From positions 1,426,001 to 1,490,000 of the forward strand of contig NZ_LT629732.1 in assembly GCF_900104745.1 (NCBI RefSeq): a DNA stretch of 64,000 bases. The letters run 5' to 3'. This document shows positions 1-64,000 of this stretch, piece after piece. The stretch's first letter is position 1. The number at the start of each line of letters is the position of its first letter. This stretch comes from Actinopolymorpha singaporensis (GTDB lineage Bacteria > Actinomycetota > Actinomycetes > Propionibacteriales > Actinopolymorphaceae). The notes beneath the pieces were generated by a model. That model searched no databases. It was not told the DNA's origin and worked only from the letters and a program-made list of their open reading frames with translations. The translations under genes were made by a program, and so were the position numbers.

Positions 1-360
1 GCGGGCGAGGAGTTCGGCCACGTCGAACGGTTTGGGCAGGTAGTCCTCGGCACCCGCGTCCAGTCCCTCGACCCGGTTCGCGGGCGTGCCCAGCGCGGAC
101 AGGACCAGTGCGGGGGTGGCGACGCCGCTGCTGCGGAGCCGGACCAGCAGGTCCAGCCCGTCGATCCCGGGCAGGCCGCGGTCCACGACGATCACGTCGT
201 ACTCCCGGCTTAGGGCGCGGTGCAGCCCCCGCTGGCCGTCCGGCGCGAGGTCGACGGCGTACCCCTCCTCGGTGAGGAGGTCGGCCAGCATCGCGGCCAG
301 CGTCTGGTCGTCCTCGACCAGCAGCAGCCGCGTGCGCGGGAAGGTGTCGGTGGGGCACAC
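1..360 (-). CDS. Response regulator, receiver domain (3' end outside window)
   Basis: N-terminal 120 residues of a two-component response regulator; the gene runs off the left edge. A receiver domain is visible: acidic pair E16/D17/D18 in LLLVEDD, phospho-acceptor Asp60 in VIVVDRGLPG, and the conserved Lys110 in the YLPKPFD motif near the cut. The layout matches OmpR/PhoB-type regulators, which carry a winged-helix DNA-binding domain after the receiver, but that half is not present, so the output domain is inferred. The GTG at 360 is taken as start; in-frame GTGs at 381 and 390 are alternatives. Any partner histidine kinase would lie outside the window. Confidence 0.85.
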   Translation of the reverse strand, partial: MCPTDTFPRTRLLLVEDDQTLAAMLADLLTEEGYAVDLAPDGQRGLHRALSREYDVIVVDRGLPGIDGLDLLVRLRSSGVATPALVLSALGTPANRVEGLDAGAEDYLPKPFDVAELLAR

Positions 361-517
361 GCGCCCATCTTCGCCCCTCACCCTGTGCACGTGCTTGGAC
401 GCCGCTACGGAACGGTCCGGGAGGCGTCCCTCACGTGGCGTGACCGGCGGCGTGCCGCGGCCGTCTGAAGCGGACCACCGGCGCCGCCTGGGGCGACTGT
501 CCGGAATGACCGCCCGG

Positions 518-1423
518 TCAGTGACCGTCGCCGGGCTGCTCGGCGGTCCTGGGCCCGCCGACGGTGGCCACGAGCTGCAGATAGTCGAACGGCACGACCA
601 CGGCGTCCGGCTCGCCGCGGTTGAACCGGTCCCACAGCTCGGTGAACTCCTCCTCGAACGACTGCGCGTCCTCCTCGCTCATCCCGTCGACCGCCAGCTT
701 GACCGGGCCGTACCACTGCCGGTACCTCCGGAACTGTTCGGCGACCGAGCGCGCGACCACGTCGACGCACCGAAGCTCCAGCCGCTGCTCGACGAGCTCC
801 GCGTACGGGGCGAGGAGCTGGGCCAGCCCCTCGCGGGTGCCCCAGCGCAGCGGTGACGGACTGTCGACGGGCGGAGGCGCGTACTTCGCCACCAGGTGCA
901 GCAGGCCGCCGAGCGCGCTGTCCGGAGTCCAGTTCGCCAGGCCGATCCGCCCGCCCGGCCGCAGCACCCGCAGCGCCTCGGCCGCGGCCCGCCCCTGGTC
1001 GGCGACGAACATCAGCCCGAACGTCGACGTCACCACGTCGAACTCCCCGTCGGCGAACGGCAGCACCGCGGCGTCGACCTCGACCGTCTCCAGCGGCAGC
1101 AGCTCGACGTCGGCGCGGAGCCGGGCGTGGTCGAGGAGTTCGGGTACGACGTCCACGCAGGTCACCCGGGCGTCCCGGCGGGCGGCGGCCAGGGCGGTGT
1201 TGCCGGTGCCGCCCGCGATGTCGAGCACGCGTTCACCGGGGCGGATGTCCAGCGCCAGCACCAGCTCCTCGCTGACCGGGACGATCCGGTTGGCGATGCG
1301 CTGGAACTCACCGGCCGCCCAGGTCGACCGGGCGATCCCGGCCGGGGACGGCGGCGCGAACCCGGTGCCGCCGGTGCCGCCGGTGCCGCCGGTGCCGGTG
1401 GTCCCGCTGACAGCCTTGGTCAC
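518..1423 (-). CDS. Class I SAM-dependent methyltransferase
   Basis: A 301-residue Methyltransf_11/25-type enzyme. The SAM-binding glycine loop is VLDIAGGTGNTAL (about residues 65-77), followed by a conserved acidic residue in VTCVDVVPE and the motif LRVLRPGGRIGLANW. The C-terminal 120 residues are a substrate cap that cannot be assigned. GTG start at 1423. The N-terminus holds a Gly-Thr-Gly repeat (residues 7-20) encoded by a short tandem DNA repeat, so the true start could lie after it. It is one of five unrelated-looking small methyltransferases in the window; the substrate is unknown. Confidence 0.85.
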   Translation of the reverse strand: MTKAVSGTTGTGGTGGTGGTGFAPPSPAGIARSTWAAGEFQRIANRIVPVSEELVLALDIRPGERVLDIAGGTGNTALAAARRDARVTCVDVVPELLDHARLRADVELLPLETVEVDAAVLPFADGEFDVVTSTFGLMFVADQGRAAAEALRVLRPGGRIGLANWTPDSALGGLLHLVAKYAPPPVDSPSPLRWGTREGLAQLLAPYAELVEQRLELRCVDVVARSVAEQFRRYRQWYGPVKLAVDGMSEEDAQSFEEEFTELWDRFNRGEPDAVVVPFDYLQLVATVGGPRTAEQPGDGH

Positions 1424-1487
1424 CCTGCCAGCGTCGCAGACCGGCCGCCGGCGAGCCGGCGGATAAGCCGAATCTCAGGCCCGGGAC

Positions 1488-2297
1488 TCAGTCGAACAGG
1501 TGGCGATGGTCCTCGCTCCACCGGATCCGGTTCGCGAGTTCGGTCAGGTAGCCGGACGCGACCAGCTCGACCTGGCGCTCGTGCCCCTCCTCGGCCAGCC
1601 GGCGGACGAAATCCAGGCCGGCCCGCTGGATCGCGATCACCTCCTCCGCCAGTCCCGTGGTGTCGGACAGGCCGTACTCGGTGGCGAAGATCTCCAGTCG
1701 CCGGCGACGGTCCGGCGGGCCGGGGTAACGGAGCCAGCGCACACACTCCTCGTCGTCGCGAAACGGTGCGACGTATTCCAGCGCGTACGCCACGTCCTGC
1801 ATGACCGGCCCGGGTCCGGCGTACTCCCAGTCCAGCAGGCCGACTGGCGAGACGCCGTTCCACACGATGTTCCAGGGCCCGAAGTCGTTGTGGCAGACGA
1901 CTTCGCCCGGGCCGCCGGTGCCGGTGCGGCCACCGGACCACACGGGCGGCTGCGCGGGCGACCAACCGGCCACCGCCTGGTGGTAGTCGCGTAGCAGGTG
2001 CGCGGCGGCGCGCAGGCCCTTCTCTTCCACCACCTTCGCCCAGCCGGCCGGCCCCGACTCACCCGCGATGTAGCTGACCACCTCCGTCGCCGGTGCGGTG
2101 CCGGTGGCAGGGAGGATGCCGACCACTCGCGGGGAGTACGGGAAGTCCACGGCGGCGAGGTGGTCGAGCAGTGCGTGGATCGCGGGAGTCCAGGGCTGGA
2201 CGGGACGGTGAACGGTGCCGCCCACCCGGACAACCGGCCGGTCGGCACGGTCCTGCAGAACCTCGGTGTCGAGGTCCTGCTCGTGGGGATCCGGCAC
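1488..2297 (-). CDS. APH-family phosphotransferase
   Basis: A 269-residue protein with the aminoglycoside phosphotransferase/choline kinase fold. The catalytic loop is CHNDFGPWNIVW and the metal-binding motif is LLDWEYAGPG, in the usual order and spacing. The N-lobe contains VRVGGTVHRPVQPWTP, also seen in the gene at 20158, so the two are paralogues of one actinobacterial subfamily. Known family members phosphorylate small hydroxyl substrates such as antibiotics, sugars or amino alcohols; nothing here identifies the substrate. Its 3' end is 65 bp from the start of the upstream-lying methyltransferase gene on the same strand, so the two may be co-transcribed. Confidence 0.85.
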   Translation of the reverse strand: MPDPHEQDLDTEVLQDRADRPVVRVGGTVHRPVQPWTPAIHALLDHLAAVDFPYSPRVVGILPATGTAPATEVVSYIAGESGPAGWAKVVEEKGLRAAAHLLRDYHQAVAGWSPAQPPVWSGGRTGTGGPGEVVCHNDFGPWNIVWNGVSPVGLLDWEYAGPGPVMQDVAYALEYVAPFRDDEECVRWLRYPGPPDRRRRLEIFATEYGLSDTTGLAEEVIAIQRAGLDFVRRLAEEGHERQVELVASGYLTELANRIRWSEDHRHLFD

Positions 2298-2385
2298 CGC
2301 GTTCGACCTCCCGGCGTCAACCTGCGCTTGCGCCCCAGTCGACCGGCCACGAGCTCGTTCCGCAAGACAATATTCACCTGCCGTT

Positions 2386-2418
2386 CGCTCGCCGCTCGCT
2401 CGCCGCTCGCTCGCCGCC
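2386..2418. repeat. Three tandem copies of an 11-bp unit
   Basis: CGCTCGCCGCT repeated three times, the last copy with one change at its final base, in the spacer about 100 bp upstream of the MBL-fold gene. Probably a slippage-prone simple repeat; no function is evident. Confidence 0.85.
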
Positions 2419-2515
2419 GGATCGCACCTGTTCGGTTCGTTCGAATCGGATTCCGCGTTCAGCCCGCGGCGGAACGACGGGACTCCCGGCGTACGGCCCG
2501 AATAGGGTCGACGAC

Positions 2516-3214
2516 ATGCAGACGATCGAACTGGTGCCGGGCCTGCACATGTTTCCCTTCGAGGTGGGCCAGGCCTATCTGTGGGTGGACGACGACGGAC
2601 TCACCCTGGTGGACACCGGCGTGGCAGGCTCGGCGCCGACGATCCAGGACGGCGTACACCGCCTCGGCTACGACCGCCGCGACATCAAGAACATCGTCCT
2701 CACCCACTTCCACGAGGACCACGTGGGTTCGGCGGCCGAGATCGTGGGCTGGAACGGCGCGACCGTGATGGCACACCAGTTGGACGCACCGGTCGTCCGT
2801 GGCGAGCAGGCGGCGCCGGCGCCGGTCGTCACCGACGAGGAACGCCCTTACTACGAACGCGTCGTGCCCTACGTGCCGGCGGCTCTTCCGGTGCGAGTCG
2901 ACCGCGAGCTCGTCGACGGTGATCGCATCGACCTCGGCGGAGGTGCGGCGGTGATCGGGATGCCAGGCCATACCGACGGCAGCATCGCGCTGCACCTGCC
3001 GCGCCACCGGGTGCTGTTCACCGGCGACGCGATCGCGAGCATCCAGGACATGCCGATTCTGGGCGTGTTCAACGTCGACCGGGCAAGGGCCGTCGAATCG
3101 TTCCGGCGAGTCGTCCAGCTGGACGTCGACGTGGCGTGTTTCGGCCACGGTGCTCCGTTGGTGGGAGACGCCGCCCCGGCCCTGCGCGCGGCGGCGGAGG
3201 GGGTGACGGCCTGA
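2516..3214 (+). CDS. MBL-fold metallo-hydrolase
   Basis: A 232-residue metallo-beta-lactamase-fold hydrolase. The zinc motif THFHEDHVGS (about residues 63-72) supplies the HxHxDH ligands; further ligands are the His in GMPGHTDGS and the Asp in LFTGDAIAS, with a late His in CFGHGAP. The family includes glyoxalase II-like thioesterases and lactonases; the exact reaction is unknown. ATG 2516 is preferred over longer in-frame starts because a TAGGGT -10 box (2503-2508) ends 7 nt before it, the layout of an actinobacterial leaderless transcript, and because upstream codons are Arg/Gly-rich junk. Confidence 0.88.
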   Translation: MQTIELVPGLHMFPFEVGQAYLWVDDDGLTLVDTGVAGSAPTIQDGVHRLGYDRRDIKNIVLTHFHEDHVGSAAEIVGWNGATVMAHQLDAPVVRGEQAAPAPVVTDEERPYYERVVPYVPAALPVRVDRELVDGDRIDLGGGAAVIGMPGHTDGSIALHLPRHRVLFTGDAIASIQDMPILGVFNVDRARAVESFRRVVQLDVDVACFGHGAPLVGDAAPALRAAAEGVTA

Positions 3215-3299
3215 CGCCCCACCGGGGCAGTCCCACCGTGTGTTCGCCGGGCGGCGCGGGGCACGGTCACCAGGTAGCGTTTCCGACGGTGGGCTTGGT

Positions 3300-3311
3300 G
3301 AGAACGTTCTC
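3300..3311. promoter_or_regulatory. Perfect 12-bp palindrome upstream of galU
   Basis: GAGAACGTTCTC is a perfect inverted repeat ending 26 bp before the galU start codon. The position suits an operator for a dimeric repressor. No regulator is identified; this is an inference from symmetry and position only. Confidence 0.35.
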
Positions 3312-3337
3312 CGGCGGTGCGGCGAAAGGGCGAACAC

Positions 3338-4210
3338 ATGGTGCGTAAGGCGGTCATCCCGGTCGCGGGGCTGGGAACCCGGCTGTTGCCGTTGACGAAG
3401 GCGCTGCCGAAGGAGATGCTGCCGATCCTCGACAAACCCGTTCTGCAGCACACGATCGAGGAGCTCGTCGCCTCGGGCATCGACGACATCATCATCGTCA
3501 CCTCCGTCCGCAAGGCGTTGATCCAGCAGCATTTCGCGCCCGACGAGGACCTCGACATGCGGCTGCGCGCCGACGGCAAGGACGATCTCGCCGAGGCGCT
3601 GGAGGAACTCGCGTCGCTGGCCCGGATCACGTTCCTCTACCAGCACGGTCCCTATGGCAACGGAACGCCGGTGCTGAACGCCGCCCGCATCGTCGGCGAC
3701 GAACCCTTCATGGTGTTGTGGGCCGACGACGTGTTCACCTCGGCCGTGCCGCGCGCCCAGCAGTTGGTGGCGGCGTACGAACGCACCCGCGCACCCGTTC
3801 TCGGGCTGATGCCGATGGAGCCCAGCGAGTCCCAGCGCTACGGCGTACCGGTGGTGGAGGACGACCTCGGCGCCGGTCTGCTGCGCATCTCCGGCATCAT
3901 CGAGAAGCCCTCCCCGGACGCGGCGCCGTCGGCGTTCGCCTCGATCGGCGGGTACGTCGTGACGCCGGGCATCGTGGCCGAACTCGAACGCCAGCTCAAC
4001 CGGCATCGGCACAACCCCGAGGGGGAGGTCTACCTCTCCCACGCCATCCACGAGCACGCCCGCGAGTACCCAGTTTTCGGGCAGGTCATCGACGGCACCT
4101 GGTGGGACACCGGCAACCCGCTCGGCTACCTTCGGGCGCAGTTCGCGGCAGCACTCGCCCACCCCGAATACGGCCCGGAGCTTCGCAAGCTGGCCGGCGG
4201 TTCCCAGTAG
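3338..4210 (+). CDS. galU: UTP-glucose-1-phosphate uridylyltransferase
   Basis: A 290-residue nucleotidyltransferase converting UTP and glucose-1-phosphate to UDP-glucose, the precursor of cell-wall and capsule sugars and of trehalose. The signature AVIPVAGLGTRLLPLTKALPKEML at the N-terminus and the downstream YGVP, IIEKPSPD and DGTWWDTGNPLGYLRA segments are those of bacterial GalU. Length is typical of the family. ATG 3338 is chosen because AAAGGG lies 8 nt upstream; an in-frame GTG at 3317 has no such site. It is monocistronic by position, with the MBL gene ending 123 bp before it. Confidence 0.96.
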   Translation: MVRKAVIPVAGLGTRLLPLTKALPKEMLPILDKPVLQHTIEELVASGIDDIIIVTSVRKALIQQHFAPDEDLDMRLRADGKDDLAEALEELASLARITFLYQHGPYGNGTPVLNAARIVGDEPFMVLWADDVFTSAVPRAQQLVAAYERTRAPVLGLMPMEPSESQRYGVPVVEDDLGAGLLRISGIIEKPSPDAAPSAFASIGGYVVTPGIVAELERQLNRHRHNPEGEVYLSHAIHEHAREYPVFGQVIDGTWWDTGNPLGYLRAQFAAALAHPEYGPELRKLAGGSQ

Positions 4211-4244
4211 AAGCTCGGCGGGCACGCGAAACGCCTTTGACAGG

Positions 4245-5111
4245 TTGGGCGGGGTGGACCAGCCTGGCCGCGTGAACGAGCCCAACGCGCCCGACAAGGT
4301 GGACGAGCCGAGCCGGCCGAGCGTCGACGACCTTCCCGAGCACGTACGCCGGAACCGGCAGGTGTGGGACGCCCGGCACAGCGAGTGGTTCGGCGCCCTG
4401 GCACGCGAACAGTGGGCGGCAGAGCCGCACTGGGGCGTGTGGCGGATTCCGCAGACGGACCTGCCGGTTTTACCGGACGATCTGGCCGGCAAGGACCTGA
4501 TCGAGCTCGGGTGCGGGACCGGCTACGTCAGTGCGTGGGCGGCCCGGGCCGGCGCCCGTCCGGTCGGGGTGGACAACTCCGAGCGCCAGTTGGCGACCGC
4601 CAGGGCGATGCAGCGGGAGTTCGGGCTGGAGTTCCCGCTGATTCACGGAAACGCAGAGGACGTCGACCTCCCCGGCGCGAGCTTCGACGTGGCCATCAGT
4701 GAGCACGGTGCGATCGGCTGGTGCGACCCGTACCGTTGGATCCCCGAGGCGGCCCGGCTCCTGCGTCCTGGCGGCGAGCTGATCTTCGTCCGCAACTCGA
4801 CCCTGCTCACCCTCTGCGTACCCGACGAGGGTCCGGCCGGGCGCACCCTGCTGCGCCCGCAGTTCGGCCTGTGCCGGTTGGAGGACGGGTCCGGCGATGC
4901 GGAGGGTGCCGATGGCGCCGACGGCGGTGGTGTCAACTTCCACTTGCCACACGGCCCGATGGTGCGGCTGCTCCGGGAATCGGGGTTCGTCCTGGAGGAC
5001 CTGATCGAGGTTCAGGCGCCCGAGAACGCCACCACCGAGTACGACTACGTCGACCACGAGTGGGCGCGCCAGTGGCCGAGTGCAGAGGTGTGGAAGGCCC
5101 GCCGGGTCTGA
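4245..5111 (+). CDS. Class I SAM-dependent methyltransferase
   Basis: About 288 residues with SAM motif LIELGCGTGYVSAWAA, acidic motif PVGVDNSERQ and the post-motif LLRPGGELIFVRNS. An N-terminal stretch RNRQVWDARHSEWFG is common in actinobacterial methyltransferases of this type. The start is uncertain: TTG 4245, GTG 4254 and GTG 4272 are all in frame, and homology-like sequence only begins about residue 30. It lies 34 bp downstream of galU on the same strand and may be read through from it. Substrate unknown. Confidence 0.83.
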   Translation: MGGVDQPGRVNEPNAPDKVDEPSRPSVDDLPEHVRRNRQVWDARHSEWFGALAREQWAAEPHWGVWRIPQTDLPVLPDDLAGKDLIELGCGTGYVSAWAARAGARPVGVDNSERQLATARAMQREFGLEFPLIHGNAEDVDLPGASFDVAISEHGAIGWCDPYRWIPEAARLLRPGGELIFVRNSTLLTLCVPDEGPAGRTLLRPQFGLCRLEDGSGDAEGADGADGGGVNFHLPHGPMVRLLRESGFVLEDLIEVQAPENATTEYDYVDHEWARQWPSAEVWKARRV

Positions 5112-5193
5112 GCCCGAACCGGTCGGCGATCAGTCGGGGAGATCGAGGGTGAGCTGGCAGCCGCGAACGCCCGCGAGCGTTCGCGGCCGGCAG

Positions 5194-5349
5194 CTACCAC
5201 CAAACTCGCCTGCCGCCGACCGGCTTGCCGATCCGGCCGAGGATCAAGAAGATGACCCCGATTACCAGCAGGATGATCCCGATGGTCCACAAGATCGAAA
5301 TCTTGAGGATCGCGCCGAGGATCAACAGGATGACGCCGAGAACGATCAC
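5194..5349 (-). CDS. Small hydrophobic membrane protein, DUF6131-like
   Basis: A 51-residue protein, almost wholly two membrane helices (VIVLGVILLILGAILKI and SILWTIGIILLVIGVIFLIL) joined by a tight turn and followed by the basic tail GRIGKPVGGRRVWW. This matches a small actinobacterial membrane family (DUF6131) as I remember it; function unknown. The GTG start at 5349 is preceded by an AAGGGGG ribosome-binding site about 8 nt upstream. It occupies the otherwise empty 5112-5400 interval between the methyltransferase and the SUMF1-like gene. Confidence 0.78.
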   Translation of the reverse strand: MIVLGVILLILGAILKISILWTIGIILLVIGVIFLILGRIGKPVGGRRVWW

Positions 5350-5729
5350 GGCATCCCCCTTCCCTCACAGGCCGGGCATCCAGCCAGCTCCCTGACCGGG
5401 TGCCGCGATTAGATACGACCATTGTCCTCAGTTCCTGCCCACCGTGCGAGCATCACGCGAGTTCTGCCGGACATTGCGTCCAGACCGATACCTGGCCTTC
5501 CGGGCACAGGCACTCAACTGAGTGCAGATCGCCTCGTCAGGGGACGCGTGCGCGGAAACCGGAGCCCTCGTCGCGGCGGGCTTCGGCCGGACCGCAGGTC
5601 GTACGCGGACTCCGCCCAACGACCGATGGCCGGCCGGGGCGCCGGGCTGCCAGGCTCTGGGGCAGGCGGGCCCGGGCCGGTCCCGCGGTCGCCACGAACG
5701 ACTTGCCACGAACGACGACGGAGGTCCGC

Positions 5730-6467
5730 ATGGACGTCGCGAGCGCGCTCGCCCGGATCGAAAGCAGCCTGGTCGACGTTCCGGCAGGGAAGGTGGTCAT
5801 CGGGTCCGACCTCGACACCGTGCGGGCCGAACTCGCCGCACCCGACCTGGCCGGCGTGGAACCGGCCTGGCTGCTGAAGGAGGTGCCGCGCCGGACGGTG
5901 GAGGTGCCGGCGTTCCGCATCATGCGGCACCTGCTGACGGTCGCGCAGGTACGCGCACTTGAACCGGAGACGTCGATCCCGCCCGTCCTCGAGGGCGGGC
6001 CGGACCATCCGGCGACCGTCGGAGCCGAGCAGACGTTCGCGTTGTGCGAGGCGCTGTCGATACTCCTGGGCACACCGGTGCGGCTGCCGACCGAGGAGGA
6101 GTGGGTACGCGCCGCCCGCGGCGACGACCTGCGGACCTATCCGTGGGGCGACGAATGGTCGCCCGACCGCGCCAACCTGGTGTACGCGGGCAGGGGGACC
6201 ACCAGCCCGGTCGGGGAGTTCCCGCTCGGGGCGAGCGCGTTCGGGTTGCTGGACATGGTGGGGAACGCTGACGAGCTGACGAGTACGCGGTACGCGGCGT
6301 TCCCGGGCGCGCCCGCGGAGGTGCCGGAGCGGGAGGACTGGGCCTTCTCGCCGTACATCACCAAGGGCGGGAGCTACCTGCACGCGCGTGACCTGGCTCG
6401 CTGCGACCGCCGGCACGGCATCTACAGCCCGGGCGAGCCGCTGGGCATCAGGCTGGTGGTGCGCTGA
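5730..6467 (+). CDS. SUMF1/FGE-sulfatase-domain protein
   Basis: A 245-residue protein with a formylglycine-generating-enzyme-like fold: GKVVIGSDLD near the N-terminus, RLPTEEEWVRAARG, YPWGDEW, PVGEFPLGASAFGLLDMVGNADELTS in two contiguous pieces, and TKGGSYLHARDLARCDRR. The C-terminus lacks the pair of copper-binding cysteines of true FGE (only one Cys is present there) and the N-terminal part is short. A genuine sulfatase-activating activity is therefore unlikely; related SUMF1-like proteins act in varied oxidative or binding roles. ATG 5730 follows GGAGG at 5720. No sulfatase gene is nearby. Confidence 0.8.
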   Translation: MDVASALARIESSLVDVPAGKVVIGSDLDTVRAELAAPDLAGVEPAWLLKEVPRRTVEVPAFRIMRHLLTVAQVRALEPETSIPPVLEGGPDHPATVGAEQTFALCEALSILLGTPVRLPTEEEWVRAARGDDLRTYPWGDEWSPDRANLVYAGRGTTSPVGEFPLGASAFGLLDMVGNADELTSTRYAAFPGAPAEVPEREDWAFSPYITKGGSYLHARDLARCDRRHGIYSPGEPLGIRLVVR

Positions 6468-6498
6468 ACCGCCAGTGTCCTCGATGCCCGGGCCGAGA

Positions 6499-6939
6499 TC
6501 AGGTTGCCGGTGCCCCGTCGGCGAGGGCGGCGAAGCGGTCCAGGATGTTCGGCCACTCGGTGAACTTCGAGCGTTCGGCGGCGTTGTCGGCGTTCCACCC
6601 ACCGTGCTGGAAGCGCATCCGGCAGCCACCGTCGTGCGGGGTGAACTCCACGGTGATCTCGCTGGGGTGACCTGACGGCTGCGCGAGAGTCGAGGTGTAC
6701 GCGAGCCTGTGGCCCGGCTCCCACACCGTCACCCGGCCCCAGTCGTACTCCTCGCCGTCACGGTGCGACTCGAACACCCGGCCGCCCACCTGAGGTTCCA
6801 TCGTGACGCCGGTCAGCGTCTCGGCGTTCATCGTGTAGCTCGGATGCCACCACGCGGCCAGGTCGCCGGTGTAGACCTCGAAGGCGCGTTCGGGCCCGCA
6901 CCGCAGGACGTACTCGTGCACGATCGGATCGAGTTCCAT
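6499..6939 (-). CDS. SRPBCC/AHSA1-like domain protein
   Basis: A 146-residue START-like protein of the Activator-of-Hsp90-ATPase-1 type: N-terminal IVHEYVLRCGPERAFEVYTGDLAAWW, central EPQVGGRVFESHRDG, DWGRVTVWEPGHRLAYTS, and C-terminal GWNADNAAERSKFTEWPNIL. These small helix-grip proteins bind hydrophobic ligands or act as unspecified stress factors; ligand unknown. It may form one transcription unit with the DUF998 gene, whose 3' end lies 93 bp upstream of its start. Confidence 0.82.
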   Translation of the reverse strand: MELDPIVHEYVLRCGPERAFEVYTGDLAAWWHPSYTMNAETLTGVTMEPQVGGRVFESHRDGEEYDWGRVTVWEPGHRLAYTSTLAQPSGHPSEITVEFTPHDGGCRMRFQHGGWNADNAAERSKFTEWPNILDRFAALADGAPAT

Positions 6940-7032
6940 TTGCGAAGTATTGCCGAGAGGTCAGGAAGGTGCGCCGACCCGCACCGGCGCCGTCCCCACC
7001 GCACGACTGACGGGCGGACTTTCGCCGGCCGG

Positions 7033-7758
7033 TCACTCGATGTCAAGCCGGCCTTGATTGCCGTCGTCCTCCCTGGTGTGCAGCAGATGAAGCGCCAGCC
7101 ACCCGATCCAGCCCATCCCCACCACCAGCGTGAGCCGCTGGAACAGTCCGCCGACGGGCGCCAGCGCGGTCTGCTGGGAGAAGCCCGCACTGGTGAGGAA
7201 GAACAGGGCCAGGAACAGCACGGCCGTCGCCACCGAGTACGCCGCCTCACCCCGGTGGCCTGTGCGCGCGAACCGGTAGCCGACCACGCAGCAGGCCACC
7301 GGCAGACCGAGGAAGACCAGCGCCGAGAACGTGTCGTGCAGGGTTCCGGTGGTCGTCTGCGGGGCGGGCACCGCAGTGCCGGGTGGGTAGTCGCCCACCG
7401 GGTCCGTGGCGAAGATCCCGGCGCCGAGCAGCCCCACCGCGACCGCGCCGAGCAGGCCGGGGCCCCAGCGACCGGCACCATATGCCTGCCGCAGCGCCGG
7501 CCGGGATCCGACCGCGAAGGCGAGCAGGAGGCAGCCGGTGACGAGGAAGTTCGCACGTTGGGTCCAGCCGTACTCCCCGAGCGCCAGCGAACTCACCGGG
7601 TGCCGCAGCGCGCTGTAACCGGCGCGGGTCGCGCCCTCGACGAGGAACGCCACGACGAACACGATCGGCCCGGCGACCCCACATGTCAGCAGTGCGCGCC
7701 TGCGACCGGACGCGGACGGCTTTGCGGCTGGGTGAGGCCGGAGGTTTGCCTCGGACAT
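7033..7758 (-). CDS. DUF998 integral membrane protein
   Basis: A 241-residue protein with about six hydrophobic segments. The features VAFLVEGATRAGYSALRHPVSSLALG and FATDPVGDYPPGT are the conserved loops of the DUF998 family. The N-terminus begins with a short cytoplasmic basic stretch before the first helix (about residues 23-42). Function of the family is not established. ATG start at 7758. Confidence 0.85.
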   Translation of the reverse strand: MSEANLRPHPAAKPSASGRRRALLTCGVAGPIVFVVAFLVEGATRAGYSALRHPVSSLALGEYGWTQRANFLVTGCLLLAFAVGSRPALRQAYGAGRWGPGLLGAVAVGLLGAGIFATDPVGDYPPGTAVPAPQTTTGTLHDTFSALVFLGLPVACCVVGYRFARTGHRGEAAYSVATAVLFLALFFLTSAGFSQQTALAPVGGLFQRLTLVVGMGWIGWLALHLLHTREDDGNQGRLDIE

Positions 7759-7816
7759 GGGTCCATTGTGGCGGGGACCCCGGTCGTCACGGGGATTTCG
7801 GGTTGGCGGGGGAGCC

Positions 7817-7885
7817 CGGTTCTCGAAGAGAGCTCTGGCTCTGGGAGGGGCCTCGGTTCTCGGGAGGCGCCTCTGCTCTGGGAAG
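7817..7885. repeat. Imperfect 37-bp direct duplication
   Basis: Two copies of a CGGTTCTCG...CTCTGGGA block start 37 bp apart in the 130-bp spacer between the DUF998 start and the GNAT stop. They differ at several positions. Probably a local duplication; no function is evident. Confidence 0.55.
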
Positions 7886-7888
7886 ATC

Positions 7889-8740
7889 TCAGTCGGGTAG
7901 CCACGGCCGATGCGCGTGCAAGCCGAGACGGTCCGGTGCGGAGAGCTTCCACAACCAGCCGATCGGGCGCAGCGCGAGGCGGCTCGCCACCCGCTGGGAG
8001 GAGAGGTTGTCCGACGAGGTGCTGTAGAACGGCAGCCGTCCCGCGTCCCTGACCAGCCTCGCCCAGTGCGCGGTGACCGTGGCGGCGAGCCCGCGGCCCC
8101 GCGCGTCCGGGTGGGTCCACACCCCGGCCTCGGCGCCCCTGGCGTCGGCCACCGGGGTGTGCGCGACGGCGAGGACCCGGGAGGCGCGGGTCGCGATCGC
8201 CCACGGGCCGAGCCGCCCGGCGATCAGGTCGGCCCACTCGTCGCCGGACCAGGTGTCGGGGTTCGCCGCGCGCAGGCCGTCTCTGGTCTCTGCCTCGTCG
8301 TCGGACCGCACGATCCGTACGCTCGCCGCGTCGTTGTCGCCACCCTTGTTGTCGTTGTCGCCCTCGTCGCCGGCGAACTGAGCGTCGTACGTACGCCCGT
8401 CGGTGTTCGGCAGCCCTTCGCGCGGGACCAGGTAGCTCGGCCCGCCCGAGGTCAGGACCGGCCCGAGCGCGCTGACGATGCGTTCCCGGCAGTACGCGAG
8501 AACCTCCGGTGGCCGGTCGGGCTCGGCGTACCTGTGCCGGCGTTCGGCGGCGGCCTCGAGCGCATCGGCCATGGCGTCGGCCACGTCGTCGGGCACGTCC
8601 TCCCCGACCGCCAGCAGCTGGCCGTCCTCGGCGACGCCGAGGACCACGTGGTGTGCCTGCCTCAGCCGTCCGCGGGCATCACGGTCCCAGAGAACGCCCA
8701 CTTCCGTGGCGAGCAGGTCGACGGATCGGGTTGCCGGCAT
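7889..8740 (-). CDS. GNAT-family N-acetyltransferase
   Basis: A 283-residue protein whose C-terminal half is a GNAT acetyltransferase: EAGVWTHPDARGRGLAATVTAHWA carries the acetyl-CoA pyrophosphate-binding loop (R/Q-x-x-G-x-G/A), followed by PFYSTSSDNLSSQRVASRLAL, the usual last motif. The N-terminal 120 residues are an accessory domain with a glutamate- and aspartate-rich linker (GDEGDNDNKGGDND). The ATG at 8740 is preferred over the in-frame start at 8824 because the upstream codons lack family-like sequence. Substrate unknown. Confidence 0.82.
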   Translation of the reverse strand: MPATRSVDLLATEVGVLWDRDARGRLRQAHHVVLGVAEDGQLLAVGEDVPDDVADAMADALEAAAERRHRYAEPDRPPEVLAYCRERIVSALGPVLTSGGPSYLVPREGLPNTDGRTYDAQFAGDEGDNDNKGGDNDAASVRIVRSDDEAETRDGLRAANPDTWSGDEWADLIAGRLGPWAIATRASRVLAVAHTPVADARGAEAGVWTHPDARGRGLAATVTAHWARLVRDAGRLPFYSTSSDNLSSQRVASRLALRPIGWLWKLSAPDRLGLHAHRPWLPD

Positions 8741-9020
8741 GGAGGCAGACCCTACCGACGTCGGTGAGGGCTCCGACAGTGCTTTCCGTCCGGCCCGCTC
8801 GGCTCGGAGAAGGTGGGGCGTCAAAGGGAAGTTGACAACGCCGGCCGGCCACGGCGCGTGTTCCGTTGTGCAGCGGCCGGCCGCGTCGTCCCGCCGGGTA
8901 CGGACCCCGGCGCGCAGTCGCCCGGTGCTGCCTGCAGGACGGTGGTGGGCACAACGAGTTCACGGCGCGGGCGGCGGGAAACCTGTTGTGGACCGTCGAT
9001 CCCGGTGGCACCTTCGGCGC

Positions 9021-9797
9021 ATGTCGGATACCAAGGACCTGGGCACCGAGGAACAACTGCGACGGGTACTCACGGTGGAGCGCTATCCGCGTTCGTCCAC
9101 CTACGACCAGCTCTGGGTCGTCGACAACCTGATGGGGCCGCACCCGCTGTGGGCCGCGGAGGCGTTGACACAGGTGATGCTGCTTCGGCCGGGCATGCGG
9201 GTGCTGGACCTGGGCTGCGGCACAGCGCTCACCTCGATCTTCCTGGCACGTGAGTACGACGTGCAGGTGTGGGCGGTGGACCTGTGGGTCGAGCCCACGG
9301 AGAACTGGGAACGCATCCAGCAGGCAGGCGTGGCCGGCCGCGTGCATCCGGTCCACGCCGACGCGCGCACTCTGCCGTTCGCGGACGGCTTCTTCGACGC
9401 GATCGTCAGCCTTGACGCATACCACTACTTCGGGACCGACGCGCTCTACCTTCCGTACTGCGTGGAGTTCCTCCGGCCGGGCGGCTCGCTCGGCATCGTC
9501 GCGCCGGGCCTTCGCCGCGACCCGGGGCCGGACCTCCCGGCGTACCTCGCCGAGCGCTGGGGACCCGACATGTGCACCTGGCTGGGCCCGGACTGGTGGC
9601 GCCGGCACTGGGAGCGGACCGGTCTGGTCGAGGTCGACGTCGCCGACATGGTGCCCGGCGGCTGGGAGGACTGGCTGCGCTGGCTGGATGCCTGTGAGCT
9701 GGTTGGACGAGGACACGAGCCGGACGCTCGGATGCTGCGAGCCGACGGAGGTGACCTGCTCGGCTTCACCCGCGTACTGGCCCACCGCGTGCGGTAG
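9021..9797 (+). CDS. Class I SAM-dependent methyltransferase
   Basis: 258 residues. The SAM loop is VLDLGCGTALTSIFLA, followed by VWAVDLWVEPTEN, the motif HADARTLPFADGFFDAIVS and the post-motif FLRPGGSLGIVAPG. The sequence SLDAYHYFGTD is conserved in a group of actinobacterial and firmicute methyltransferases annotated only by fold. ATG 9021 starts the recognisable sequence; no strong ribosome-binding site is seen. The roughly 280 bp upstream (8741-9020) shows no convincing gene. Substrate unknown. Confidence 0.85.
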   Translation: MSDTKDLGTEEQLRRVLTVERYPRSSTYDQLWVVDNLMGPHPLWAAEALTQVMLLRPGMRVLDLGCGTALTSIFLAREYDVQVWAVDLWVEPTENWERIQQAGVAGRVHPVHADARTLPFADGFFDAIVSLDAYHYFGTDALYLPYCVEFLRPGGSLGIVAPGLRRDPGPDLPAYLAERWGPDMCTWLGPDWWRRHWERTGLVEVDVADMVPGGWEDWLRWLDACELVGRGHEPDARMLRADGGDLLGFTRVLAHRVR

Positions 9798-9841
9798 GAG
9801 CTCGAGGGCCCAGCGGGTGTCGGCGACCGCTCGGTCAGCTG

Positions 9842-11590
9842 TCATGTGCGGAGCACTCTTCGCTTCGGATCCGACCACTCGGGCGGTACGTATTCGGGGT
9901 GGCCGTGGGTGCCCATGCGGACTTGCCAGCCTTTGTGGTGGATGGTGGTGTGGTGGTGGCGGCACAGGAGTACGCCGTTGGCGAGGTCTGTCGGGCCGCC
10001 GTGGTCCCAGGCGGTCATGTGGTGGGTGACGCAGCGTGGTTCGGGGATCTGGCAGCCGGGGAAGTTGCAGTGGTGTCCGTCGCGGATGGCCAGTGCGCGG
10101 CGTTGGTGTTCTTTGAAGAAGCGGTCGGAGCGGCCGAGGTCGAGCACCTGCCCGTCGCCGCCGAGGACGACTGGGATGAGGTCGGCCTCGCAGGCGAGCC
10201 GGCGCACGGTCGCGACCGAGATCGGTTTGCCGTCGACGCCGAGGTAGCGGGCTGACCCGCCACCTCCACACGTCGGGCACCCGTCATGCGGGTCGACGGC
10301 AGCCTCCGGCTCCGCCGCACCCTCGGGGGCGGCGTCAGCTTCCGGCCCGGCTGCCGGGTCGGCGGTACCTTCCGGATCCGGTCCGGTAGCCGGCTCCGGT
10401 CCGCTTGCCGGAACCCTTCCCGTAGTGGCCCCCGATTCGGGATCGGTGTGTGGTTGTGGGTGGTGGCCGGGTTCTCGCGGTGGTGGTATCCCGTCCGCGA
10501 GCGCGCCGGTGCCGGACGATGGTCGTTTCTCCTTACCTACTTGGCCTTCCTCCTGACCTCCGGCTTCCGTTGATGTCGGCTCTTCGGTGTTGGCGGGCTT
10601 CTTGGTGCTCTGTTTGGCGTGCTTGGGGTCGGTGCAGGGGCAGGTGCACGGCCTGGGACGGACGACAGTTGCGGTGTCGTCGACCGTCCCCGCACCCGTG
10701 CCCTTCAGGAGGGTGTCGAGTGGGATGGTGACCGCGACCTGTGGTGGTCTGCCGCCACGGACGGGCGCCTGCGCCGCAGCGGCCAGCATGCCGATGAGTT
10801 CGGCGAACGCGTCGCCTCGGCGCTGGTCGATCGGCCGCCTGTCTGGGTCTGCCCCCTTGACGGGTTCGGCGAGGGGTTCGATCAGTTTGCGGAGCAGTTC
10901 CATCTCCCACGCCGGGAGGCTGATGTGTACCGACTCCGACTGCGGAACCCCGTTCGGGGAGTAGCGCAGGGAGCGTTTCTGTTCTGCTGTGCGGTCCTTC
11001 CTGGCAAGTTCCTCGCCCAGTTGCCGGTAGTACTCCTCCGGCGCGATCCGTTCCAGAAGCTTCGTACCCAGCACCCGCAGCTCGTCGGGGTTGTGGAACC
11101 GGGCCTTGCCGATCAGGAACCCCTCCGCCTCGACCCGTTCCTCCGGACCCACGTAGTCGGGGAGCTTCTTGACCGCATCGGCGATGACCTGCGCCTGCCG
11201 CACCGACACGTTCCCGGCGGCGAGCGCGTCCCCGGTCGACGGGACCGCTTTGTCCAGGTCGCGCGCGAGGCCGACGGTGGCAGAGGACTCGTGCTTGCTC
11301 ATCCGCAGAGCCGTCCGAAGATAGACGGTGGCGTTCGGCGCCCCGGTGAGCTTGCCGACGTCACAGGCCTCGGCCTGGCGGACGACCTTCAGCTGGGCCG
11401 CCTGCAGCCGGGCGATCTCCCGGCCCAGTACCTCCAGCGCCTGCCCGGCCTGCTCGGCCGTCAACGACACCACAGACGTCGACAACACCACGTCGTTGCC
11501 GGCGGTGACCATGCCCAAGGCATCCAGCAACGGATGCGGCGGCCTACCGCCACCCCCAACACCGGAAGACACCTGGAAGCTCGAAGACAT
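9842..11590 (-). CDS. DUF222 / HNH endonuclease-signature protein (13E12 type)
   Basis: 582 residues. Residues about 40-300 form the alpha-helical DUF222 region (SLTAEQAGQALEVLGREIAR; SVRQAQVIADAVKKLPD). Residues about 300-440 are a Pro/Glu/Thr/Gly-rich linker with compositional repeats. A Cys pair (CPTCGGGG) precedes the C-terminal HNH nuclease motif HCNFPGCQIPEPRCVTHH, followed by LLCRHHHTTIHHKGW. Such proteins are multicopy in actinobacteria (the 13E12 repeat family of mycobacteria). The HNH residues look intact, so a nuclease is plausible, but its biological role is not established. Confidence 0.9.
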   Translation of the reverse strand: MSSSFQVSSGVGGGGRPPHPLLDALGMVTAGNDVVLSTSVVSLTAEQAGQALEVLGREIARLQAAQLKVVRQAEACDVGKLTGAPNATVYLRTALRMSKHESSATVGLARDLDKAVPSTGDALAAGNVSVRQAQVIADAVKKLPDYVGPEERVEAEGFLIGKARFHNPDELRVLGTKLLERIAPEEYYRQLGEELARKDRTAEQKRSLRYSPNGVPQSESVHISLPAWEMELLRKLIEPLAEPVKGADPDRRPIDQRRGDAFAELIGMLAAAAQAPVRGGRPPQVAVTIPLDTLLKGTGAGTVDDTATVVRPRPCTCPCTDPKHAKQSTKKPANTEEPTSTEAGGQEEGQVGKEKRPSSGTGALADGIPPPREPGHHPQPHTDPESGATTGRVPASGPEPATGPDPEGTADPAAGPEADAAPEGAAEPEAAVDPHDGCPTCGGGGSARYLGVDGKPISVATVRRLACEADLIPVVLGGDGQVLDLGRSDRFFKEHQRRALAIRDGHHCNFPGCQIPEPRCVTHHMTAWDHGGPTDLANGVLLCRHHHTTIHHKGWQVRMGTHGHPEYVPPEWSDPKRRVLRT

Positions 11591-11876
11591 GTTCGAACCC
11601 TACCGGCAACCACCGACAAGGAATCCGTTGTCCACAAGGGAAATCGAGTCGACCCTAGGTGGGCCCAGGCTCATGAACCCGCCCTGGTCACCCGCGGTAC
11701 AGAGGAGTGCTGAACGCCAGCTATGCCAGCTCGACGGTGACCGTGCGTAGTCGCCACGCGGGGACCGTTGACACCCGGTGAGCCTGGGCAACGACTGCGC
11801 GGGCTCCCGACGTACGCACCAGTAGAGTGCGGGGCGCCGCGGCACCCGGTCGCGGCGCAGACGAGGGGACGCATGC

Positions 11877-12614
11877 ATGTCGCGGTACGGACGCATCCTG
11901 ATCAAACTCAGCGGCCAGGCCGTGGCGGGCGCGCACAACTCCGGGTTCAGTGCGGACGCGCTCGACCACCTCGCACGGGAGGTCCTGCGCGCGCGTGACC
12001 TCGGCCTCCAGGTCGCCATCGTCGTCGGCGGCGGCAACGTCTTCCGCGGGAGCTCCGCCGACGAGTGGGGCATCGACCGGGTGGAGGCCGACAGCATCGG
12101 CATGCTGAGCACGCTGATCAACGCGATTCTCCTGCGGGGCAAGATCACCGCTCTGAGCGACTACGACGTACGCGTGATGACCGCCATCCCGATCAACTCC
12201 GTCGCCGAGCCGTACATCCGGCTTCGTGCACTCAACCACCTGGCCAAGGGAAAGATCGTCGTACTTGCCTGTGGCATCGGCCAGCCCTACGTCACCACCG
12301 ACTACCCGTCCGTCCAGCGTGCCGCCGAGATCGACGCGGACGCGATCCTGGTGGCCAAGCACGGTGCCGACGGGGTGTACGAGAGCGACCCGAACGTCAA
12401 CAGGGACGCCCGTCGCTACCGTTCGATCAGCTACGACCGGGTGCTGGCGCAGGGCCTGCGGGTGATGGACCAGGCCGCCTTCATCCTCGCCCGTGACCAG
12501 AAGCTTCCCCTGCACGTGTTCGACATCGACCGGGCCGGTGTGATGGCCGGGATCTGCAAGGGCGAGGAGCACGGCACGTACATCTCCGGTGACGTCGAAA
12601 CCGAGTGGGCGTAG
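11877..12614 (+). CDS. pyrH: UMP kinase, stand-alone copy
   Basis: 245 residues of the amino-acid-kinase fold: RILIKLSGQAVAG, IVVGGGNVFRG, the UMP-binding stretch ADSIGMLSTLINAILL, GIGQPYVTTDYPS and AKHGADGVYESDPN. UMP kinase makes UDP from UMP and ATP. Canonical bacterial pyrH lies between tsf and frr; neither neighbour is present here, so this may be a second, paralogous copy. KLSGQAV replaces the usual KLSGEAF. ATG 11877 follows a GAGGGG site. A strong hairpin lies 56 bp after the stop. Confidence 0.9.
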   Translation: MSRYGRILIKLSGQAVAGAHNSGFSADALDHLAREVLRARDLGLQVAIVVGGGNVFRGSSADEWGIDRVEADSIGMLSTLINAILLRGKITALSDYDVRVMTAIPINSVAEPYIRLRALNHLAKGKIVVLACGIGQPYVTTDYPSVQRAAEIDADAILVAKHGADGVYESDPNVNRDARRYRSISYDRVLAQGLRVMDQAAFILARDQKLPLHVFDIDRAGVMAGICKGEEHGTYISGDVETEWA

Positions 12615-12670
12615 GGCTGTCGGGATTCGACGCGGGCCTCGGGTGTGCGGGTCCCCAGCCGACGCCACGC

Positions 12671-12707
12671 CGCATTCCTCGTCGGGCAACACCCGGCGAG
12701 GAATGCG
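12671..12707. terminator. Strong hairpin downstream of pyrH
   Basis: A 16-bp stem (one G-U wobble) with a 5-nt CAACA loop begins 56 bp after the pyrH stop codon. There is no T-tract after it on either strand, as is common for actinobacterial terminators. Bidirectional termination is inferred. Confidence 0.7.
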
Positions 12708-12709
12708 GC

Positions 12710-13019
12710 CGGCGCCACCCTGGCCCGTTCCGCTCTGATGTCGCCGCAGGGCGACCAGTCGAAGGAAGCCGCCCGGCGCGTCCTCCCGTACCTCCTCGAT
12801 CTCGAACGCCGGAGAGTCGGCGAGCTCCTCCCGCAGCGACTCGGGCGTGGACCAGTGCACGTAACCGCGTTCACCGCAGAACGTGTCCAGCGGTTCGAGT
12901 GACCGGAACCTGGCCGCGGCCCGCTGGTGCTGTGGGTCGGAAGCCAGTGCGTCACGTGCTTCCTGTTCGTTCGGTACGACTAGCTCACCGGCAGCAGGGA
13001 GCACCGGGCCACAGGACAC
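12710..13019 (-). pseudogene. Possible gene remnant, unidentified
   Basis: One reverse frame reads as protein-like sequence here (for example RFRSLEPLDTFCGERGYVHW and AFEIEEVREDAPGGFLRLVAL) but has no stop until far inside the opposite-strand pyrH gene, and the hairpin at 12671-12707 cuts across it. It may be a decayed gene that lost its own stop, or coincidental coding-like sequence. I do not recognise the family. The rest of 12615-13139 shows nothing else. Confidence 0.2.
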
Positions 13020-13139
13020 GTCCTACCTCGTCAAGGAACTCTTGACGACCGCCCCGTGAGGGAACGTAACAGTCAACCTTGCCGGCCACAGCCGCGTCGA
13101 ATCCGGCGTTCGTGCCCCTCCATGCTGTTCCGCCTTTCG

Positions 13140-13616
13140 CTAGCGGGCGATGTGGGCTGCTGCCTGCCGGGCGGCGATCCAGGCACCGGCGGCAGCGACG
13201 AGCCGGACGGCGTTCAGGCGATACCAGGTCCGCAGCAACTCCTCGCGTTCTGCGGCCGGGACCTGCTCGGCGGTGAAGAACAACCTGAGGTTGAGGTGTA
13301 CGAGAACAGCTGTCACCGCGGCGCCGGAGACTGAGCAGGAGGCTGCGACGACAAGCCACCGGCGCCCTTCGGGACAATCGTCCCAACCCGACCAGAGCGC
13401 GGCGAGCGCGACCGGGAACGTTGCTGGAAGGACGGGAACGTAGTAGCGCAGCGGGCTCCCGGGAGCAAGCGGCGAACGCGCATGGCCGCATCCGGCCTCG
13501 GCGGCCAGCCGGTCCGGAATCCTGACCACGGCTTCGTACACGTTCCCGAAGAACCAATGAGCATGCCCGAACTGGGCGAGCGTCATCAGTCGCGCCGTGA
13601 GCTGTTGCCTGCGCAT
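13140..13616 (-). CDS. DUF1772-like integral membrane protein
   Basis: 158 residues with about four hydrophobic segments. The motif AHWFFGNVYEAVVRIPDRLA near the N-terminus, then SPLRYYVPVLPATFPVAL, a short polar loop, VTAVLVHLNLRLFF and RTWYRLNAVRLVAAAGAW, resembles the DUF1772/anthrone-oxygenase-like membrane family. Enzymatic function in bacteria is not established. The ATG at 13616 stands 6 nt after a TACGAT -10 box, so the mRNA is probably leaderless. Divergent from the GNAT gene across a 33-bp gap. Confidence 0.7.
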   Translation of the reverse strand: MRRQQLTARLMTLAQFGHAHWFFGNVYEAVVRIPDRLAAEAGCGHARSPLAPGSPLRYYVPVLPATFPVALAALWSGWDDCPEGRRWLVVAASCSVSGAAVTAVLVHLNLRLFFTAEQVPAAEREELLRTWYRLNAVRLVAAAGAWIAARQAAAHIAR

Positions 13617-13622
13617 CGCACC

Positions 13623-13643
13623 ATCGTAGGGAACTCATAGAGT
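13623..13643. promoter_or_regulatory. Divergent pair of -10 boxes for two leaderless genes
   Basis: In the 33-bp gap between two divergent genes, TACGAT (minus strand, 13628-13623) lies 6 nt before the ATG at 13616 and TAGAGT (plus strand, 13638-13643) lies 6 nt before the GTG at 13650. Both spacings fit transcription starting at the first base of the start codon. No convincing -35 boxes are seen, which is common in this phylum. Confidence 0.5.
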
Positions 13644-13649
13644 CTGGCC

Positions 13650-14108
13650 GTGGCCATCGAGATCAGGGAATCGACATCCGCCGACATCGCCGAGCTGGCG
13701 AAGCTGCGCTGGCGAGATCACTTCGAGCGCCGGCTGGAGCCTGACGAGGGCCTCGGCGATTACGTCCGTGGCTTCACGGCGTGGTGGGAACGGCGCGACG
13801 ACTTCCTGGCGGCGGTCGCCGTCGACGGGCAGCGAGTCGTCGGGATGGGGTTCCTCGCGCTGGCCGGTCGGGTGCCCGTCCCGGGCGCGATGGACCGGCG
13901 TACCGGCGACATCCAGTCGGTGTACGTCCAGCCGGAGTTCCGCAACCAGGGCGTCGGTTCGATGGTCGTACGCACACTTGTCGACCTGGGCCGCGAGCGC
14001 GGCTGCAGCCGGGTCACCGTCCACTCCGGCAGTCGCGCGGTCCCGGTCTACGAACGCGCCGGCTTCCAGCACCACCCGCAGCTGATGGTGCACCCGCTCA
14101 CCGACTGA
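13650..14108 (+). CDS. GNAT-family N-acetyltransferase
   Basis: 152 residues comprising a single GNAT domain: IEIRESTSADIAELAKLRW at the N-terminus, IQSVYVQPEFRNQGVGSMVV with the acetyl-CoA-binding RNQGVG loop, and the C-terminal VYERAGFQHHPQLMVH. GTG start, probably leaderless (TAGAGT 6 nt upstream). Substrate unknown; the family acetylates amines on antibiotics, polyamines or protein N-termini. Confidence 0.88.
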   Translation: MAIEIRESTSADIAELAKLRWRDHFERRLEPDEGLGDYVRGFTAWWERRDDFLAAVAVDGQRVVGMGFLALAGRVPVPGAMDRRTGDIQSVYVQPEFRNQGVGSMVVRTLVDLGRERGCSRVTVHSGSRAVPVYERAGFQHHPQLMVHPLTD

Positions 14109-14192
14109 CCCGCCTGCCCGACGGGCGAACGAACCCGGCCGGCCCGCGAGGGCTGGTCACGTCGGCAACCTCCGGCGTATCGTCTGCTGCCC

Positions 14193-14558
14193 ATGGAGCG
14201 TGCCATCCCGATCCTGCCGGCGGACGACCTGCACACTGCCCGTGACTTCTACGTCGACGGGCTGGGGTTCACCGTCACGTTCGAGGTGTCCGACGACGGT
14301 ACGACCGGCCTGCTTGGGCTGGAACGCGGAACGCTCCGCCTCACGATCGACGCCCCGATGTCCGGCCACGGCCGGGAGGCCTGTGTCTCCCTGGAGGTCG
14401 ACGACGCCGACGCCTACTACGAGGAGTGGGGCCGACGGGTCCGGATCGGCGGCCCGCCGCAGAACGAGTCCTGGGGTGCCCGAACGTTCAACGTGATCGA
14501 CCCGGCCGGCAACACCCTTTTCGTGATGGGCCCGACGCGGCAAAGCGATTCGGGTTAG
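14193..14558 (+). CDS. VOC-family (glyoxalase/bleomycin-resistance-like) protein
   Basis: 121 residues with one vicinal-oxygen-chelate domain: AIPILPADDLHTARDFYVDGLG, VSLEVDDADAYYEEW and FNVIDPAGNTLFVMG. The length and the ARDFYVDGLGF motif match small binding proteins of the bleomycin-resistance/glyoxalase superfamily; ligand unknown. A TATCGT box 9 nt upstream may be the -10. Its stop overlaps the stop region of the convergent methyltransferase by 4 bp. Confidence 0.85.
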   Translation: MERAIPILPADDLHTARDFYVDGLGFTVTFEVSDDGTTGLLGLERGTLRLTIDAPMSGHGREACVSLEVDDADAYYEEWGRRVRIGGPPQNESWGARTFNVIDPAGNTLFVMGPTRQSDSG

Positions 14559-15205
14559 CCGTCGCCGCGGCCGGCGAAGAGCAACGCACCAGGCAGGCTC
14601 CCGTCGGGGTCGATCAGGAGTTCGGCCGAGACCGCGAACCCGGCGTCCCGCAGCCAACCCGCCACCTGCTCCGGTCGACGCCGGTGTACGTGGACCCTCA
14701 TCGGGTGGCCGCCGTAGCCTTCCGTCTTCAACCTCGACCCGTCGCCGACGTGGAAGCCGAGCAGCAGCGGCCCGCCGGGTCGTAGCACACGCCGGAAGTG
14801 TCCGAGCACGGTCGGCACCGCCTCGTCGGGGACGTGGATCAACGACCAGAACGCCACCAGGCCGGCGACCGAGGAGTCGGCGAGGGGAAGGTCGGTCATC
14901 GAGCCCACCGCGAACCGCAGGCCGGGATGGTCGCGGCGGGCCACGTCGACCATCGCCGGCGACAGGTCGACACCGAACGCGTCGACGCCCAGCGTGTGCA
15001 GGTGGGCGGTCACGTGTCCCGGCCCGCAGCCCACGTCCGCGACCGGGCCGTCACCGGCGGCGGCACCACGCACGAGTTCGGCGAACACCCCCAGACCGGC
15101 CCTCAGGTACGGCTCGCCGGCCAGGGCGGTGCGTACCCGCTCGGCATAGCTGACCGCCACGGTGTCGTAGGAAGTACGGGTGTCGGCCAGCCAGTCCACG
15201 GTCAC
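14555..15205 (-). CDS. Class I SAM-dependent methyltransferase
   Basis: 216 residues. N-terminus TRTSYDTVAVSYAERVR, SAM loop VADVGCGPGHVTAHL, FGVDLSPAMVDVARR, and FRRVLRPGGPLLLGFHVG. Closely related in layout to the gene at 21705 (shared YDxVAxxYA, ADVGCGPGH, DAFGxDxSPxMV), so the two are paralogues. GTG 15205 overlaps the stop of the preceding gene in a GTGA arrangement, implying translational coupling. Substrate unknown. Confidence 0.87.
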   Translation of the reverse strand: MTVDWLADTRTSYDTVAVSYAERVRTALAGEPYLRAGLGVFAELVRGAAAGDGPVADVGCGPGHVTAHLHTLGVDAFGVDLSPAMVDVARRDHPGLRFAVGSMTDLPLADSSVAGLVAFWSLIHVPDEAVPTVLGHFRRVLRPGGPLLLGFHVGDGSRLKTEGYGGHPMRVHVHRRRPEQVAGWLRDAGFAVSAELLIDPDGSLPGALLFAGRGDG

Positions 15206-15765
15206 AACGGCCGCCCCGGCGGGGCGGCGTCCTGGTGCAGAGTCACGGGCCTGCCGCGCAGGACGGGGTGGCGTACGAGCCGGTCCACGAGGTCGGCGGG
15301 CCCGCCGACGCAGGTCCAGTCGTCGTCCCACATCGTCGACACCAGCCAGGAGTGGTCCGCGGGAAACATCAGGTTGGGCAACGAGCCCCGCCAGAACGAC
15401 GCGGTTCTCTCGTGCCGCCAGGTCGCCGCCTGCTCCGGCCCGGCCTCCACCAGCACGTACGGCCAGCCCGTGTACAAGGTCACCTTGCGTACGTCGGGGA
15501 AAACGATGTCGTCGGCGCCGGTGTCGAGGTAACCCAGCCACCATGGCTGGTCCGGCGACTGCCGGCGCAACAGCGAGACCAGGGCGCGGTCGCGTACCTC
15601 CTGCTCCTCGGCGTCCTCCGGCAGCAGCACGGTGGCGTACGCCTCGAACACCGGCGGGATGGCGGCAGTGATGGTTCGGCTCACAAAGGTGCCGCGCGCG
15701 ATCCACGCGACGTCGGCGCCGGTTCCGATCCGCCAGGTGCGTCCGTCCCGCTCTCTGGTGACCAC
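15202..15765 (-). CDS. Conserved hypothetical protein
   Basis: 187 residues, soluble, acidic and Trp-rich (WRIGTGADVAWIARGTF; QPWWLGYLDTGADDIVFPD; WLVSTMWDDDWTCVGG). I do not recognise a domain with confidence. The 3' end overlaps the methyltransferase start by 4 bp, so the two are one transcription and translation unit and may act together. The sequence looks like a complete, well-folded gene. Confidence 0.75.
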   Translation of the reverse strand: MVTRERDGRTWRIGTGADVAWIARGTFVSRTITAAIPPVFEAYATVLLPEDAEEQEVRDRALVSLLRRQSPDQPWWLGYLDTGADDIVFPDVRKVTLYTGWPYVLVEAGPEQAATWRHERTASFWRGSLPNLMFPADHSWLVSTMWDDDWTCVGGPADLVDRLVRHPVLRGRPVTLHQDAAPPGRPL

Positions 15766-15957
15766 CGCACCAGGCTAGTGCGCCGTCCGAGGTCCACGAT
15801 GCGGCGATCCGCGGCACCAGGAACTACCTGACGGACCAGCACCAGCTCGGCGTGCACAGGCACCGTGCGCGCTCGCGCCCAGGTGAGGCTCCCGCTCCCC
15901 GCCGTGTTGCCGATCTGGGAGCCGGGGTAGAGGTCACGTCGGAACGGGGGATGACCA

Positions 15958-16389
15958 GTGCGACGTCAAGGAGCGGCGGCTCGCTGGGGGCTGCTGGCCG
16001 CGCTGATCGCCGTAGTGACCGCCGCGGTGACCGGTTGCCGGAACCTCCCGCGGGCCGACAGGGAGTGCTGGTGAGCTCAGGGGTCCCAGGTGGTCCCACG
16101 CTGCAAGGGCGTCTGTACGAACATCTGGCGTCCCCTGGTGGTCGGGTCGGCGTGCGTCAGGTCCAAGGTCCCCGGAGTGCCGGAAACCTTCGGCACCCTG
16201 CCGCTGCCCGGCGGGCTGCACCAGCTCACCACGAACGGACACCGCATCTGCACGTTCGTGGTCAACAGGCTGCCCGGCCAGACCGGCGGCCAGCACTTCC
16301 TGACCGGCAGCGCCAGCGGCGACGTCTACACCTGGTCGGTGGTCGTGGTCCCGCCGACCGCCCCGGCAACGATCCAGCTACTGCCCTGA
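15958..16389 (+). pseudogene. Decayed Lipoprotein_15-type secreted lipoprotein
   Basis: A GTG at 15958 opens a lipoprotein signal (hydrophobic core LLAALIAVVTAAVTGC, lipobox VTGC) but the frame stops after 38 codons. In another frame 16078-16389 continues with CKGVCTNIW, HQLTTNGHRICTFVVNR and FLTGSASGDVYTWSVV, clearly matching the C-terminal half of the next gene (CTGSCTSVW, HQLTVNGHRAYTFVADR, FITGSSSGRTYTWRAV). It is best read as a tandem duplicate of that gene that lost its middle and is frameshifted. Confidence 0.75.
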
Positions 16390-16405
16390 GCAGGGAGTCG
16401 CAACG

Positions 16406-17005
16406 ATGAACAGAGCGCGGTCCCTGCAAGGACGATCCGCACCGCGCCGGAGCCGGAGCGTCGTACGCCTCGCCACAGGCACGGTCATGGCCTCGGTGAC
16501 CGCGGCGGCGCTGCTCACCGGCTGCCAGGGAGATCCGCCACCCAAGCGCGGCGAACCGGCCGGATGGGTCCCGAGCGCACTGCCCGCGTACACCGCCTCG
16601 GTCCAGCCCGCGGCGGTGAAGACTCGTGAGGTCAAGGGTTACAGCCGCATCCTGACCACCAGCGGCGGCCTCAGCATCTACGTCAACAACAGCCCGCCGA
16701 ACCCGGCGAACCCCGTCTGCACCGGCTCGTGCACGTCCGTGTGGCATCCGGTACTCGTGAACCTCGGCGGCCTGGTCGATCCGGGCACGCTGGGCGTCCG
16801 GATCGCCACCATCGACCTTCCCGGCCTGGGGCACCAGCTCACTGTGAACGGACACCGTGCCTACACCTTCGTCGCCGACCGGCCTGGGGACTTGCGGGGC
16901 GACCGGTTCATCACCGGATCCTCCAGCGGGAGGACCTACACCTGGCGCGCCGTACGAGTCCCCCAGGGAGCACCCCGCGAGGTCGTCTTCAAGCCCCGGA
17001 AGTGA
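16406..17005 (+). CDS. Secreted lipoprotein, COG4315/Lipoprotein_15 repeat family
   Basis: 199 residues. A basic N-terminus is followed by a hydrophobic core and lipobox LLTGC (Cys about residue 40), predicting export and lipidation. The mature part holds two halves of the actinobacterial secreted-repeat family: GLSIYVNNSPPNPANPVCTG with CTGSCTSVWHP, then HQLTVNGHRAYTFVADRPGD and GRTYTWRAV. Function of the family is unknown. It begins 16 bp after the decayed copy. Confidence 0.82.
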   Translation: MNRARSLQGRSAPRRSRSVVRLATGTVMASVTAAALLTGCQGDPPPKRGEPAGWVPSALPAYTASVQPAAVKTREVKGYSRILTTSGGLSIYVNNSPPNPANPVCTGSCTSVWHPVLVNLGGLVDPGTLGVRIATIDLPGLGHQLTVNGHRAYTFVADRPGDLRGDRFITGSSSGRTYTWRAVRVPQGAPREVVFKPRK

Positions 17006-17052
17006 ACGCCGGTCCTTCCGGGGCCAACCCGATCGACGCCCGCTCGTTCGAT

Positions 17053-18300
17053 TCAGGCTGCCCGGTCGGTGGTCTCGTCGGGCGTCGGCTGGACGGCCTG
17101 CAGGGGACGAACGCTGGTGGCGATGAGGACAGCCAGGCCGAGGAGTACGGCAACGACCACCAGGGCACGCAGCACGGTGATCTGGTGGCCCAGGAAGCCG
17201 ATGGCGGGTGGGCCGGCGAGGAACGCGCAGTAGCCGATCGAGGCGATGACGCTGACCCGGGCGGCGGCCCGGCGCGGGTCGTCCCCGCCGGCGCTCATGC
17301 CGACCGGGAAGCCGAGGGAGGCGCCGAGGCCCCACAGCAGGGCGCCGACGTAGGCCAGGCCGGGCACGGGCGCGAAGACGAACACGGCCACGCCGACGAT
17401 GCCGACCAGGGCGATGGTGCGGACCACGCGGACGCGGCCGTACCGGTCCAGCAGCCCGGGCCCGAACCAGCGGCCGGCGGTCATGGCGGAGAGGAAGCCG
17501 GCGAAGGCAAGCGTCCCCAGCGCGGCCGACACGTGGTGGCCGTCGATCGCGGCGACGCTGATCCAGTCGTTGCCGACGCCCTCGGCGAAGGCGAAGGTGA
17601 GAACGAAGAGCCCGATGAGCAGGGTACGCGGCTCACGCCACGCGGTCAGCGCGCCGCCACGCTGCGACTGCTCGGTCCCGCCGTGACCGGTCCCGTCGTG
17701 CTCGGTCCCGTCGTCGTCGGGGACGAACCGCCGCGTGAACCACACCACGGGCATCACCACCAGCACCGCGACCGCGGCCAGGTGCACGGCCACCTCCACG
17801 TGCAGCGCCACCATGGCCGCACCGACCAGTGCGCCGGCGACGGTGCCGAGGCTGAACCCGGCGTGGAAGCGGGACATGATCGACTTGCCCAGGTGGCGTT
17901 CCACGACCGTGCCCTGGACGTTCATCGCCACGTCCCACGCGCCGTTGGCGAAGCCGAGCAGGAACAACCCGATCACCACCGGCACGACGCCGATGAACGA
18001 CCCGAGTGCCGCCGTGGTCAGGCCGACGCCGAGCAGGATGGCCATCGCCATGACGGTGCGGGCCGAGCCGATCCGGGTGACGACCGGACCGGACAACGGC
18101 AGTGCCAGCAGCGAACCAGCGGCGATCGCGAGCAGCACCAGGCCGAGCGCGGCCGAGTCCAGCTCGAGGCGGTCGCGGACCTGTGGGATCCGGGAGGCCC
18201 AGCTGGCGAACGCGAAGCCCGAGCCGATGAACGCGGCATAGGTCGCCGCCGTGGCGGCGCGGACCCTTGACGGCGTCGGTGCGGCGATGGTCGATGTCAT
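17053..18300 (-). CDS. MFS transporter
   Basis: 415 residues with twelve predicted membrane helices. The N-half has AFIGSGFAFASWASRIPQVRDRL and the signature-like loop GPVVTRIGSARTVM; the cytoplasmic centre is a charged, His/Gly/Thr-rich loop (PDDDGTEHDGTGHGGTEQSQ). FANGAWDVAMNVQG is typical of a group of MFS permeases whose substrates are unassigned. ATG 18300 follows AAGGA at 18306-18310 on the minus strand; an in-frame start at 18414 lacks one. Confidence 0.9.
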   Translation of the reverse strand: MTSTIAAPTPSRVRAATAATYAAFIGSGFAFASWASRIPQVRDRLELDSAALGLVLLAIAAGSLLALPLSGPVVTRIGSARTVMAMAILLGVGLTTAALGSFIGVVPVVIGLFLLGFANGAWDVAMNVQGTVVERHLGKSIMSRFHAGFSLGTVAGALVGAAMVALHVEVAVHLAAVAVLVVMPVVWFTRRFVPDDDGTEHDGTGHGGTEQSQRGGALTAWREPRTLLIGLFVLTFAFAEGVGNDWISVAAIDGHHVSAALGTLAFAGFLSAMTAGRWFGPGLLDRYGRVRVVRTIALVGIVGVAVFVFAPVPGLAYVGALLWGLGASLGFPVGMSAGGDDPRRAAARVSVIASIGYCAFLAGPPAIGFLGHQITVLRALVVVAVLLGLAVLIATSVRPLQAVQPTPDETTDRAA

Positions 18301-18668
18301 GGCGTCCTTCGGGCCGGCGGGAAGCAGGACGAAACGGGCGAGGAACGGCACCGGTCCGCGCGCGTACGAGCGAGCGTAGAACACCGCGCCGACGTCGCCA
18401 CCGGCTGCGTTCACCGGAGGCCTCGTCCCCCGCAGCGCCTCCGACGGTCGGGTCCGGGCAAAGCGGGCGACAGGGGATGGCTCTGCTCGGTCCCCGGCCG
18501 GTCAGCACCTGCTCACCTCGGCGCAGCACGCCGACGAGATCCCGGCCGTACGCCAGCTTGGTGAGCATCGGAAGTCGTCAGGGCCCGGGTGTCGAGCATG
18601 GGGCACCGGCTCCGTCCCTGGTACACCGGTGGCCACGACGGGCCGCGCGAAGGAGAAGGAGAACCACC

Positions 18669-19109
18669 ATGGCGATCCAGCGGATGGACCACGTGAGCGT
18701 CGTCGTCGACGATCTCGAGGCTGCCAAGGCGTTCTTCCTCGAACTCGGTATGGAAGTCGAGGGCGAGGCGCCGATCGAGGGACCTTCGGTGGACCGGCTC
18801 AACGGGCTCGACGGCGTACGAGTCGACATCGCGATGATGCGGACCCCGGACGGTCACGGCAAGCTCGAGTTGACGAAGTTCCACAGCCCGCCGGTGGTCA
18901 CCCCCGAGCCGAAGAACGCGCTGGGAAACACGCTGGGTCTACGGAGCGTCATGTTCGCCGTCGACGATCTCGACGCCACGGTCGCCGGCCTGCGAGCCCA
19001 CGGCGCCGAACTCGTCGGTGAGGTGGTGCAGTACGACGACAGCTACCGGCTCTGCTACGTCCGCGGCCCCGAGGGGATCATCGTCGCGTTGGCCGAGGAG
19101 CTCGGCTGA
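18669..19109 (+). CDS. VOC-family protein
   Basis: 146 residues: a vicinal-oxygen-chelate domain with MDHVSVVVDDLEAAKAFFLELG at the N-terminus, the second module LRSVMFAVDDLDATVAGLRAHG and the terminal YVRGPEGIIVALAEELG. Metal-ligand-type residues H (HVSVVV) and E (EGIIVALAEE) are present. An AAGGAGAAGG site precedes the ATG closely, predicting efficient translation. The reaction or ligand is unknown. Confidence 0.87.
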   Translation: MAIQRMDHVSVVVDDLEAAKAFFLELGMEVEGEAPIEGPSVDRLNGLDGVRVDIAMMRTPDGHGKLELTKFHSPPVVTPEPKNALGNTLGLRSVMFAVDDLDATVAGLRAHGAELVGEVVQYDDSYRLCYVRGPEGIIVALAEELG

Positions 19110-19236
19110 CAGCGGCCACAGGCGTACGAAGAGATCCTCGAAAATCTCCGCGCGGGGGTGTCGGATCGATGTCGAGGCGTTCGTAGCAGGGGTGAAGCGG
19201 TCGACTCGGTGACCGCGCTCGACAGAGGAGACACCC

Positions 19237-20058
19237 GTGAAGCCCACCGCCCGCCAGATGCACCAACTCGTGGAACCGATCCATCTGGTCGCGTACTTCT
19301 GTCAGGAGCCGACCGACGCGCTCATGGCGCTCGGTCTTCGGAACTACTGGGACGGGTACTTTGCCGCGAGGTCCGCGCCGCTCGGCCGGGCCCCGGCCGA
19401 GGTGGTGCACGCGGTCTTCTACAACTTCGCCGACGGCGAGGTGGCCCGGCACATCCCCCGCGTCTGGAGCAAGACCACTCCCGAGGCGGCCCTCGCCGCT
19501 CGTGAGCAGGGCTGCGTCGCGGCGCTGAGGCGGATCCTCGGTGACCTCGCCGACGGCCCCGGCGTCGCGCGAGCTGCCGACCTCGCCACCAGGGCCGCGG
19601 CGAGTGCCCCGACGGTTGGCCGGCCTCTGTACGCCGGCCTCCGGGCGCTTCCCGTACCCGAGGAACCCGTCGCCCGCCTCTGGCACGCGGCCACCCTGCT
19701 CCGCGAGCACCGCGGGGACGGTCACAACGCCGCGCTGGTCGCGGCGGGCATCGGCGGTACGGAGGCTCACGTGCTCGGCGCGCTGTCCGAAGGCATGCCC
19801 GCGGAGAAGTTCGGCAGGGTCCACCACCTCCCCGCGGCCCAGCTCGCCGCGGTCGTGGACGGGATGCGTGCCCGCGGCCTCGTCGACGAGTCCGGCTGGC
19901 TGAGCGACGCGGGCCAGGCGACGAAGGAGCGGATCGAGGCGCTCACCGACGACCTCGCCGCACCGCCGTACGACATCCTCCAGCCGAGCGAACTCGACCA
20001 GCTCGTCGCGGACCTCGAACCCATCGCCACCGCCCTCGATGCCGCCGGCTCCCACTAG
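19237..20058 (+). CDS. SCO6745-family helix-turn-helix protein
   Basis: 273 residues matching the actinobacterial SCO6745 family: ARQMHQLVEPIHLVAYFCQE, GLRNYWDGYFAARSAPLG, VVHAVFYNFADGEVARHIPRVW, and a C-terminal winged-helix-like part with VVDGMRARGLVDESGWLSDAG. MarR-like DNA binding is inferred from the C-terminal half only. Function of the family is unknown. GTG start with AGAGGAG upstream. Confidence 0.8.
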   Translation: MKPTARQMHQLVEPIHLVAYFCQEPTDALMALGLRNYWDGYFAARSAPLGRAPAEVVHAVFYNFADGEVARHIPRVWSKTTPEAALAAREQGCVAALRRILGDLADGPGVARAADLATRAAASAPTVGRPLYAGLRALPVPEEPVARLWHAATLLREHRGDGHNAALVAAGIGGTEAHVLGALSEGMPAEKFGRVHHLPAAQLAAVVDGMRARGLVDESGWLSDAGQATKERIEALTDDLAAPPYDILQPSELDQLVADLEPIATALDAAGSH

Positions 20059-20157
20059 ATCCCGCCACGTCCGGTGAACGGCGACGCGGCGCCAGGTGCC
20101 GTGACACAGGAGACTGGCGAGTTGCGGGGGCGACTGGTGACAGGTGAAGGTACGGAC

Positions 20158-20937
20158 ATGGCCGACCACGAGCAGGAGGTCCCCCTCTTCGGTGCCGGAC
20201 TTCAGGACCGGAAGCTTGTCCGTGTCGGGGACACCGTGCGGCGTCCGGCGGGCGGATGGACCAACTCTGTGCACGATCTCTTGCGAGACCTCCGCGCGAG
20301 GGGGTACGACCTGGCACCAGAGCCGCTCGGCCTCGACTCCGCGGGCCGTGAAGTCCTCGGCTACGTCGAGGGCCGCGACCCGGGCTGGCCGTTCGTCCCC
20401 GAGATCCTGACGGAGGAAGGTGCCAGGCAACTAGGCCGGCTGACCTCCCGTCTGCGGTCTGTGCTGGCGACCTACTCGTGCCCTGTCGACGCGCGATGGC
20501 AGTTCGCGGAGGGCGCGCCGAGGTCCGGAGAGACGATGCAGCATGGCGACCTGGGCCCGTGGAACCTGCTGTGGGGGGATGGGCCCGAGGTCGTCGGAGT
20601 GCTGGACTGGGACTTCGCGGGCCCCGGCGACCCCTGGTACGACACCGGTCATCTGGCGTGGTTCACCGTGCCGTTCATGGACGACGATCGAGCCCGGGCC
20701 CGTGGATTTCCCGAGCCGCCCGATCGTCGGTCGCGCCTGGCCGCGTTCGCCGGCGGGGCCGGAATCTCCGCTGCAGAGCTGGTCGGGGTCACGGTTCGTG
20801 CGCAGGAGGAGTACGAGCGCCGTGTGCTCACGCGGGGATCCTACTCATGCGAAGGTCCGTGGAAGACCCTGCTGGAGATGGGCTTTCACAAGAACGCCCG
20901 CTCCGACCGGGCCTGGACGGTGCGCCACTTCGCGTGA
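20158..20937 (+). CDS. APH-family phosphotransferase
   Basis: 259 residues. The catalytic loop is QHGDLGPWNLLW and the metal motif is VLDWDFAGPGDPWYD. The N-lobe VRVGDTVRRPAGGWTNSVHDL is clearly related to the protein at 1488-2297, so these are paralogues. ATG 20158 follows GGTGAAGG; a longer in-frame start at 20074 lacks a site. Small-molecule kinase by family; substrate unknown. Confidence 0.85.
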   Translation: MADHEQEVPLFGAGLQDRKLVRVGDTVRRPAGGWTNSVHDLLRDLRARGYDLAPEPLGLDSAGREVLGYVEGRDPGWPFVPEILTEEGARQLGRLTSRLRSVLATYSCPVDARWQFAEGAPRSGETMQHGDLGPWNLLWGDGPEVVGVLDWDFAGPGDPWYDTGHLAWFTVPFMDDDRARARGFPEPPDRRSRLAAFAGGAGISAAELVGVTVRAQEEYERRVLTRGSYSCEGPWKTLLEMGFHKNARSDRAWTVRHFA

Positions 20938-20941
20938 GCAA

Positions 20942-21271
20942 TCAGCGGTTGTCGCCGCTGCCGCCCAGCACGCCACGCTCCTGGCGGCTGGTCAGCTTGG
21001 CCAGGTTGCCCGTCGCGATGTCGTCCAGGGACAGGTCGAGGTAGTCGGCGAGCACCGCGACGTACCACAGCACGTCACCGAGTTCCTGGGCGATCTGGAC
21101 CCGGTCGATCCGCGACTCGTCACTGTCGAGGTCGCGGACCCACTTCTTGAACTTCTCGGCGATCTCGCCCGACTCGCCGACCAACCCGAGCACCAGGTGG
21201 AGCAGTTCGTTCTTCTTGTCCCGCGGGGCAGCGGTGCGCAGGGCGCCGCGCTGGTACTCGTCCAGTTCCAT
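20942..21271 (-). CDS. MazG-like nucleotide pyrophosphohydrolase
   Basis: 109 residues of the all-alpha NTP pyrophosphatase fold. The metal-binding helices are visible: LVLGLVGESGEIAEKFKKW (E-x-x-E) and QIAQELGDVLWYVAVLADYL (E-x-x-D). These enzymes hydrolyse NTPs or dNTPs to monophosphates, often house-cleaning non-canonical nucleotides. ATG 21271 begins the conserved MELDEYQRGALRTA sequence; an upstream in-frame start at 21403 adds an Arg-rich tail without support. Convergent with the phosphotransferase, 4 bp apart. Confidence 0.87.
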   Translation of the reverse strand: MELDEYQRGALRTAAPRDKKNELLHLVLGLVGESGEIAEKFKKWVRDLDSDESRIDRVQIAQELGDVLWYVAVLADYLDLSLDDIATGNLAKLTSRQERGVLGGSGDNR

Positions 21272-21704
21272 GGCGGACCAGTATGGTCGAGCGCTCCCTG
21301 GCAGCAGCCCGGCGTCCGCCCTGGGTGATGTCTGAACGCGTCCGCGGCCTGCTCGAGCTCGCGAGCCAGGTCGTCGTTGCGCTGCGGAGAGGAGGAGCGT
21401 CATGAACGGACACGAGAAGCGCTCTTGTGGTCCGGGCGTCGACCGCAGGTGGAGAGTGTCAGGCGCGGAACGGTTCTACTCGGCAGTTCGGCGGACTTCA
21501 GGAACGCAAGAGGGTCTTTGCGGGTCTCGAACGGCCAGACCATCTCGGTCGAGATGGACTCGCGATTCTCCACCACTGGAACGGCGTTCCGACCCAACGA
21601 GATTCCGTTGACAACACAGAGCGGAGCCTTCTGGACATGGCCTTGGAAGCACGCATACTCCGCGGATGCGATTGATCGGCAGAGTGCGTGCCGGTAGCGA
21701 GTAC
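21272..21704. other. Intergenic region without a recognised gene
   Basis: About 430 bp with only short, unconvincing frames. GC content falls in 21380-21700 relative to the neighbours and codon structure is absent, consistent with decayed or non-coding DNA. I see no RNA gene or strong hairpin. Confidence 0.5.
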
Positions 21705-22334
21705 CTAGCGGAGGCCGGCCAGCAGGTGGGCGTCGAGGAAGCCCCGCTCGGAGGCCGGGTCGTGAACGAGCCGGGCGACCGTGACGAGCCCTGCTCCGGC
21801 CAGCAGTTCGGCGAACCGATCCACGGGCCAGCTGTAGGCAGGTGTCACCTTGTGGTCGAACCGGACCGGCTTCGGACCGTCGGTCGCGAAGAACGAGACC
21901 AGGACCAGTCCCCCTGGCGCCAGGACGCGCACCTGCTCGGCGAGCAATGCGGGCAGTTCGTCGGGCGGTGTGTGGATCATCGAGTAGTAGGCCAGCACGC
22001 CGCCGAGTGCGCCGTCCTCGACCGGTAGGGCCTCCATGCGCGCCTCGTCGAACCGCAGGGCCGGATAGGTCCGCCGGGCGTGACCGACCATTCCCGGGGA
22101 GATGTCGAGCCCGAAGGCGTCAAGCCCCAGGTCCTGCAGCAGAGCCGTCAGATGCCCGGGACCGCATCCGACGTCTGCGACCCGCCGGTTCCCCGTCCCG
22201 CGCACCAACTCGGCGAAGCTGCCAATCATGGCCCGAGCGAACGGCCGCGTCTCCAGCCGGTCGGCGAACAACGACGCGTAGAGCTCGACGACCCCGTCGT
22301 AGGCCGCCCGGGTCTCGTCCTGGTGGTGCGCCAC
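21705..22334 (-). CDS. Class I SAM-dependent methyltransferase
   Basis: 209 residues. N-terminus ETRAAYDGVVELYASLFAD, SAM loop VADVGCGPGHLTALL, FGLDISPGMVGHARR, and VRVLAPGGLVLVSFFA. It is the closest relative in the window of the methyltransferase at 14555. GTG 22334 is taken as start because recognisable sequence begins there; longer in-frame extensions run into an unrelated spacer. Substrate unknown. Confidence 0.85.
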   Translation of the reverse strand: MAHHQDETRAAYDGVVELYASLFADRLETRPFARAMIGSFAELVRGTGNRRVADVGCGPGHLTALLQDLGLDAFGLDISPGMVGHARRTYPALRFDEARMEALPVEDGALGGVLAYYSMIHTPPDELPALLAEQVRVLAPGGLVLVSFFATDGPKPVRFDHKVTPAYSWPVDRFAELLAGAGLVTVARLVHDPASERGFLDAHLLAGLR

Positions 22335-22509
22335 GGACGAGAAGCTAACACCAGTGCATCCTCGCGGCTTCTGGCCGGCCCGCGGTGGCCGATCTGCTTC
22401 GTCGTCACTGCCACGACGTGATGGCGGCTTCCACAAAACCTGTGGGCGGACCACGACGGCCGCTGCTACTTTCCCGGAGGCCGTGCGAGAGACCGAGGAG
22501 GTGGTACCC

Positions 22510-22581
22510 GTGAACGTATCGACATGGGTGCTCCCCTCTTGGGTCACGGTCGGGCGACAGGTCGTCCGGGAGCGCCGCTGA
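22510..22581 (+). CDS. Small upstream ORF (23 codons plus stop)
   Basis: A GTG at 22510 is preceded by an excellent ribosome-binding site, GAGGAGGT (22495-22502), with 7-nt spacing, and opens a 23-residue peptide (MNVSTWVLPSWVTVGRQVV then RERR). Its end runs into the left arm of a hairpin that brackets the ribosome-binding site of the next ORF. This is the layout of a translational-attenuation leader, but the function is inferred from position only. Confidence 0.45.
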   Translation: MNVSTWVLPSWVTVGRQVVRERR

Positions 22582-22605
22582 CGAGCACTCCCGAAAGGCA
22601 CGACC
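22560..22605 (+). promoter_or_regulatory. Hairpin enclosing the ribosome-binding site of the next ORF
   Basis: GGTCGT (22560-22565) can pair with ACGACC (22600-22605) and CGGGAG (22567-22572) with CTCCCG (22588-22593), leaving the AAAGG site (22594-22598) in the internal loop directly before the ATG at 22606. Translation of the upstream ORF into 22581 would open the left arm. Confidence 0.5.
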
Positions 22606-22791
22606 ATGGAGTTCACTTCCGAACATCGCCTCGACGACGGCGTCCTCGAACGCGATTTCACCCTCGGCGAGATCCCCGGCGTCCTGTGGACCCCTGGATC
22701 CGCGCCGAACCCGGCCCCGTTGATCCTGACCGGCCACAACGGCAGCCTGCACAAGCGGGAGCCGCGGCTGGTGGCTCGGGCCCGGCACTAA
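22606..22791 (+). pseudogene. Truncated alpha/beta-hydrolase N-terminus
   Basis: 61 residues (FTSEHRLDDGVLERDFTLG, IPGVLWTPG, PLILTGHNGSLHKREP) that look like the start of a dienelactone-hydrolase-type alpha/beta hydrolase ending just after the oxyanion-side strand (H-N-G). The nucleophile and the rest of the fold are absent; the frame ends at ARARH and no continuation is seen in any frame before the next gene. Probably a gene truncated by deletion. Confidence 0.6.
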
Positions 22792-23033
22792 CGGGGCCCG
22801 GTTCTTCGACCGGCATCTGAAGTGAGCCCGGGTCGGAGGCTCACACACGCCGCCAGGACGGCTCGAACGCCCGTTGACTGTCCGAGATCATCCGGAGCCG
22901 GGCCGAGTAGCAGCAGCACCTGTTGCTCGGGGACTGGCGTGCGAGGAGGGTGGGGCGGTCGGCTGCGGCTCTGAACACATTGCCGTACTGGATCGCTGAC
23001 CGGATCGCCGACTGGGTGGTTATCCTCTCCGAG

Positions 23034-23660
23034 GTGACGCCGATCCAATGGCCAGTACACACCGAGCGGCTGACGCTACGGGCCTACATGCCAAGCGATC
23101 TTGACGCCTTGTGGGCCTACGAACAGCTTCCGCAGGTCCAGCACTGGCTCGGCTGGGTACCACGCTCACGCGACGAGCTCCGTGATGCCATGGACTCCAA
23201 GCCGAGCAACAACACTCACGTCATGGTACTTCGCAACTCCACGATCATCGGCCACATCATGATCATGCCGCGCGACAGCTGGGCACAGATGGACGTTGCG
23301 GAGCGCGCCAAAGGTCTCGAGGCCGAACTCGGCTGGATGTTCAACCCAGCGCACGGCGGCAAGGGCTATGCGACTGAAGCGGTCAGCGCAGCGATCAGTA
23401 TCTGCTTTGACGTGCTCAACGTGCGGCGCATCCACGCGGGATGCTTCGCTGACAACGCCGCATCCTGGCGTCTCATGGAACGCCTGGGGCTGCGCCGTGA
23501 AGAACACAGCCGCGCCGCGGCGCTGCACCGCGATGGCACCTGGCACGACGGCTTCACCTACGCGCTACTCCGCGAAGAATGGCCCACTCCCCCTGCTCTC
23601 AGGCTGGAATTGCGTTCTTCACGGCTTCCTCATGCACCTCGTCCTCATCGAGGACGGTGA
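23034..23660 (+). CDS. GNAT-family (RimJ/RimL-like) N-acetyltransferase
   Basis: 208 residues of the RimJ/RimL type: VHTERLTLRAYMPSDLDALW, LGWMFNPAHGGKGYATEAVSA with the acetyl-CoA loop GGKGYA, FDVLNVRRIHAGCFADNAAS and MERLGLRREEHSRAAA. Codon use is less GC-biased than the neighbours. GTG 23034 follows TATCCT by 7 nt, suggesting a leaderless transcript; a longer in-frame start at 22923 is possible. The 28 C-terminal residues (from about LRLELRSSR) look non-conserved. Substrate unknown. Confidence 0.85.
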   Translation: MTPIQWPVHTERLTLRAYMPSDLDALWAYEQLPQVQHWLGWVPRSRDELRDAMDSKPSNNTHVMVLRNSTIIGHIMIMPRDSWAQMDVAERAKGLEAELGWMFNPAHGGKGYATEAVSAAISICFDVLNVRRIHAGCFADNAASWRLMERLGLRREEHSRAAALHRDGTWHDGFTYALLREEWPTPPALRLELRSSRLPHAPRPHRGR

Positions 23661-23830
23661 CGGAACCGTCTTCGCCCGCACAACATCCAGCGTGAGATCG
23701 ACAAAGGAGACCCCGGTGGAAGCGACGACGGGCGGCATGGAGATGTTGACTCGCTCTGGCTCGATGTTCTGGACCGCTCAATCCAAACCGGGTTGACAGC
23801 GGACGGGCCCGACGGTTCGGATGGGCGCTC

Positions 23831-24736
23831 GTGAGTCCCCGCAAGATCCGCGCCGGCCAGGCCGACATCGACACGCCGCTCGTCCGTTCGCTGGTGGCCG
23901 CTCAGTTCCCGCGGTGGGCCGCGTTGCCGCTGGAGCCGGTCGACTCCAGTGGATTGGCGAACGCGATCTACCGCCTCGGTACCGACCTGTCCGTACGGTT
24001 GCCGCTCCGGCCCTCGATAACCGACGAAGTCCAACGGGAGCAGGAGAAACTCGCGACACTCGCGCCGTTCCTGCCTGTGGCCATCCCTTCTGTCGAGGCG
24101 ATCGGCTCACCCACCGACGCGTTCCCGGGCAAGTGGTCCGTCCACCGCTGGCTCGCCGGTACGCACCCCTCCCCCGAGGCCCTGGTGGATCCGCGTGGGC
24201 TGGCGACGGACCTCGCGGCGTTCGTCGACGCGTTCCGGCGGATCGACCTGACGGACCGGCCGCCGGCGTATCCGGGTGAGCGCCGGACGCGCGCTCCGAT
24301 GGTCTCGATGGACTCCTCGACACGGACGGCGATCGGCGAGCTGGATGGCCTGATCGACACTCGCGCAGCACTGGCGTCGTGGGAGGAGTCGCTCGCGGCG
24401 CCATACGACGGGCGCGAGGTGTGGGTGCACTCGGACCTGACACCGAGCAACCTGCTCGTGTCGGCGGAGGGCAGGCTGACCGCGGTGCTCGACTTCGAGA
24501 CGTGCGGTGTCGGCGATCCGGCGTGCGATCTGTTCCCCGTATGGAACCTGCTGCCCGCGAACCTCCGCGACGAGTTCTGTGCGGCGCTGGACGTGGACGA
24601 CGCGACGTGGCTCCGCGGACGCGGGCGCGCGCTGTCCCAGGCGCTGATCGTGTTGGCGGACCACAAGGACACCAACCCGGCGATATCGAACTACGCGCGG
24701 CGCGTCATCCGCGAGGTGCTCGCAGCGCCTCGATGA
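23831..24736 (+). CDS. Aminoglycoside-phosphotransferase-family kinase
   Basis: 301 residues with the complete APH fold: SSGLANAIYRLGTDLSVRLP (ATP-binding N-lobe), WSVHRWLAGTHP hinge, catalytic WVHSDLTPSNLL, and metal motif AVLDFETCGVGDPACDL. This subfamily is widespread in actinobacteria and often annotated as aminoglycoside phosphotransferase without proof of resistance. GTG start at 23831. The 170 bp before it contains only a 26-codon ORF at 23715 with an AAAGGAG site, of doubtful meaning. Confidence 0.87.
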   Translation: MSPRKIRAGQADIDTPLVRSLVAAQFPRWAALPLEPVDSSGLANAIYRLGTDLSVRLPLRPSITDEVQREQEKLATLAPFLPVAIPSVEAIGSPTDAFPGKWSVHRWLAGTHPSPEALVDPRGLATDLAAFVDAFRRIDLTDRPPAYPGERRTRAPMVSMDSSTRTAIGELDGLIDTRAALASWEESLAAPYDGREVWVHSDLTPSNLLVSAEGRLTAVLDFETCGVGDPACDLFPVWNLLPANLRDEFCAALDVDDATWLRGRGRALSQALIVLADHKDTNPAISNYARRVIREVLAAPR

Positions 24737-24855
24737 TGTCTCCGCGCTGGCGCGCGGCGTCGGTGGGTCTGGAAACAACGTGCCAGACCTTCGTTCGGCA
24801 GTGATGCTGCAACGGGTCGCGTGACACGGGAGGAATCCTGCAGCAGGGAACCGAT

Positions 24856-25061
24856 ATGTTGCCCATTGGTGAGGCGGCGGTCGGGATGAAGCTGAGCGCG
24901 CGGCACTTGCGTCGGTTGGTTGCCGAGCGGCGCATCGCCTTCCACAAGCTGGGTCGCGCTGTCCGCCTGGATGCGCTGACGTGCAGGCGTACATCGAGGC
25001 TGGACGGGTCGGACCGATCGCCGAGTCCGACGTCTGGCGTGGTCTGGGCGGGGTGGCGTGA
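24856..25061 (+). pseudogene. Excisionase-like DNA-binding protein, frameshifted
   Basis: The first 40 codons encode a MerR/excisionase-type winged helix (IGEAAVGMKLSARHLRRLV and AERRIAFHKLGRAVRLD). A missing base near 24978 shifts the frame; in the shifted frame DVQAYIEAGRVGPIAESDVW completes a normal excisionase tail and stops at 25061. The stop overlaps the start of the integrase fragment, the usual xis-int order of integrated actinobacterial elements. Confidence 0.65.
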
Positions 25062-25271
25062 TGACGACCAGGGCAGGGCGCCGCCGTTTCGGCAGGGTTC
25101 GGAAAGCGTGAGTCCGGCCGTTGGCAGGCTCGTTATCCGGGACCAGACGGGCTCCTCCGGTCTGCGCCGCAGACGTCCGCGCGGAAGTCGGACGCGGAAC
25201 GCTTCTTGGCGCTGGTGGAGTCAAGCCCGGACGATGACGGCTCGGCTGAGGATGTCGAGCACGCGAGCTAA
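25061..25271 (+). pseudogene. Integrase N-terminal fragment, frameshifted
   Basis: Begins MTTRAGRRRFGRVRK and, after one extra base near 25088, continues as RESGRWQARYPGPDG and ARKSDAERFLALVE, the arm-type DNA-binding N-terminus of tyrosine integrases from pSAM2-like elements and actinophages. It ends at 25271; the SAM-like and catalytic domains are missing. It lies 90 bp from the 3' end of tRNA-Gly, the expected attachment-site position. Confidence 0.65.
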
Positions 25272-25361
25272 TGGCCCCGCTGACGGCCCGTGACGCGATC
25301 ATGGTGGCTGACGGCGAAGGCCCAGGCGTCCCGATCATGGGGTTGGCCTGGGCCTTTGTGG

Positions 25362-25435
25362 TGGAGCGGGTGACGGGAATCGAACCCGCACTATCAGCTT
25401 GGGAAGCTGATGTTCTGCCATTGAACTACACCCGC
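25362..25435 (-). tRNA. tRNA-Gly (anticodon CCC)
   Basis: The reverse strand folds into a 74-nt cloverleaf: acceptor GCGGGTG/CACCCGC, D-arm GTTCAATGGCAGAAC, anticodon stem TCAGC/GCTGA with loop TTCCCAA (anticodon CCC), T-loop TTCGATT, discriminator T and an encoded CCA. It reads GGG glycine codons. Its 3' end faces the excisionase/integrase relics. Confidence 0.93.
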
Positions 25436-25559
25436 AGCGCGCCGCCGGTCAGACGACACCCGCCGCCACGAAGGCGACGAGCGCTCAGAATACTACCCAT
25501 CCCCGGCGCGCCGCCGACGGCATGTCCTCTCGCCCGGCCGGGTTCGGTAGGTTGCCTGC

Positions 25560-26135
25560 GTGCTGCTCTCCGACCGTGACATCCGAGTCGAGCTCGACAA
25601 GGGCCGGGTGGTCCTCGACCCGTTCGAGCCCGAGTTCGTCCAGCCGTCCAGTGTGGACGTCCGGATGGACCGCTACTTCCGGGTGTTCGAGAACCACCGC
25701 TACCCGCACATCGACCCGGCCGAGGAGCAGCCCGACCTCACCCGCCTGGTCGAGTGCGAGAAGGGCGAGTCGTTCATCCTGCACCCGGGCGAGTTCGTAC
25801 TGGCCTCGACGTACGAAGTGATCACGCTTCCCGACGACATCGCCGCCCGGCTGGAGGGCAAGTCCAGCCTCGGCCGGCTCGGCCTGCTCACCCACTCCAC
25901 GGCGGGCTGGATCGACCCCGGCTTCTCCGGGCACGTGACCCTCGAGCTGTCCAACGTCGCCACCCTGCCGATCAAGCTCTGGCCCGGGATGAAGATCGGG
26001 CAGCTGTGCTTCTTCCGGCTCAGCTCGCCGGCGGAGCAGCCGTACGGCTCCGAACGCTACGGGTCCCGCTACCAGGACCAGCGCGGCCCGACTCCGTCCA
26101 GGTCGTACCGGAATTTCCACCGCGCCGACATCTGA
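25560..26135 (+). CDS. dcd: dCTP deaminase, probably dUMP-forming
   Basis: 191 residues. Motifs: [78 protein letters not shown] and a C-terminal lid [12 protein letters not shown]. Overall it is very close to the mycobacterial bifunctional dCTP deaminase/dUTPase, which converts dCTP directly to dUMP and so feeds thymidylate synthesis; bifunctionality is inferred from that similarity. GTG start with a TAGGTT box 6 nt upstream, so leaderless initiation is likely. Confidence 0.95.
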
Positions 26136-26306
26136 GCCTGGCGGACGGCCCGTCAGCTAGGGCTTCAGTCCCCTACTCCGCCGGTCCTCGCGGCCACATT
26201 CTGCGAGAAAGGGACCGTACGCCGTCCTCCGGCCGGGTGCGCCCCGGGCCGCCGACGAGCCGTCCGGGAGGACCCGGGTCCGGGGCCGTCGAAGCCGGAG
26301 GTTGCG

Positions 26307-28385
26307 ATGCCCGGCGCCACTCGCGCGAAGACGAAGCGCCCAACGCAGGCACAGCTGGCAACGGCACTGGACCGGATGCTGCCGGCGGCCCGCATGGTCG
26401 AGATCGACACGGTGGACCTCGGCCTGTCGCCTGAGGACGCCTGGGAAGTGATCCGGCACGGCGACCTCTTCGCCCACTCCCGGATGGTCCGCGCCCTGTC
26501 CACGCTGCGGCGGGTGCCCGACCGCCTGGGAACGCCCATGCGACCCGGCGTTCAGGTGCTCGTTGAGGACAGCCCGCACGAGATGGTGGTCGGCGCGGTC
26601 GGCAAGGTGTGGCGGGCACGGATCGCGTTGGTCGAGGTGCCGTCGGCGACGGCGTTCGTGGAATTCGACCGGCCGGGGTTCGTCAAGGCCGCGTGGGCGT
26701 TGCGGCTGGTCCCGCTGGGTGAGCGCGCGACCCGGGTGACGTTGGAGGTACGGGCGGACGCGACCGACGCGGCCACCTGGCGGCGGTTCCGGCGTCACCT
26801 GCGGGTCTTCGGCCCCGGGTCACGGCTGCTGCGCCGGCGGATGATGGCCGGGCTCGGCCGGGCACACGGGCCGAAGGAGGAGGCGCGTACGGACGGATTG
26901 GTCCCCGACGAACTGCGTGCCGACGAACTGCTTGCCGAGGGGACGCGTGCCGGCGAGGCGGGCATGCCGGACAGCCGTACGGCGGAGGGACGGACGGCGG
27001 GCGAAGTCGCTGAGGCCGGCCGTGGGCGGCGCCGCGCGAAGGCGGCGGTGGGCGCGGCAGGCACGGCCGCAGGCGGACTCGCCCGCCGGCTGGCCCGCAC
27101 CCGGCCTCGACCCGCGAAACCCCGGCGGCCCCCCGATGCTGCCCGCGCGCTGCCCGGCGACGAACTCATCCCGGACGCCGACGGCCAGCTCACCCAGGAG
27201 GTGATCGTCGACGCCCGGCCGACGACGATCTGGCCGTGGCTGGTGCAGATGGGCACCGGCCGGGCCGGGTTCTACAGCCTTGACCTTCTCGGGAACGCCG
27301 GCCGGCGCAGCGCCCGCGAACTCCACCCGGAGTTCCAGGACCTGCGGGTCGGTGACCTGGTTCCGGCGACACCCGACGGCGGGGCGGGGTTCGAGGTACT
27401 CGTCCTGCATCCTGCCCGGGTCCTCGTCCTCGGCGGCCTCGTGGACCGGCTGAGCAACACGCAGTTGCCGTTCGCCGCCACCCGGCCGGCGCGGTTCTGG
27501 CAGGCGACGTGGTCGTTCGTCCTCGAACCCCTCGACGGCGATGCCACCCGGCTGACCGCGCGGCTGCGGATGGCGTTCGGTGCGCGTAGCAGGCTGCACA
27601 GCCGCTGGATCAGCCCGCTGCACCACCTGGCCCAGAGTCACCAGCTCCGCGGGCTCGCCGCCCGCGCGGAGGGACGCCTGCCCCGCGACGACTGGCGCGA
27701 TGTCGCCGCCGGCCTGGGCGGAGCCGCCCGGATGGCGGCCGAGGCGGTGACGCCGTTCCTGCGCAGCCGGCGGCGTACCTGGGGCCTGCCCGCAGACGAC
27801 CCGGCGGCCGGGCGCGACCGCACGTACCCCGGGGACCACCTGATCCCGAACCCACGGTGGGGCTTCACCCATGCGATCGAGATCAACGCGCCGGTGGAAC
27901 GGGTGTGGCCGTGGGTGCAGCAGGTCGGGGCCGACCGGGCCGGCTTCTACAGCTACCAGTGGCTGGAGAACCTCGTCGGCTGCCGGATCCGCAACGCCGA
28001 GACGCTGCACCCGGAGTGGACCGCGGAGGAGGGCGGCGAGCTCCTCGTTCATCCCCAGGTGATGCCGCTGCGGGTGGTGACGGTCTCGCCGGGCCGGTCG
28101 TTCGTGGCGTACGTGGACGACGAGGCGGCCCGCGAGGAGGGCCGGCCATGGGCACGTGCCACCTGGCTGCTTGCCGTCGAACCGCTGAACGCCCGCCGGA
28201 CGAGGTTCCTCAGCCGGTTCCGTGCGGATTCCTCCGACGACCTGGTCACCCGGTTGACGTTCGGGCCGAGTCTGCTGGAGCCGATCAGCGTGGTGATGGA
28301 CCGGGCGATGCTACGAGGTGTGAAGGAGCGGGCAGAGCGGCAGCCCGGCCCGCTCGTGCCGCGCCCGCGCCCCGGCGACGGCTGA
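26307..28385 (+). CDS. Triple SRPBCC-domain fusion protein
   Basis: 692 residues built from three START-like (SRPBCC) units. Unit 1 spans about 25-185. A charged, Ala/Gly/Arg-rich linker (190-280) follows. Unit 2 (284-460) and unit 3 (509-680) are clear repeats of each other: GDELIPD with WPWLVQMGTGRAGFYS (309-324), and GDHLIPN with WPWVQQVGADRAGFYS (534-549). Single-unit homologues of this type are common in actinobacteria and presumed to bind lipophilic ligands. ATG 26307 has GGAGG 5 nt upstream. Ligand and role unknown. Confidence 0.85.
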   Translation: MPGATRAKTKRPTQAQLATALDRMLPAARMVEIDTVDLGLSPEDAWEVIRHGDLFAHSRMVRALSTLRRVPDRLGTPMRPGVQVLVEDSPHEMVVGAVGKVWRARIALVEVPSATAFVEFDRPGFVKAAWALRLVPLGERATRVTLEVRADATDAATWRRFRRHLRVFGPGSRLLRRRMMAGLGRAHGPKEEARTDGLVPDELRADELLAEGTRAGEAGMPDSRTAEGRTAGEVAEAGRGRRRAKAAVGAAGTAAGGLARRLARTRPRPAKPRRPPDAARALPGDELIPDADGQLTQEVIVDARPTTIWPWLVQMGTGRAGFYSLDLLGNAGRRSARELHPEFQDLRVGDLVPATPDGGAGFEVLVLHPARVLVLGGLVDRLSNTQLPFAATRPARFWQATWSFVLEPLDGDATRLTARLRMAFGARSRLHSRWISPLHHLAQSHQLRGLAARAEGRLPRDDWRDVAAGLGGAARMAAEAVTPFLRSRRRTWGLPADDPAAGRDRTYPGDHLIPNPRWGFTHAIEINAPVERVWPWVQQVGADRAGFYSYQWLENLVGCRIRNAETLHPEWTAEEGGELLVHPQVMPLRVVTVSPGRSFVAYVDDEAAREEGRPWARATWLLAVEPLNARRTRFLSRFRADSSDDLVTRLTFGPSLLEPISVVMDRAMLRGVKERAERQPGPLVPRPRPGDG

Positions 28386-28428
28386 CCGTTCGTACTGCCG
28401 GCGGTACGTACTGCTGTCGGTTCGTCAC

Positions 28429-28473
28429 GGCTGACGCTTGGTACGGCTGACGCTTGGTACGGCTGACGGTTCG
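28429..28473. repeat. 16-bp tandem repeat, 2.8 copies
   Basis: GGCTGACGCTTGGTAC occurs twice in full (28429-28444, 28445-28460) and then partially, in the spacer between the SRPBCC fusion and the phosphatase-family gene. No function is evident. Confidence 0.8.
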
Positions 28474-28543
28474 ACTGCCCGATCCTGGCCGTGGTCGGGA
28501 CCCCGAGGTGGCGGCCCCGGCCGATCTGGGCCACAGTGGCACC

Positions 28544-29389
28544 GTGTTGCAGCCGGAAACCGACACCGTGTCCCAGCCGCTGGTCGGCCCCGCCACGTCG
28601 CCCCATCTGCAGGTGATGTCGTTCAACCTGCGCAACGCGGTCGGCGACGGATCCGATCCGTGGTCCGAACGCCAAGCCGCCAACCGCGCCCTGCTCCGGA
28701 GCGAGCTGCCGACGGTGATCGGCACTCAGGAAGGCCTCTACCAGCAGCTACGCGACGTGGCCGAGGCCCTGCCCGCCGAGTACGAATGGATCGGTACCGG
28801 GCGGGAGGGCGGCAGCCGCGGCGAGTTCATGGCCGTGTTCTTCGACGCTGCCCGGCTCGAGCCCTGTGAGTTCGACCACTTCTGGCTCTCCGACCAGCCC
28901 AACGTGGTGGGCTCGGCGTCCTGGGGCAACGATGTGGTCCGGATGGCGACCTGGGTGCGCTTCCGCGACCGGGCGACGGGCGTGATGTTCGTGGTCCTCA
29001 ACACCCACCTGGACCACGCCGTGGACGAGGCCCAGCGGCGCGGTGCCGAACTCGTCGCCGAACGGCTGGGCGAGTTCGACGCCGACCTGCCGGTGCTGGT
29101 CACCGGCGACTTCAACGTCGCGGCCGAGGCGTCCGAGCCGTACGAAACGCTGGTCGGGAAGGCCGGGCTGGTGGATACCTGGAACGCCGCGGACGAGCGG
29201 CTGTCCCCGGCGTACGCGACGTTCCACGGCTACCGGCCGCCGGAGGTGGGTGGCCACCGCATCGACTGGATCCTCGCGCGCCCTGGCGTGCGGGTCCCGG
29301 TCGCGGCGATCAACACCTTCACCCTCGACGGCCGGTGGGCCTCCGACCACTGGCCGGTCCAGGCCCTGGTCGAACTGCCGCGCGCTTGA
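28544..29389 (+). CDS. Endonuclease/exonuclease/phosphatase-family protein
   Basis: 281 residues with the EEP fold: VMSFNLRNAVGDGSDPWSER, catalytic Glu in VIGTQEGLYQQL, LNTHLDH, VTGDFNVAAE and the terminal WASDHWPVQALVEL, giving the complete metal and catalytic set (Asn, Glu, His, Asp/Asn, Asp/His). No signal peptide is seen, so a cytoplasmic phosphodiesterase or phosphatase is likely; substrate unknown. GTG 28544 is a best guess; homology-like sequence begins at about residue 26. Confidence 0.87.
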   Translation: MLQPETDTVSQPLVGPATSPHLQVMSFNLRNAVGDGSDPWSERQAANRALLRSELPTVIGTQEGLYQQLRDVAEALPAEYEWIGTGREGGSRGEFMAVFFDAARLEPCEFDHFWLSDQPNVVGSASWGNDVVRMATWVRFRDRATGVMFVVLNTHLDHAVDEAQRRGAELVAERLGEFDADLPVLVTGDFNVAAEASEPYETLVGKAGLVDTWNAADERLSPAYATFHGYRPPEVGGHRIDWILARPGVRVPVAAINTFTLDGRWASDHWPVQALVELPRA

Positions 29390-29414
29390 GCCGACCGCGC
29401 GGTTGCCGGCTGAG

Positions 29415-29645
29415 CTAGCCGGACGGCCGGGCCAGGCGTTGCGCCGGCAGCCCCATCCGTCGTTGCGTACGGGAACTCGCCATCGGCTCCAACCGGTCGG
29501 CGAGCCCGCGTAGGACCCGGGCGAACCACGGGCGCATCGTGCGTCTGCCCGCCGCGCGGAAGGGCGTGGCGTGGTGCCCGGCTGCGAGGGAGCGGAGTTC
29601 GGCCTGGCGCTGCTGTGCGAGTTCGTACGTCGGGAACGTGGTCAT
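29415..29645 (-). CDS. Small basic helical protein
   Basis: 76 residues, basic: FPTYELAQQRQAELRSLAAG then WFARVLRGLADRLEP. The pattern Tyr...RQ.E...LA followed by L..LADR..P is shared with the neighbouring 69-residue protein, so the two look like tandem relatives. Last gene of the probable regulator-DUF4097 operon. Function unknown; amphipathic helices are predicted by eye. Confidence 0.65.
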   Translation of the reverse strand: MTTFPTYELAQQRQAELRSLAAGHHATPFRAAGRRTMRPWFARVLRGLADRLEPMASSRTQRRMGLPAQRLARPSG

Positions 29646-29707
29646 GGTGGTCTCTCCGTTTCGGGGTTCGTGCCGGCGCGGGTGCCGACTGCGCCGGCCC
29701 GCGGTGA

Positions 29708-29917
29708 TCAGGTGATGGGCAGCGCAGGGCGTCGTGCTGCGCCCGGATGGATGCGGTCGGCCAGCCGGTGCAGGAGGCCGGCCACCTCGCGCCGGGCCGG
29801 GCCGGGGGCGTGCCCCCCGGCCAGGCGCAGGCGCGTCGCGAGCTGGTCGGTACGGCGTTCGGCGAGGACAGCTTCCGTGCGCTGCCTGGCGGCGTCGTGG
29901 AGGTAGTGGTCGTTCAT
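29708..29917 (-). CDS. Small basic helical protein, paralogue of next gene
   Basis: 69 residues: MNDHYLHDAARQRTEAVLAE then REVAGLLHRLADRIHPGAARR. The second half aligns with the RGLADRLEP region of the gene at 29415. ATG 29917 is chosen because a GAGG site lies about 7 nt upstream; an in-frame start further up (30025) would add a Thr/Asp repeat encoded by the 9-bp DNA repeat. Function unknown. Confidence 0.65.
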   Translation of the reverse strand: MNDHYLHDAARQRTEAVLAERRTDQLATRLRLAGGHAPGPARREVAGLLHRLADRIHPGAARRPALPIT

Positions 29918-29936
29918 GGTCGCCTCACGCGATGAG

Positions 29937-29994
29937 TCGGCGGTGTCGGTGGAGTTGGCGGTGTCGGTGGTGTCGGTGGTGTCGGTGGGATCGG
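29937..29994. repeat. 9-bp tandem repeat
   Basis: GGTGTCGGT repeated about five times, one copy degenerate (core 29942-29986), between the DUF4097 gene and the small protein downstream. Copy number could vary by slippage and change the intercistronic distance. Confidence 0.8.
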
Positions 29995-30021
29995 AGGTCA
30001 GGAGGCAGGGGCGTCGCCGAC

Positions 30022-30870
30022 TCACCGGGCTCGGACGATCGAGACGTCCCCGCTGAGGGTGCGGGCGCGAAGCTCGACCGACTCGTCGCCCTCGCCGGGT
30101 TCGCCGGCGTCGTCGAGGTCGGAGTGCACGTCACCGGACAGCGAGGAGACGTCGAGCCAGGCGGCCACCCCGGCGGCGATGCCGACGGTCACGTCGCCCG
30201 ACGCGGTTTCCACCGAGACCTGCCCGCTGCGGACGCTGGGCAGCGACACGTCACCGGACGCGGACCGAGCCTCGACCGAACCGCCCGCGACGGCGACCGT
30301 CGTGTCCCCGGAGGCGGTCTGGACGCGTACGTCGCCACCGACCGGGCCCAGGTCGAGGTCACCGGAGGCGCTGGCCACCTGCAGGTCACCGCCGACCTCG
30401 CCGAGGGTGATGTCACCGGACGCGCTCTGCACCTTCGCCGAACCGCCCACCAGCCGGCAGGTGACGTCGCCGCTCGCCGTCTGCACCTCCAGCTTGTCGA
30501 CCTCCTGGAGTTCGACGTCGCCGGAGGCGGTGTTCAGGTCGACGTCGCCCAGCCGGCCGACGGCTCGCAGGTCCGCGGACGCCTTGGTGCCCCGCAGGTG
30601 GGAGCCGGTCGGCAGGGCGACGCGCACGTAGATGGATCCGGAGCGGCCGAACCGGCCGAACTCCTTGCCATCTGGCGCCTCGACCACGATCGAACCGTCC
30701 CGCTGCTCGACGAGCGTCTGCTGGGCGGCCTCGGTGTCGGCCTGCTTGTTCGAGTTGTACGGGCGAACCTCGACCTCCGTGTCGGCACGGTCGGAGGCCT
30801 CGACGAGGATGTCGCCGGACTGGACGCGCAGCCGCAGGGTGACGGGTTCAGGGGTCGCGAAAGTAGGCAT
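30022..30870 (-). CDS. DUF4097 beta-solenoid protein
   Basis: 282 residues. After an N-terminal strand region (EPVTLRLRVQSGDILVEASD) come at least seven repeats of the form (T/S)ASGDV spaced about 20 residues apart, for example NTASGDVELQEV, QTASGDVTCRLV and SASGDLDLGPVGGD, typical of the right-handed beta-solenoid DUF4097 family. No signal peptide or membrane helix is visible, so it is probably cytoplasmic. ATG 30870 has a GAGGAG site. The ribbon-helix-helix gene lies 132 bp upstream on the same strand. Confidence 0.88.
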   Translation of the reverse strand: MPTFATPEPVTLRLRVQSGDILVEASDRADTEVEVRPYNSNKQADTEAAQQTLVEQRDGSIVVEAPDGKEFGRFGRSGSIYVRVALPTGSHLRGTKASADLRAVGRLGDVDLNTASGDVELQEVDKLEVQTASGDVTCRLVGGSAKVQSASGDITLGEVGGDLQVASASGDLDLGPVGGDVRVQTASGDTTVAVAGGSVEARSASGDVSLPSVRSGQVSVETASGDVTVGIAAGVAAWLDVSSLSGDVHSDLDDAGEPGEGDESVELRARTLSGDVSIVRAR

Positions 30871-31002
30871 GCTGGCTCCTCGGGGTGAGCTGGTGAGCTG
30901 GTGAGTGAGAGCTGTGCTGGTACGCCCGGCGTTCCGGGCGACGCGCGGCACGGAGCTGGGCTGAGTGGCCCTGAGCCGCGTCGGCTCGTCGGCCGAGCCG
31001 GG

Positions 31003-31527
31003 TTAGCGCACCCAGCCGGTGATGCGCTTGCCCACCCGCGGACCGGACGGGCCCCGCGAGCCGCGCGACCCGCTCGGCGAGCTGTCGGTGAGAGCGGCGC
31101 TCACCGCGCGTACCAACCAGGTGTTGACCGACACGCCCTCGCGGGCGGCGGCCTCCTCGGCCCGGGTCTTCAGCGACTCGGGAAGCCGCAGGGTGACCCG
31201 GGACGTGCCCTGCTCGGTGTCGCCGGGGTGGGGCGGAGGCGGCGGCGCCGGTGGCCCGGCCGGCTCCTCCGGAAGGTGTGCACTCGGGGGTGGGGTGACC
31301 ACGAACTCCGGCTCGCGGCCGCGCAGGCGCACCTCGACCGAGCCCGGTGCGAGCTCGCGGGTGACCTCCTCGGCGGCGGTGGAGAGCGCGTCCATCAGAG
31401 CGAGCCGTACGGCAGCGTCCAGCGCGGCCGTCAGGCGCTCCGCGGCGATCCGGGCTTCCTGCCCGGCAACCTCCGCGGCGACCGAGAGGTCGCGGCGGAT
31501 GCTGTCGACGTACGGTGCGAGTTCCAT
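31003..31527 (-). CDS. HicB/Arc-type ribbon-helix-helix protein
   Basis: 174 residues. The N-terminal 90 are helical (VDSIRRDLSVAAEVAGQEA, AALDAAVRLALMDALSTAA), followed by a Pro-rich hinge (PPAPPPPPH) and a C-terminal ribbon-helix-helix domain SRVTLRLPESLKTRAEEAAA then GVSVNTWLVRAVSAAL, the DNA-binding part of HicB-type antitoxin-like regulators. No HicA toxin gene is adjacent. Its own start codon overlaps one of three ATGACGTCAT-type palindromes, so autorepression is likely. It heads a probable operon with the DUF4097 gene and the two small proteins. Confidence 0.82.
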   Translation of the reverse strand: MELAPYVDSIRRDLSVAAEVAGQEARIAAERLTAALDAAVRLALMDALSTAAEEVTRELAPGSVEVRLRGREPEFVVTPPPSAHLPEEPAGPPAPPPPPHPGDTEQGTSRVTLRLPESLKTRAEEAAAREGVSVNTWLVRAVSAALTDSSPSGSRGSRGPSGPRVGKRITGWVR

Positions 31528-31590
31528 GACGTCATCATGGCGTCATAGGCGACGCCATGTCAACCATGAATATCGTCAGGATGACGTCAT
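31526..31590. promoter_or_regulatory. Cluster of ATGACGTCAT operator-like palindromes
   Basis: Perfect 10-bp palindromes ATGACGTCAT lie at 31526-31535 (overlapping the regulator's start codon) and 31581-31590, with a one-mismatch copy ATGGCGTCAT at 31537-31546 and a half-site at 31551-31560. Ribbon-helix-helix dimers commonly bind such short palindromes cooperatively. These are good candidates for the autoregulatory sites of the adjacent gene. Confidence 0.65.
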
Positions 31591-31596
31591 CTGGCG

Positions 31597-33984
31597 CTAC
31601 CGCGACGTCACGCCCTCGCCGTCCGCGCCGCCATCGGCCTGGGAGGCCTGGTGGATGTTCTGGTCACCGGGCTGCTCGTGGGCGTCCTCGCCACCCCGGT
31701 CACCGTCGGCCGCGCGAGGCGCGAGGGTGCCGCGCCGCACCGACTCCAGCAGCAGCTGGGCGACGTCGATCACCTCGACCTCGTCCCTGGCGGCACCCTC
31801 GGACTGCTTCTGGGTCAGGCCGTCGGAGAGCATCGTCTTGCAGAACGGGCAGCCGGTGGCGATCTGGTCGGCGCCGGTGGCCACCGCCTCCTCGGTGCGG
31901 TTGAGGTTGACCCGGGAGCCGATCCGCTCCTCCATCCACATCCGGGCGCCGCCCGCCCCGCAGCAGAACGACTCCTTGCCGCTGCGGGGCATCTCCCGCA
32001 CCTCGACCCCGGGCAGCGCGCCGAGCAGCTCCCGCGGCGGCTCGTAGACCTGGTTGTGCCGGCCGAGGTAACAGGGATCGTGGTAGGTGATGGCCCGCCC
32101 CGCCGAACCGTTGCCCGCCGAGCCGTTGCCGCCCGCGTCCGCCGCGACCGGGGTCAGCTTCTTCTCCCGGACCAGCCGGTTGAGCAGCTGGGTGTGGTGC
32201 ACCACCTCGAGCTCCAGCCCGAGATGGCGGTATTCGTTCTTGATGGTGTTGAAGCAGTGGGCGCAGGTGACCACCGCCTTGGTGGCGCCGGCCTCCTTCA
32301 GCGTCTCGACGTTCTGCTGGGCGAGCATCTGGTAGACGAACTCGTTGCCCGCGCGTCGGGCGGGGTCGCCGCTGCAGGTCTCCGCCTCGCCGAGTACGGC
32401 GAACGACACACCGGCAATGTGCAGCAGCTCCGCGACCGCACGGGTGGTCCGCTTCGCGCGGTCGTCGTAGGCGCCGGCGCACCCGACCCAGAAGAGGTAC
32501 TCCACCTCGCCCAGGCTCTCCACGTCACCACCGAGCACGGGCACCTCGAACGGCAGGTCCTTCGCCCAGTCGAGTCGGGCGGAGGGGTTCATGTTCCACG
32601 GGTTGCCCTTGTTTTCCAGGCCCCGGAACAACTGGTTGAGTTCGCTCGGGAACTCCGACTCCACCAGCACCTGGTGCCGGCGCATGTCCATCACGTGGTC
32701 GACGTGCTCGATGTCAACCGGGCATTGCTCCACGCAGGCGCCGCAGGTGGTGCACCCCCACAGCACGTCGGGGTCGATCAGCGCGGTGGCCGAGCCGTCG
32801 CCGGCCACGCCGTACCCCGTGATCCCGTGGCCGGAGGGGCCGTGGCCGGTGGCGGGGCCGCCGGTCGCGCCGTCGGCGCTCGCGGTGGTCGGGCCGACCA
32901 GTGGACGCTCGCCCTCGGCGCGCACGGCATCGGGCAGGGAGGCGCGCGCCTCCTCGTCGGCCTGGAGGTAAGGGGCCTTCGCGTAGGCGTGGTCGCGCAG
33001 CGTCGTCACCAGCAGCTTCGGCGACAGCGGCTTGCCGGTGTTCCAGGCCGGGCACTGCGACTGGCACCGACCGCACTCGGTGCAGGTCGTGAAGTCGAGC
33101 AGCCCCTTCCAGGTGAACTCCTCGACCGCGCCGACGCCGAAGATGTCGTCCTCGCCGGGGTCCTCGAAGTCGATCGGCTCACCACGCGAACGCATCGGGG
33201 GCAGCGGGCCGAGCGCCGTGCCGCCGTCCGCCTCCCTCTTGAACCAGACGTTGAAGAACGCCGAGAAGCGGTGCCAGGCCACTCCCATGGTGGCGTTGAG
33301 CGCGATCACCAGGAACCACGCCATCGACACCACGATCTTGACGGTGGCCACGGCCAGGATCGCGGTGCCGATCGCGCCCGCGCTCATGCCCGTGAATCCC
33401 GCGACCAGTGGAACGCTGAGCGGGTAGTGGATGCTCCAGCCGCGCTGGCCCGCCAGCGCACCCTCGAGGCCGCGCAGCACCAGGATGCACACCGCGATCG
33501 CGACGATCGTCCACTCCACGTAGTAGGCCTGCCAGAACTTCGATCCGGCGAACCTGCTGCCGCGCCCACGCCGTCGCGGGTGCGCCACCTGACGAATCAC
33601 CATCAACGTGAGAATCGCCACGAGGGTGAGAAAGGCGATGACCTCCGACGCCGCTTCGTAGGGCCACCAGTGGCCGATCAGCGGCAGCGCCCATTCGGGG
33701 CCGGCGTAGATCTGGCCGTACGCGGTGACCAGGGTGAAGAAGAGCGCGCCGAAGCCGACGAACACGAACCAGTGCGCCACCCCCACCAGGCGCCACTTCG
33801 CCAGCCTGGAGTGGCCGATCGTCTCGCGCAGCAGGGTCAGCCAGCGCTGACCGGGCCGGTCGGTGCGGCCCACGGCGGGCTGGCCGAGCCGGATCACCCC
33901 GACCATCGCAGCCGCGGTGCGCGCGACCAACGCGATCGCTACCAGAGTGATCACGGTGGAGATGACGATCGCTGCGACACGCAT
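31597..33984 (-). CDS. Membrane Fe-S reductase with two CCG domains (Rv0338c-like)
   Basis: 795 residues. The N-terminal 240 hold five to six membrane helices resembling the heme-b NarI-like subunit (LVGVAHWFVFVGFGALFFTL). Two 4Fe-4S clusters follow, CTECGRCQSQCP and CTTCGACVEQCPVD, then two cysteine-rich CCG domains (FWVGCAGAYDD ... TCSGDPARRAG; YHDPCYLGRHN ... SFCCGAGGARMW) as in heterodisulfide reductase HdrD/GlpC. The whole matches the large actinobacterial iron-sulfur reductase (FadF/Rv0338c type), thought to pass electrons between a soluble donor and the quinone pool. ATG 33984 with AAGGG upstream is preferred over an in-frame start at 34056. Confidence 0.9.
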   Translation of the reverse strand: MRVAAIVISTVITLVAIALVARTAAAMVGVIRLGQPAVGRTDRPGQRWLTLLRETIGHSRLAKWRLVGVAHWFVFVGFGALFFTLVTAYGQIYAGPEWALPLIGHWWPYEAASEVIAFLTLVAILTLMVIRQVAHPRRRGRGSRFAGSKFWQAYYVEWTIVAIAVCILVLRGLEGALAGQRGWSIHYPLSVPLVAGFTGMSAGAIGTAILAVATVKIVVSMAWFLVIALNATMGVAWHRFSAFFNVWFKREADGGTALGPLPPMRSRGEPIDFEDPGEDDIFGVGAVEEFTWKGLLDFTTCTECGRCQSQCPAWNTGKPLSPKLLVTTLRDHAYAKAPYLQADEEARASLPDAVRAEGERPLVGPTTASADGATGGPATGHGPSGHGITGYGVAGDGSATALIDPDVLWGCTTCGACVEQCPVDIEHVDHVMDMRRHQVLVESEFPSELNQLFRGLENKGNPWNMNPSARLDWAKDLPFEVPVLGGDVESLGEVEYLFWVGCAGAYDDRAKRTTRAVAELLHIAGVSFAVLGEAETCSGDPARRAGNEFVYQMLAQQNVETLKEAGATKAVVTCAHCFNTIKNEYRHLGLELEVVHHTQLLNRLVREKKLTPVAADAGGNGSAGNGSAGRAITYHDPCYLGRHNQVYEPPRELLGALPGVEVREMPRSGKESFCCGAGGARMWMEERIGSRVNLNRTEEAVATGADQIATGCPFCKTMLSDGLTQKQSEGAARDEVEVIDVAQLLLESVRRGTLAPRAADGDRGGEDAHEQPGDQNIHQASQADGGADGEGVTSR

Positions 33985-34241
33985 TCGCGGCGCCCTTCTC
34001 GGAACGGCTTCTCGGAACGGCTGTGGTGGTTCGAGCGTAGGAGGTCGGACCGACATGGGTGGCGCCGGACCGGCCCGGGTAGTTTCATTGGCTGGCGCAA
34101 CCCAGGGTGAGCTTCTCTGTGTTCAGCCACTGTCGGTACCCGCGGCTAGGGTGGGGTGGATTTTCAGCGCGCGGTCGTGACAGGCCGGAGTCAGTACGAC
34201 ACCAGGCGGCCAGACGTGCCCGTCGACCGAGGAGGGCCGAC

Positions 34242-35396
34242 GTGATCGAGTTCGAATCCGTGACCAAGCGTTACCCCGATGGAACCGTCGCAGTCGACCA
34301 GGTGGACCTTCGGGCTCCGTCCGGGGAGATCACGGTGCTCGTCGGACCCTCCGGATGCGGGAAAACGACGTCCCTGCGGATGATCAACCGCATGGTGGAG
34401 CCGACGTCGGGTCGCATCCTGATCGACGGCAAGGACACCGGCACCACCAATCCCGCGCAGCTTCGCCGCGGCATCGGCTACGTCATCCAGCACGCGGGCC
34501 TGTTTCCCCACCGCACGGTGGTCGACAACGTGGCGACCGTCCCGTTGCTGTTGGGGTGGAGCAGAAAGAAGGCGCGTGCGCACGCTGCGGAGTTGATCCA
34601 ACGCGTCGGCCTGGACGCCCATCTGGGCGACCGCTATCCCGCGCAGCTGTCCGGCGGCCAGCAGCAGCGGGTGGGCGTGGCGCGGGCGCTGGCCGCCGAT
34701 CCTCCGGTGATGCTGATGGACGAGCCGTTCAGCGCCGTCGACCCGGTCGTACGTGAGAGCCTGCAGGAGGAGTTCCTGCGCCTGCAGGACGAGCTGGACA
34801 AGACGATCGTGTTCGTGACGCACGACATCGACGAGGCGATCAAGCTGGGAGACCGGGTGGCGGTTTTCCGTACCGGCGGGCGACTCGCGCAGTTCGCCGA
34901 GCCGAAGCAGCTGCTGGAGCACCCGGCGGACGAGTTCGTCGCGGGCTTCGTCGGCAAGGACCGGGGCTACCGCGCCCTTTCGTTCACCCCGGCCGACGGG
35001 ATCTCCCTGAACGACGAACCGACAGTCCGGCTGGGCGCTCCGATCGCCGACGCCCGGGCGGTCGCCGTCGACGGCTGGGTCCTGGTTGTCGACGACGAGC
35101 GGCGTCCGCAAGGCTGGCTTGACGCACAGAACTCCCGTCAGGACGCCGTTACGAGCGACCACCTCAACCGCGCCGGCACGGTCGCGTCGGCCGACGGCTC
35201 CCTGCGCGGAGTGCTCGACGCCGCGCTCTCCTCACCCACCGGACGCGGTGTGGTCGCCGACCCGGCCGGGCGCCTGCTCGGCACCGTCACCGCGGGCCCG
35301 GTCCTCTCCCGGCTCGACCAGCCGACAGCCGGCCGCACCACCTCCGACGGGGCCGGTCCCGACCGGCCCGCCGAGCCGGAGGTCGCGAACCCGTGA
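34242..35396 (+). CDS. Compatible-solute ABC importer, ATPase (OpuCA-like)
   Basis: 384 residues. ATPase domain: Walker A GPSGCGKTTS, Q-loop YVIQHAGLF, signature LSGGQQQRVGVARAL, Walker B VMLMDEPFSAVD and switch VTHDIDEA. The C-terminal 140 residues are CBS-like regulatory modules (ADARAVAVDGWVLVVDDERR; ADGSLRGVLDAALSS), as in ionic-strength-sensing OpuA/OpuC ATPases. GTG 34242 with GGAGG upstream. The stop overlaps the first permease gene (GTGA). It energises uptake of glycine betaine/choline-type solutes. Confidence 0.93.
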   Translation: MIEFESVTKRYPDGTVAVDQVDLRAPSGEITVLVGPSGCGKTTSLRMINRMVEPTSGRILIDGKDTGTTNPAQLRRGIGYVIQHAGLFPHRTVVDNVATVPLLLGWSRKKARAHAAELIQRVGLDAHLGDRYPAQLSGGQQQRVGVARALAADPPVMLMDEPFSAVDPVVRESLQEEFLRLQDELDKTIVFVTHDIDEAIKLGDRVAVFRTGGRLAQFAEPKQLLEHPADEFVAGFVGKDRGYRALSFTPADGISLNDEPTVRLGAPIADARAVAVDGWVLVVDDERRPQGWLDAQNSRQDAVTSDHLNRAGTVASADGSLRGVLDAALSSPTGRGVVADPAGRLLGTVTAGPVLSRLDQPTAGRTTSDGAGPDRPAEPEVANP

Positions 35397-36043
35397 TCTC
35401 CTGGCTGGGCGACAACGCCGGAACGGTCACGTCGTACTTCCTGCAGCACGTCTGGCTGGCGACCCTGCCGCTCGTGATCGCCCTGGTACTGGCGATCCCG
35501 CTGGGCTGGGTGGCCAGGCGGTTCGGCTGGTTGCACACGCCGATGATCGGCCTCACCGGGCTGCTCTACACCATCCCGTCGCTGGCGCTGTTCGTCGTAC
35601 TCCCGCTCATCCTGGGCACCCAGATCCTCGACCCGATCAACGTCGTGGTGGCGTTGACGATCTACTCGCTGGCGCTGCTGGTCCGCACCGTTGCCGACGG
35701 GCTGGGCTCTGTTCCCGGTGACGTCGAGCAGGCCGCGACCGCGATGGGCTACACAGGGTTCCGCAGGTTCTTCTCTGTCGACCTGCCGGTGGCGGTGCCG
35801 GTCATCGCAGCGGGCATGCGCGTCGCCGCGGTGTCCAACGTCAGCCTGGTCGCGGTGTCGGCGCTGCTCGGCGTACCCCAACTCGGCCTGCTGTTCACCG
35901 ACGGGCTCAACCGGAACTACTTCCCGCCGCTGGTCGCCGGGATCGTTTTGTGTGTCGTCCTCGCTCTCGCGCTGGACGCGCTGATCCTGCTCCTGACCCG
36001 GCTGCTGGCCCCGTGGCAGCGCATCGCGAGGGGGACCTCATGA
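35393..36043 (+). CDS. Compatible-solute ABC importer, permease 1
   Basis: 216 residues, about five to six membrane helices. The BPD_transp_1 EAA-like loop reads VPGDVEQAATAMGYTGFRRF and the N-terminal part YFLQHVWLATLPLVIALVLA. Typical OpuCB-type subunit. GTG start coupled to the ATPase stop, and ATGA overlap with the next permease, so all are one operon. Confidence 0.92.
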   Translation: MISWLGDNAGTVTSYFLQHVWLATLPLVIALVLAIPLGWVARRFGWLHTPMIGLTGLLYTIPSLALFVVLPLILGTQILDPINVVVALTIYSLALLVRTVADGLGSVPGDVEQAATAMGYTGFRRFFSVDLPVAVPVIAAGMRVAAVSNVSLVAVSALLGVPQLGLLFTDGLNRNYFPPLVAGIVLCVVLALALDALILLLTRLLAPWQRIARGTS

Positions 36044-36813
36044 TCTCGTCGGTGATCGGATGGTTCGCCGACCCGGACCACTGGAGCGGCGGGGACGGCA
36101 TTCCCGCCCGCCTGCTCGAGCATCTGGAGTATTCCCTGGCGGCGCTGCTGATCGCGGCGCTGATCGGCATCCCGCTCGGTCTCTACATCGGGCACACCGG
36201 GCGCGGTGCGTTCCTCGTCGCCGGGCTGGCCAACTCCCTGCGCGCCCTGCCCTCACTGGGTCTGCTCGTGGTGATGGCGCTGCTGCTGGGCCCCCGGATC
36301 CACGGCGACCTGGTCTACGTCATCCCGAGCATCTTCGTCCTGGTCGTGCTCGCCGTCCCACCGATCCTGGCCAGTACGTACTCCGGAGTGCAGGGAGTCG
36401 ACCCGGCCGCCCGCGACGCGGCGTACGGCATGGGCATGACCGGCATGAGCGTGCTCACGAAGGTCGAGGCGCCGTGCGCACTGCCGCTTATCCTGTCCGG
36501 CGTACGCAGCGCGATGCTGCAGATCATCGCCACCGCCACCATCGCCGCGATCACCTCCCTCGGCGGTCTGGGCCGGTTCATCGTCGACGGCCAGGCCGTC
36601 CGCGACTACGCCCAGATGGTCGGCGGCTCGATCCTGGTCGCCGCGCTGGCCATCGTGGTCGAGACGGTGCTGGCCCTGGTGCAGCGGCTGGTGGTCCCGG
36701 CCGGGCTGACGAGCAGGGGACAGCGACGTGCGTCGGCGGTCTCGGCCGCGCGCACGGAGATGGAGCCGGACGCCGAGGTGCCCGGCCAGGAACAACTCGC
36801 CGGAGCCCGCTGA
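36040..36813 (+). CDS. Compatible-solute ABC importer, permease 2
   Basis: 257 residues, about six membrane helices. The family loop is VDPAARDAAYGMGMTGMSVL; helices include AALLIAALIGIPLGLYIGH and GLLVVMALLLGPRI. OpuCD-type. The ATG at 36040 overlaps the preceding stop. The C-terminal 40 residues are a charged tail without family features. Confidence 0.92.
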   Translation: MISSVIGWFADPDHWSGGDGIPARLLEHLEYSLAALLIAALIGIPLGLYIGHTGRGAFLVAGLANSLRALPSLGLLVVMALLLGPRIHGDLVYVIPSIFVLVVLAVPPILASTYSGVQGVDPAARDAAYGMGMTGMSVLTKVEAPCALPLILSGVRSAMLQIIATATIAAITSLGGLGRFIVDGQAVRDYAQMVGGSILVAALAIVVETVLALVQRLVVPAGLTSRGQRRASAVSAARTEMEPDAEVPGQEQLAGAR

Positions 36814-36896
36814 TCCAGGACCCGCACGCCTGACACACCCGACAATGTCGGCGCGACCAAGCCGCGCAGCCGTCAGCGACGAAGGAGATACCCGTC

Positions 36897-37817
36897 ATGA
36901 AGTTCGCAAAGATCGCCGCCGCGGCGACGGTCGCGTTGCTCGCCCTCGCCGGGTGCGGGGGCGGCAACAACCCGATGGCCGAGAAGACCAAGGCTCCCGC
37001 CACCAAGGCGCCGGCCGACACGATCGTGGTCGGCTCAGCCGACTTCCCCGAGAGCACGCTGATCGGTGAGATCTACGCCGGTGCGCTGCGCGCCAAGGGC
37101 GTCAAGGTCACCACGAAGTTCGGCATCGGCGCCCGGGAGATCTACCTCAAGGCGCTCGAGGACGGGTCGATCGACCTCATCCCCGAGTACACCGGAAACC
37201 TCCTGCAGGCGTTCGACGAGAAGACGACCGCCTCCACCTCCGACGACGTCTACTCGGAGCTGAAGAAGGCCACCCCGAGCAAGCTCACCGTGCTCGAGCA
37301 GGCGAGCGCGGAGGACAAGGACGCGGTGGCGGTGACCAAGGAGACCGCCGCGAAGTACAAGCTGAAGAAGCTCAGCGACCTCAAGCCAGTCGCCGGCAAG
37401 CTGGTCCTCGGCGGGCCGCCGGAGTGGAAGACCCGCGAGCGTTCCGGCGTCCCCGCGCTCAAGAAGGTCTACGGCCTGCAGTTCAAGGGCGACTTCAAGT
37501 CGCTCAAGGGCACCCTGATCCCGCAGGCGCTGGCCAACGGGCAGGTCGACGCGGCCAACATGTTCACCACCGACCCGATGGTGCAGAAGAACGGCTTCGT
37601 TCTGCTGGACGACGACAAGGCCCTCTTCCCGGCGCAGAACGTCGTGCCGCTGATCAACAAGTCCAAGGCGTCGCCGAAGGTCGAGGAGGCGCTGAACGGC
37701 GTCTCGGCCAAGCTCGACACCAAGACTCTGCTGTCGCTGAACACCCAGGTCGTCGTGGACAAGAAGGACGCGTCCGCGGTGGCCAAGCAGTGGCTCGCCC
37801 AGAACGGCCTCGTCTGA
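36897..37817 (+). CDS. Compatible-solute ABC importer, substrate-binding lipoprotein
   Basis: 306 residues. Signal peptide with lipobox LALAGC (Cys20) anchors it outside the membrane. The OpuAC/OsmF fold is seen in VVGSADFPESTLIGEIYAGA, DLIPEYTGNLLQAFD and FTTDPMVQKNGFVLLDDDK. Last gene of the importer, 83 bp after the second permease. Ligand class (betaine, choline, carnitine) is inferred from the family. A GC-rich hairpin follows. Confidence 0.93.
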   Translation: MKFAKIAAAATVALLALAGCGGGNNPMAEKTKAPATKAPADTIVVGSADFPESTLIGEIYAGALRAKGVKVTTKFGIGAREIYLKALEDGSIDLIPEYTGNLLQAFDEKTTASTSDDVYSELKKATPSKLTVLEQASAEDKDAVAVTKETAAKYKLKKLSDLKPVAGKLVLGGPPEWKTRERSGVPALKKVYGLQFKGDFKSLKGTLIPQALANGQVDAANMFTTDPMVQKNGFVLLDDDKALFPAQNVVPLINKSKASPKVEEALNGVSAKLDTKTLLSLNTQVVVDKKDASAVAKQWLAQNGLV

Positions 37818-37857
37818 GCCCCACCCAGGGCCGAACGCGGGGTACGTACGAGTGACG

Positions 37858-37905
37858 ACCGGCGGGGCGCCGGCTTCGGGAGACCGGAGCGGGCGCCCCG
37901 CCGGT
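37858..37905 (+). terminator. Hairpin terminator after the ABC importer
   Basis: Arms at 37858-37871 and 37892-37905 are perfectly complementary over 14 bp, with a shorter stem possible in the 20-nt loop. There is no T-tract. It starts 40 bp after the last stop of the operon. Confidence 0.75.
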
Positions 37906-37987
37906 TGCGTCGTACGGCACGCGCACCGTGTCCACATTCCGGTCTGTGGGTCCAATTTGTGAGACGTCGGTTCGGAGTTCGCGACCA

Positions 37988-38089
37988 ATGCGGCTTATGG
38001 TTGCCGCCATGCGTAGCCCGGCCTGCCAGCTCTGCCTGGCCCTGTTCGCTACCGAACTCTCCCTCGTCGACGACGAGCTCTGCCGCTGA
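37988..38089 (+). CDS. Cysteine-containing leader peptide upstream of the sulfur transporter
   Basis: An ORF of 33 codons (ATG 37988; alternative ATGs at 37997 and 38009) encodes MRLMVAAMRSPACQLCLALF then ATELSLVDDELCR. It has three cysteines, one at the penultimate position, and stops 64 bp before the YeeE-type transporter gene. Short Cys-containing leaders upstream of sulfur-assimilation genes are known in actinobacteria, where stalling at Cys codons couples expression to cysteine supply. That role is inferred here from sequence and position. Confidence 0.55.
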   Translation: MRLMVAAMRSPACQLCLALFATELSLVDDELCR

Positions 38090-38153
38090 CGCCTCGCTCG
38101 CCCCGCGAGCGGCGCCGAAGTCCCTGACCTCCTCCCCAGCAGAGAGTGCGCCC

Positions 38154-39473
38154 ATGTCCAGCGGCACCACGTCGTCCCCTGCCTCCACCGGCTCCACCGG
38201 CACCGGCGTCCTGTCCAGGACCGCGTCCACGCCGGCACGCTTCCTGACCTCCGCCACGTCCGCGCCCGCACCGCAGGCCGCGCCACTCGGACCCGTCTCG
38301 CGAGTGCCGCTGGTGGTCGCCACCCTCGGCACCATCGCGCTGGCCGCCTACACCTGGGCGTCGTACGGCGCCAAGCCCGGGGTGCTGCTCCTGCTCGGCG
38401 CCGGCCTCGGTGTCGCGCTGTTCCACTCAAGGTTCGGCTTCACCTCCGCGTGGCGGCAGCTGGTCGCCGTCGGCAACGGCGCGGGCCTGCGGGCCCACGC
38501 CCTGCTGCTCGGTACCACGGCCACGTTGTTCGCGCTGGTCATCGGCACCGGCACCGGCCTGTTCGGCAGCGTTCCCGAGCCCAGCGGCGGTCCGCTCGGC
38601 GTCGGACTCTTGGTCGGATCGTTCCTGTTCGGCGTCGGCATGCAGATCGGTGGCGCCTGCGCGTCCGGAACGCTGTTCGCCGTCGGCTCCGGCCAGTCCG
38701 CGATCGTGCTCACCCTGGGCGGCTTCATCGTGGGCTCGGTCGTCTACGCCTGGCTCTACCCGCTCGTGGACACGCTGCCCGCGCTCCAGCCGTACGTCCT
38801 CGCCGACCACGTCGGGTGGCTGGGTTCGTGGGCGATCACCATCCTCGCGCTGCTCGTCGTCGTGGCGGTGACGCGCGTCGTGCAGGCCCGCCGCGTGCCG
38901 CCGCCGGTGGCTCCGGTGCCGACCAGCCGCGGTGTCCTGCGGGTCGTTCGCGGCTCGTGGCCGCTGTGGGCCGGCGCGGTCGCTCTCGCGTTGCTGGGTG
39001 CCGGTGTCCTGGTGGTGTCCGGCGGTGCCTGGGGCGTGACCAGCGCGTTCACCCTGTGGGGCTCGAAGGCGCTGCAGGCGATCGGCCTGCACCCGGAGAC
39101 CTGGGCGTACTGGCAGCAGCCGAAGCAGGCGGCGGCGCTCGCCGGCCCCGTCCTCACCGACAAGACGAGCTTGACGGACATCGGCATCATGCTGGGCGCC
39201 GCGGTGGCCGCGGCCGCCGGAGGAGTGTGGACGCTGCACCGCCGCATCCCCGCGCGTACGGCGATCGCGGCCGTGCTCGGCGGCATCCTGATGGGCGTCG
39301 GCGCCCGCCTGGCCGGCGGGTGCAACATCGGCGCCTACCTCGCCGGCATCGCGTCCGGCAGCCTGCACGGTTGGGTGTGGGGCCTGTGCGCGCTCGCCGG
39401 TACGTGGGTCGGCCTGCGTGGGCGCGCCGCGTTCGGGCTCGCCAACCCGCGCCGGGACGACAGCGTCTGCTGA
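38154..39473 (+). CDS. YeeE/YedE-family sulfur-compound transporter
   Basis: 439 residues, about ten membrane helices in two homologous halves. The family cysteine motifs are GGACASGTLFAVGSGQ in the first half and GGCNIGAYLAGIASGSLHGW in the second. These match Sulf_transp-family proteins, of which YeeE takes up thiosulfate through conserved cysteines. The N-terminal 45 residues are a Ser/Thr/Pro-rich extension, so the true start may be later. No TusA-like partner follows within the window. Confidence 0.9.
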   Translation: MSSGTTSSPASTGSTGTGVLSRTASTPARFLTSATSAPAPQAAPLGPVSRVPLVVATLGTIALAAYTWASYGAKPGVLLLLGAGLGVALFHSRFGFTSAWRQLVAVGNGAGLRAHALLLGTTATLFALVIGTGTGLFGSVPEPSGGPLGVGLLVGSFLFGVGMQIGGACASGTLFAVGSGQSAIVLTLGGFIVGSVVYAWLYPLVDTLPALQPYVLADHVGWLGSWAITILALLVVVAVTRVVQARRVPPPVAPVPTSRGVLRVVRGSWPLWAGAVALALLGAGVLVVSGGAWGVTSAFTLWGSKALQAIGLHPETWAYWQQPKQAAALAGPVLTDKTSLTDIGIMLGAAVAAAAGGVWTLHRRIPARTAIAAVLGGILMGVGARLAGGCNIGAYLAGIASGSLHGWVWGLCALAGTWVGLRGRAAFGLANPRRDDSVC

Positions 39474-39584
39474 CGCGGGGCGGCTGACGTACGTCTGACG
39501 GGAGTACGCAGGGCCCACCCGCTGAGGCCCGCCGTCGGCGACGGTCTTCGGACCGGCACTGGCTGACGGCGGGCACTGACCGAC

Positions 39585-39652
39585 GGTGGTGGATGGCTGC
39601 CGGTGGTGGATGGCTGCCGGTGGTGGATGGCTGCCGGTGGTGGATGGCTGCC
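39585..39652. repeat. Four perfect copies of a 17-bp unit
   Basis: GGTGGTGGATGGCTGCC is repeated four times without gap, about 150 bp upstream of hutH, and then decays. The rest of 39474-39801 shows no gene. The repeat has no spacers, so it is not CRISPR. Confidence 0.9.
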
Positions 39653-39801
39653 GGTTGTCAGTGGTTCGCGGCGCCGGCCGACCTGACGGCGCCGTCGCCG
39701 TAGCCGTCGAATGTTCACCGCGCCGCCGCGCGCACGTGTTGTCACGCAGGGGATTCCCGTCATCGCTGGCATGGCGGCCTCGCGCGCAGTGGAATTGGTG
39801 C

Positions 39802-41496
39802 ATGGTCGACTTCGCCCAGGCCGACACGGTCCAGGTCGGCACCGGACCGCTCACCGAGACCGACGTCGTCGCGGTGGCCCGGTACGCAGCACGGGTGATC
39901 CTCGCCCCCGAGGCGTTGACCGCCCTGGCCGCCGGGCGGGCGGCGGTGGAACGGCTCGGCTCGTCGACCTCACCGGCGTACGGCATATCCACCGGTTTCG
40001 GCGCGCTCGCGACCCGGCACATTCCGCGCGAGTCGCGGGCCCGGTTGCAGCGCAGCCTCATCCGCTCCCACGCCGCCGGTTCGGGTCCGGAGACGGAGAC
40101 CGAGGTCGTCCGGGCGATGATGTTGCTGCGGCTTTCGACCCTCGCCACCGGCCGGACGGGCGTGCGGCCGGAGACGGCGGAGACGTTGCAGGCGCTGCTG
40201 AACGCCGGGATCACGCCGGTTGTCCCGGAGTACGGCAGTCTCGGATGCTCGGGTGATCTCGCTCCGCTGGCACACGTGGCGCTGGCCCTCACCGGCGAGG
40301 GCGAGGTCCGTACGGCAGTCGGCTCCGGGCTGGAGTCGGCCGGCATGGTGCAACCCGCCGCCCAGGCCCTCGCCTCCGCCGGCATCACGCCGGTCGTGCT
40401 CGCGGAGAAGGAGGGCCTCGCCCTCATCAACGGCACCGACGGCATGCTCGGGATGCTGGTTCTCGCCTGTCACGACCTGGACCGGCTGATCCAGACCGCG
40501 GACCTCACCGCCGCGATGAGTGTGGAGGCGCTGCTCGGCACCGACCGGGTGTTCGCCCCGGAGCTCCAGGCGCTGCGTCCGCATCCGGGCCCGATCGCCT
40601 CCGCCGCCCACATGCGGGCGCTGCTGGCAGGCTCCGCGATCGTGGCGAGTCACGCCGGCCCGGCCGACACCCGCGTCCAGGACGCGTACTCCCTGCGTTG
40701 TGCACCACAGGTCAACGGCGCCGCGCGGGACACGCTGGCGCACGCGCGGTCGGTGGCGGGGTACGAGCTCGCCGCGGCGATCGACAATCCGGTGGTGCTG
40801 CGGGACGGCCGGGTCGAGTCCAACGGCAACTTCCACGGCGCGCCGCTCGCCTATGTGCTCGACTTCCTCGCGATCGTCGCCGCCGACGTGGCGAGCATGT
40901 CCGAACGCCGTACCGACCGGTTCCTCGACGTGGCCCGCAACCACGGCCTGCCGGCGTTCCTCGCCGACGACCCGGGCCTGGACTCCGGCCACATGATCGC
41001 GCAGTACACCGCGGCGGCGATCGTCAGCGAACTGAAGCGGCTCGCCGTACCGTCCAGCGTGGACTCCATCCCCTCCTCGGCGATGCAGGAGGACCACGTT
41101 TCGATGGGCTGGTCGGCAGGCCGCAAGCTACGGCAGTCGGTCGACGGGCTCACCCGGGTGCTGGCGATCGAGTTGCTGACCGCGGCGCGGGCACTGGACC
41201 TGCGGGTCCCGCTGGCACCGGCACCGGCGACCGCCGCCGCGCTGCGCGAGCTCCGGTTGCGGGTCTTCGGGCCCGGACCGGACCGGCAGATGTCCAGGGA
41301 GATCGAGGCCGCGGTGGCCGTGGTCATCGACGGCCTCGCCCTCGCCGCCGCGGACACGGTGGTCGAGCGCGGCGCACTGGCGGAGCCGGGCAGTGCGGAC
41401 GAGTCTGGTGGGGAGGAGTCAGGTGGGGGTGGCGGCCTCGAGCGGCCACGCCGGCCCCACCGAACACACCGACCACCGCCTGGAGGTGCCGGATGA
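39802..41496 (+). CDS. hutH: Histidine ammonia-lyase
   Basis: 564 residues; deaminates histidine to urocanate, first step of histidine degradation. The MIO cofactor triad is Cys149-Ser150-Gly151 in [15 protein letters not shown], where most bacteria have Ala-Ser-Gly; my recollection is that streptomycete enzymes also have Cys. Other family blocks: [73 protein letters not shown] and [17 protein letters not shown]. The last 45 residues are a Gly/Ser/Glu/Pro-rich tail not seen in the family core. ATG 39802; stop overlaps hutU. Confidence 0.95.
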
Positions 41497-43226
41497 GCCA
41501 CTCGCCGGTCGACTCGCATTCCAGCCACCCGCGCACGGTGACCGCACCGCGCGGCACCACCCTGCACGCCCGCGGCTGGCCGCAGGAGGCGGCGCTGCGG
41601 ATGCTGCAGAACAACCTCGACCCCGAGGTCGCCGAGCATCCGCAGGACCTCGTCGTGTACGGCGGAAGTGGCCGCGCCGCCCGTGACTGGTCGAGCTTCG
41701 ACGCCCTCGTGCGTACGCTCACCACGCTCGCCGGCGACGAGACGATGCTGGTGCAGTCCGGCCGGCCGGTCGGGGTGCTGCGTACCGACGAGTGGGCGCC
41801 CAGGGTGCTGATCGCCAACTCCCACCTGGTGCCCGACTGGGCGACGTGGGAGGAGTTCCGCCGGCTGGAAGCGCTCGGACTGACGATGTACGGCCAGATG
41901 ACGGCCGGCTCGTGGATCTACATCGGCACGCAGGGCATTCTGCAGGGCACGTACGAGACGTTCGCCGCGGTCGCCGCCCGGCTCGCCGAGCGCGGCGTGA
42001 CCCCTCCGGAGTCCTCGGGCTCGCTGGCCGGGACGCTCACCGTCACCGCCGGGCTGGGCGGGATGGGCGGTGCCCAGCCGCTCGCGGTGACCATGAACGG
42101 CGGAGTGGTGATCTGCGTGGAGTGCGACGAGAGCCGGATCCGCCGTCGCCTCGACCACCGTTACCTCGACGTCCGCGCGGACTCGGTGGACCACGCCCTC
42201 CGGCTGGCCGAGGAGGCGGTGCGGGCGCGCAGGCCGCTGTCGGTGGGCGTGCTCGGCAACGCCGCCGAGGTGGTGCCGGCGCTGCTCGCCCGGAGCGTCC
42301 CGGTCGACGTGGTGACCGACCAGACCTCCGCGCACGACCCGCTGATGTACCTCCCGCTCGGGGTGGCGTTCGACGACTGGGCCGCCGAGAGGGCACGTGA
42401 TCCCGAAGGGCTGGTGGAGCGTGCGCGGGAGTCGATGGCCCGCCACGTCGAGGCGATGGTGGGCTTCCTTGACGCGGGCGCGGAGGTGTTCGACTACGGC
42501 AACTCCATTCGCGACGAGGCCCGCAAGGGTGGGTTGACGAGGGCCTTCGCCTTCCCCGGCTTCGTTCCGGCGTACATCCGGCCGCTGTTCTGCGAGGGCA
42601 AGGGGCCGTTCCGCTGGGTGGCACTGTCCGGCGACCCGGCTGACATCGCGCGCACCGACAAGGCCGTGCTCGAGCTCTTCCCCGACAACGAGCCGCTGGT
42701 CCGGTGGATCCGGCTGGCGGGCGAGCGGGTCCACTTCCAGGGGCTGCCGGCGCGGATCTGCTGGCTCGGCTACGGCGAACGCGACCGGGCGGGCCTGCGG
42801 TTCAACGAACTGGTCGCCTCCGGAGAGGTCACCGCGCCGATCGTGATCGGCCGGGACCACCTCGACGCCGGCTCCGTCGCCTCCCCCTACCGCGAGACCG
42901 AGGCGATGGCCGACGGCTCGGACGCGATCGCCGACTGGCCGCTGCTGAACGCGATGGTGAACGTCGCCTCCGGCGCCGCGTGGGTCTCCCTGCACCACGG
43001 CGGCGGCGTCGGCATCGGCCGGTCGATCCACGCCGGCCAGGTCACCGTCGCCGACGGAACACCCCTCGCGGCCCGTAAGCTCGCCCGGGTGCTGGGCAAC
43101 GACCCGGCCACCGGGGTCATCCGGCACGTCGACGCGGGGTACGAACGAGCCGAGGAGACCGCGCGCCGGCTCGGCGTACGCACACCCATGCGGGAAGGAC
43201 CGGTGGAAGGATCGGTGCAGCCATGA
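41493..43226 (+). CDS. hutU: Urocanate hydratase
   Basis: 577 residues; converts urocanate to imidazolonepropionate using tightly bound NAD. The NAD loop is [12 protein letters not shown] (187-198). The catalytic cysteine is Cys423 in [30 protein letters not shown] and the C-terminal [19 protein letters not shown] are family signatures. Start by ATGA overlap with hutH and stop by ATGA overlap with the M20 gene, so the three are translationally coupled. Confidence 0.96.
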
Positions 43227-44533
43227 ATGCCGGCGAGGGCGGAGCGTCGGGCGGGCCGTCGGACGCAGCGTCGGGCGGAGCGTTGGCCGGCGGCTTCGAG
43301 CAGCTGTGGAAGGCACTGGCGCCGATCGGCCGGGACGACCGCACCGGCGGATACCACCGCTACTCGTGGACACCGGCGCACCGTGAGTGCGAGCGGTGGT
43401 TCCGGGACGAGGCCGAACGCCGCGACCTGACCGTGGAGGCCGACGGCAACGGCAACCTGGTCGCGTGGTGGCGGCCGGATCCCACGCGGGTGACCGGGGG
43501 TGTGGTCACCGGGAGCCACCTGGACTCCGTACCCGACGGCGGCGGCTACGACGGGCCGCTCGGTGTGGTCTCGGCGTTCGCCGCGCTGGACGCGATCCGG
43601 GCCGCCGGGAGTGGCGGCGGGACGGCCGGTGGGACTGCCGGCGGGGCCGGGCGGACCCGGCCGCTGGGGATCGCGGTGTTCGCGGAGGAGGAGGGCGCGC
43701 GGTTCGGGGTGCCCTGCCTGGGCTCGCGGCTGCTCACCGGAGCGCTGGAGCCGAACCGGGCGCGTGAGCTGCGCGACGCCGACGGCGTGCCGCTCACCGA
43801 CGCGATGGAGCGGGCCGGCGTACCCGCCGACCTCGGCCCCGCACCCGACCTGCTGCAGGCGCCGTCGGCGTTCGTCGAACTCCACGTCGAACAGGGCAGG
43901 GCGCTGGCCGACCTGGGCGAGCCCGTCGGTCTCGCGCGAGACATCTGGCCGCACGGACGCTGGCGGTTCGAGTTCGGCGGGCGGGCGGACCACGCCGGGA
44001 CGGCCGCGATGGCCGACCGGCACGACCCGATGCTGACGTACGCCATGACCGCGCTCGCCGCCAACAAACGCGCCCGGCTCACCCAGGCCCGGACGACGTT
44101 CGGCCGGGTGCAGGTGGAGCCGAACGCCACGAACGCCGTACCCTCCCTCGTCCGCGCCTGGCTGGACGCCCGCGCCGCCGACGAGGCCGGCCTGGACGCC
44201 CTGGTGGAGGAGATCCGCCGCCAGGCCGGTGACCGCGCCCAGCGCGACGGCACCCGGCTTGAGGTGCACCCGGAGTCGTGGACGCCGCGCGTGGAGTTCG
44301 ACGTACGCCTGCGTGACCGGTTGGCCGCCCGGCTCGGGGCGCCGCCGGTGCTGTCCACCCAGGCCGGGCACGACGCGGGCATCCTCGCCGCCGCCGGGAT
44401 CCCCGCCGCGATGCTGTTCGTCCGCAACCCCACGGGTGTGTCGCACGCGCCGGAGGAGCACGCCGAACCCGCCGACTGTCTCGCCGGTGTGGACGCCCTG
44501 GCTGCCGTCCTCACCGACCTGCTGGCCGGGTGA
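43223..44533 (+). CDS. M20-family amidohydrolase (allantoate amidohydrolase-like) in hut operon
   Basis: 436 residues of the hydantoinase/carbamoylase (M20C-like) family. Metal ligands: His and Asp in [19 protein letters not shown], Glu pair in [10 protein letters not shown], and His in [15 protein letters not shown]; the late His is in [14 protein letters not shown]. Family enzymes hydrolyse N-carbamoyl amino acids or allantoate. Its coupled position between hutU and hutF, with no hutG in view, suggests it hydrolyses an N-substituted glutamate such as N-formylglutamate. That function is an inference. A Gly/Ala repeat near residues 125-145 is probably a loop insertion. Confidence 0.87.
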
Positions 44534-44558
44534 CCGGGCAGGCACGGATGAGTAACGG

Positions 44559-45968
44559 ATGAACCCGGAGCCGACCGCGTACTGGTGCGCGCTCGCCTGG
44601 CTGCCGCCCGGCCAGGCCGAGCCCGGCGTGGTGGTGGAGGTGGCAGGGACGCGGATCACGGCGGTCCGCACGAACGTGCCTCGGCCGCCCGCCTCGGCCG
44701 TCCAGCTACCCGGGCTGACCATCCCCGGCCTGGCCGACGTGCACTCGCACGCCTTCCACCGGGCGCTGCGCGGGCGCACCCAGGACCCGCTCGAAGGTAC
44801 CGACGACGGTGGCGGCAGCGGCCGCACCGGGACCAGCGGCGGGACCGGCACGTTCTGGACCTGGCGGGACCGGATGTACGAGGTCGCCGAGCGGCTGGAT
44901 CCCGACAGCTACTACGACCTCGCCGTCGCGGTGTACGCCGAACTCGCCCTGGCCGGAGTCACCTGTGTCGGGGAGTTCCACTACCTCCACCACGGGCCGG
45001 GCGGCCGCCGCTACGACGACCCGAACGCGATGGCCGACATGCTGATCGCCGCCGCCCGTACCGCAGGCGTCCGCATCTGCCTGCTCGACGCGTGCTACCT
45101 CACCGGCGGGATCGGTGCACCGCTGGCCGGAGTGCAGGAACGCTTCGGCGACGGGGACGCCGAGCGGTGGGCGAGCCGCGTGGACGCGCTGTACGAGAGA
45201 TACGCCGGCGCCGACGACGTGACGATCGGGGCCGCGGTGCACTCGGTGCGTGCCGTACCCGCCGAGCAGCTTCCGAGCGTGGCCGCGTGGGCGCACGCCC
45301 GGGCCGCACCGCTGCACGTCCACGTCGCCGAGCAGCCTCGCGAGAACGCCGACTGCGTCGCGGCGTACGGCATGGATCCCGTACGCCTGCTGTTCGACCG
45401 CGGTGTCCTCGGCCCCCGCGCCACGGCGGTGCACGCCACGCACCTGGACGACGGCGGCGTCGGCCTGCTCGCCCAGACCGGCACGACCGTGTGCCTGTGT
45501 CCCACGACCGAACGCGACCTCGCCGACGGACTCGGTCCGGCGGGCGCGCTGGCCCGGGCCGGCGCCACCCTCGTCCTGGGCAGCGACAGCCACGCGGTCG
45601 CCGACCTCTTCGCCGAGGCCCGCGCCCTGGAATGGGGTGAGCGCCTCGCCACCGGACGCCGCGGCCACTGGTCCGCGTCCGCCCTGCTCACCGTGTGTAC
45701 CGAGGCGGGCCATCGTGCGCTCGGCTTCCCCGACACCGGGGTGATCGAGGTCGGCGCCCGCGCCGACCTGGTGAGCGTCCGGCTGGACTCGGTGCGTACC
45801 GCCGGAACCGACCCGGCACACGCCGCGCAGGCGGTGGTGTTCGCCGCCACCGCGGCCGACGTCGACTCGGTGGTCAGCGGTGGCGTGCAGGTCGTGGCCG
45901 GCAGTCGGCACCGACGGGTGGACGACGTCGCTGGCCGGCTGGACGCTGCGGTTCGTGCCGTGTGGTGA
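44559..45968 (+). CDS. hutF: Formimidoylglutamate deiminase
   Basis: 469 residues of the amidohydrolase superfamily. Metal-binding HxH is in ADVHSHAFHRALRGR; then TCVGEFHYLHHGPGG, LLDACYLTGGIG, a His in PLHVHVAEQPRENADC, a His in AVHATHLDD, and catalytic Asp in LVLGSDSHAVADLF. The enzyme deiminates N-formimidoylglutamate to N-formylglutamate. It starts 25 bp after the M20 gene. A Gly-rich insertion (DDGGGSGRTGTSGGTG) interrupts the region after the first motif. hutI normally follows in related clusters but is absent here. Confidence 0.93.
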   Translation: MNPEPTAYWCALAWLPPGQAEPGVVVEVAGTRITAVRTNVPRPPASAVQLPGLTIPGLADVHSHAFHRALRGRTQDPLEGTDDGGGSGRTGTSGGTGTFWTWRDRMYEVAERLDPDSYYDLAVAVYAELALAGVTCVGEFHYLHHGPGGRRYDDPNAMADMLIAAARTAGVRICLLDACYLTGGIGAPLAGVQERFGDGDAERWASRVDALYERYAGADDVTIGAAVHSVRAVPAEQLPSVAAWAHARAAPLHVHVAEQPRENADCVAAYGMDPVRLLFDRGVLGPRATAVHATHLDDGGVGLLAQTGTTVCLCPTTERDLADGLGPAGALARAGATLVLGSDSHAVADLFAEARALEWGERLATGRRGHWSASALLTVCTEAGHRALGFPDTGVIEVGARADLVSVRLDSVRTAGTDPAHAAQAVVFAATAADVDSVVSGGVQVVAGSRHRRVDDVAGRLDAAVRAVW

Positions 45969-46194
45969 GTGAGCGGCCACCAAGGTTCTGAGGGCCCCGA
46001 AGCCCAGCGAGCTGCGCGCACAGTAACCACTTCGTCATGTCCGGTCTCAGTATCTCGGAGCCGGCTTGGATTTGTCCCACCTCGGGTATCCAAAACGTCC
46101 GATTTGCCACTAGGCTCCTCGGGCACCTGTATGCGCGTTCGGATCGCTCCGGTACGCGAGGTCACGTCACACTTCGGACTAATGGGGGTTCCTA

Positions 46195-48414
46195 GTGAAG
46201 TACCGACGCGCAGTCGGCGGTATCGCCGCCCTGGCGACGGTCGTCAGCGGGAGCGCTTTGGCGCTCGCCGCACCGTCATACGCCGGCACGATGTCCGGCC
46301 CGAGCTTCCTGCCCAAGAAGCCGGACAGCACCATCAAGGTCCTGGAGGGTTCGGACGGCGACGTCACCGGCATCGCGGCCAAGGGGTCCGCGATCAAGCT
46401 GCCGAACGGTTCGTCGGAGTCTCCGAAGACCGCGGCCAGGACGCACCTGCAGAACTTCGCCGGCAAGCTCGGCGTCGACCCGGCCCAGATGAGGACGGTC
46501 AAGGCGCAGAAGGTCGACGGCGGCAACACCGTCCGGATGCAGCAGTACATCAACGGCGTCCCGGTCGTCGCGGGCGAGCTGGTCGCGTCCCTCGACAAGC
46601 AGAACAACCTCGAGGCGCTGCTCGGCAAGACCGCCAAGGGTTCGGTGCAGGCGCCGAAGAAGACGAAGCTGTTCAGCGTCGGCGCCAGCCGCGCCGTGGC
46701 GCGCAGCTACGTCGCCAAGAAGGCGGAGGTGTCCGCCGCCAAGCTCGAGGTCAAGAGCGAGGGTCGCTGGATCTACAACCCCTCGCTGCTGGGTGCGCCC
46801 GGTGCGCCGGTCAACCGCGAGACGCAGAAGTTCCAGGTCAACACTCCCGACCACGCCGTCGACTACACCGTCTTCGTCGACAGCGGCTTCCACACCGTCG
46901 CGCTGGCCGTCAGCAACAACCACGCGGCGCTCAAGCGCGACATCTGCGACCTGAACAACAAGGACGCCGGTGACCTGGAAGGCGCCGTGTGCGACGGGTC
47001 CACCAACAAGTACACCCGCCGCGAGGGCCAGGCGAAGTCCGGCATCGCCGACGTCGACAAGGTGTACGACAACCTCGGCGTCGTCTCCAAGTGGTACGCC
47101 TCCTACGCCGGCCTGGACGTCTCGGCGTTCATCGGCGGCGACAGCAAGACGCTGAAGGCCTCCACCCGGACCTGCCTGTCGCAGCTGCAGCCGGGCTGCC
47201 CCCTGGCCAACGCCTTCTGGAGCGACGGCATCCAGCAGATGGTCTACGGCGACGGTGTGACCGGCCTCGACGTGACCGGCCACGAGCTGACCCACGGCGT
47301 GACGTCCCACACCTCCGCGCTCTACTACGCCTACCAGTCGGGTGCGATCAACGAGTCGATCTCCGACACCATGGGCGAGCTGATCGACCTGGCCGCCAAC
47401 CCCGGCAAGGCCACCAGCGACCAGGGCTGGCTGATCGGTGAGGACGAGAAGCCGGCGTCGCCGGACCTGCCCGCGCCGCTGCGCAGCATGAAGGACCCGA
47501 CCAAGTTCGACCAGCCTGACCGGCTGACGTCCTCGATGTGGGCTGCCGACGCGCAGTTCCGCGACAGCGGTGGCGTGCACACCAACAGCGGTCCGGGCAA
47601 CAAGACCGCCTACCTGCTGACCCAGGGCGACACCTTCAACGGCTACACCATCCGTGGTGTCGGGCTGGCGAAGGCGTTCAAGATCTACTGGACCGCCGAA
47701 AACCTGATGACCTCGGGTACGGACTACAAGGATCTGTTCAACGTCCTGCCGCTCTCGTGCCGCAAGAACATCGGCAAGACGGGCACCTACATCACCGAGG
47801 ACGACTGCGCCCAGGTCGACAAGGCCGTCCGCGCGACCGAGCTCTACAAGGACCCGGCCAACGCCGCCCCGGTTGCCACGCCCTACTGCACCGCCGGCAA
47901 CGTGAAGACGTCCTACGTGCAGACCTTCGACACCACTCCGTCGGACTGGTCGATGGCCGGTGGGGCCGGCCTGACGAAGGCGGACCTCGGGTTCGACTAC
48001 GTCAACACCGGCAAGGATGCGCTCGGGCTGTTCACCCAGCCGGCGTACTCCCCCTACCCGGCAGTCACGAGCAGCACGGCGACGTCTAACCAGAAGACCA
48101 TCCCGGCCGGTAGCTGGCTGCGGATCGACTACGCCACCCTGTTCAGCCTGTACCAGCCCTCTTCGGGTACGACCGCCAAGCTGGAGTACGACGACGGCAG
48201 CGGGATCTGGAGGAACGCCAACACCCTGCCCGGGTCGGTCAACCCGGGTTCGTGGACCAAGCACGACTCCCACGGCTGGGCCTCGGCGAAGTACAACCTG
48301 CTGACTCTCGCCGGGAAGAAGGTCAAGTTCCGGATCTCGGCCAGCGGTCTGTCGAGCGACGGCCAGGCGTCGGTGATGGATGTGGACAACTTCAAGATCT
48401 ACACCTGCTCATGA
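46195..48414 (+). CDS. Secreted M4-family (thermolysin-like) metalloprotease
   Basis: 739 residues. Signal peptide (1-30) with cleavage near SYA-G. An FTP/PepSY propeptide (about 65-250) precedes the catalytic domain. Zinc site: His363 and His367 in GHELTH and Glu387 in INESISD. Two cysteine pairs are likely in CDLNNKDAGDLEGAVC and CLSQLQPGC. The C-terminal 170 residues (from YCTAGNVKTSYVQTF) are a beta-sandwich accessory domain. Extracellular protein degradation is expected. GTG 46195 follows GGGGG by 7 nt. No linked regulator. Confidence 0.93.
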   Translation: MKYRRAVGGIAALATVVSGSALALAAPSYAGTMSGPSFLPKKPDSTIKVLEGSDGDVTGIAAKGSAIKLPNGSSESPKTAARTHLQNFAGKLGVDPAQMRTVKAQKVDGGNTVRMQQYINGVPVVAGELVASLDKQNNLEALLGKTAKGSVQAPKKTKLFSVGASRAVARSYVAKKAEVSAAKLEVKSEGRWIYNPSLLGAPGAPVNRETQKFQVNTPDHAVDYTVFVDSGFHTVALAVSNNHAALKRDICDLNNKDAGDLEGAVCDGSTNKYTRREGQAKSGIADVDKVYDNLGVVSKWYASYAGLDVSAFIGGDSKTLKASTRTCLSQLQPGCPLANAFWSDGIQQMVYGDGVTGLDVTGHELTHGVTSHTSALYYAYQSGAINESISDTMGELIDLAANPGKATSDQGWLIGEDEKPASPDLPAPLRSMKDPTKFDQPDRLTSSMWAADAQFRDSGGVHTNSGPGNKTAYLLTQGDTFNGYTIRGVGLAKAFKIYWTAENLMTSGTDYKDLFNVLPLSCRKNIGKTGTYITEDDCAQVDKAVRATELYKDPANAAPVATPYCTAGNVKTSYVQTFDTTPSDWSMAGGAGLTKADLGFDYVNTGKDALGLFTQPAYSPYPAVTSSTATSNQKTIPAGSWLRIDYATLFSLYQPSSGTTAKLEYDDGSGIWRNANTLPGSVNPGSWTKHDSHGWASAKYNLLTLAGKKVKFRISASGLSSDGQASVMDVDNFKIYTCS

Positions 48415-48501
48415 CCGACGCTCGGGTGGTCGGCCAGGTGAGCCACCGCGTCAGCGGCGCCGCCGACCGGAACACCCACCCGTAGTCACCGCGCGACGAG
48501 T

Positions 48502-48546
48502 CGAGAGGGCCCCGAGATCGCCACTGGTGATCTCGGGGCCCTCTCG
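48502..48546. terminator. Near-perfect 21-bp terminator hairpin
   Basis: An 18-bp perfect stem extended by three more pairs closes on a 3-nt ACT loop, starting 88 bp after the protease stop. It is one of the strongest hairpins in the window and separates the protease from the heat-shock operon. Confidence 0.88.
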
Positions 48547-48699
48547 CATGCCCGTCTTCCGCTGTGAGGCGGGCCCCGGATGGAACTTTCGTGCTGGCTC
48601 GCCTGCCCGCCGGCCGCCCCGACGGCCGAGCCCGACGGCCACCCCGACCTGCGACGTCTTCGCACGGGAACCCGGAGGTGACCCTGACCCGACCCTGAA

Positions 48700-48772
48700 C
48701 TTGAGCCAAGCTGACTCACCTCTGTTGACTGCAGCGGGCTAGGTCGGCAAGATTGAGCCGGTTGCACTCAAG
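48700..48772 (+). promoter_or_regulatory. dnaK promoter with two HAIR (HspR) operators
   Basis: HAIR consensus is CTTGAGT-N7-ACTCAAG. Two copies are visible: CTTGAGC-N7-ACTCACC at 48700-48720 and ATTGAGC-N7-ACTCAAG at 48752-48772. Between them is a promoter, TTGACT (48725-48730), 17-bp spacer, CAAGAT (48748-48753), whose -10 box touches the second operator. HspR, encoded in the same operon, should repress here under non-stress conditions. Confidence 0.85.
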
Positions 48773-48888
48773 GCTCACAGGTCGGACTCCGGCCACCGCC
48801 GGTGGGGGCGACCCCAGCACGATCGCGCAAGCGCATCGCACACACAACACCAGATCCATCCGCACGGCACCCGCCGGGCGGCTCTCAA

Positions 48889-50026
48889 CTCGGAGGCTTG
48901 TGGTTATGTCTCGTTCGGTCGGTATCGATCTTGGTACGACGAATTCTGTGGTGGCGGTTCTTGAGGGTGGGGAGCCGACGGTTGTGACGAATGCGGAGGG
49001 TGCGCGGACGACTCCGTCGGTGGTGGCGTTTGCGAAGAATGGTGAGGTGTTGGTGGGGGAGGTGGCGAAGCGGCAGGCGGTGACGAATGTTGATCGGACG
49101 ATTCGTTCGGTGAAGCGTCATATGGGGTCGGGTTGGTCGGCGTCTGTGGATGGGAAGCCGTTTACGGCGCAGCAGATTTCTGCGTTTGTGTTGCAGAAGT
49201 TGAAGCGTGATGCGGAGGCGTATCTGGGGGAGTCGGTGACGGATGCGGTGATTACCGTGCCGGCGTATTTTTCGGATGCGCAGCGTCAGGCGACGAAGGA
49301 GGCTGGTGAGATCGCTGGGTTGAATGTTCAGCGGATCATCAATGAGCCGACTGCGGCTGCGTTGGCGTATGGGTTGGACAAGGGGTCGGATCAGACGATT
49401 CTGGTGTTCGATCTGGGTGGTGGGACCTTCGATGTCTCGTTGTTGGAGATTGGTGAGGGTGTGTTCGAGGTGAAGGCGACCTCGGGTGACAATCATCTGG
49501 GTGGGGATGACTGGGATGCCAAGATCGTGGACTGGTTGGTGACTCAGTTCAGGAACAAGCATGGTGTGGATCTTGGGGCGGACAAGATTGCGAAGCAGCG
49601 GCTGACGGAGGCTGCGGAGAAGGCGAAGATCGAGTTGTCGTCGGCGTCGGAGACGTCGATCAATCTGCCGTATGTGACGTTGGGTGAGTCGGGTCCGTTG
49701 CATTTGGACGAGAAGTTGACCCGGGCTGAGTTCCAGCGGATGACGGGGGATTTGTTGGAGCGGTGTCGTCGGCCGTTCCAGCAGGTGTTGAAGGATGGCG
49801 GGGTCGAGGTGGGCAGGATCGATCACGTGATTCTTGTGGGTGGGTCGACGCGGATGCCTGCGGTGGCGGATCTGGTGCGGGAGCTTACGGGTGGTAAGGA
49901 GCCGCACAAGGGTGTGAACCCTGATGAGGTGGTGGCGATTGGTGCGTCGTTGCAGTCGGGTGTGTTGCGGGGTGAGGTGAAGGATGTCTTGTTGTTGGAT
50001 GTCACTCCCCTGTCCCTCGGCATCGC
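48889..50026 (+). repeat. Identical block 1 of the two dnaK genes
   Basis: 1138 bp beginning 17 bp upstream of the first dnaK ATG (including its ribosome-binding site) are identical to 56094-57231 by line-by-line reading. Identity stops abruptly after the codon run for LSLGI. Confidence 0.9.
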
Positions 50027-50789
50027 CACCAAGGGTGGTGTGTTCACCAAGATCATCGAGCGCAACACCACCATTCCCACGAAGCGTTCCGAAGTGTTCA
50101 CCACGGCCGAGGACAACCAGCCCTCGGTGATGATCGAGGTTTTCCAGGGCGAACGCGAGATGGCCCGCGACAACAAGTCGCTGGGCAACTTCGAGCTCAC
50201 CGGACTTCCGCCCGCACCCCGAAACGTCCCGCAGATCGAGGTCGCGTTCGACATTGATGCGAACGGGATTGTGCATGTGTCTGCGAAGGATCTGGGGACG
50301 GGTCGTGAGCAGAAGATGACGGTGACCGGTGGGTCTGCCCTCCCGAAGGAGGACATCGACCGGATGGTCCGGGACGCGGAGCAGTATGCGGAGGAGGACC
50401 GTCGCCGTCGTGAGGCCGCGGAGTTGCGTAACCAGGCGGATTCGCTGGTGTATCAGACGGAGAAGTTCGTGGCGGACAACCCTGACAGTGTTCCGGCGGA
50501 GGTGAAGTCGGAGGTCGAGCAGGATGTCGCGGCGTTGAAGAAGGCGTTGGAGGGTGAGGACAACGATGCCTTGAAGTCGGCGTTCGACAAGTTGTCGGAG
50601 TCGCGGACGAAGATGGGTTCGGCGATCTATGCCAATGCCCAGCAGGCCCAGGGCACCCCGGCCGGCGACACCGGCGCGGGCGCTGGTGACGCCTCCACCG
50701 GCGGCGGGGACGACGACGTGGTCGACGCCGAGATCGTCGACGAAGACAAGCCCGCGGGCGGCAACGAGGGACAGGGCGGTCAGAAGTGA
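48906..50789 (+). CDS. dnaK: Chaperone DnaK (operon copy)
   Basis: 627 residues, Hsp70 family; ATP-driven folding chaperone with GrpE and DnaJ. Nucleotide-binding blocks: [10 protein letters not shown]-like [63 protein letters not shown] and [12 protein letters not shown]. The substrate domain carries [17 protein letters not shown] and [15 protein letters not shown], standard for DnaK, although the canonical Glu of LSLGIE is Ala here. C-terminal lid with [20 protein letters not shown] tail. GGAGG lies 9 nt before ATG 48906. Shares two blocks with the copy at 56111. Confidence 0.97.
50247..50714 (+). repeat. Near-identical block 2 of the two dnaK genes
   Basis: 468 bp match 57467-57934 with a single synonymous difference (C at 50327, G at 57547). 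It covers the end of the substrate-binding domain and most of the lid. The 220 bp before it (50027-50246) differ extensively from the 235 bp at 57232-57466. Confidence 0.9.
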
Positions 50790-51532
50790 GCCAGGCCGAG
50801 GAACACGAAGGACCCGTGGTCCGCGACCGACGGCGCATCGACCCTCGTACCGGTGAGATCCGGGAGGAGGCGCGGGCGACCGCGCCTTCGCCCGACGCCG
50901 GCGAGGCGGCCGACACCGCCGCGACCGGTGAGCCGGGTGGCGGCGCCGAGGAGGCCCCGGCGGTGTCCGCCGCGGAGGTGGAGGCGCTCAAGGCGGCCGT
51001 GGTCGAACGCACCAACGACCTCAAGCGGCTCCAGGCGGAGTACGTCAACTACAAGCGGCGGGTCGACCGCGACCGGCAGGCCAACCAGGAACAGGCCGTC
51101 GGCAGCGTGCTGACCGAACTCCTGCCCGTCCTCGACGACATCGGCCGGGCCCGGGAGCACGACGAGCTGTCCGGCGGTTTCAAGGCGGTGGCCGAGGCGC
51201 TGGAGACCTCGTTGTCCAAGCTGGGGCTGGTGAAGTTCGGCGAGGTCGGCGAGGAGTTCGACCCGCGGATCCACGACGCGCTCATGCACGCGTACTCCGA
51301 CGACGTGTCGGGGCCGACGTGCTCGGCCATCCTGCAGCCGGGCTACCGGCTGGGCGAGCGGGTGCTCCGGCCAGCGCGGGTCGCCGTCACCGAACCCACC
51401 GTCGGACTGCCGCCGGAGCAGGCGGCGCCCAGCGTCGACGCCGACGCGGCCTCCGGGGCGGAGTCCGGGTCGGCCGACGACGAAGGCGCCACGGCGGGCG
51501 CCGACGACCAACCGCCGACCGGCAACGGCTGA
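50786..51532 (+). CDS. grpE: Nucleotide exchange factor GrpE
   Basis: 248 residues. Long N-terminal helix [20 protein letters not shown], then [20 protein letters not shown] and the beta domain [20 protein letters not shown] with [21 protein letters not shown]. It promotes ADP release from DnaK. Acidic, disordered N- and C-terminal tails (Glu/Ala/Asp-rich) are typical of actinobacteria. GTG start overlaps the dnaK stop (GTGA). Confidence 0.96.
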
Positions 51533-51555
51533 GCAAGGGGGAGGTGGGGAGCACC

Positions 51556-52737
51556 ATGGGCACGAAGGAATGGCTCGAGAAGGACTTCTACAAGGTGCTC
51601 GGCGTCTCCAAGGATGCATCGGCCGAGGAGATCAAGAAGTCCTACCGCAAGCTCGCCCGGCAGAACCACCCCGACGCCAACCGGGGTGATGCCAAGGCGG
51701 AGGAGCGGTTCAAGGAGGTTTCCGAGGCCTACTCCGTCCTCTCCGACCCGGCCAAGCGCAAGGAGTACGACGAGGCACGGTCGCTGTTCGGCGGAGGCGG
51801 GTTCCGCTTCCCCGGCGGCGGTGGAGGGGCCGGCGGCCAGACCGGCGGTTTCCCGTTCGACCTCGGCGACATCTTCACCCAGCAGGGCGGCAACCGTGGC
51901 GGTGGTCTGGGCGACATCCTCGGTGGCATCTTCACCGGTGGACGCACCCGGACCCCGCCGGGCACTCGCCCGCGCCGGGGTGCCGACGTGGAGACCGAGG
52001 TCACCATCGGCTTCCGCGACGCGGTCGACGGCGTGACGGTGCCGCTCCGGATGACCAGTGACGCGCCGTGCCCGGCGTGTTCGGGCACCGGGGCGAAGGC
52101 CGGCACGATGCCGCGGGTGTGCCCGGACTGCGAGGGCGTCGGCATGCGGGCGACCTCCCAGGGCGGTCGGCTGGCGATGACCGAGCCGTGCCGCTCCTGC
52201 CGGGGCCGTGGCCTGGTGGTCGACAACCCGTGCCCGACCTGCCATGGGTCGGGCCGGGCGGAGTCGGCGCGCACGATGCAGGTCCGCATCCCTGCCGGGG
52301 TGTACGACAACCAGCGCATCCGGCTGCGCGGCAAGGGCGCCGCGGGTGAGCGGGGCGGACCGGCCGGCGACCTGTACGTCACCGTGCACGTGCAGGCGGA
52401 TGAGCGGTTCGGCCGCAAGGGCGAGCACCTCACCGTCACCGTGCCGATCTCGTTTCCCGAGGCTGCGCTCGGTGGTGAGGTGAAGGTGCCCACGCTCGCC
52501 GGCCCGCTGGTCACCCTGAAGATTCCGCCGGGCACACCCAACGGCCGTACGTTCCGCGTACGCGGCAAGGGCGCGGCCCGCCGGGACGGCACCAAGGGCG
52601 ACCTGCTGGTCACCGTGGAAGTGGTCGTCCCCGACCACCTCGACGACAAGGCCCGGGAAGCCCTCGACGCCTACCGCCGGGCGACCGGTACCGACGCGGC
52701 GCACGGTGGGTACGGCGGGAAGGAAGGCGTCCGATGA
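51556..52737 (+). CDS. dnaJ: Co-chaperone DnaJ
   Basis: 393 residues. J domain with the HPD motif (ARQNHPDANRG), then a Gly/Phe-rich region (about 75-135) and four zinc-finger repeats CPACSGTG, CPDCEGVG, CRSCRGRG and CPTCHGSG, followed by the C-terminal substrate domains. The N-terminal extension before the J domain (TKEWLEKDFYKVLGVSKDAS) is the actinobacterial DnaJ1 form. It stimulates DnaK ATPase. Starts 24 bp after grpE and ends in an ATGA overlap with hspR. Confidence 0.96.
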   Translation: MGTKEWLEKDFYKVLGVSKDASAEEIKKSYRKLARQNHPDANRGDAKAEERFKEVSEAYSVLSDPAKRKEYDEARSLFGGGGFRFPGGGGGAGGQTGGFPFDLGDIFTQQGGNRGGGLGDILGGIFTGGRTRTPPGTRPRRGADVETEVTIGFRDAVDGVTVPLRMTSDAPCPACSGTGAKAGTMPRVCPDCEGVGMRATSQGGRLAMTEPCRSCRGRGLVVDNPCPTCHGSGRAESARTMQVRIPAGVYDNQRIRLRGKGAAGERGGPAGDLYVTVHVQADERFGRKGEHLTVTVPISFPEAALGGEVKVPTLAGPLVTLKIPPGTPNGRTFRVRGKGAARRDGTKGDLLVTVEVVVPDHLDDKAREALDAYRRATGTDAAHGGYGGKEGVR

Positions 52738-53204
52738 CGAGTACCCGTGCCGGCTCGCCGGACGGTTCGCGCCGTTCCCGGCCGGCCTTCGACGTGTCGA
52801 TGGACGCCGAGACACCGGTGTACGTCATCAGCGTCGCGGCCGAACTCACCGGCCTGCACCCGCAGACGCTTCGCACCTACGACCGGCTCGGCCTGGTACG
52901 GCCGGGCCGGTCGGGGGGCGGCGGCCGGCGTTACTCGCTCCGCGACATCGAGACCCTGCGGCACGTCACCGAACTCACCGCAGCGGGCATCGGCCTGGAG
53001 GGCGTGCGGCGGATCCTCGAGCTGGAGTCCGTGGTCGAGACACTCGGCGCACGGGTGCAGGAGTTGGAAGGCGCTCTCGAGGACGCCCGGCTGATGTTCG
53101 AACGAGCCGCCGAGCAGGCGGCCTATCTCCCCGAGCTCCTGCCCCGCCCGAGCCAGGCCGTCGTGGTCTGGAAGGGCCGGGCGCGGCGTCGGCGACAGCC
53201 CTGA
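52734..53204 (+). CDS. hspR: Heat-shock repressor HspR
   Basis: 156 residues of the MerR family: winged helix VYVISVAAELTGLHPQTLRT then YDRLGLVRPGRSGGGGRRYS, dimerisation helix GIGLEGVRRILELESVVETL. HspR binds HAIR sites and represses dnaK-operon and clpB transcription, with DnaK as co-repressor in streptomycetes. The 25-residue N-terminal extension is poorly conserved. Coupled to dnaJ (ATGA), so the repressor is autoregulated with its targets. Confidence 0.95.
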   Translation: MTSTRAGSPDGSRRSRPAFDVSMDAETPVYVISVAAELTGLHPQTLRTYDRLGLVRPGRSGGGGRRYSLRDIETLRHVTELTAAGIGLEGVRRILELESVVETLGARVQELEGALEDARLMFERAAEQAAYLPELLPRPSQAVVVWKGRARRRRQP

Positions 53205-53258
53205 TCTCACGGGTCCCGCCATGACCACCCACGACCCAGGGCCCCGAACGATCACAAA

Positions 53259-53279
53259 GTTGAGTGGAATGGACTCAAC
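53259..53279 (+). promoter_or_regulatory. HAIR operator upstream of clpB
   Basis: GTTGAGT-GGAATGG-ACTCAAC is a perfect inverted repeat with the 7-nt spacing of HAIR; only the outermost C/G pair differs from the consensus. It lies 71 bp before the clpB ATG, so clpB is a second HspR target. Confidence 0.88.
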
Positions 53280-53350
53280 TTCCGGATGGTTCAACCAGCA
53301 GAAGACCCGATGACCACGACGGGGACACCGAAACCGGGGACACGGAAACC

Positions 53351-55966
<2,616 letters not shown>

Positions 55967-56055
55967 CCCGGGCCTCGCAACTCAGGCACCTGACAACCCT
56001 GTCCGTTCGATCCGGCCGACCGGTCGGCTCCCCTCTTCATCGGTAGACAACACCC

Positions 56056-56083
56056 GGTGCGGCGCCCTCGCGGGCGTCGCACC
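56056..56083 (+). promoter_or_regulatory. 12-bp hairpin between clpB and second dnaK
   Basis: A 12-bp stem (one G-U) with a TCGC loop ends 13 nt before the ribosome-binding site of the second dnaK and begins 89 bp after the clpB stop. It may terminate clpB or form part of the dnaK leader; the sequence does not decide. No HAIR-like motif is visible in 55967-56110. Confidence 0.5.
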
Positions 56084-56093
56084 CCCAATCTGG

Positions 56094-57231
56094 CTCGGAG
56101 GCTTGTGGTTATGTCTCGTTCGGTCGGTATCGATCTTGGTACGACGAATTCTGTGGTGGCGGTTCTTGAGGGTGGGGAGCCGACGGTTGTGACGAATGCG
56201 GAGGGTGCGCGGACGACTCCGTCGGTGGTGGCGTTTGCGAAGAATGGTGAGGTGTTGGTGGGGGAGGTGGCGAAGCGGCAGGCGGTGACGAATGTTGATC
56301 GGACGATTCGTTCGGTGAAGCGTCATATGGGGTCGGGTTGGTCGGCGTCTGTGGATGGGAAGCCGTTTACGGCGCAGCAGATTTCTGCGTTTGTGTTGCA
56401 GAAGTTGAAGCGTGATGCGGAGGCGTATCTGGGGGAGTCGGTGACGGATGCGGTGATTACCGTGCCGGCGTATTTTTCGGATGCGCAGCGTCAGGCGACG
56501 AAGGAGGCTGGTGAGATCGCTGGGTTGAATGTTCAGCGGATCATCAATGAGCCGACTGCGGCTGCGTTGGCGTATGGGTTGGACAAGGGGTCGGATCAGA
56601 CGATTCTGGTGTTCGATCTGGGTGGTGGGACCTTCGATGTCTCGTTGTTGGAGATTGGTGAGGGTGTGTTCGAGGTGAAGGCGACCTCGGGTGACAATCA
56701 TCTGGGTGGGGATGACTGGGATGCCAAGATCGTGGACTGGTTGGTGACTCAGTTCAGGAACAAGCATGGTGTGGATCTTGGGGCGGACAAGATTGCGAAG
56801 CAGCGGCTGACGGAGGCTGCGGAGAAGGCGAAGATCGAGTTGTCGTCGGCGTCGGAGACGTCGATCAATCTGCCGTATGTGACGTTGGGTGAGTCGGGTC
56901 CGTTGCATTTGGACGAGAAGTTGACCCGGGCTGAGTTCCAGCGGATGACGGGGGATTTGTTGGAGCGGTGTCGTCGGCCGTTCCAGCAGGTGTTGAAGGA
57001 TGGCGGGGTCGAGGTGGGCAGGATCGATCACGTGATTCTTGTGGGTGGGTCGACGCGGATGCCTGCGGTGGCGGATCTGGTGCGGGAGCTTACGGGTGGT
57101 AAGGAGCCGCACAAGGGTGTGAACCCTGATGAGGTGGTGGCGATTGGTGCGTCGTTGCAGTCGGGTGTGTTGCGGGGTGAGGTGAAGGATGTCTTGTTGT
57201 TGGATGTCACTCCCCTGTCCCTCGGCATCGC
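56094..57231 (+). repeat. Identical block 1, second dnaK copy
   Basis: Partner of 48889-50026, offset 7205 bp. Identity begins 17 bp before the ATG, so it includes the shared ribosome-binding site but no promoter sequence. Confidence 0.9.
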
Positions 57232-57985
57232 GTCGGGCCGACTGTCCGGCCAGGGCGGCATCTTCACCAAGATCATCGAGCGGAACACGACGATCCCGAC
57301 CACCAAGTCGGAGATCTTCTCCACCGCGGCCGACGGACAGTCGTCCGTCCTGATCGAGGTGTTCCAGGGCGAGCGGGCCATGGCGGCCGACAACAAGTCC
57401 CTCGGGAACTTCGAGCTCACCGGCATCGCGCCGGCGCCGCGCGGCGTACCCAAGATCGAGGTGTCCTTCGACATTGATGCGAACGGGATTGTGCATGTGT
57501 CTGCGAAGGATCTGGGGACGGGTCGTGAGCAGAAGATGACGGTGACGGGTGGGTCTGCCCTCCCGAAGGAGGACATCGACCGGATGGTCCGGGACGCGGA
57601 GCAGTATGCGGAGGAGGACCGTCGCCGTCGTGAGGCCGCGGAGTTGCGTAACCAGGCGGATTCGCTGGTGTATCAGACGGAGAAGTTCGTGGCGGACAAC
57701 CCTGACAGTGTTCCGGCGGAGGTGAAGTCGGAGGTCGAGCAGGATGTCGCGGCGTTGAAGAAGGCGTTGGAGGGTGAGGACAACGATGCCTTGAAGTCGG
57801 CGTTCGACAAGTTGTCGGAGTCGCGGACGAAGATGGGTTCGGCGATCTATGCCAATGCCCAGCAGGCCCAGGGCACCCCGGCCGGCGACACCGGCGCGGG
57901 CGCTGGTGACGCCTCCACCGGCGGCGGGGACGACCTCGTGGAGGGCGAGGTCGTGGACGAGGACAAGCCCGGCGATCAGAAGTAA
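56111..57985 (+). CDS. Chaperone DnaK, second copy
   Basis: 624 residues. The ATPase domain is identical to that of the first copy. The substrate-binding segment differs: [20 protein letters not shown] with a five-residue insertion relative to TKGGVFTK, then [20 protein letters not shown] and [18 protein letters not shown]. The lid is again identical until the acidic tail ([18 protein letters not shown]). It has no grpE or dnaJ of its own and no HAIR site. It could be a paralogue with altered client range sharing the same nucleotide-exchange machinery; that is an inference from where the differences fall. Confidence 0.94.
57467..57934 (+). repeat. Near-identical block 2, second dnaK copy
   Basis: Partner of 50247-50714, offset 7220 bp (15 bp more than block 1, matching the five-codon insertion in the divergent segment). 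One synonymous mismatch. Confidence 0.9.
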
Positions 57986-58126
57986 GTAGTCGATCACCCG
58001 CCGAGGAACCCGCCCCGGTCGGCGGCGCACAGGTGAAGTACGCCTGTTCCCCGTCGGCCGGGGCGGACGCGTTCGGCGTCCCGCCAGGCGTCCTCAGGGG
58101 CCTCCGTAGGTGCCTCCGAGCGGACT

Positions 58127-58160
58127 TCGCGATGGTCGACCCCCGGGTTGACCATCGCGA
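58127..58160. terminator. 11-bp hairpin downstream of second dnaK
   Basis: TCGCGATGGTC (58127-58137) and GACCATCGCGA (58150-58160) are perfectly complementary across a 12-nt loop, 141 bp after the dnaK stop. Probable terminator. Apart from this and the rrn promoters, 57986-58730 shows no gene. Confidence 0.6.
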
Positions 58161-58306
58161 GACGACCATGTAACTTCTACGAGTCGCCGGAGAGCGGGAC
58201 GCCGAAAGGCGGCCGGAACGGCGGCCAGAGCGCAGGGACACATCGCTCATCACGCAGCTGCGTGACGGACGTGGGATCCAGGCGAGCCGGTCACGAGGGG
58301 CCCGAT

Positions 58307-58335
58307 TTGCCGGGCAGCGGAGAGATCGGTAAGGT
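58307..58335 (+). promoter_or_regulatory. rRNA operon promoter P1
   Basis: TTGCCG (58307-58312), 17-bp spacer, TAAGGT (58330-58335). Upstream member of a tandem pair driving the rRNA operon. Assignment rests on spacing and position only. Confidence 0.55.
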
Positions 58336-58460
58336 TTACCGGGTCGCTGAGAGCGCAGGACACCGAAGAGGTGGCCGGACCAGCGATCACCCCCCATGAG
58401 ATCAGCGCAGGAGCGCTTCGGCGTTCTGAGCGGATCTTGAGGGTGCCCCGAACAGCCGAG

Positions 58461-58489
58461 TTGACACGGATGGTCGGAGCAAGTAACGT
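58461..58489 (+). promoter_or_regulatory. rRNA operon promoter P2
   Basis: TTGACA (58461-58466), 17-bp spacer, TAACGT (58484-58489): a perfect -35 box and good -10 box, 242 bp upstream of mature 16S and just before the pre-16S processing stem. Confidence 0.75.
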
Positions 58490-58538
58490 AGAAGAGTTGC
58501 CCCGGAGCCGGGCTGGGAGGTCTGGTTCTGGTGTGTGT

Positions 58539-58566
58539 CTGATCCTTGAGAACTCAACAGCGTGCC
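58539..58566 (+). other. Left strand of the pre-16S processing stem
   Basis: This 28-nt leader segment is complementary to 60463-60490 in the 16S-23S spacer with two mismatches and three G-U pairs. It would bring both ends of pre-16S together for endonuclease processing. It contains the TTGAGAACTCAACA-type leader motif common to actinobacterial rRNA operons. Confidence 0.75.
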
Positions 58567-58730
58567 GAAAGTCGATGCAGTGTTTTTTGCCCCGTTGGCA
58601 AGTGCTGCGCGTGCCTGATGGCCTTTTGGTTTTTGGGTGTTGTGTGGTGTCTTGTCACGGATTCCTTTGGTGACAGGCGGCCCTGTTTTTTTTGGGGTTG
58701 TTTGTTTGCTGGGGTGGCTTTTTGTTGGTT

Positions 58731-63830
<5,100 letters not shown>

Positions 63831-64000
63831 ACACCACACCCGCAGGGTGTGAACACGACACGTGTGACCTCGAAGCGAAACAAACGACTGTGTGCGTCCA
63901 CTATGCGGTTCTGAAGACACGAACCACCCACCCCGGCCGGCAACCGGCATCCCACAAAGGATTGCTGGTTTTTGCTGGTGCGCGGTCTGCTGGTTGCTGG
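63831..64000 (+). other. 23S-5S spacer (partial)
   Basis: Contains the right strand of the pre-23S stem (63894-63912). The window ends before the 5S rRNA gene. No other feature is seen. Confidence 0.8.

Follow-up and report, generated by a model that had tools for sequence, protein, structure and literature searches.

The window, by which we mean the whole stretch of DNA analysed here, comprises 64,000 nucleotides of the Actinopolymorpha singaporensis genome (GCF_900104745.1, contig NZ_LT629732.1, 1,426,001-1,490,000, forward strand). Profile searches identified hutH, hutU, a gene for an M20-family amidohydrolase and hutF, which run head to tail on the + strand from 39802 to 45968, and a set of transporter genes 5' of hutH:

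34107-37817, + strand, ABC transporter: ATPase, two permeases and OpuAC-type binding protein (PF00005, PF00528 twice, PF04069)
39802-41496, + strand, hutH, histidine ammonia-lyase (TIGR01225, 621.6 bits, cut-off 539; PF00221, 610.6 bits)
41493-43226, + strand, hutU, urocanate hydratase (TIGR01228, 876.9 bits, cut-off 375)
43223-44533, + strand, hydantoinase/carbamoylase-type M20 amidohydrolase, a predicted hydrolase of N-formyl-L-glutamate (NF006770, 581.5 bits, cut-off 372)
44559-45968, + strand, hutF, N-formimidoyl-L-glutamate deiminase, product N-formyl-L-glutamate (NF006681, 626.6 bits, cut-off 362; TIGR02022, 458.7 bits, cut-off 413)

The hutH/hutU and hutU/M20 junctions are 4-bp overlaps and 25 bp separate the M20 gene from hutF, which bears out an earlier, sequence-only reading of this DNA that had described the four genes as translationally coupled or nearly so. 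We rejected a role for hutU as a thiourocanate hydratase in an ergothioneine pathway, as its product scores 630.6 bits against NF058530 (cut-off 930) and is, by its TIGR01228 match, a true urocanase. The ABC transporter is a possible candidate for histidine uptake, with no implication that it belongs to the operon; in L053, L056, L072 and L077, homologues of all four of its genes are found close to hut genes.

The M20 protein and the rest of the genome

The M20 protein exceeds the cut-off of NF006770, a model named allantoate amidohydrolase, by a wide margin, and also that of TIGR01879 (hydantoinase/carbamoylase amidases; 233.9 bits, cut-off 204), and its sole Pfam match is PF01546 (47.3 bits). 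It matches no HutG model in NCBIfam, TIGR02017 included, nor PF05013 in Pfam. Its best match among solved structures is the L-carbamoylase PDB 3n5f (175 bits), which we take to be AmaB. AllC (PDB 1z2l) belongs to the same superfamily and has the catalytic residues in common with it, yet the M20 protein reaches 169.4 bits against the AllC model TIGR03176, far below the cut-off of 597.75. No relative was found in the viral contigs scanned.

We then extended the search to the entire genome, a single contig of 6.40 Mb with a completeness of 99.38. hutI, which had been noted as missing, is indeed absent from the cluster but not from the genome, where it lies unlinked to the operon (C1:6153427-6154497, 370.5 bits, cut-off 298; read in L008). 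With hutH, hutU and hutF in the window and hutI elsewhere, all four genes expected of the hut pathway via HutF are present. The absence of HutG, also claimed from the window, extends to the genome, in which we found no recognisable HutG: there is no PF05013 N-formylglutamate amidohydrolase, the best match to the formimidoylglutamase model TIGR01227 scores 57.2 bits (cut-off 229), and no deformylase of the hut type described below is present, only two distant peptide deformylases encoded outside the operon. None of 49 genomes rose above the TIGR01227 cut-off, which may be strict, because an arginase-like match of 153 bits, below that cut-off, adjoins hutU in another genome (G177).

Together these genes would constitute a route from histidine to glutamate. 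HutH would convert histidine to urocanate, HutU urocanate to imidazolonepropionate, the unlinked HutI imidazolonepropionate to N-formimidoylglutamate, and HutF the latter to N-formylglutamate and ammonia. We infer that the M20 enzyme replaces HutG in the last step, N-formyl-L-glutamate + H2O -> L-glutamate + formate, and put the probability of this reading at roughly 0.6. The proposed reaction and pathway position would be those of HutG (PF05013/TIGR02017), carried out by a member of an unrelated family.

A hut-linked M20 clade across the phylum

We surveyed 296 genomes of the phylum, scoring M20 as present when NF006770 was matched above its cut-off and hutF as present at E <= 1e-60. M20 was found in 29 genomes, 27 of which also carry hutF (all except G214 and G268), compared with 35 of the 267 NF006770-negative genomes (Fisher p 6e-19, uncorrected for relatedness); 26 of the 27 accompanying hutF genes also exceed the TIGR02022 cut-off. 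Every one of the 27 M20-hutF pairs lies on one contig within 1.3 kb, and 24 lie within 200 bp. Among 57 relatives, a sample that overlaps the survey in two genomes (G000 and G214), 45 have M20 and hutF, one has M20 alone, one hutF alone and ten neither, and PF05013 is absent from 43 of the 45. A hut operon with M20 in the place of HutG is thus a widespread arrangement in the phylum.

M20 and PF05013 are not strictly mutually exclusive, as 10 of the 29 M20-positive genomes have both; in these ten the PF05013 gene lies over 1 Mb distant or on a different contig. With the HutG model TIGR02017 (cut-off 278.75), two of the ten PF05013 proteins score 44.5 and 70.5 bits, and across four genomes, two of them M20-positive, the range is 44.5-90.7 bits. 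In six genomes, the 14-20 kb stretches flanking the PF05013 genes (L219-L224) yielded no hut gene; a further stretch (L225) was cut by a contig end, and in another (L226) the PF05013 gene was itself missed by the query.

In a phylogenetic tree the hut-linked M20 proteins form one clade of 57 rows (support 100/99), five of which are not beside hutF (L019, L206, L027, L032 and L215), separate from the AllC, UAH and AmaB references; among the 21 rows outside it, one sequence is counted twice (L038, L181). A second M20 lineage occupies the hut clusters of six genomes of another family, and entered hut clusters separately.

This phylogeny also bears on the NCBI name. An allantoate amidohydrolase whose hut location is incidental would agree with the NF006770 score, and allantoinase is above its cut-off in 17 of the 29 M20-positive genomes. 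It is not above it in the other 12, including the window's own (best match 241 bits, cut-off 357.85), and in G062 and G214 the gene found 1.3-1.4 kb from allantoinase is a different M20 paralogue from outside the hut clade. Given in addition the near-constant linkage of M20 to hutF, we regard a role in allantoate breakdown as highly improbable.

Ten residues (H99, D110, E156, E157, H221, H257, N304, R317, H383 and H408) are identical in all 57 clade rows of the alignment. The two-metal centre (H99, D110, E157, H221, H408) would activate water, E156 would act as base, and H257, N304 and R317 would hold the alpha-carboxylate as in L-carbamoylases. These are presumed roles assigned through alignment, because a single-sequence AlphaFold2 model was unusable (mean pLDDT 37.6). 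The metal and carboxylate-binding positions are common to PDB 3n5f, which however falls outside the hut clade and lacks that clade's H244, W313 and N402, as seen in a residue screen with a 54-row hut set from which L019, L206 and L027 were left out and shown apart. One may speculate that H244 and the clade-specific R401-N402-P403 loop bind the side-chain carboxylate.

The association has exceptions. One clade member is unlinked to hutF but sits in a cluster with HutD (G312; PF05962, 105.7 bits), which speaks for the proposed role; the clade also occurs in a context that lacks hutF and has glutamine-synthetase-like, glutamate-synthase-like and FAD-oxidase genes. One relative (G346) has a contiguous hutH-hutU-hutF with neither a hut-type M20 (E <= 1e-100) nor PF05013, and so must have some other solution. 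Of 62 hutF-positive genomes in the survey, 19 fall outside all classes (M20, hut-type deformylase, second M20): six have hutF matches below 300 bits, in G129 a fragment of M20 abuts a contig end and in G177 there is the arginase-like match mentioned above, while for the others we found no explanation. Unrecognised enzymes for this step therefore probably exist, which would suit a scheme in which M20 is hut-linked yet accessory, or acts on another histidine-derived acyl amino acid, and an unrecognised, unlinked enzyme cleaves N-formylglutamate. The hutF-free context with glutamine-synthetase-like genes fits this scheme too, but it calls for a further enzyme in each of the 43 relatives with M20 and hutF and without PF05013, and M20 stays next to hutU or hutF; we consider it unlikely.

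Peptide-deformylase homologues in hut clusters without M20

Nine hut clusters that lack a hut-type M20 hold an extra homologue of peptide deformylase (TIGR00079, NF001159), a protein whose fold is unrelated to that of M20, and in seven of the nine the gene is placed between hutU and hutF. Hut-type homologues score at least 246 bits and occur in 10 of 64 genomes, all other scores being at most 127; none of the 64 has both this deformylase and M20, and none of the 29 M20-positive genomes is among the ten. The deformylase motifs are intact, and an RYPYKP motif is invariant in the first nine found. Genomes of the Myxococcota also carry deformylase homologues, which are unlinked there. Because the homologue replaces M20 in the same region of the operon, a deformylation step is indicated, and M20 most likely hydrolyses N-formylglutamate. 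Gene context, phylogeny, the lack of allantoinase and of any known type of HutG, and this replacement together lead us to favour N-formylglutamate over allantoate as substrate.

An earlier prediction and its negative assay

A 2011 paper (PMC3223725, Table 3, case 20) already lists the same hypothesis for the same pathway, predicted in SEED under the name 'Alternative form of N-formylglutamate deformylase' (COG 0624, histidine degradation). The table classes it as experimentally invalidated, with the comment 'No deformylase activity detected in Streptomyces avermitilis protein'. The entry gives no bacterial locus tag; the assayed protein very probably belonged to the hut-linked M20 subfamily. 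In eight genomes of one genus (g4, presumably Streptomyces), M20 lies beside hutF and shares its key residues with the window's protein, and the negative result thus bears on the latter. In favour of the proposal, an L-carbamoylase of the same superfamily, from Geobacillus stearothermophilus, is reported to act on N-formyl amino acids with greater efficiency than on their N-carbamoyl counterparts (PMC7431475). As listed in Table 3, the negative assay also counts in favour of the accessory role considered above.

Hydantoin-5-propionate is an oxidation by-product of imidazolonepropionate. The M20 enzyme could serve the hut pathway in salvage, hydrolysing N-carbamoyl-L-glutamate derived from it, much like ErtE of ergothioneine breakdown. 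Carbamoylases belong to the superfamily of M20, and the NCBIfam match named for a glutamate derivative is that to ErtE (NF058540), a related enzyme whose model name, N-carbamyl-L-glutamate amidohydrolase, implies glutamate release as the final step of a histidine-like pathway. Such a substrate would also account for the assay result tabulated in PMC3223725. However, the ErtE score (245 bits) is far under the cut-off of 520, the N-formylglutamate made by HutF would be left with no enzyme in a genome without known HutG types, and the presence of a deformylase homologue at the corresponding place in other hut clusters would go unexplained. We find this role rather improbable.

The central proposal of the sequence-only reading, a non-orthologous N-formylglutamate hydrolase under an allantoate name, therefore gains from the context, the clade, the absence of HutG and allantoinase, and the deformylase swap, but it had been predicted before and faces the published negative entry. 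New here, relative to PMC3223725, are the clade structure, the co-occurrence and the deformylase swap, the last being the most novel part of the analysis. Among the literature matches listed, we noticed nothing in titles or abstract openings on hut-linked M20 besides that paper, and nothing on peptide deformylase in hut operons.

There is about an even chance that the last step of histidine degradation arose anew several times within one operon, through the dedicated M20 clade, through the second M20 lineage in another actinobacterial family, and through a peptide-deformylase paralogue turned from protein maturation to N-formylglutamate deformylation. If M20 is the hydrolase, the NCBI equivalog model misnames many actinobacterial proteins as allantoate amidohydrolase, a hole in the pathway is filled, and the published negative assay would need to be re-examined. 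The hut-cluster deformylase homologue offers an independent, directly testable prediction, that of an essential housekeeping enzyme family diverted to small-molecule catabolism.

The hut operon and its genome

The genes hutH, hutU, an M20 amidohydrolase gene and hutF form a single unit, joined by 4-bp ATGA overlaps (hutH/hutU and hutU/M20) and a 25-bp gap (M20-hutF).

Hut genes of the window
39802-41496, + strand: hutH, exceeds a curated NCBIfam cut-off
41493-43226, + strand: hutU, exceeds a curated NCBIfam cut-off
43223-44533, + strand: M20 amidohydrolase, NF006770 (581.5 bits, cut-off 372)
44559-45968, + strand: hutF, exceeds a curated NCBIfam cut-off

All four frames are open over their full length and match their families strongly, not by chance, and the operon described in the sequence-only reading is borne out. 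NF006770 is named allantoate amidohydrolase; the M20 protein falls far under both the AllC model TIGR03176 (169 of 598) and the model for ErtE, an N-carbamyl-L-glutamate amidohydrolase (245 of 520).

A perfect 17-bp tandem repeat (4.2 copies, 39584-39655) lies upstream of hutH. Also upstream is an OpuA-like ABC transporter (34107-37817), possibly for histidine uptake; homologs of all four of its genes occur near hut genes in G017, G041, G200 and G227. Elsewhere in the window, a pair of dnaK (HSP70) genes separated by about 5 kb (48906-50786 and 56105-57982) encodes products 94.5% identical over 636 residues.

The genome, one contig of 6.40 Mb, contains no PF05013 protein and no formimidoylglutamase over cut-off (best match 57 bits), in agreement with the proposed absence of HutG. 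The gene hutI, described as missing from the cluster, is present in the genome, unlinked to the operon, at C1:6153427-6154497 (read in L008). No allantoinase in the genome exceeds the cut-off (best 241 bits, cut-off 357.85), and a second NF006770 match is weak.

Association of the M20 clade with hutF

Each model was run against one sample of 296 genomes from the phylum. The cut-off of NF006770 was exceeded in 29, hutF matched at E <= 1e-60 in 62 (41 over cut-off), hutU was found in 115 and PF05013 in 25. HutF was present in 27 of the 29 M20-positive genomes, 26 over cut-off (table 27/2/35/232; Fisher p 6e-19, kinship ignored). All 27 have the two genes on a single contig no more than 1.3 kb apart, and in 24 the matched stretches are within 200 bp. 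A second sample of 57 relatives gave 45 genomes with both genes, one with M20 alone (G214), one with hutF alone (G346) and 10 with neither (p 3e-9); of the 28 M20 loci first read in this sample, 26 have hutF inside the 1.5-kb flank. At three loci from the 2.3-2.6 Mb genomes of one genus (L213, L214, L216), a divergent urocanase, about 36% identical to the window HutU, adjoins M20 and hutF; the two scored, each gene cut by the locus end, reach 360 and 364 bits, just under the hutU cut-off of 375.

We built a tree of 87 rows: 57 from the NF006770 subfamily, 6 of another hut-linked kind, 21 others (one sequence included twice) and 3 references. The 57 subfamily rows form one clade (support 100/99) that excludes the references AmaB, UAH and AllC. 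Also outside are the M20s of G062 and G214 whose genes are 1.3-1.4 kb away from allantoinase. Each of these genomes holds both paralogs, which argues against the hut copy acting on allantoate.

Five of the 57 clade rows do not adjoin hutF. One (L215, from G301) adjoins hutU, remaining with hutH-hutU while hutF is at another place; another (L032, the second copy of G042) has no hut gene in its 1.5-kb flanks. The other three, from G214, G268 and the second copy of G312 (L206; the other G312 copy adjoins hutF), form one nested clade (support 100/96). Neighbors are ammonium transporter, ornithine-cyclodeaminase-like and FAD-oxidase genes in G268, and glutamine-synthetase-like, glutamate-synthase-like and FAD-oxidase genes in G214 (L086) and G312 (L228:3006-10487), the last also with HutD. 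HutD binds N-formylglutamate. Since these M20s keep H244, D265, W313, R401 and N402, their substrate may be the same as in the rest of the clade. The L228 and L086 clusters may encode a further histidine-derived pathway ending in glutamate.

Another M20 sits in the hut cluster of six genomes of a single family (G011, G026, G041, G087, G195, G248). It forms a separate clade (support 100/100), lacks H244, R401 and N402, and has T in place of N304. No M20 was found in the stretch read of six further hutF-positive genomes of that family, in four of which the contig is short or truncated.

A peptide-deformylase homolog in other hut clusters

In nine hutF-positive genomes without NF006770, the hut cluster includes a gene for a peptide-deformylase homolog of about 192 residues. 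Seven of these genes separate hutU from hutF, one separates hutF from hutI and one follows hutI.

Hut-type peptide-deformylase homologs
L059:7007-7579
L060:4934-5515
L065:8144-8716
L067:5800-6381
L070:7762-8334
L076:7330-7905
L080:5036-5614
L082:4143-4724
L084:7694-8266

The three that were scored reach 146-164 bits with the peptide-deformylase model NF001159, over its cut-off of 125, and two of the three pass TIGR00079. GxGxAAxQ, EGCLS and HExDH are retained in all nine, in which RYPYKP is also invariant. A structure model (42 sequences, mean pLDDT 96.1) resembles peptide deformylases of solved structure, 1sv2 most closely (TM 0.86). We consider these nine proteins probable N-formylglutamate deformylases.

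The hut type scores at least 246 bits in 10 of 64 genomes and 127 or less in all others; the two peptide deformylases of the window genome are distant (93 and 89 bits). All 10 high-scoring genomes carry another, weaker peptide deformylase, and two (G091, G247) also have a PF05013 match. No M20-positive genome (0/29) has the hut type. The 62 hutF-positive genomes comprise 27 with M20 only, 10 with deformylase only, 25 with neither and none with both (one-sided p 0.0017, kinship ignored).

We also scanned named genome records, fetching up to 6 kb on each side of the best 80 loci and querying with the window hut proteins and the genome's own HutI. Among the best 33 (L091 to L123; L091 is the same contig as G218, counted again), 19 had hut genes in the fetched stretch, comprising 16/16 loci with actinobacterial record titles and 3/17 others; the remaining 47 had none. 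The 14 unlinked loci, mostly from Myxococcota and Proteobacteria, count against a hut-only role for the family; they include close relatives from Myxococcota/Deltaproteobacteria with no hut genes in the fetched stretch (L094, L102, L103, L105-L107, L110, L113, L115, L117).

Contrary evidence and the predicted substrate

The idea of an M20 enzyme in the hut pathway is already known and contested. In Gerdes et al. 2011 (PMC3223725), Table 3, case 20 (At5g43600, COG 0624) is an 'Alternative form of N-formylglutamate deformylase (EC 3.5.1.68)', but no deformylase activity was detected for a Streptomyces avermitilis protein and the prediction is listed as invalidated. In eight genomes of one genus, apparently Streptomyces, M20 adjoins hutF and its key residues are identical to those of the window M20, from which we infer that the assayed protein belongs to this clade. 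The negative result as given there may be right, or a problem with metal or folding may lie behind it. Of the eight genomes, seven also encode a distant PF05013 protein (the one scored, from G023, reaches 44.5 bits against a HutG cut-off of 278.75), providing a second candidate there, whereas the window genome has none.

In the relative G346, hutH, hutU and hutF are contiguous (L230:5446-9997) with no M20 separating hutU from hutF, and the genome lacks both an NF006770-type M20 (E <= 1e-100) and PF05013. Nineteen of the 62 hutF-positive genomes have neither M20 type nor the hut-type deformylase; six have hutF matches under 300 bits, G129 has part of an M20 at the end of a contig, and G177 has an arginase-like gene beside hutU. 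The latter (L229, on G177:C7), about 280 bp from hutU, matches TIGR01227 at 153 bits, under cut-off, and is possibly a formimidoylglutamase. Either the pathway has further solutions or the survey misses some.

Among the titles and opening abstract lines listed in searches of an open-access library, we found no report of the deformylase homolog in hut operons or of its alternation with M20. A deformylase homolog in the cluster suggests a formyl substrate, and the formyl compound made by HutF is N-formylglutamate. Such hydrolysis is within chemical reach of an M20 enzyme, as the Geobacillus stearothermophilus L-carbamoylase, of the same superfamily, was reported to prefer N-formyl to N-carbamoyl amino acids (PMC7431475). 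The proposal that the M20 protein hydrolyzes N-formylglutamate draws support from its clade, its co-occurrence with hutF and its alternation with the deformylase, and is opposed by the S. avermitilis assay as listed in PMC3223725. If the operon does alternate between two unrelated hydrolases, N-formylglutamate is most simply taken as the substrate of both, and we predict this role for the window M20 with a probability of about 0.6.
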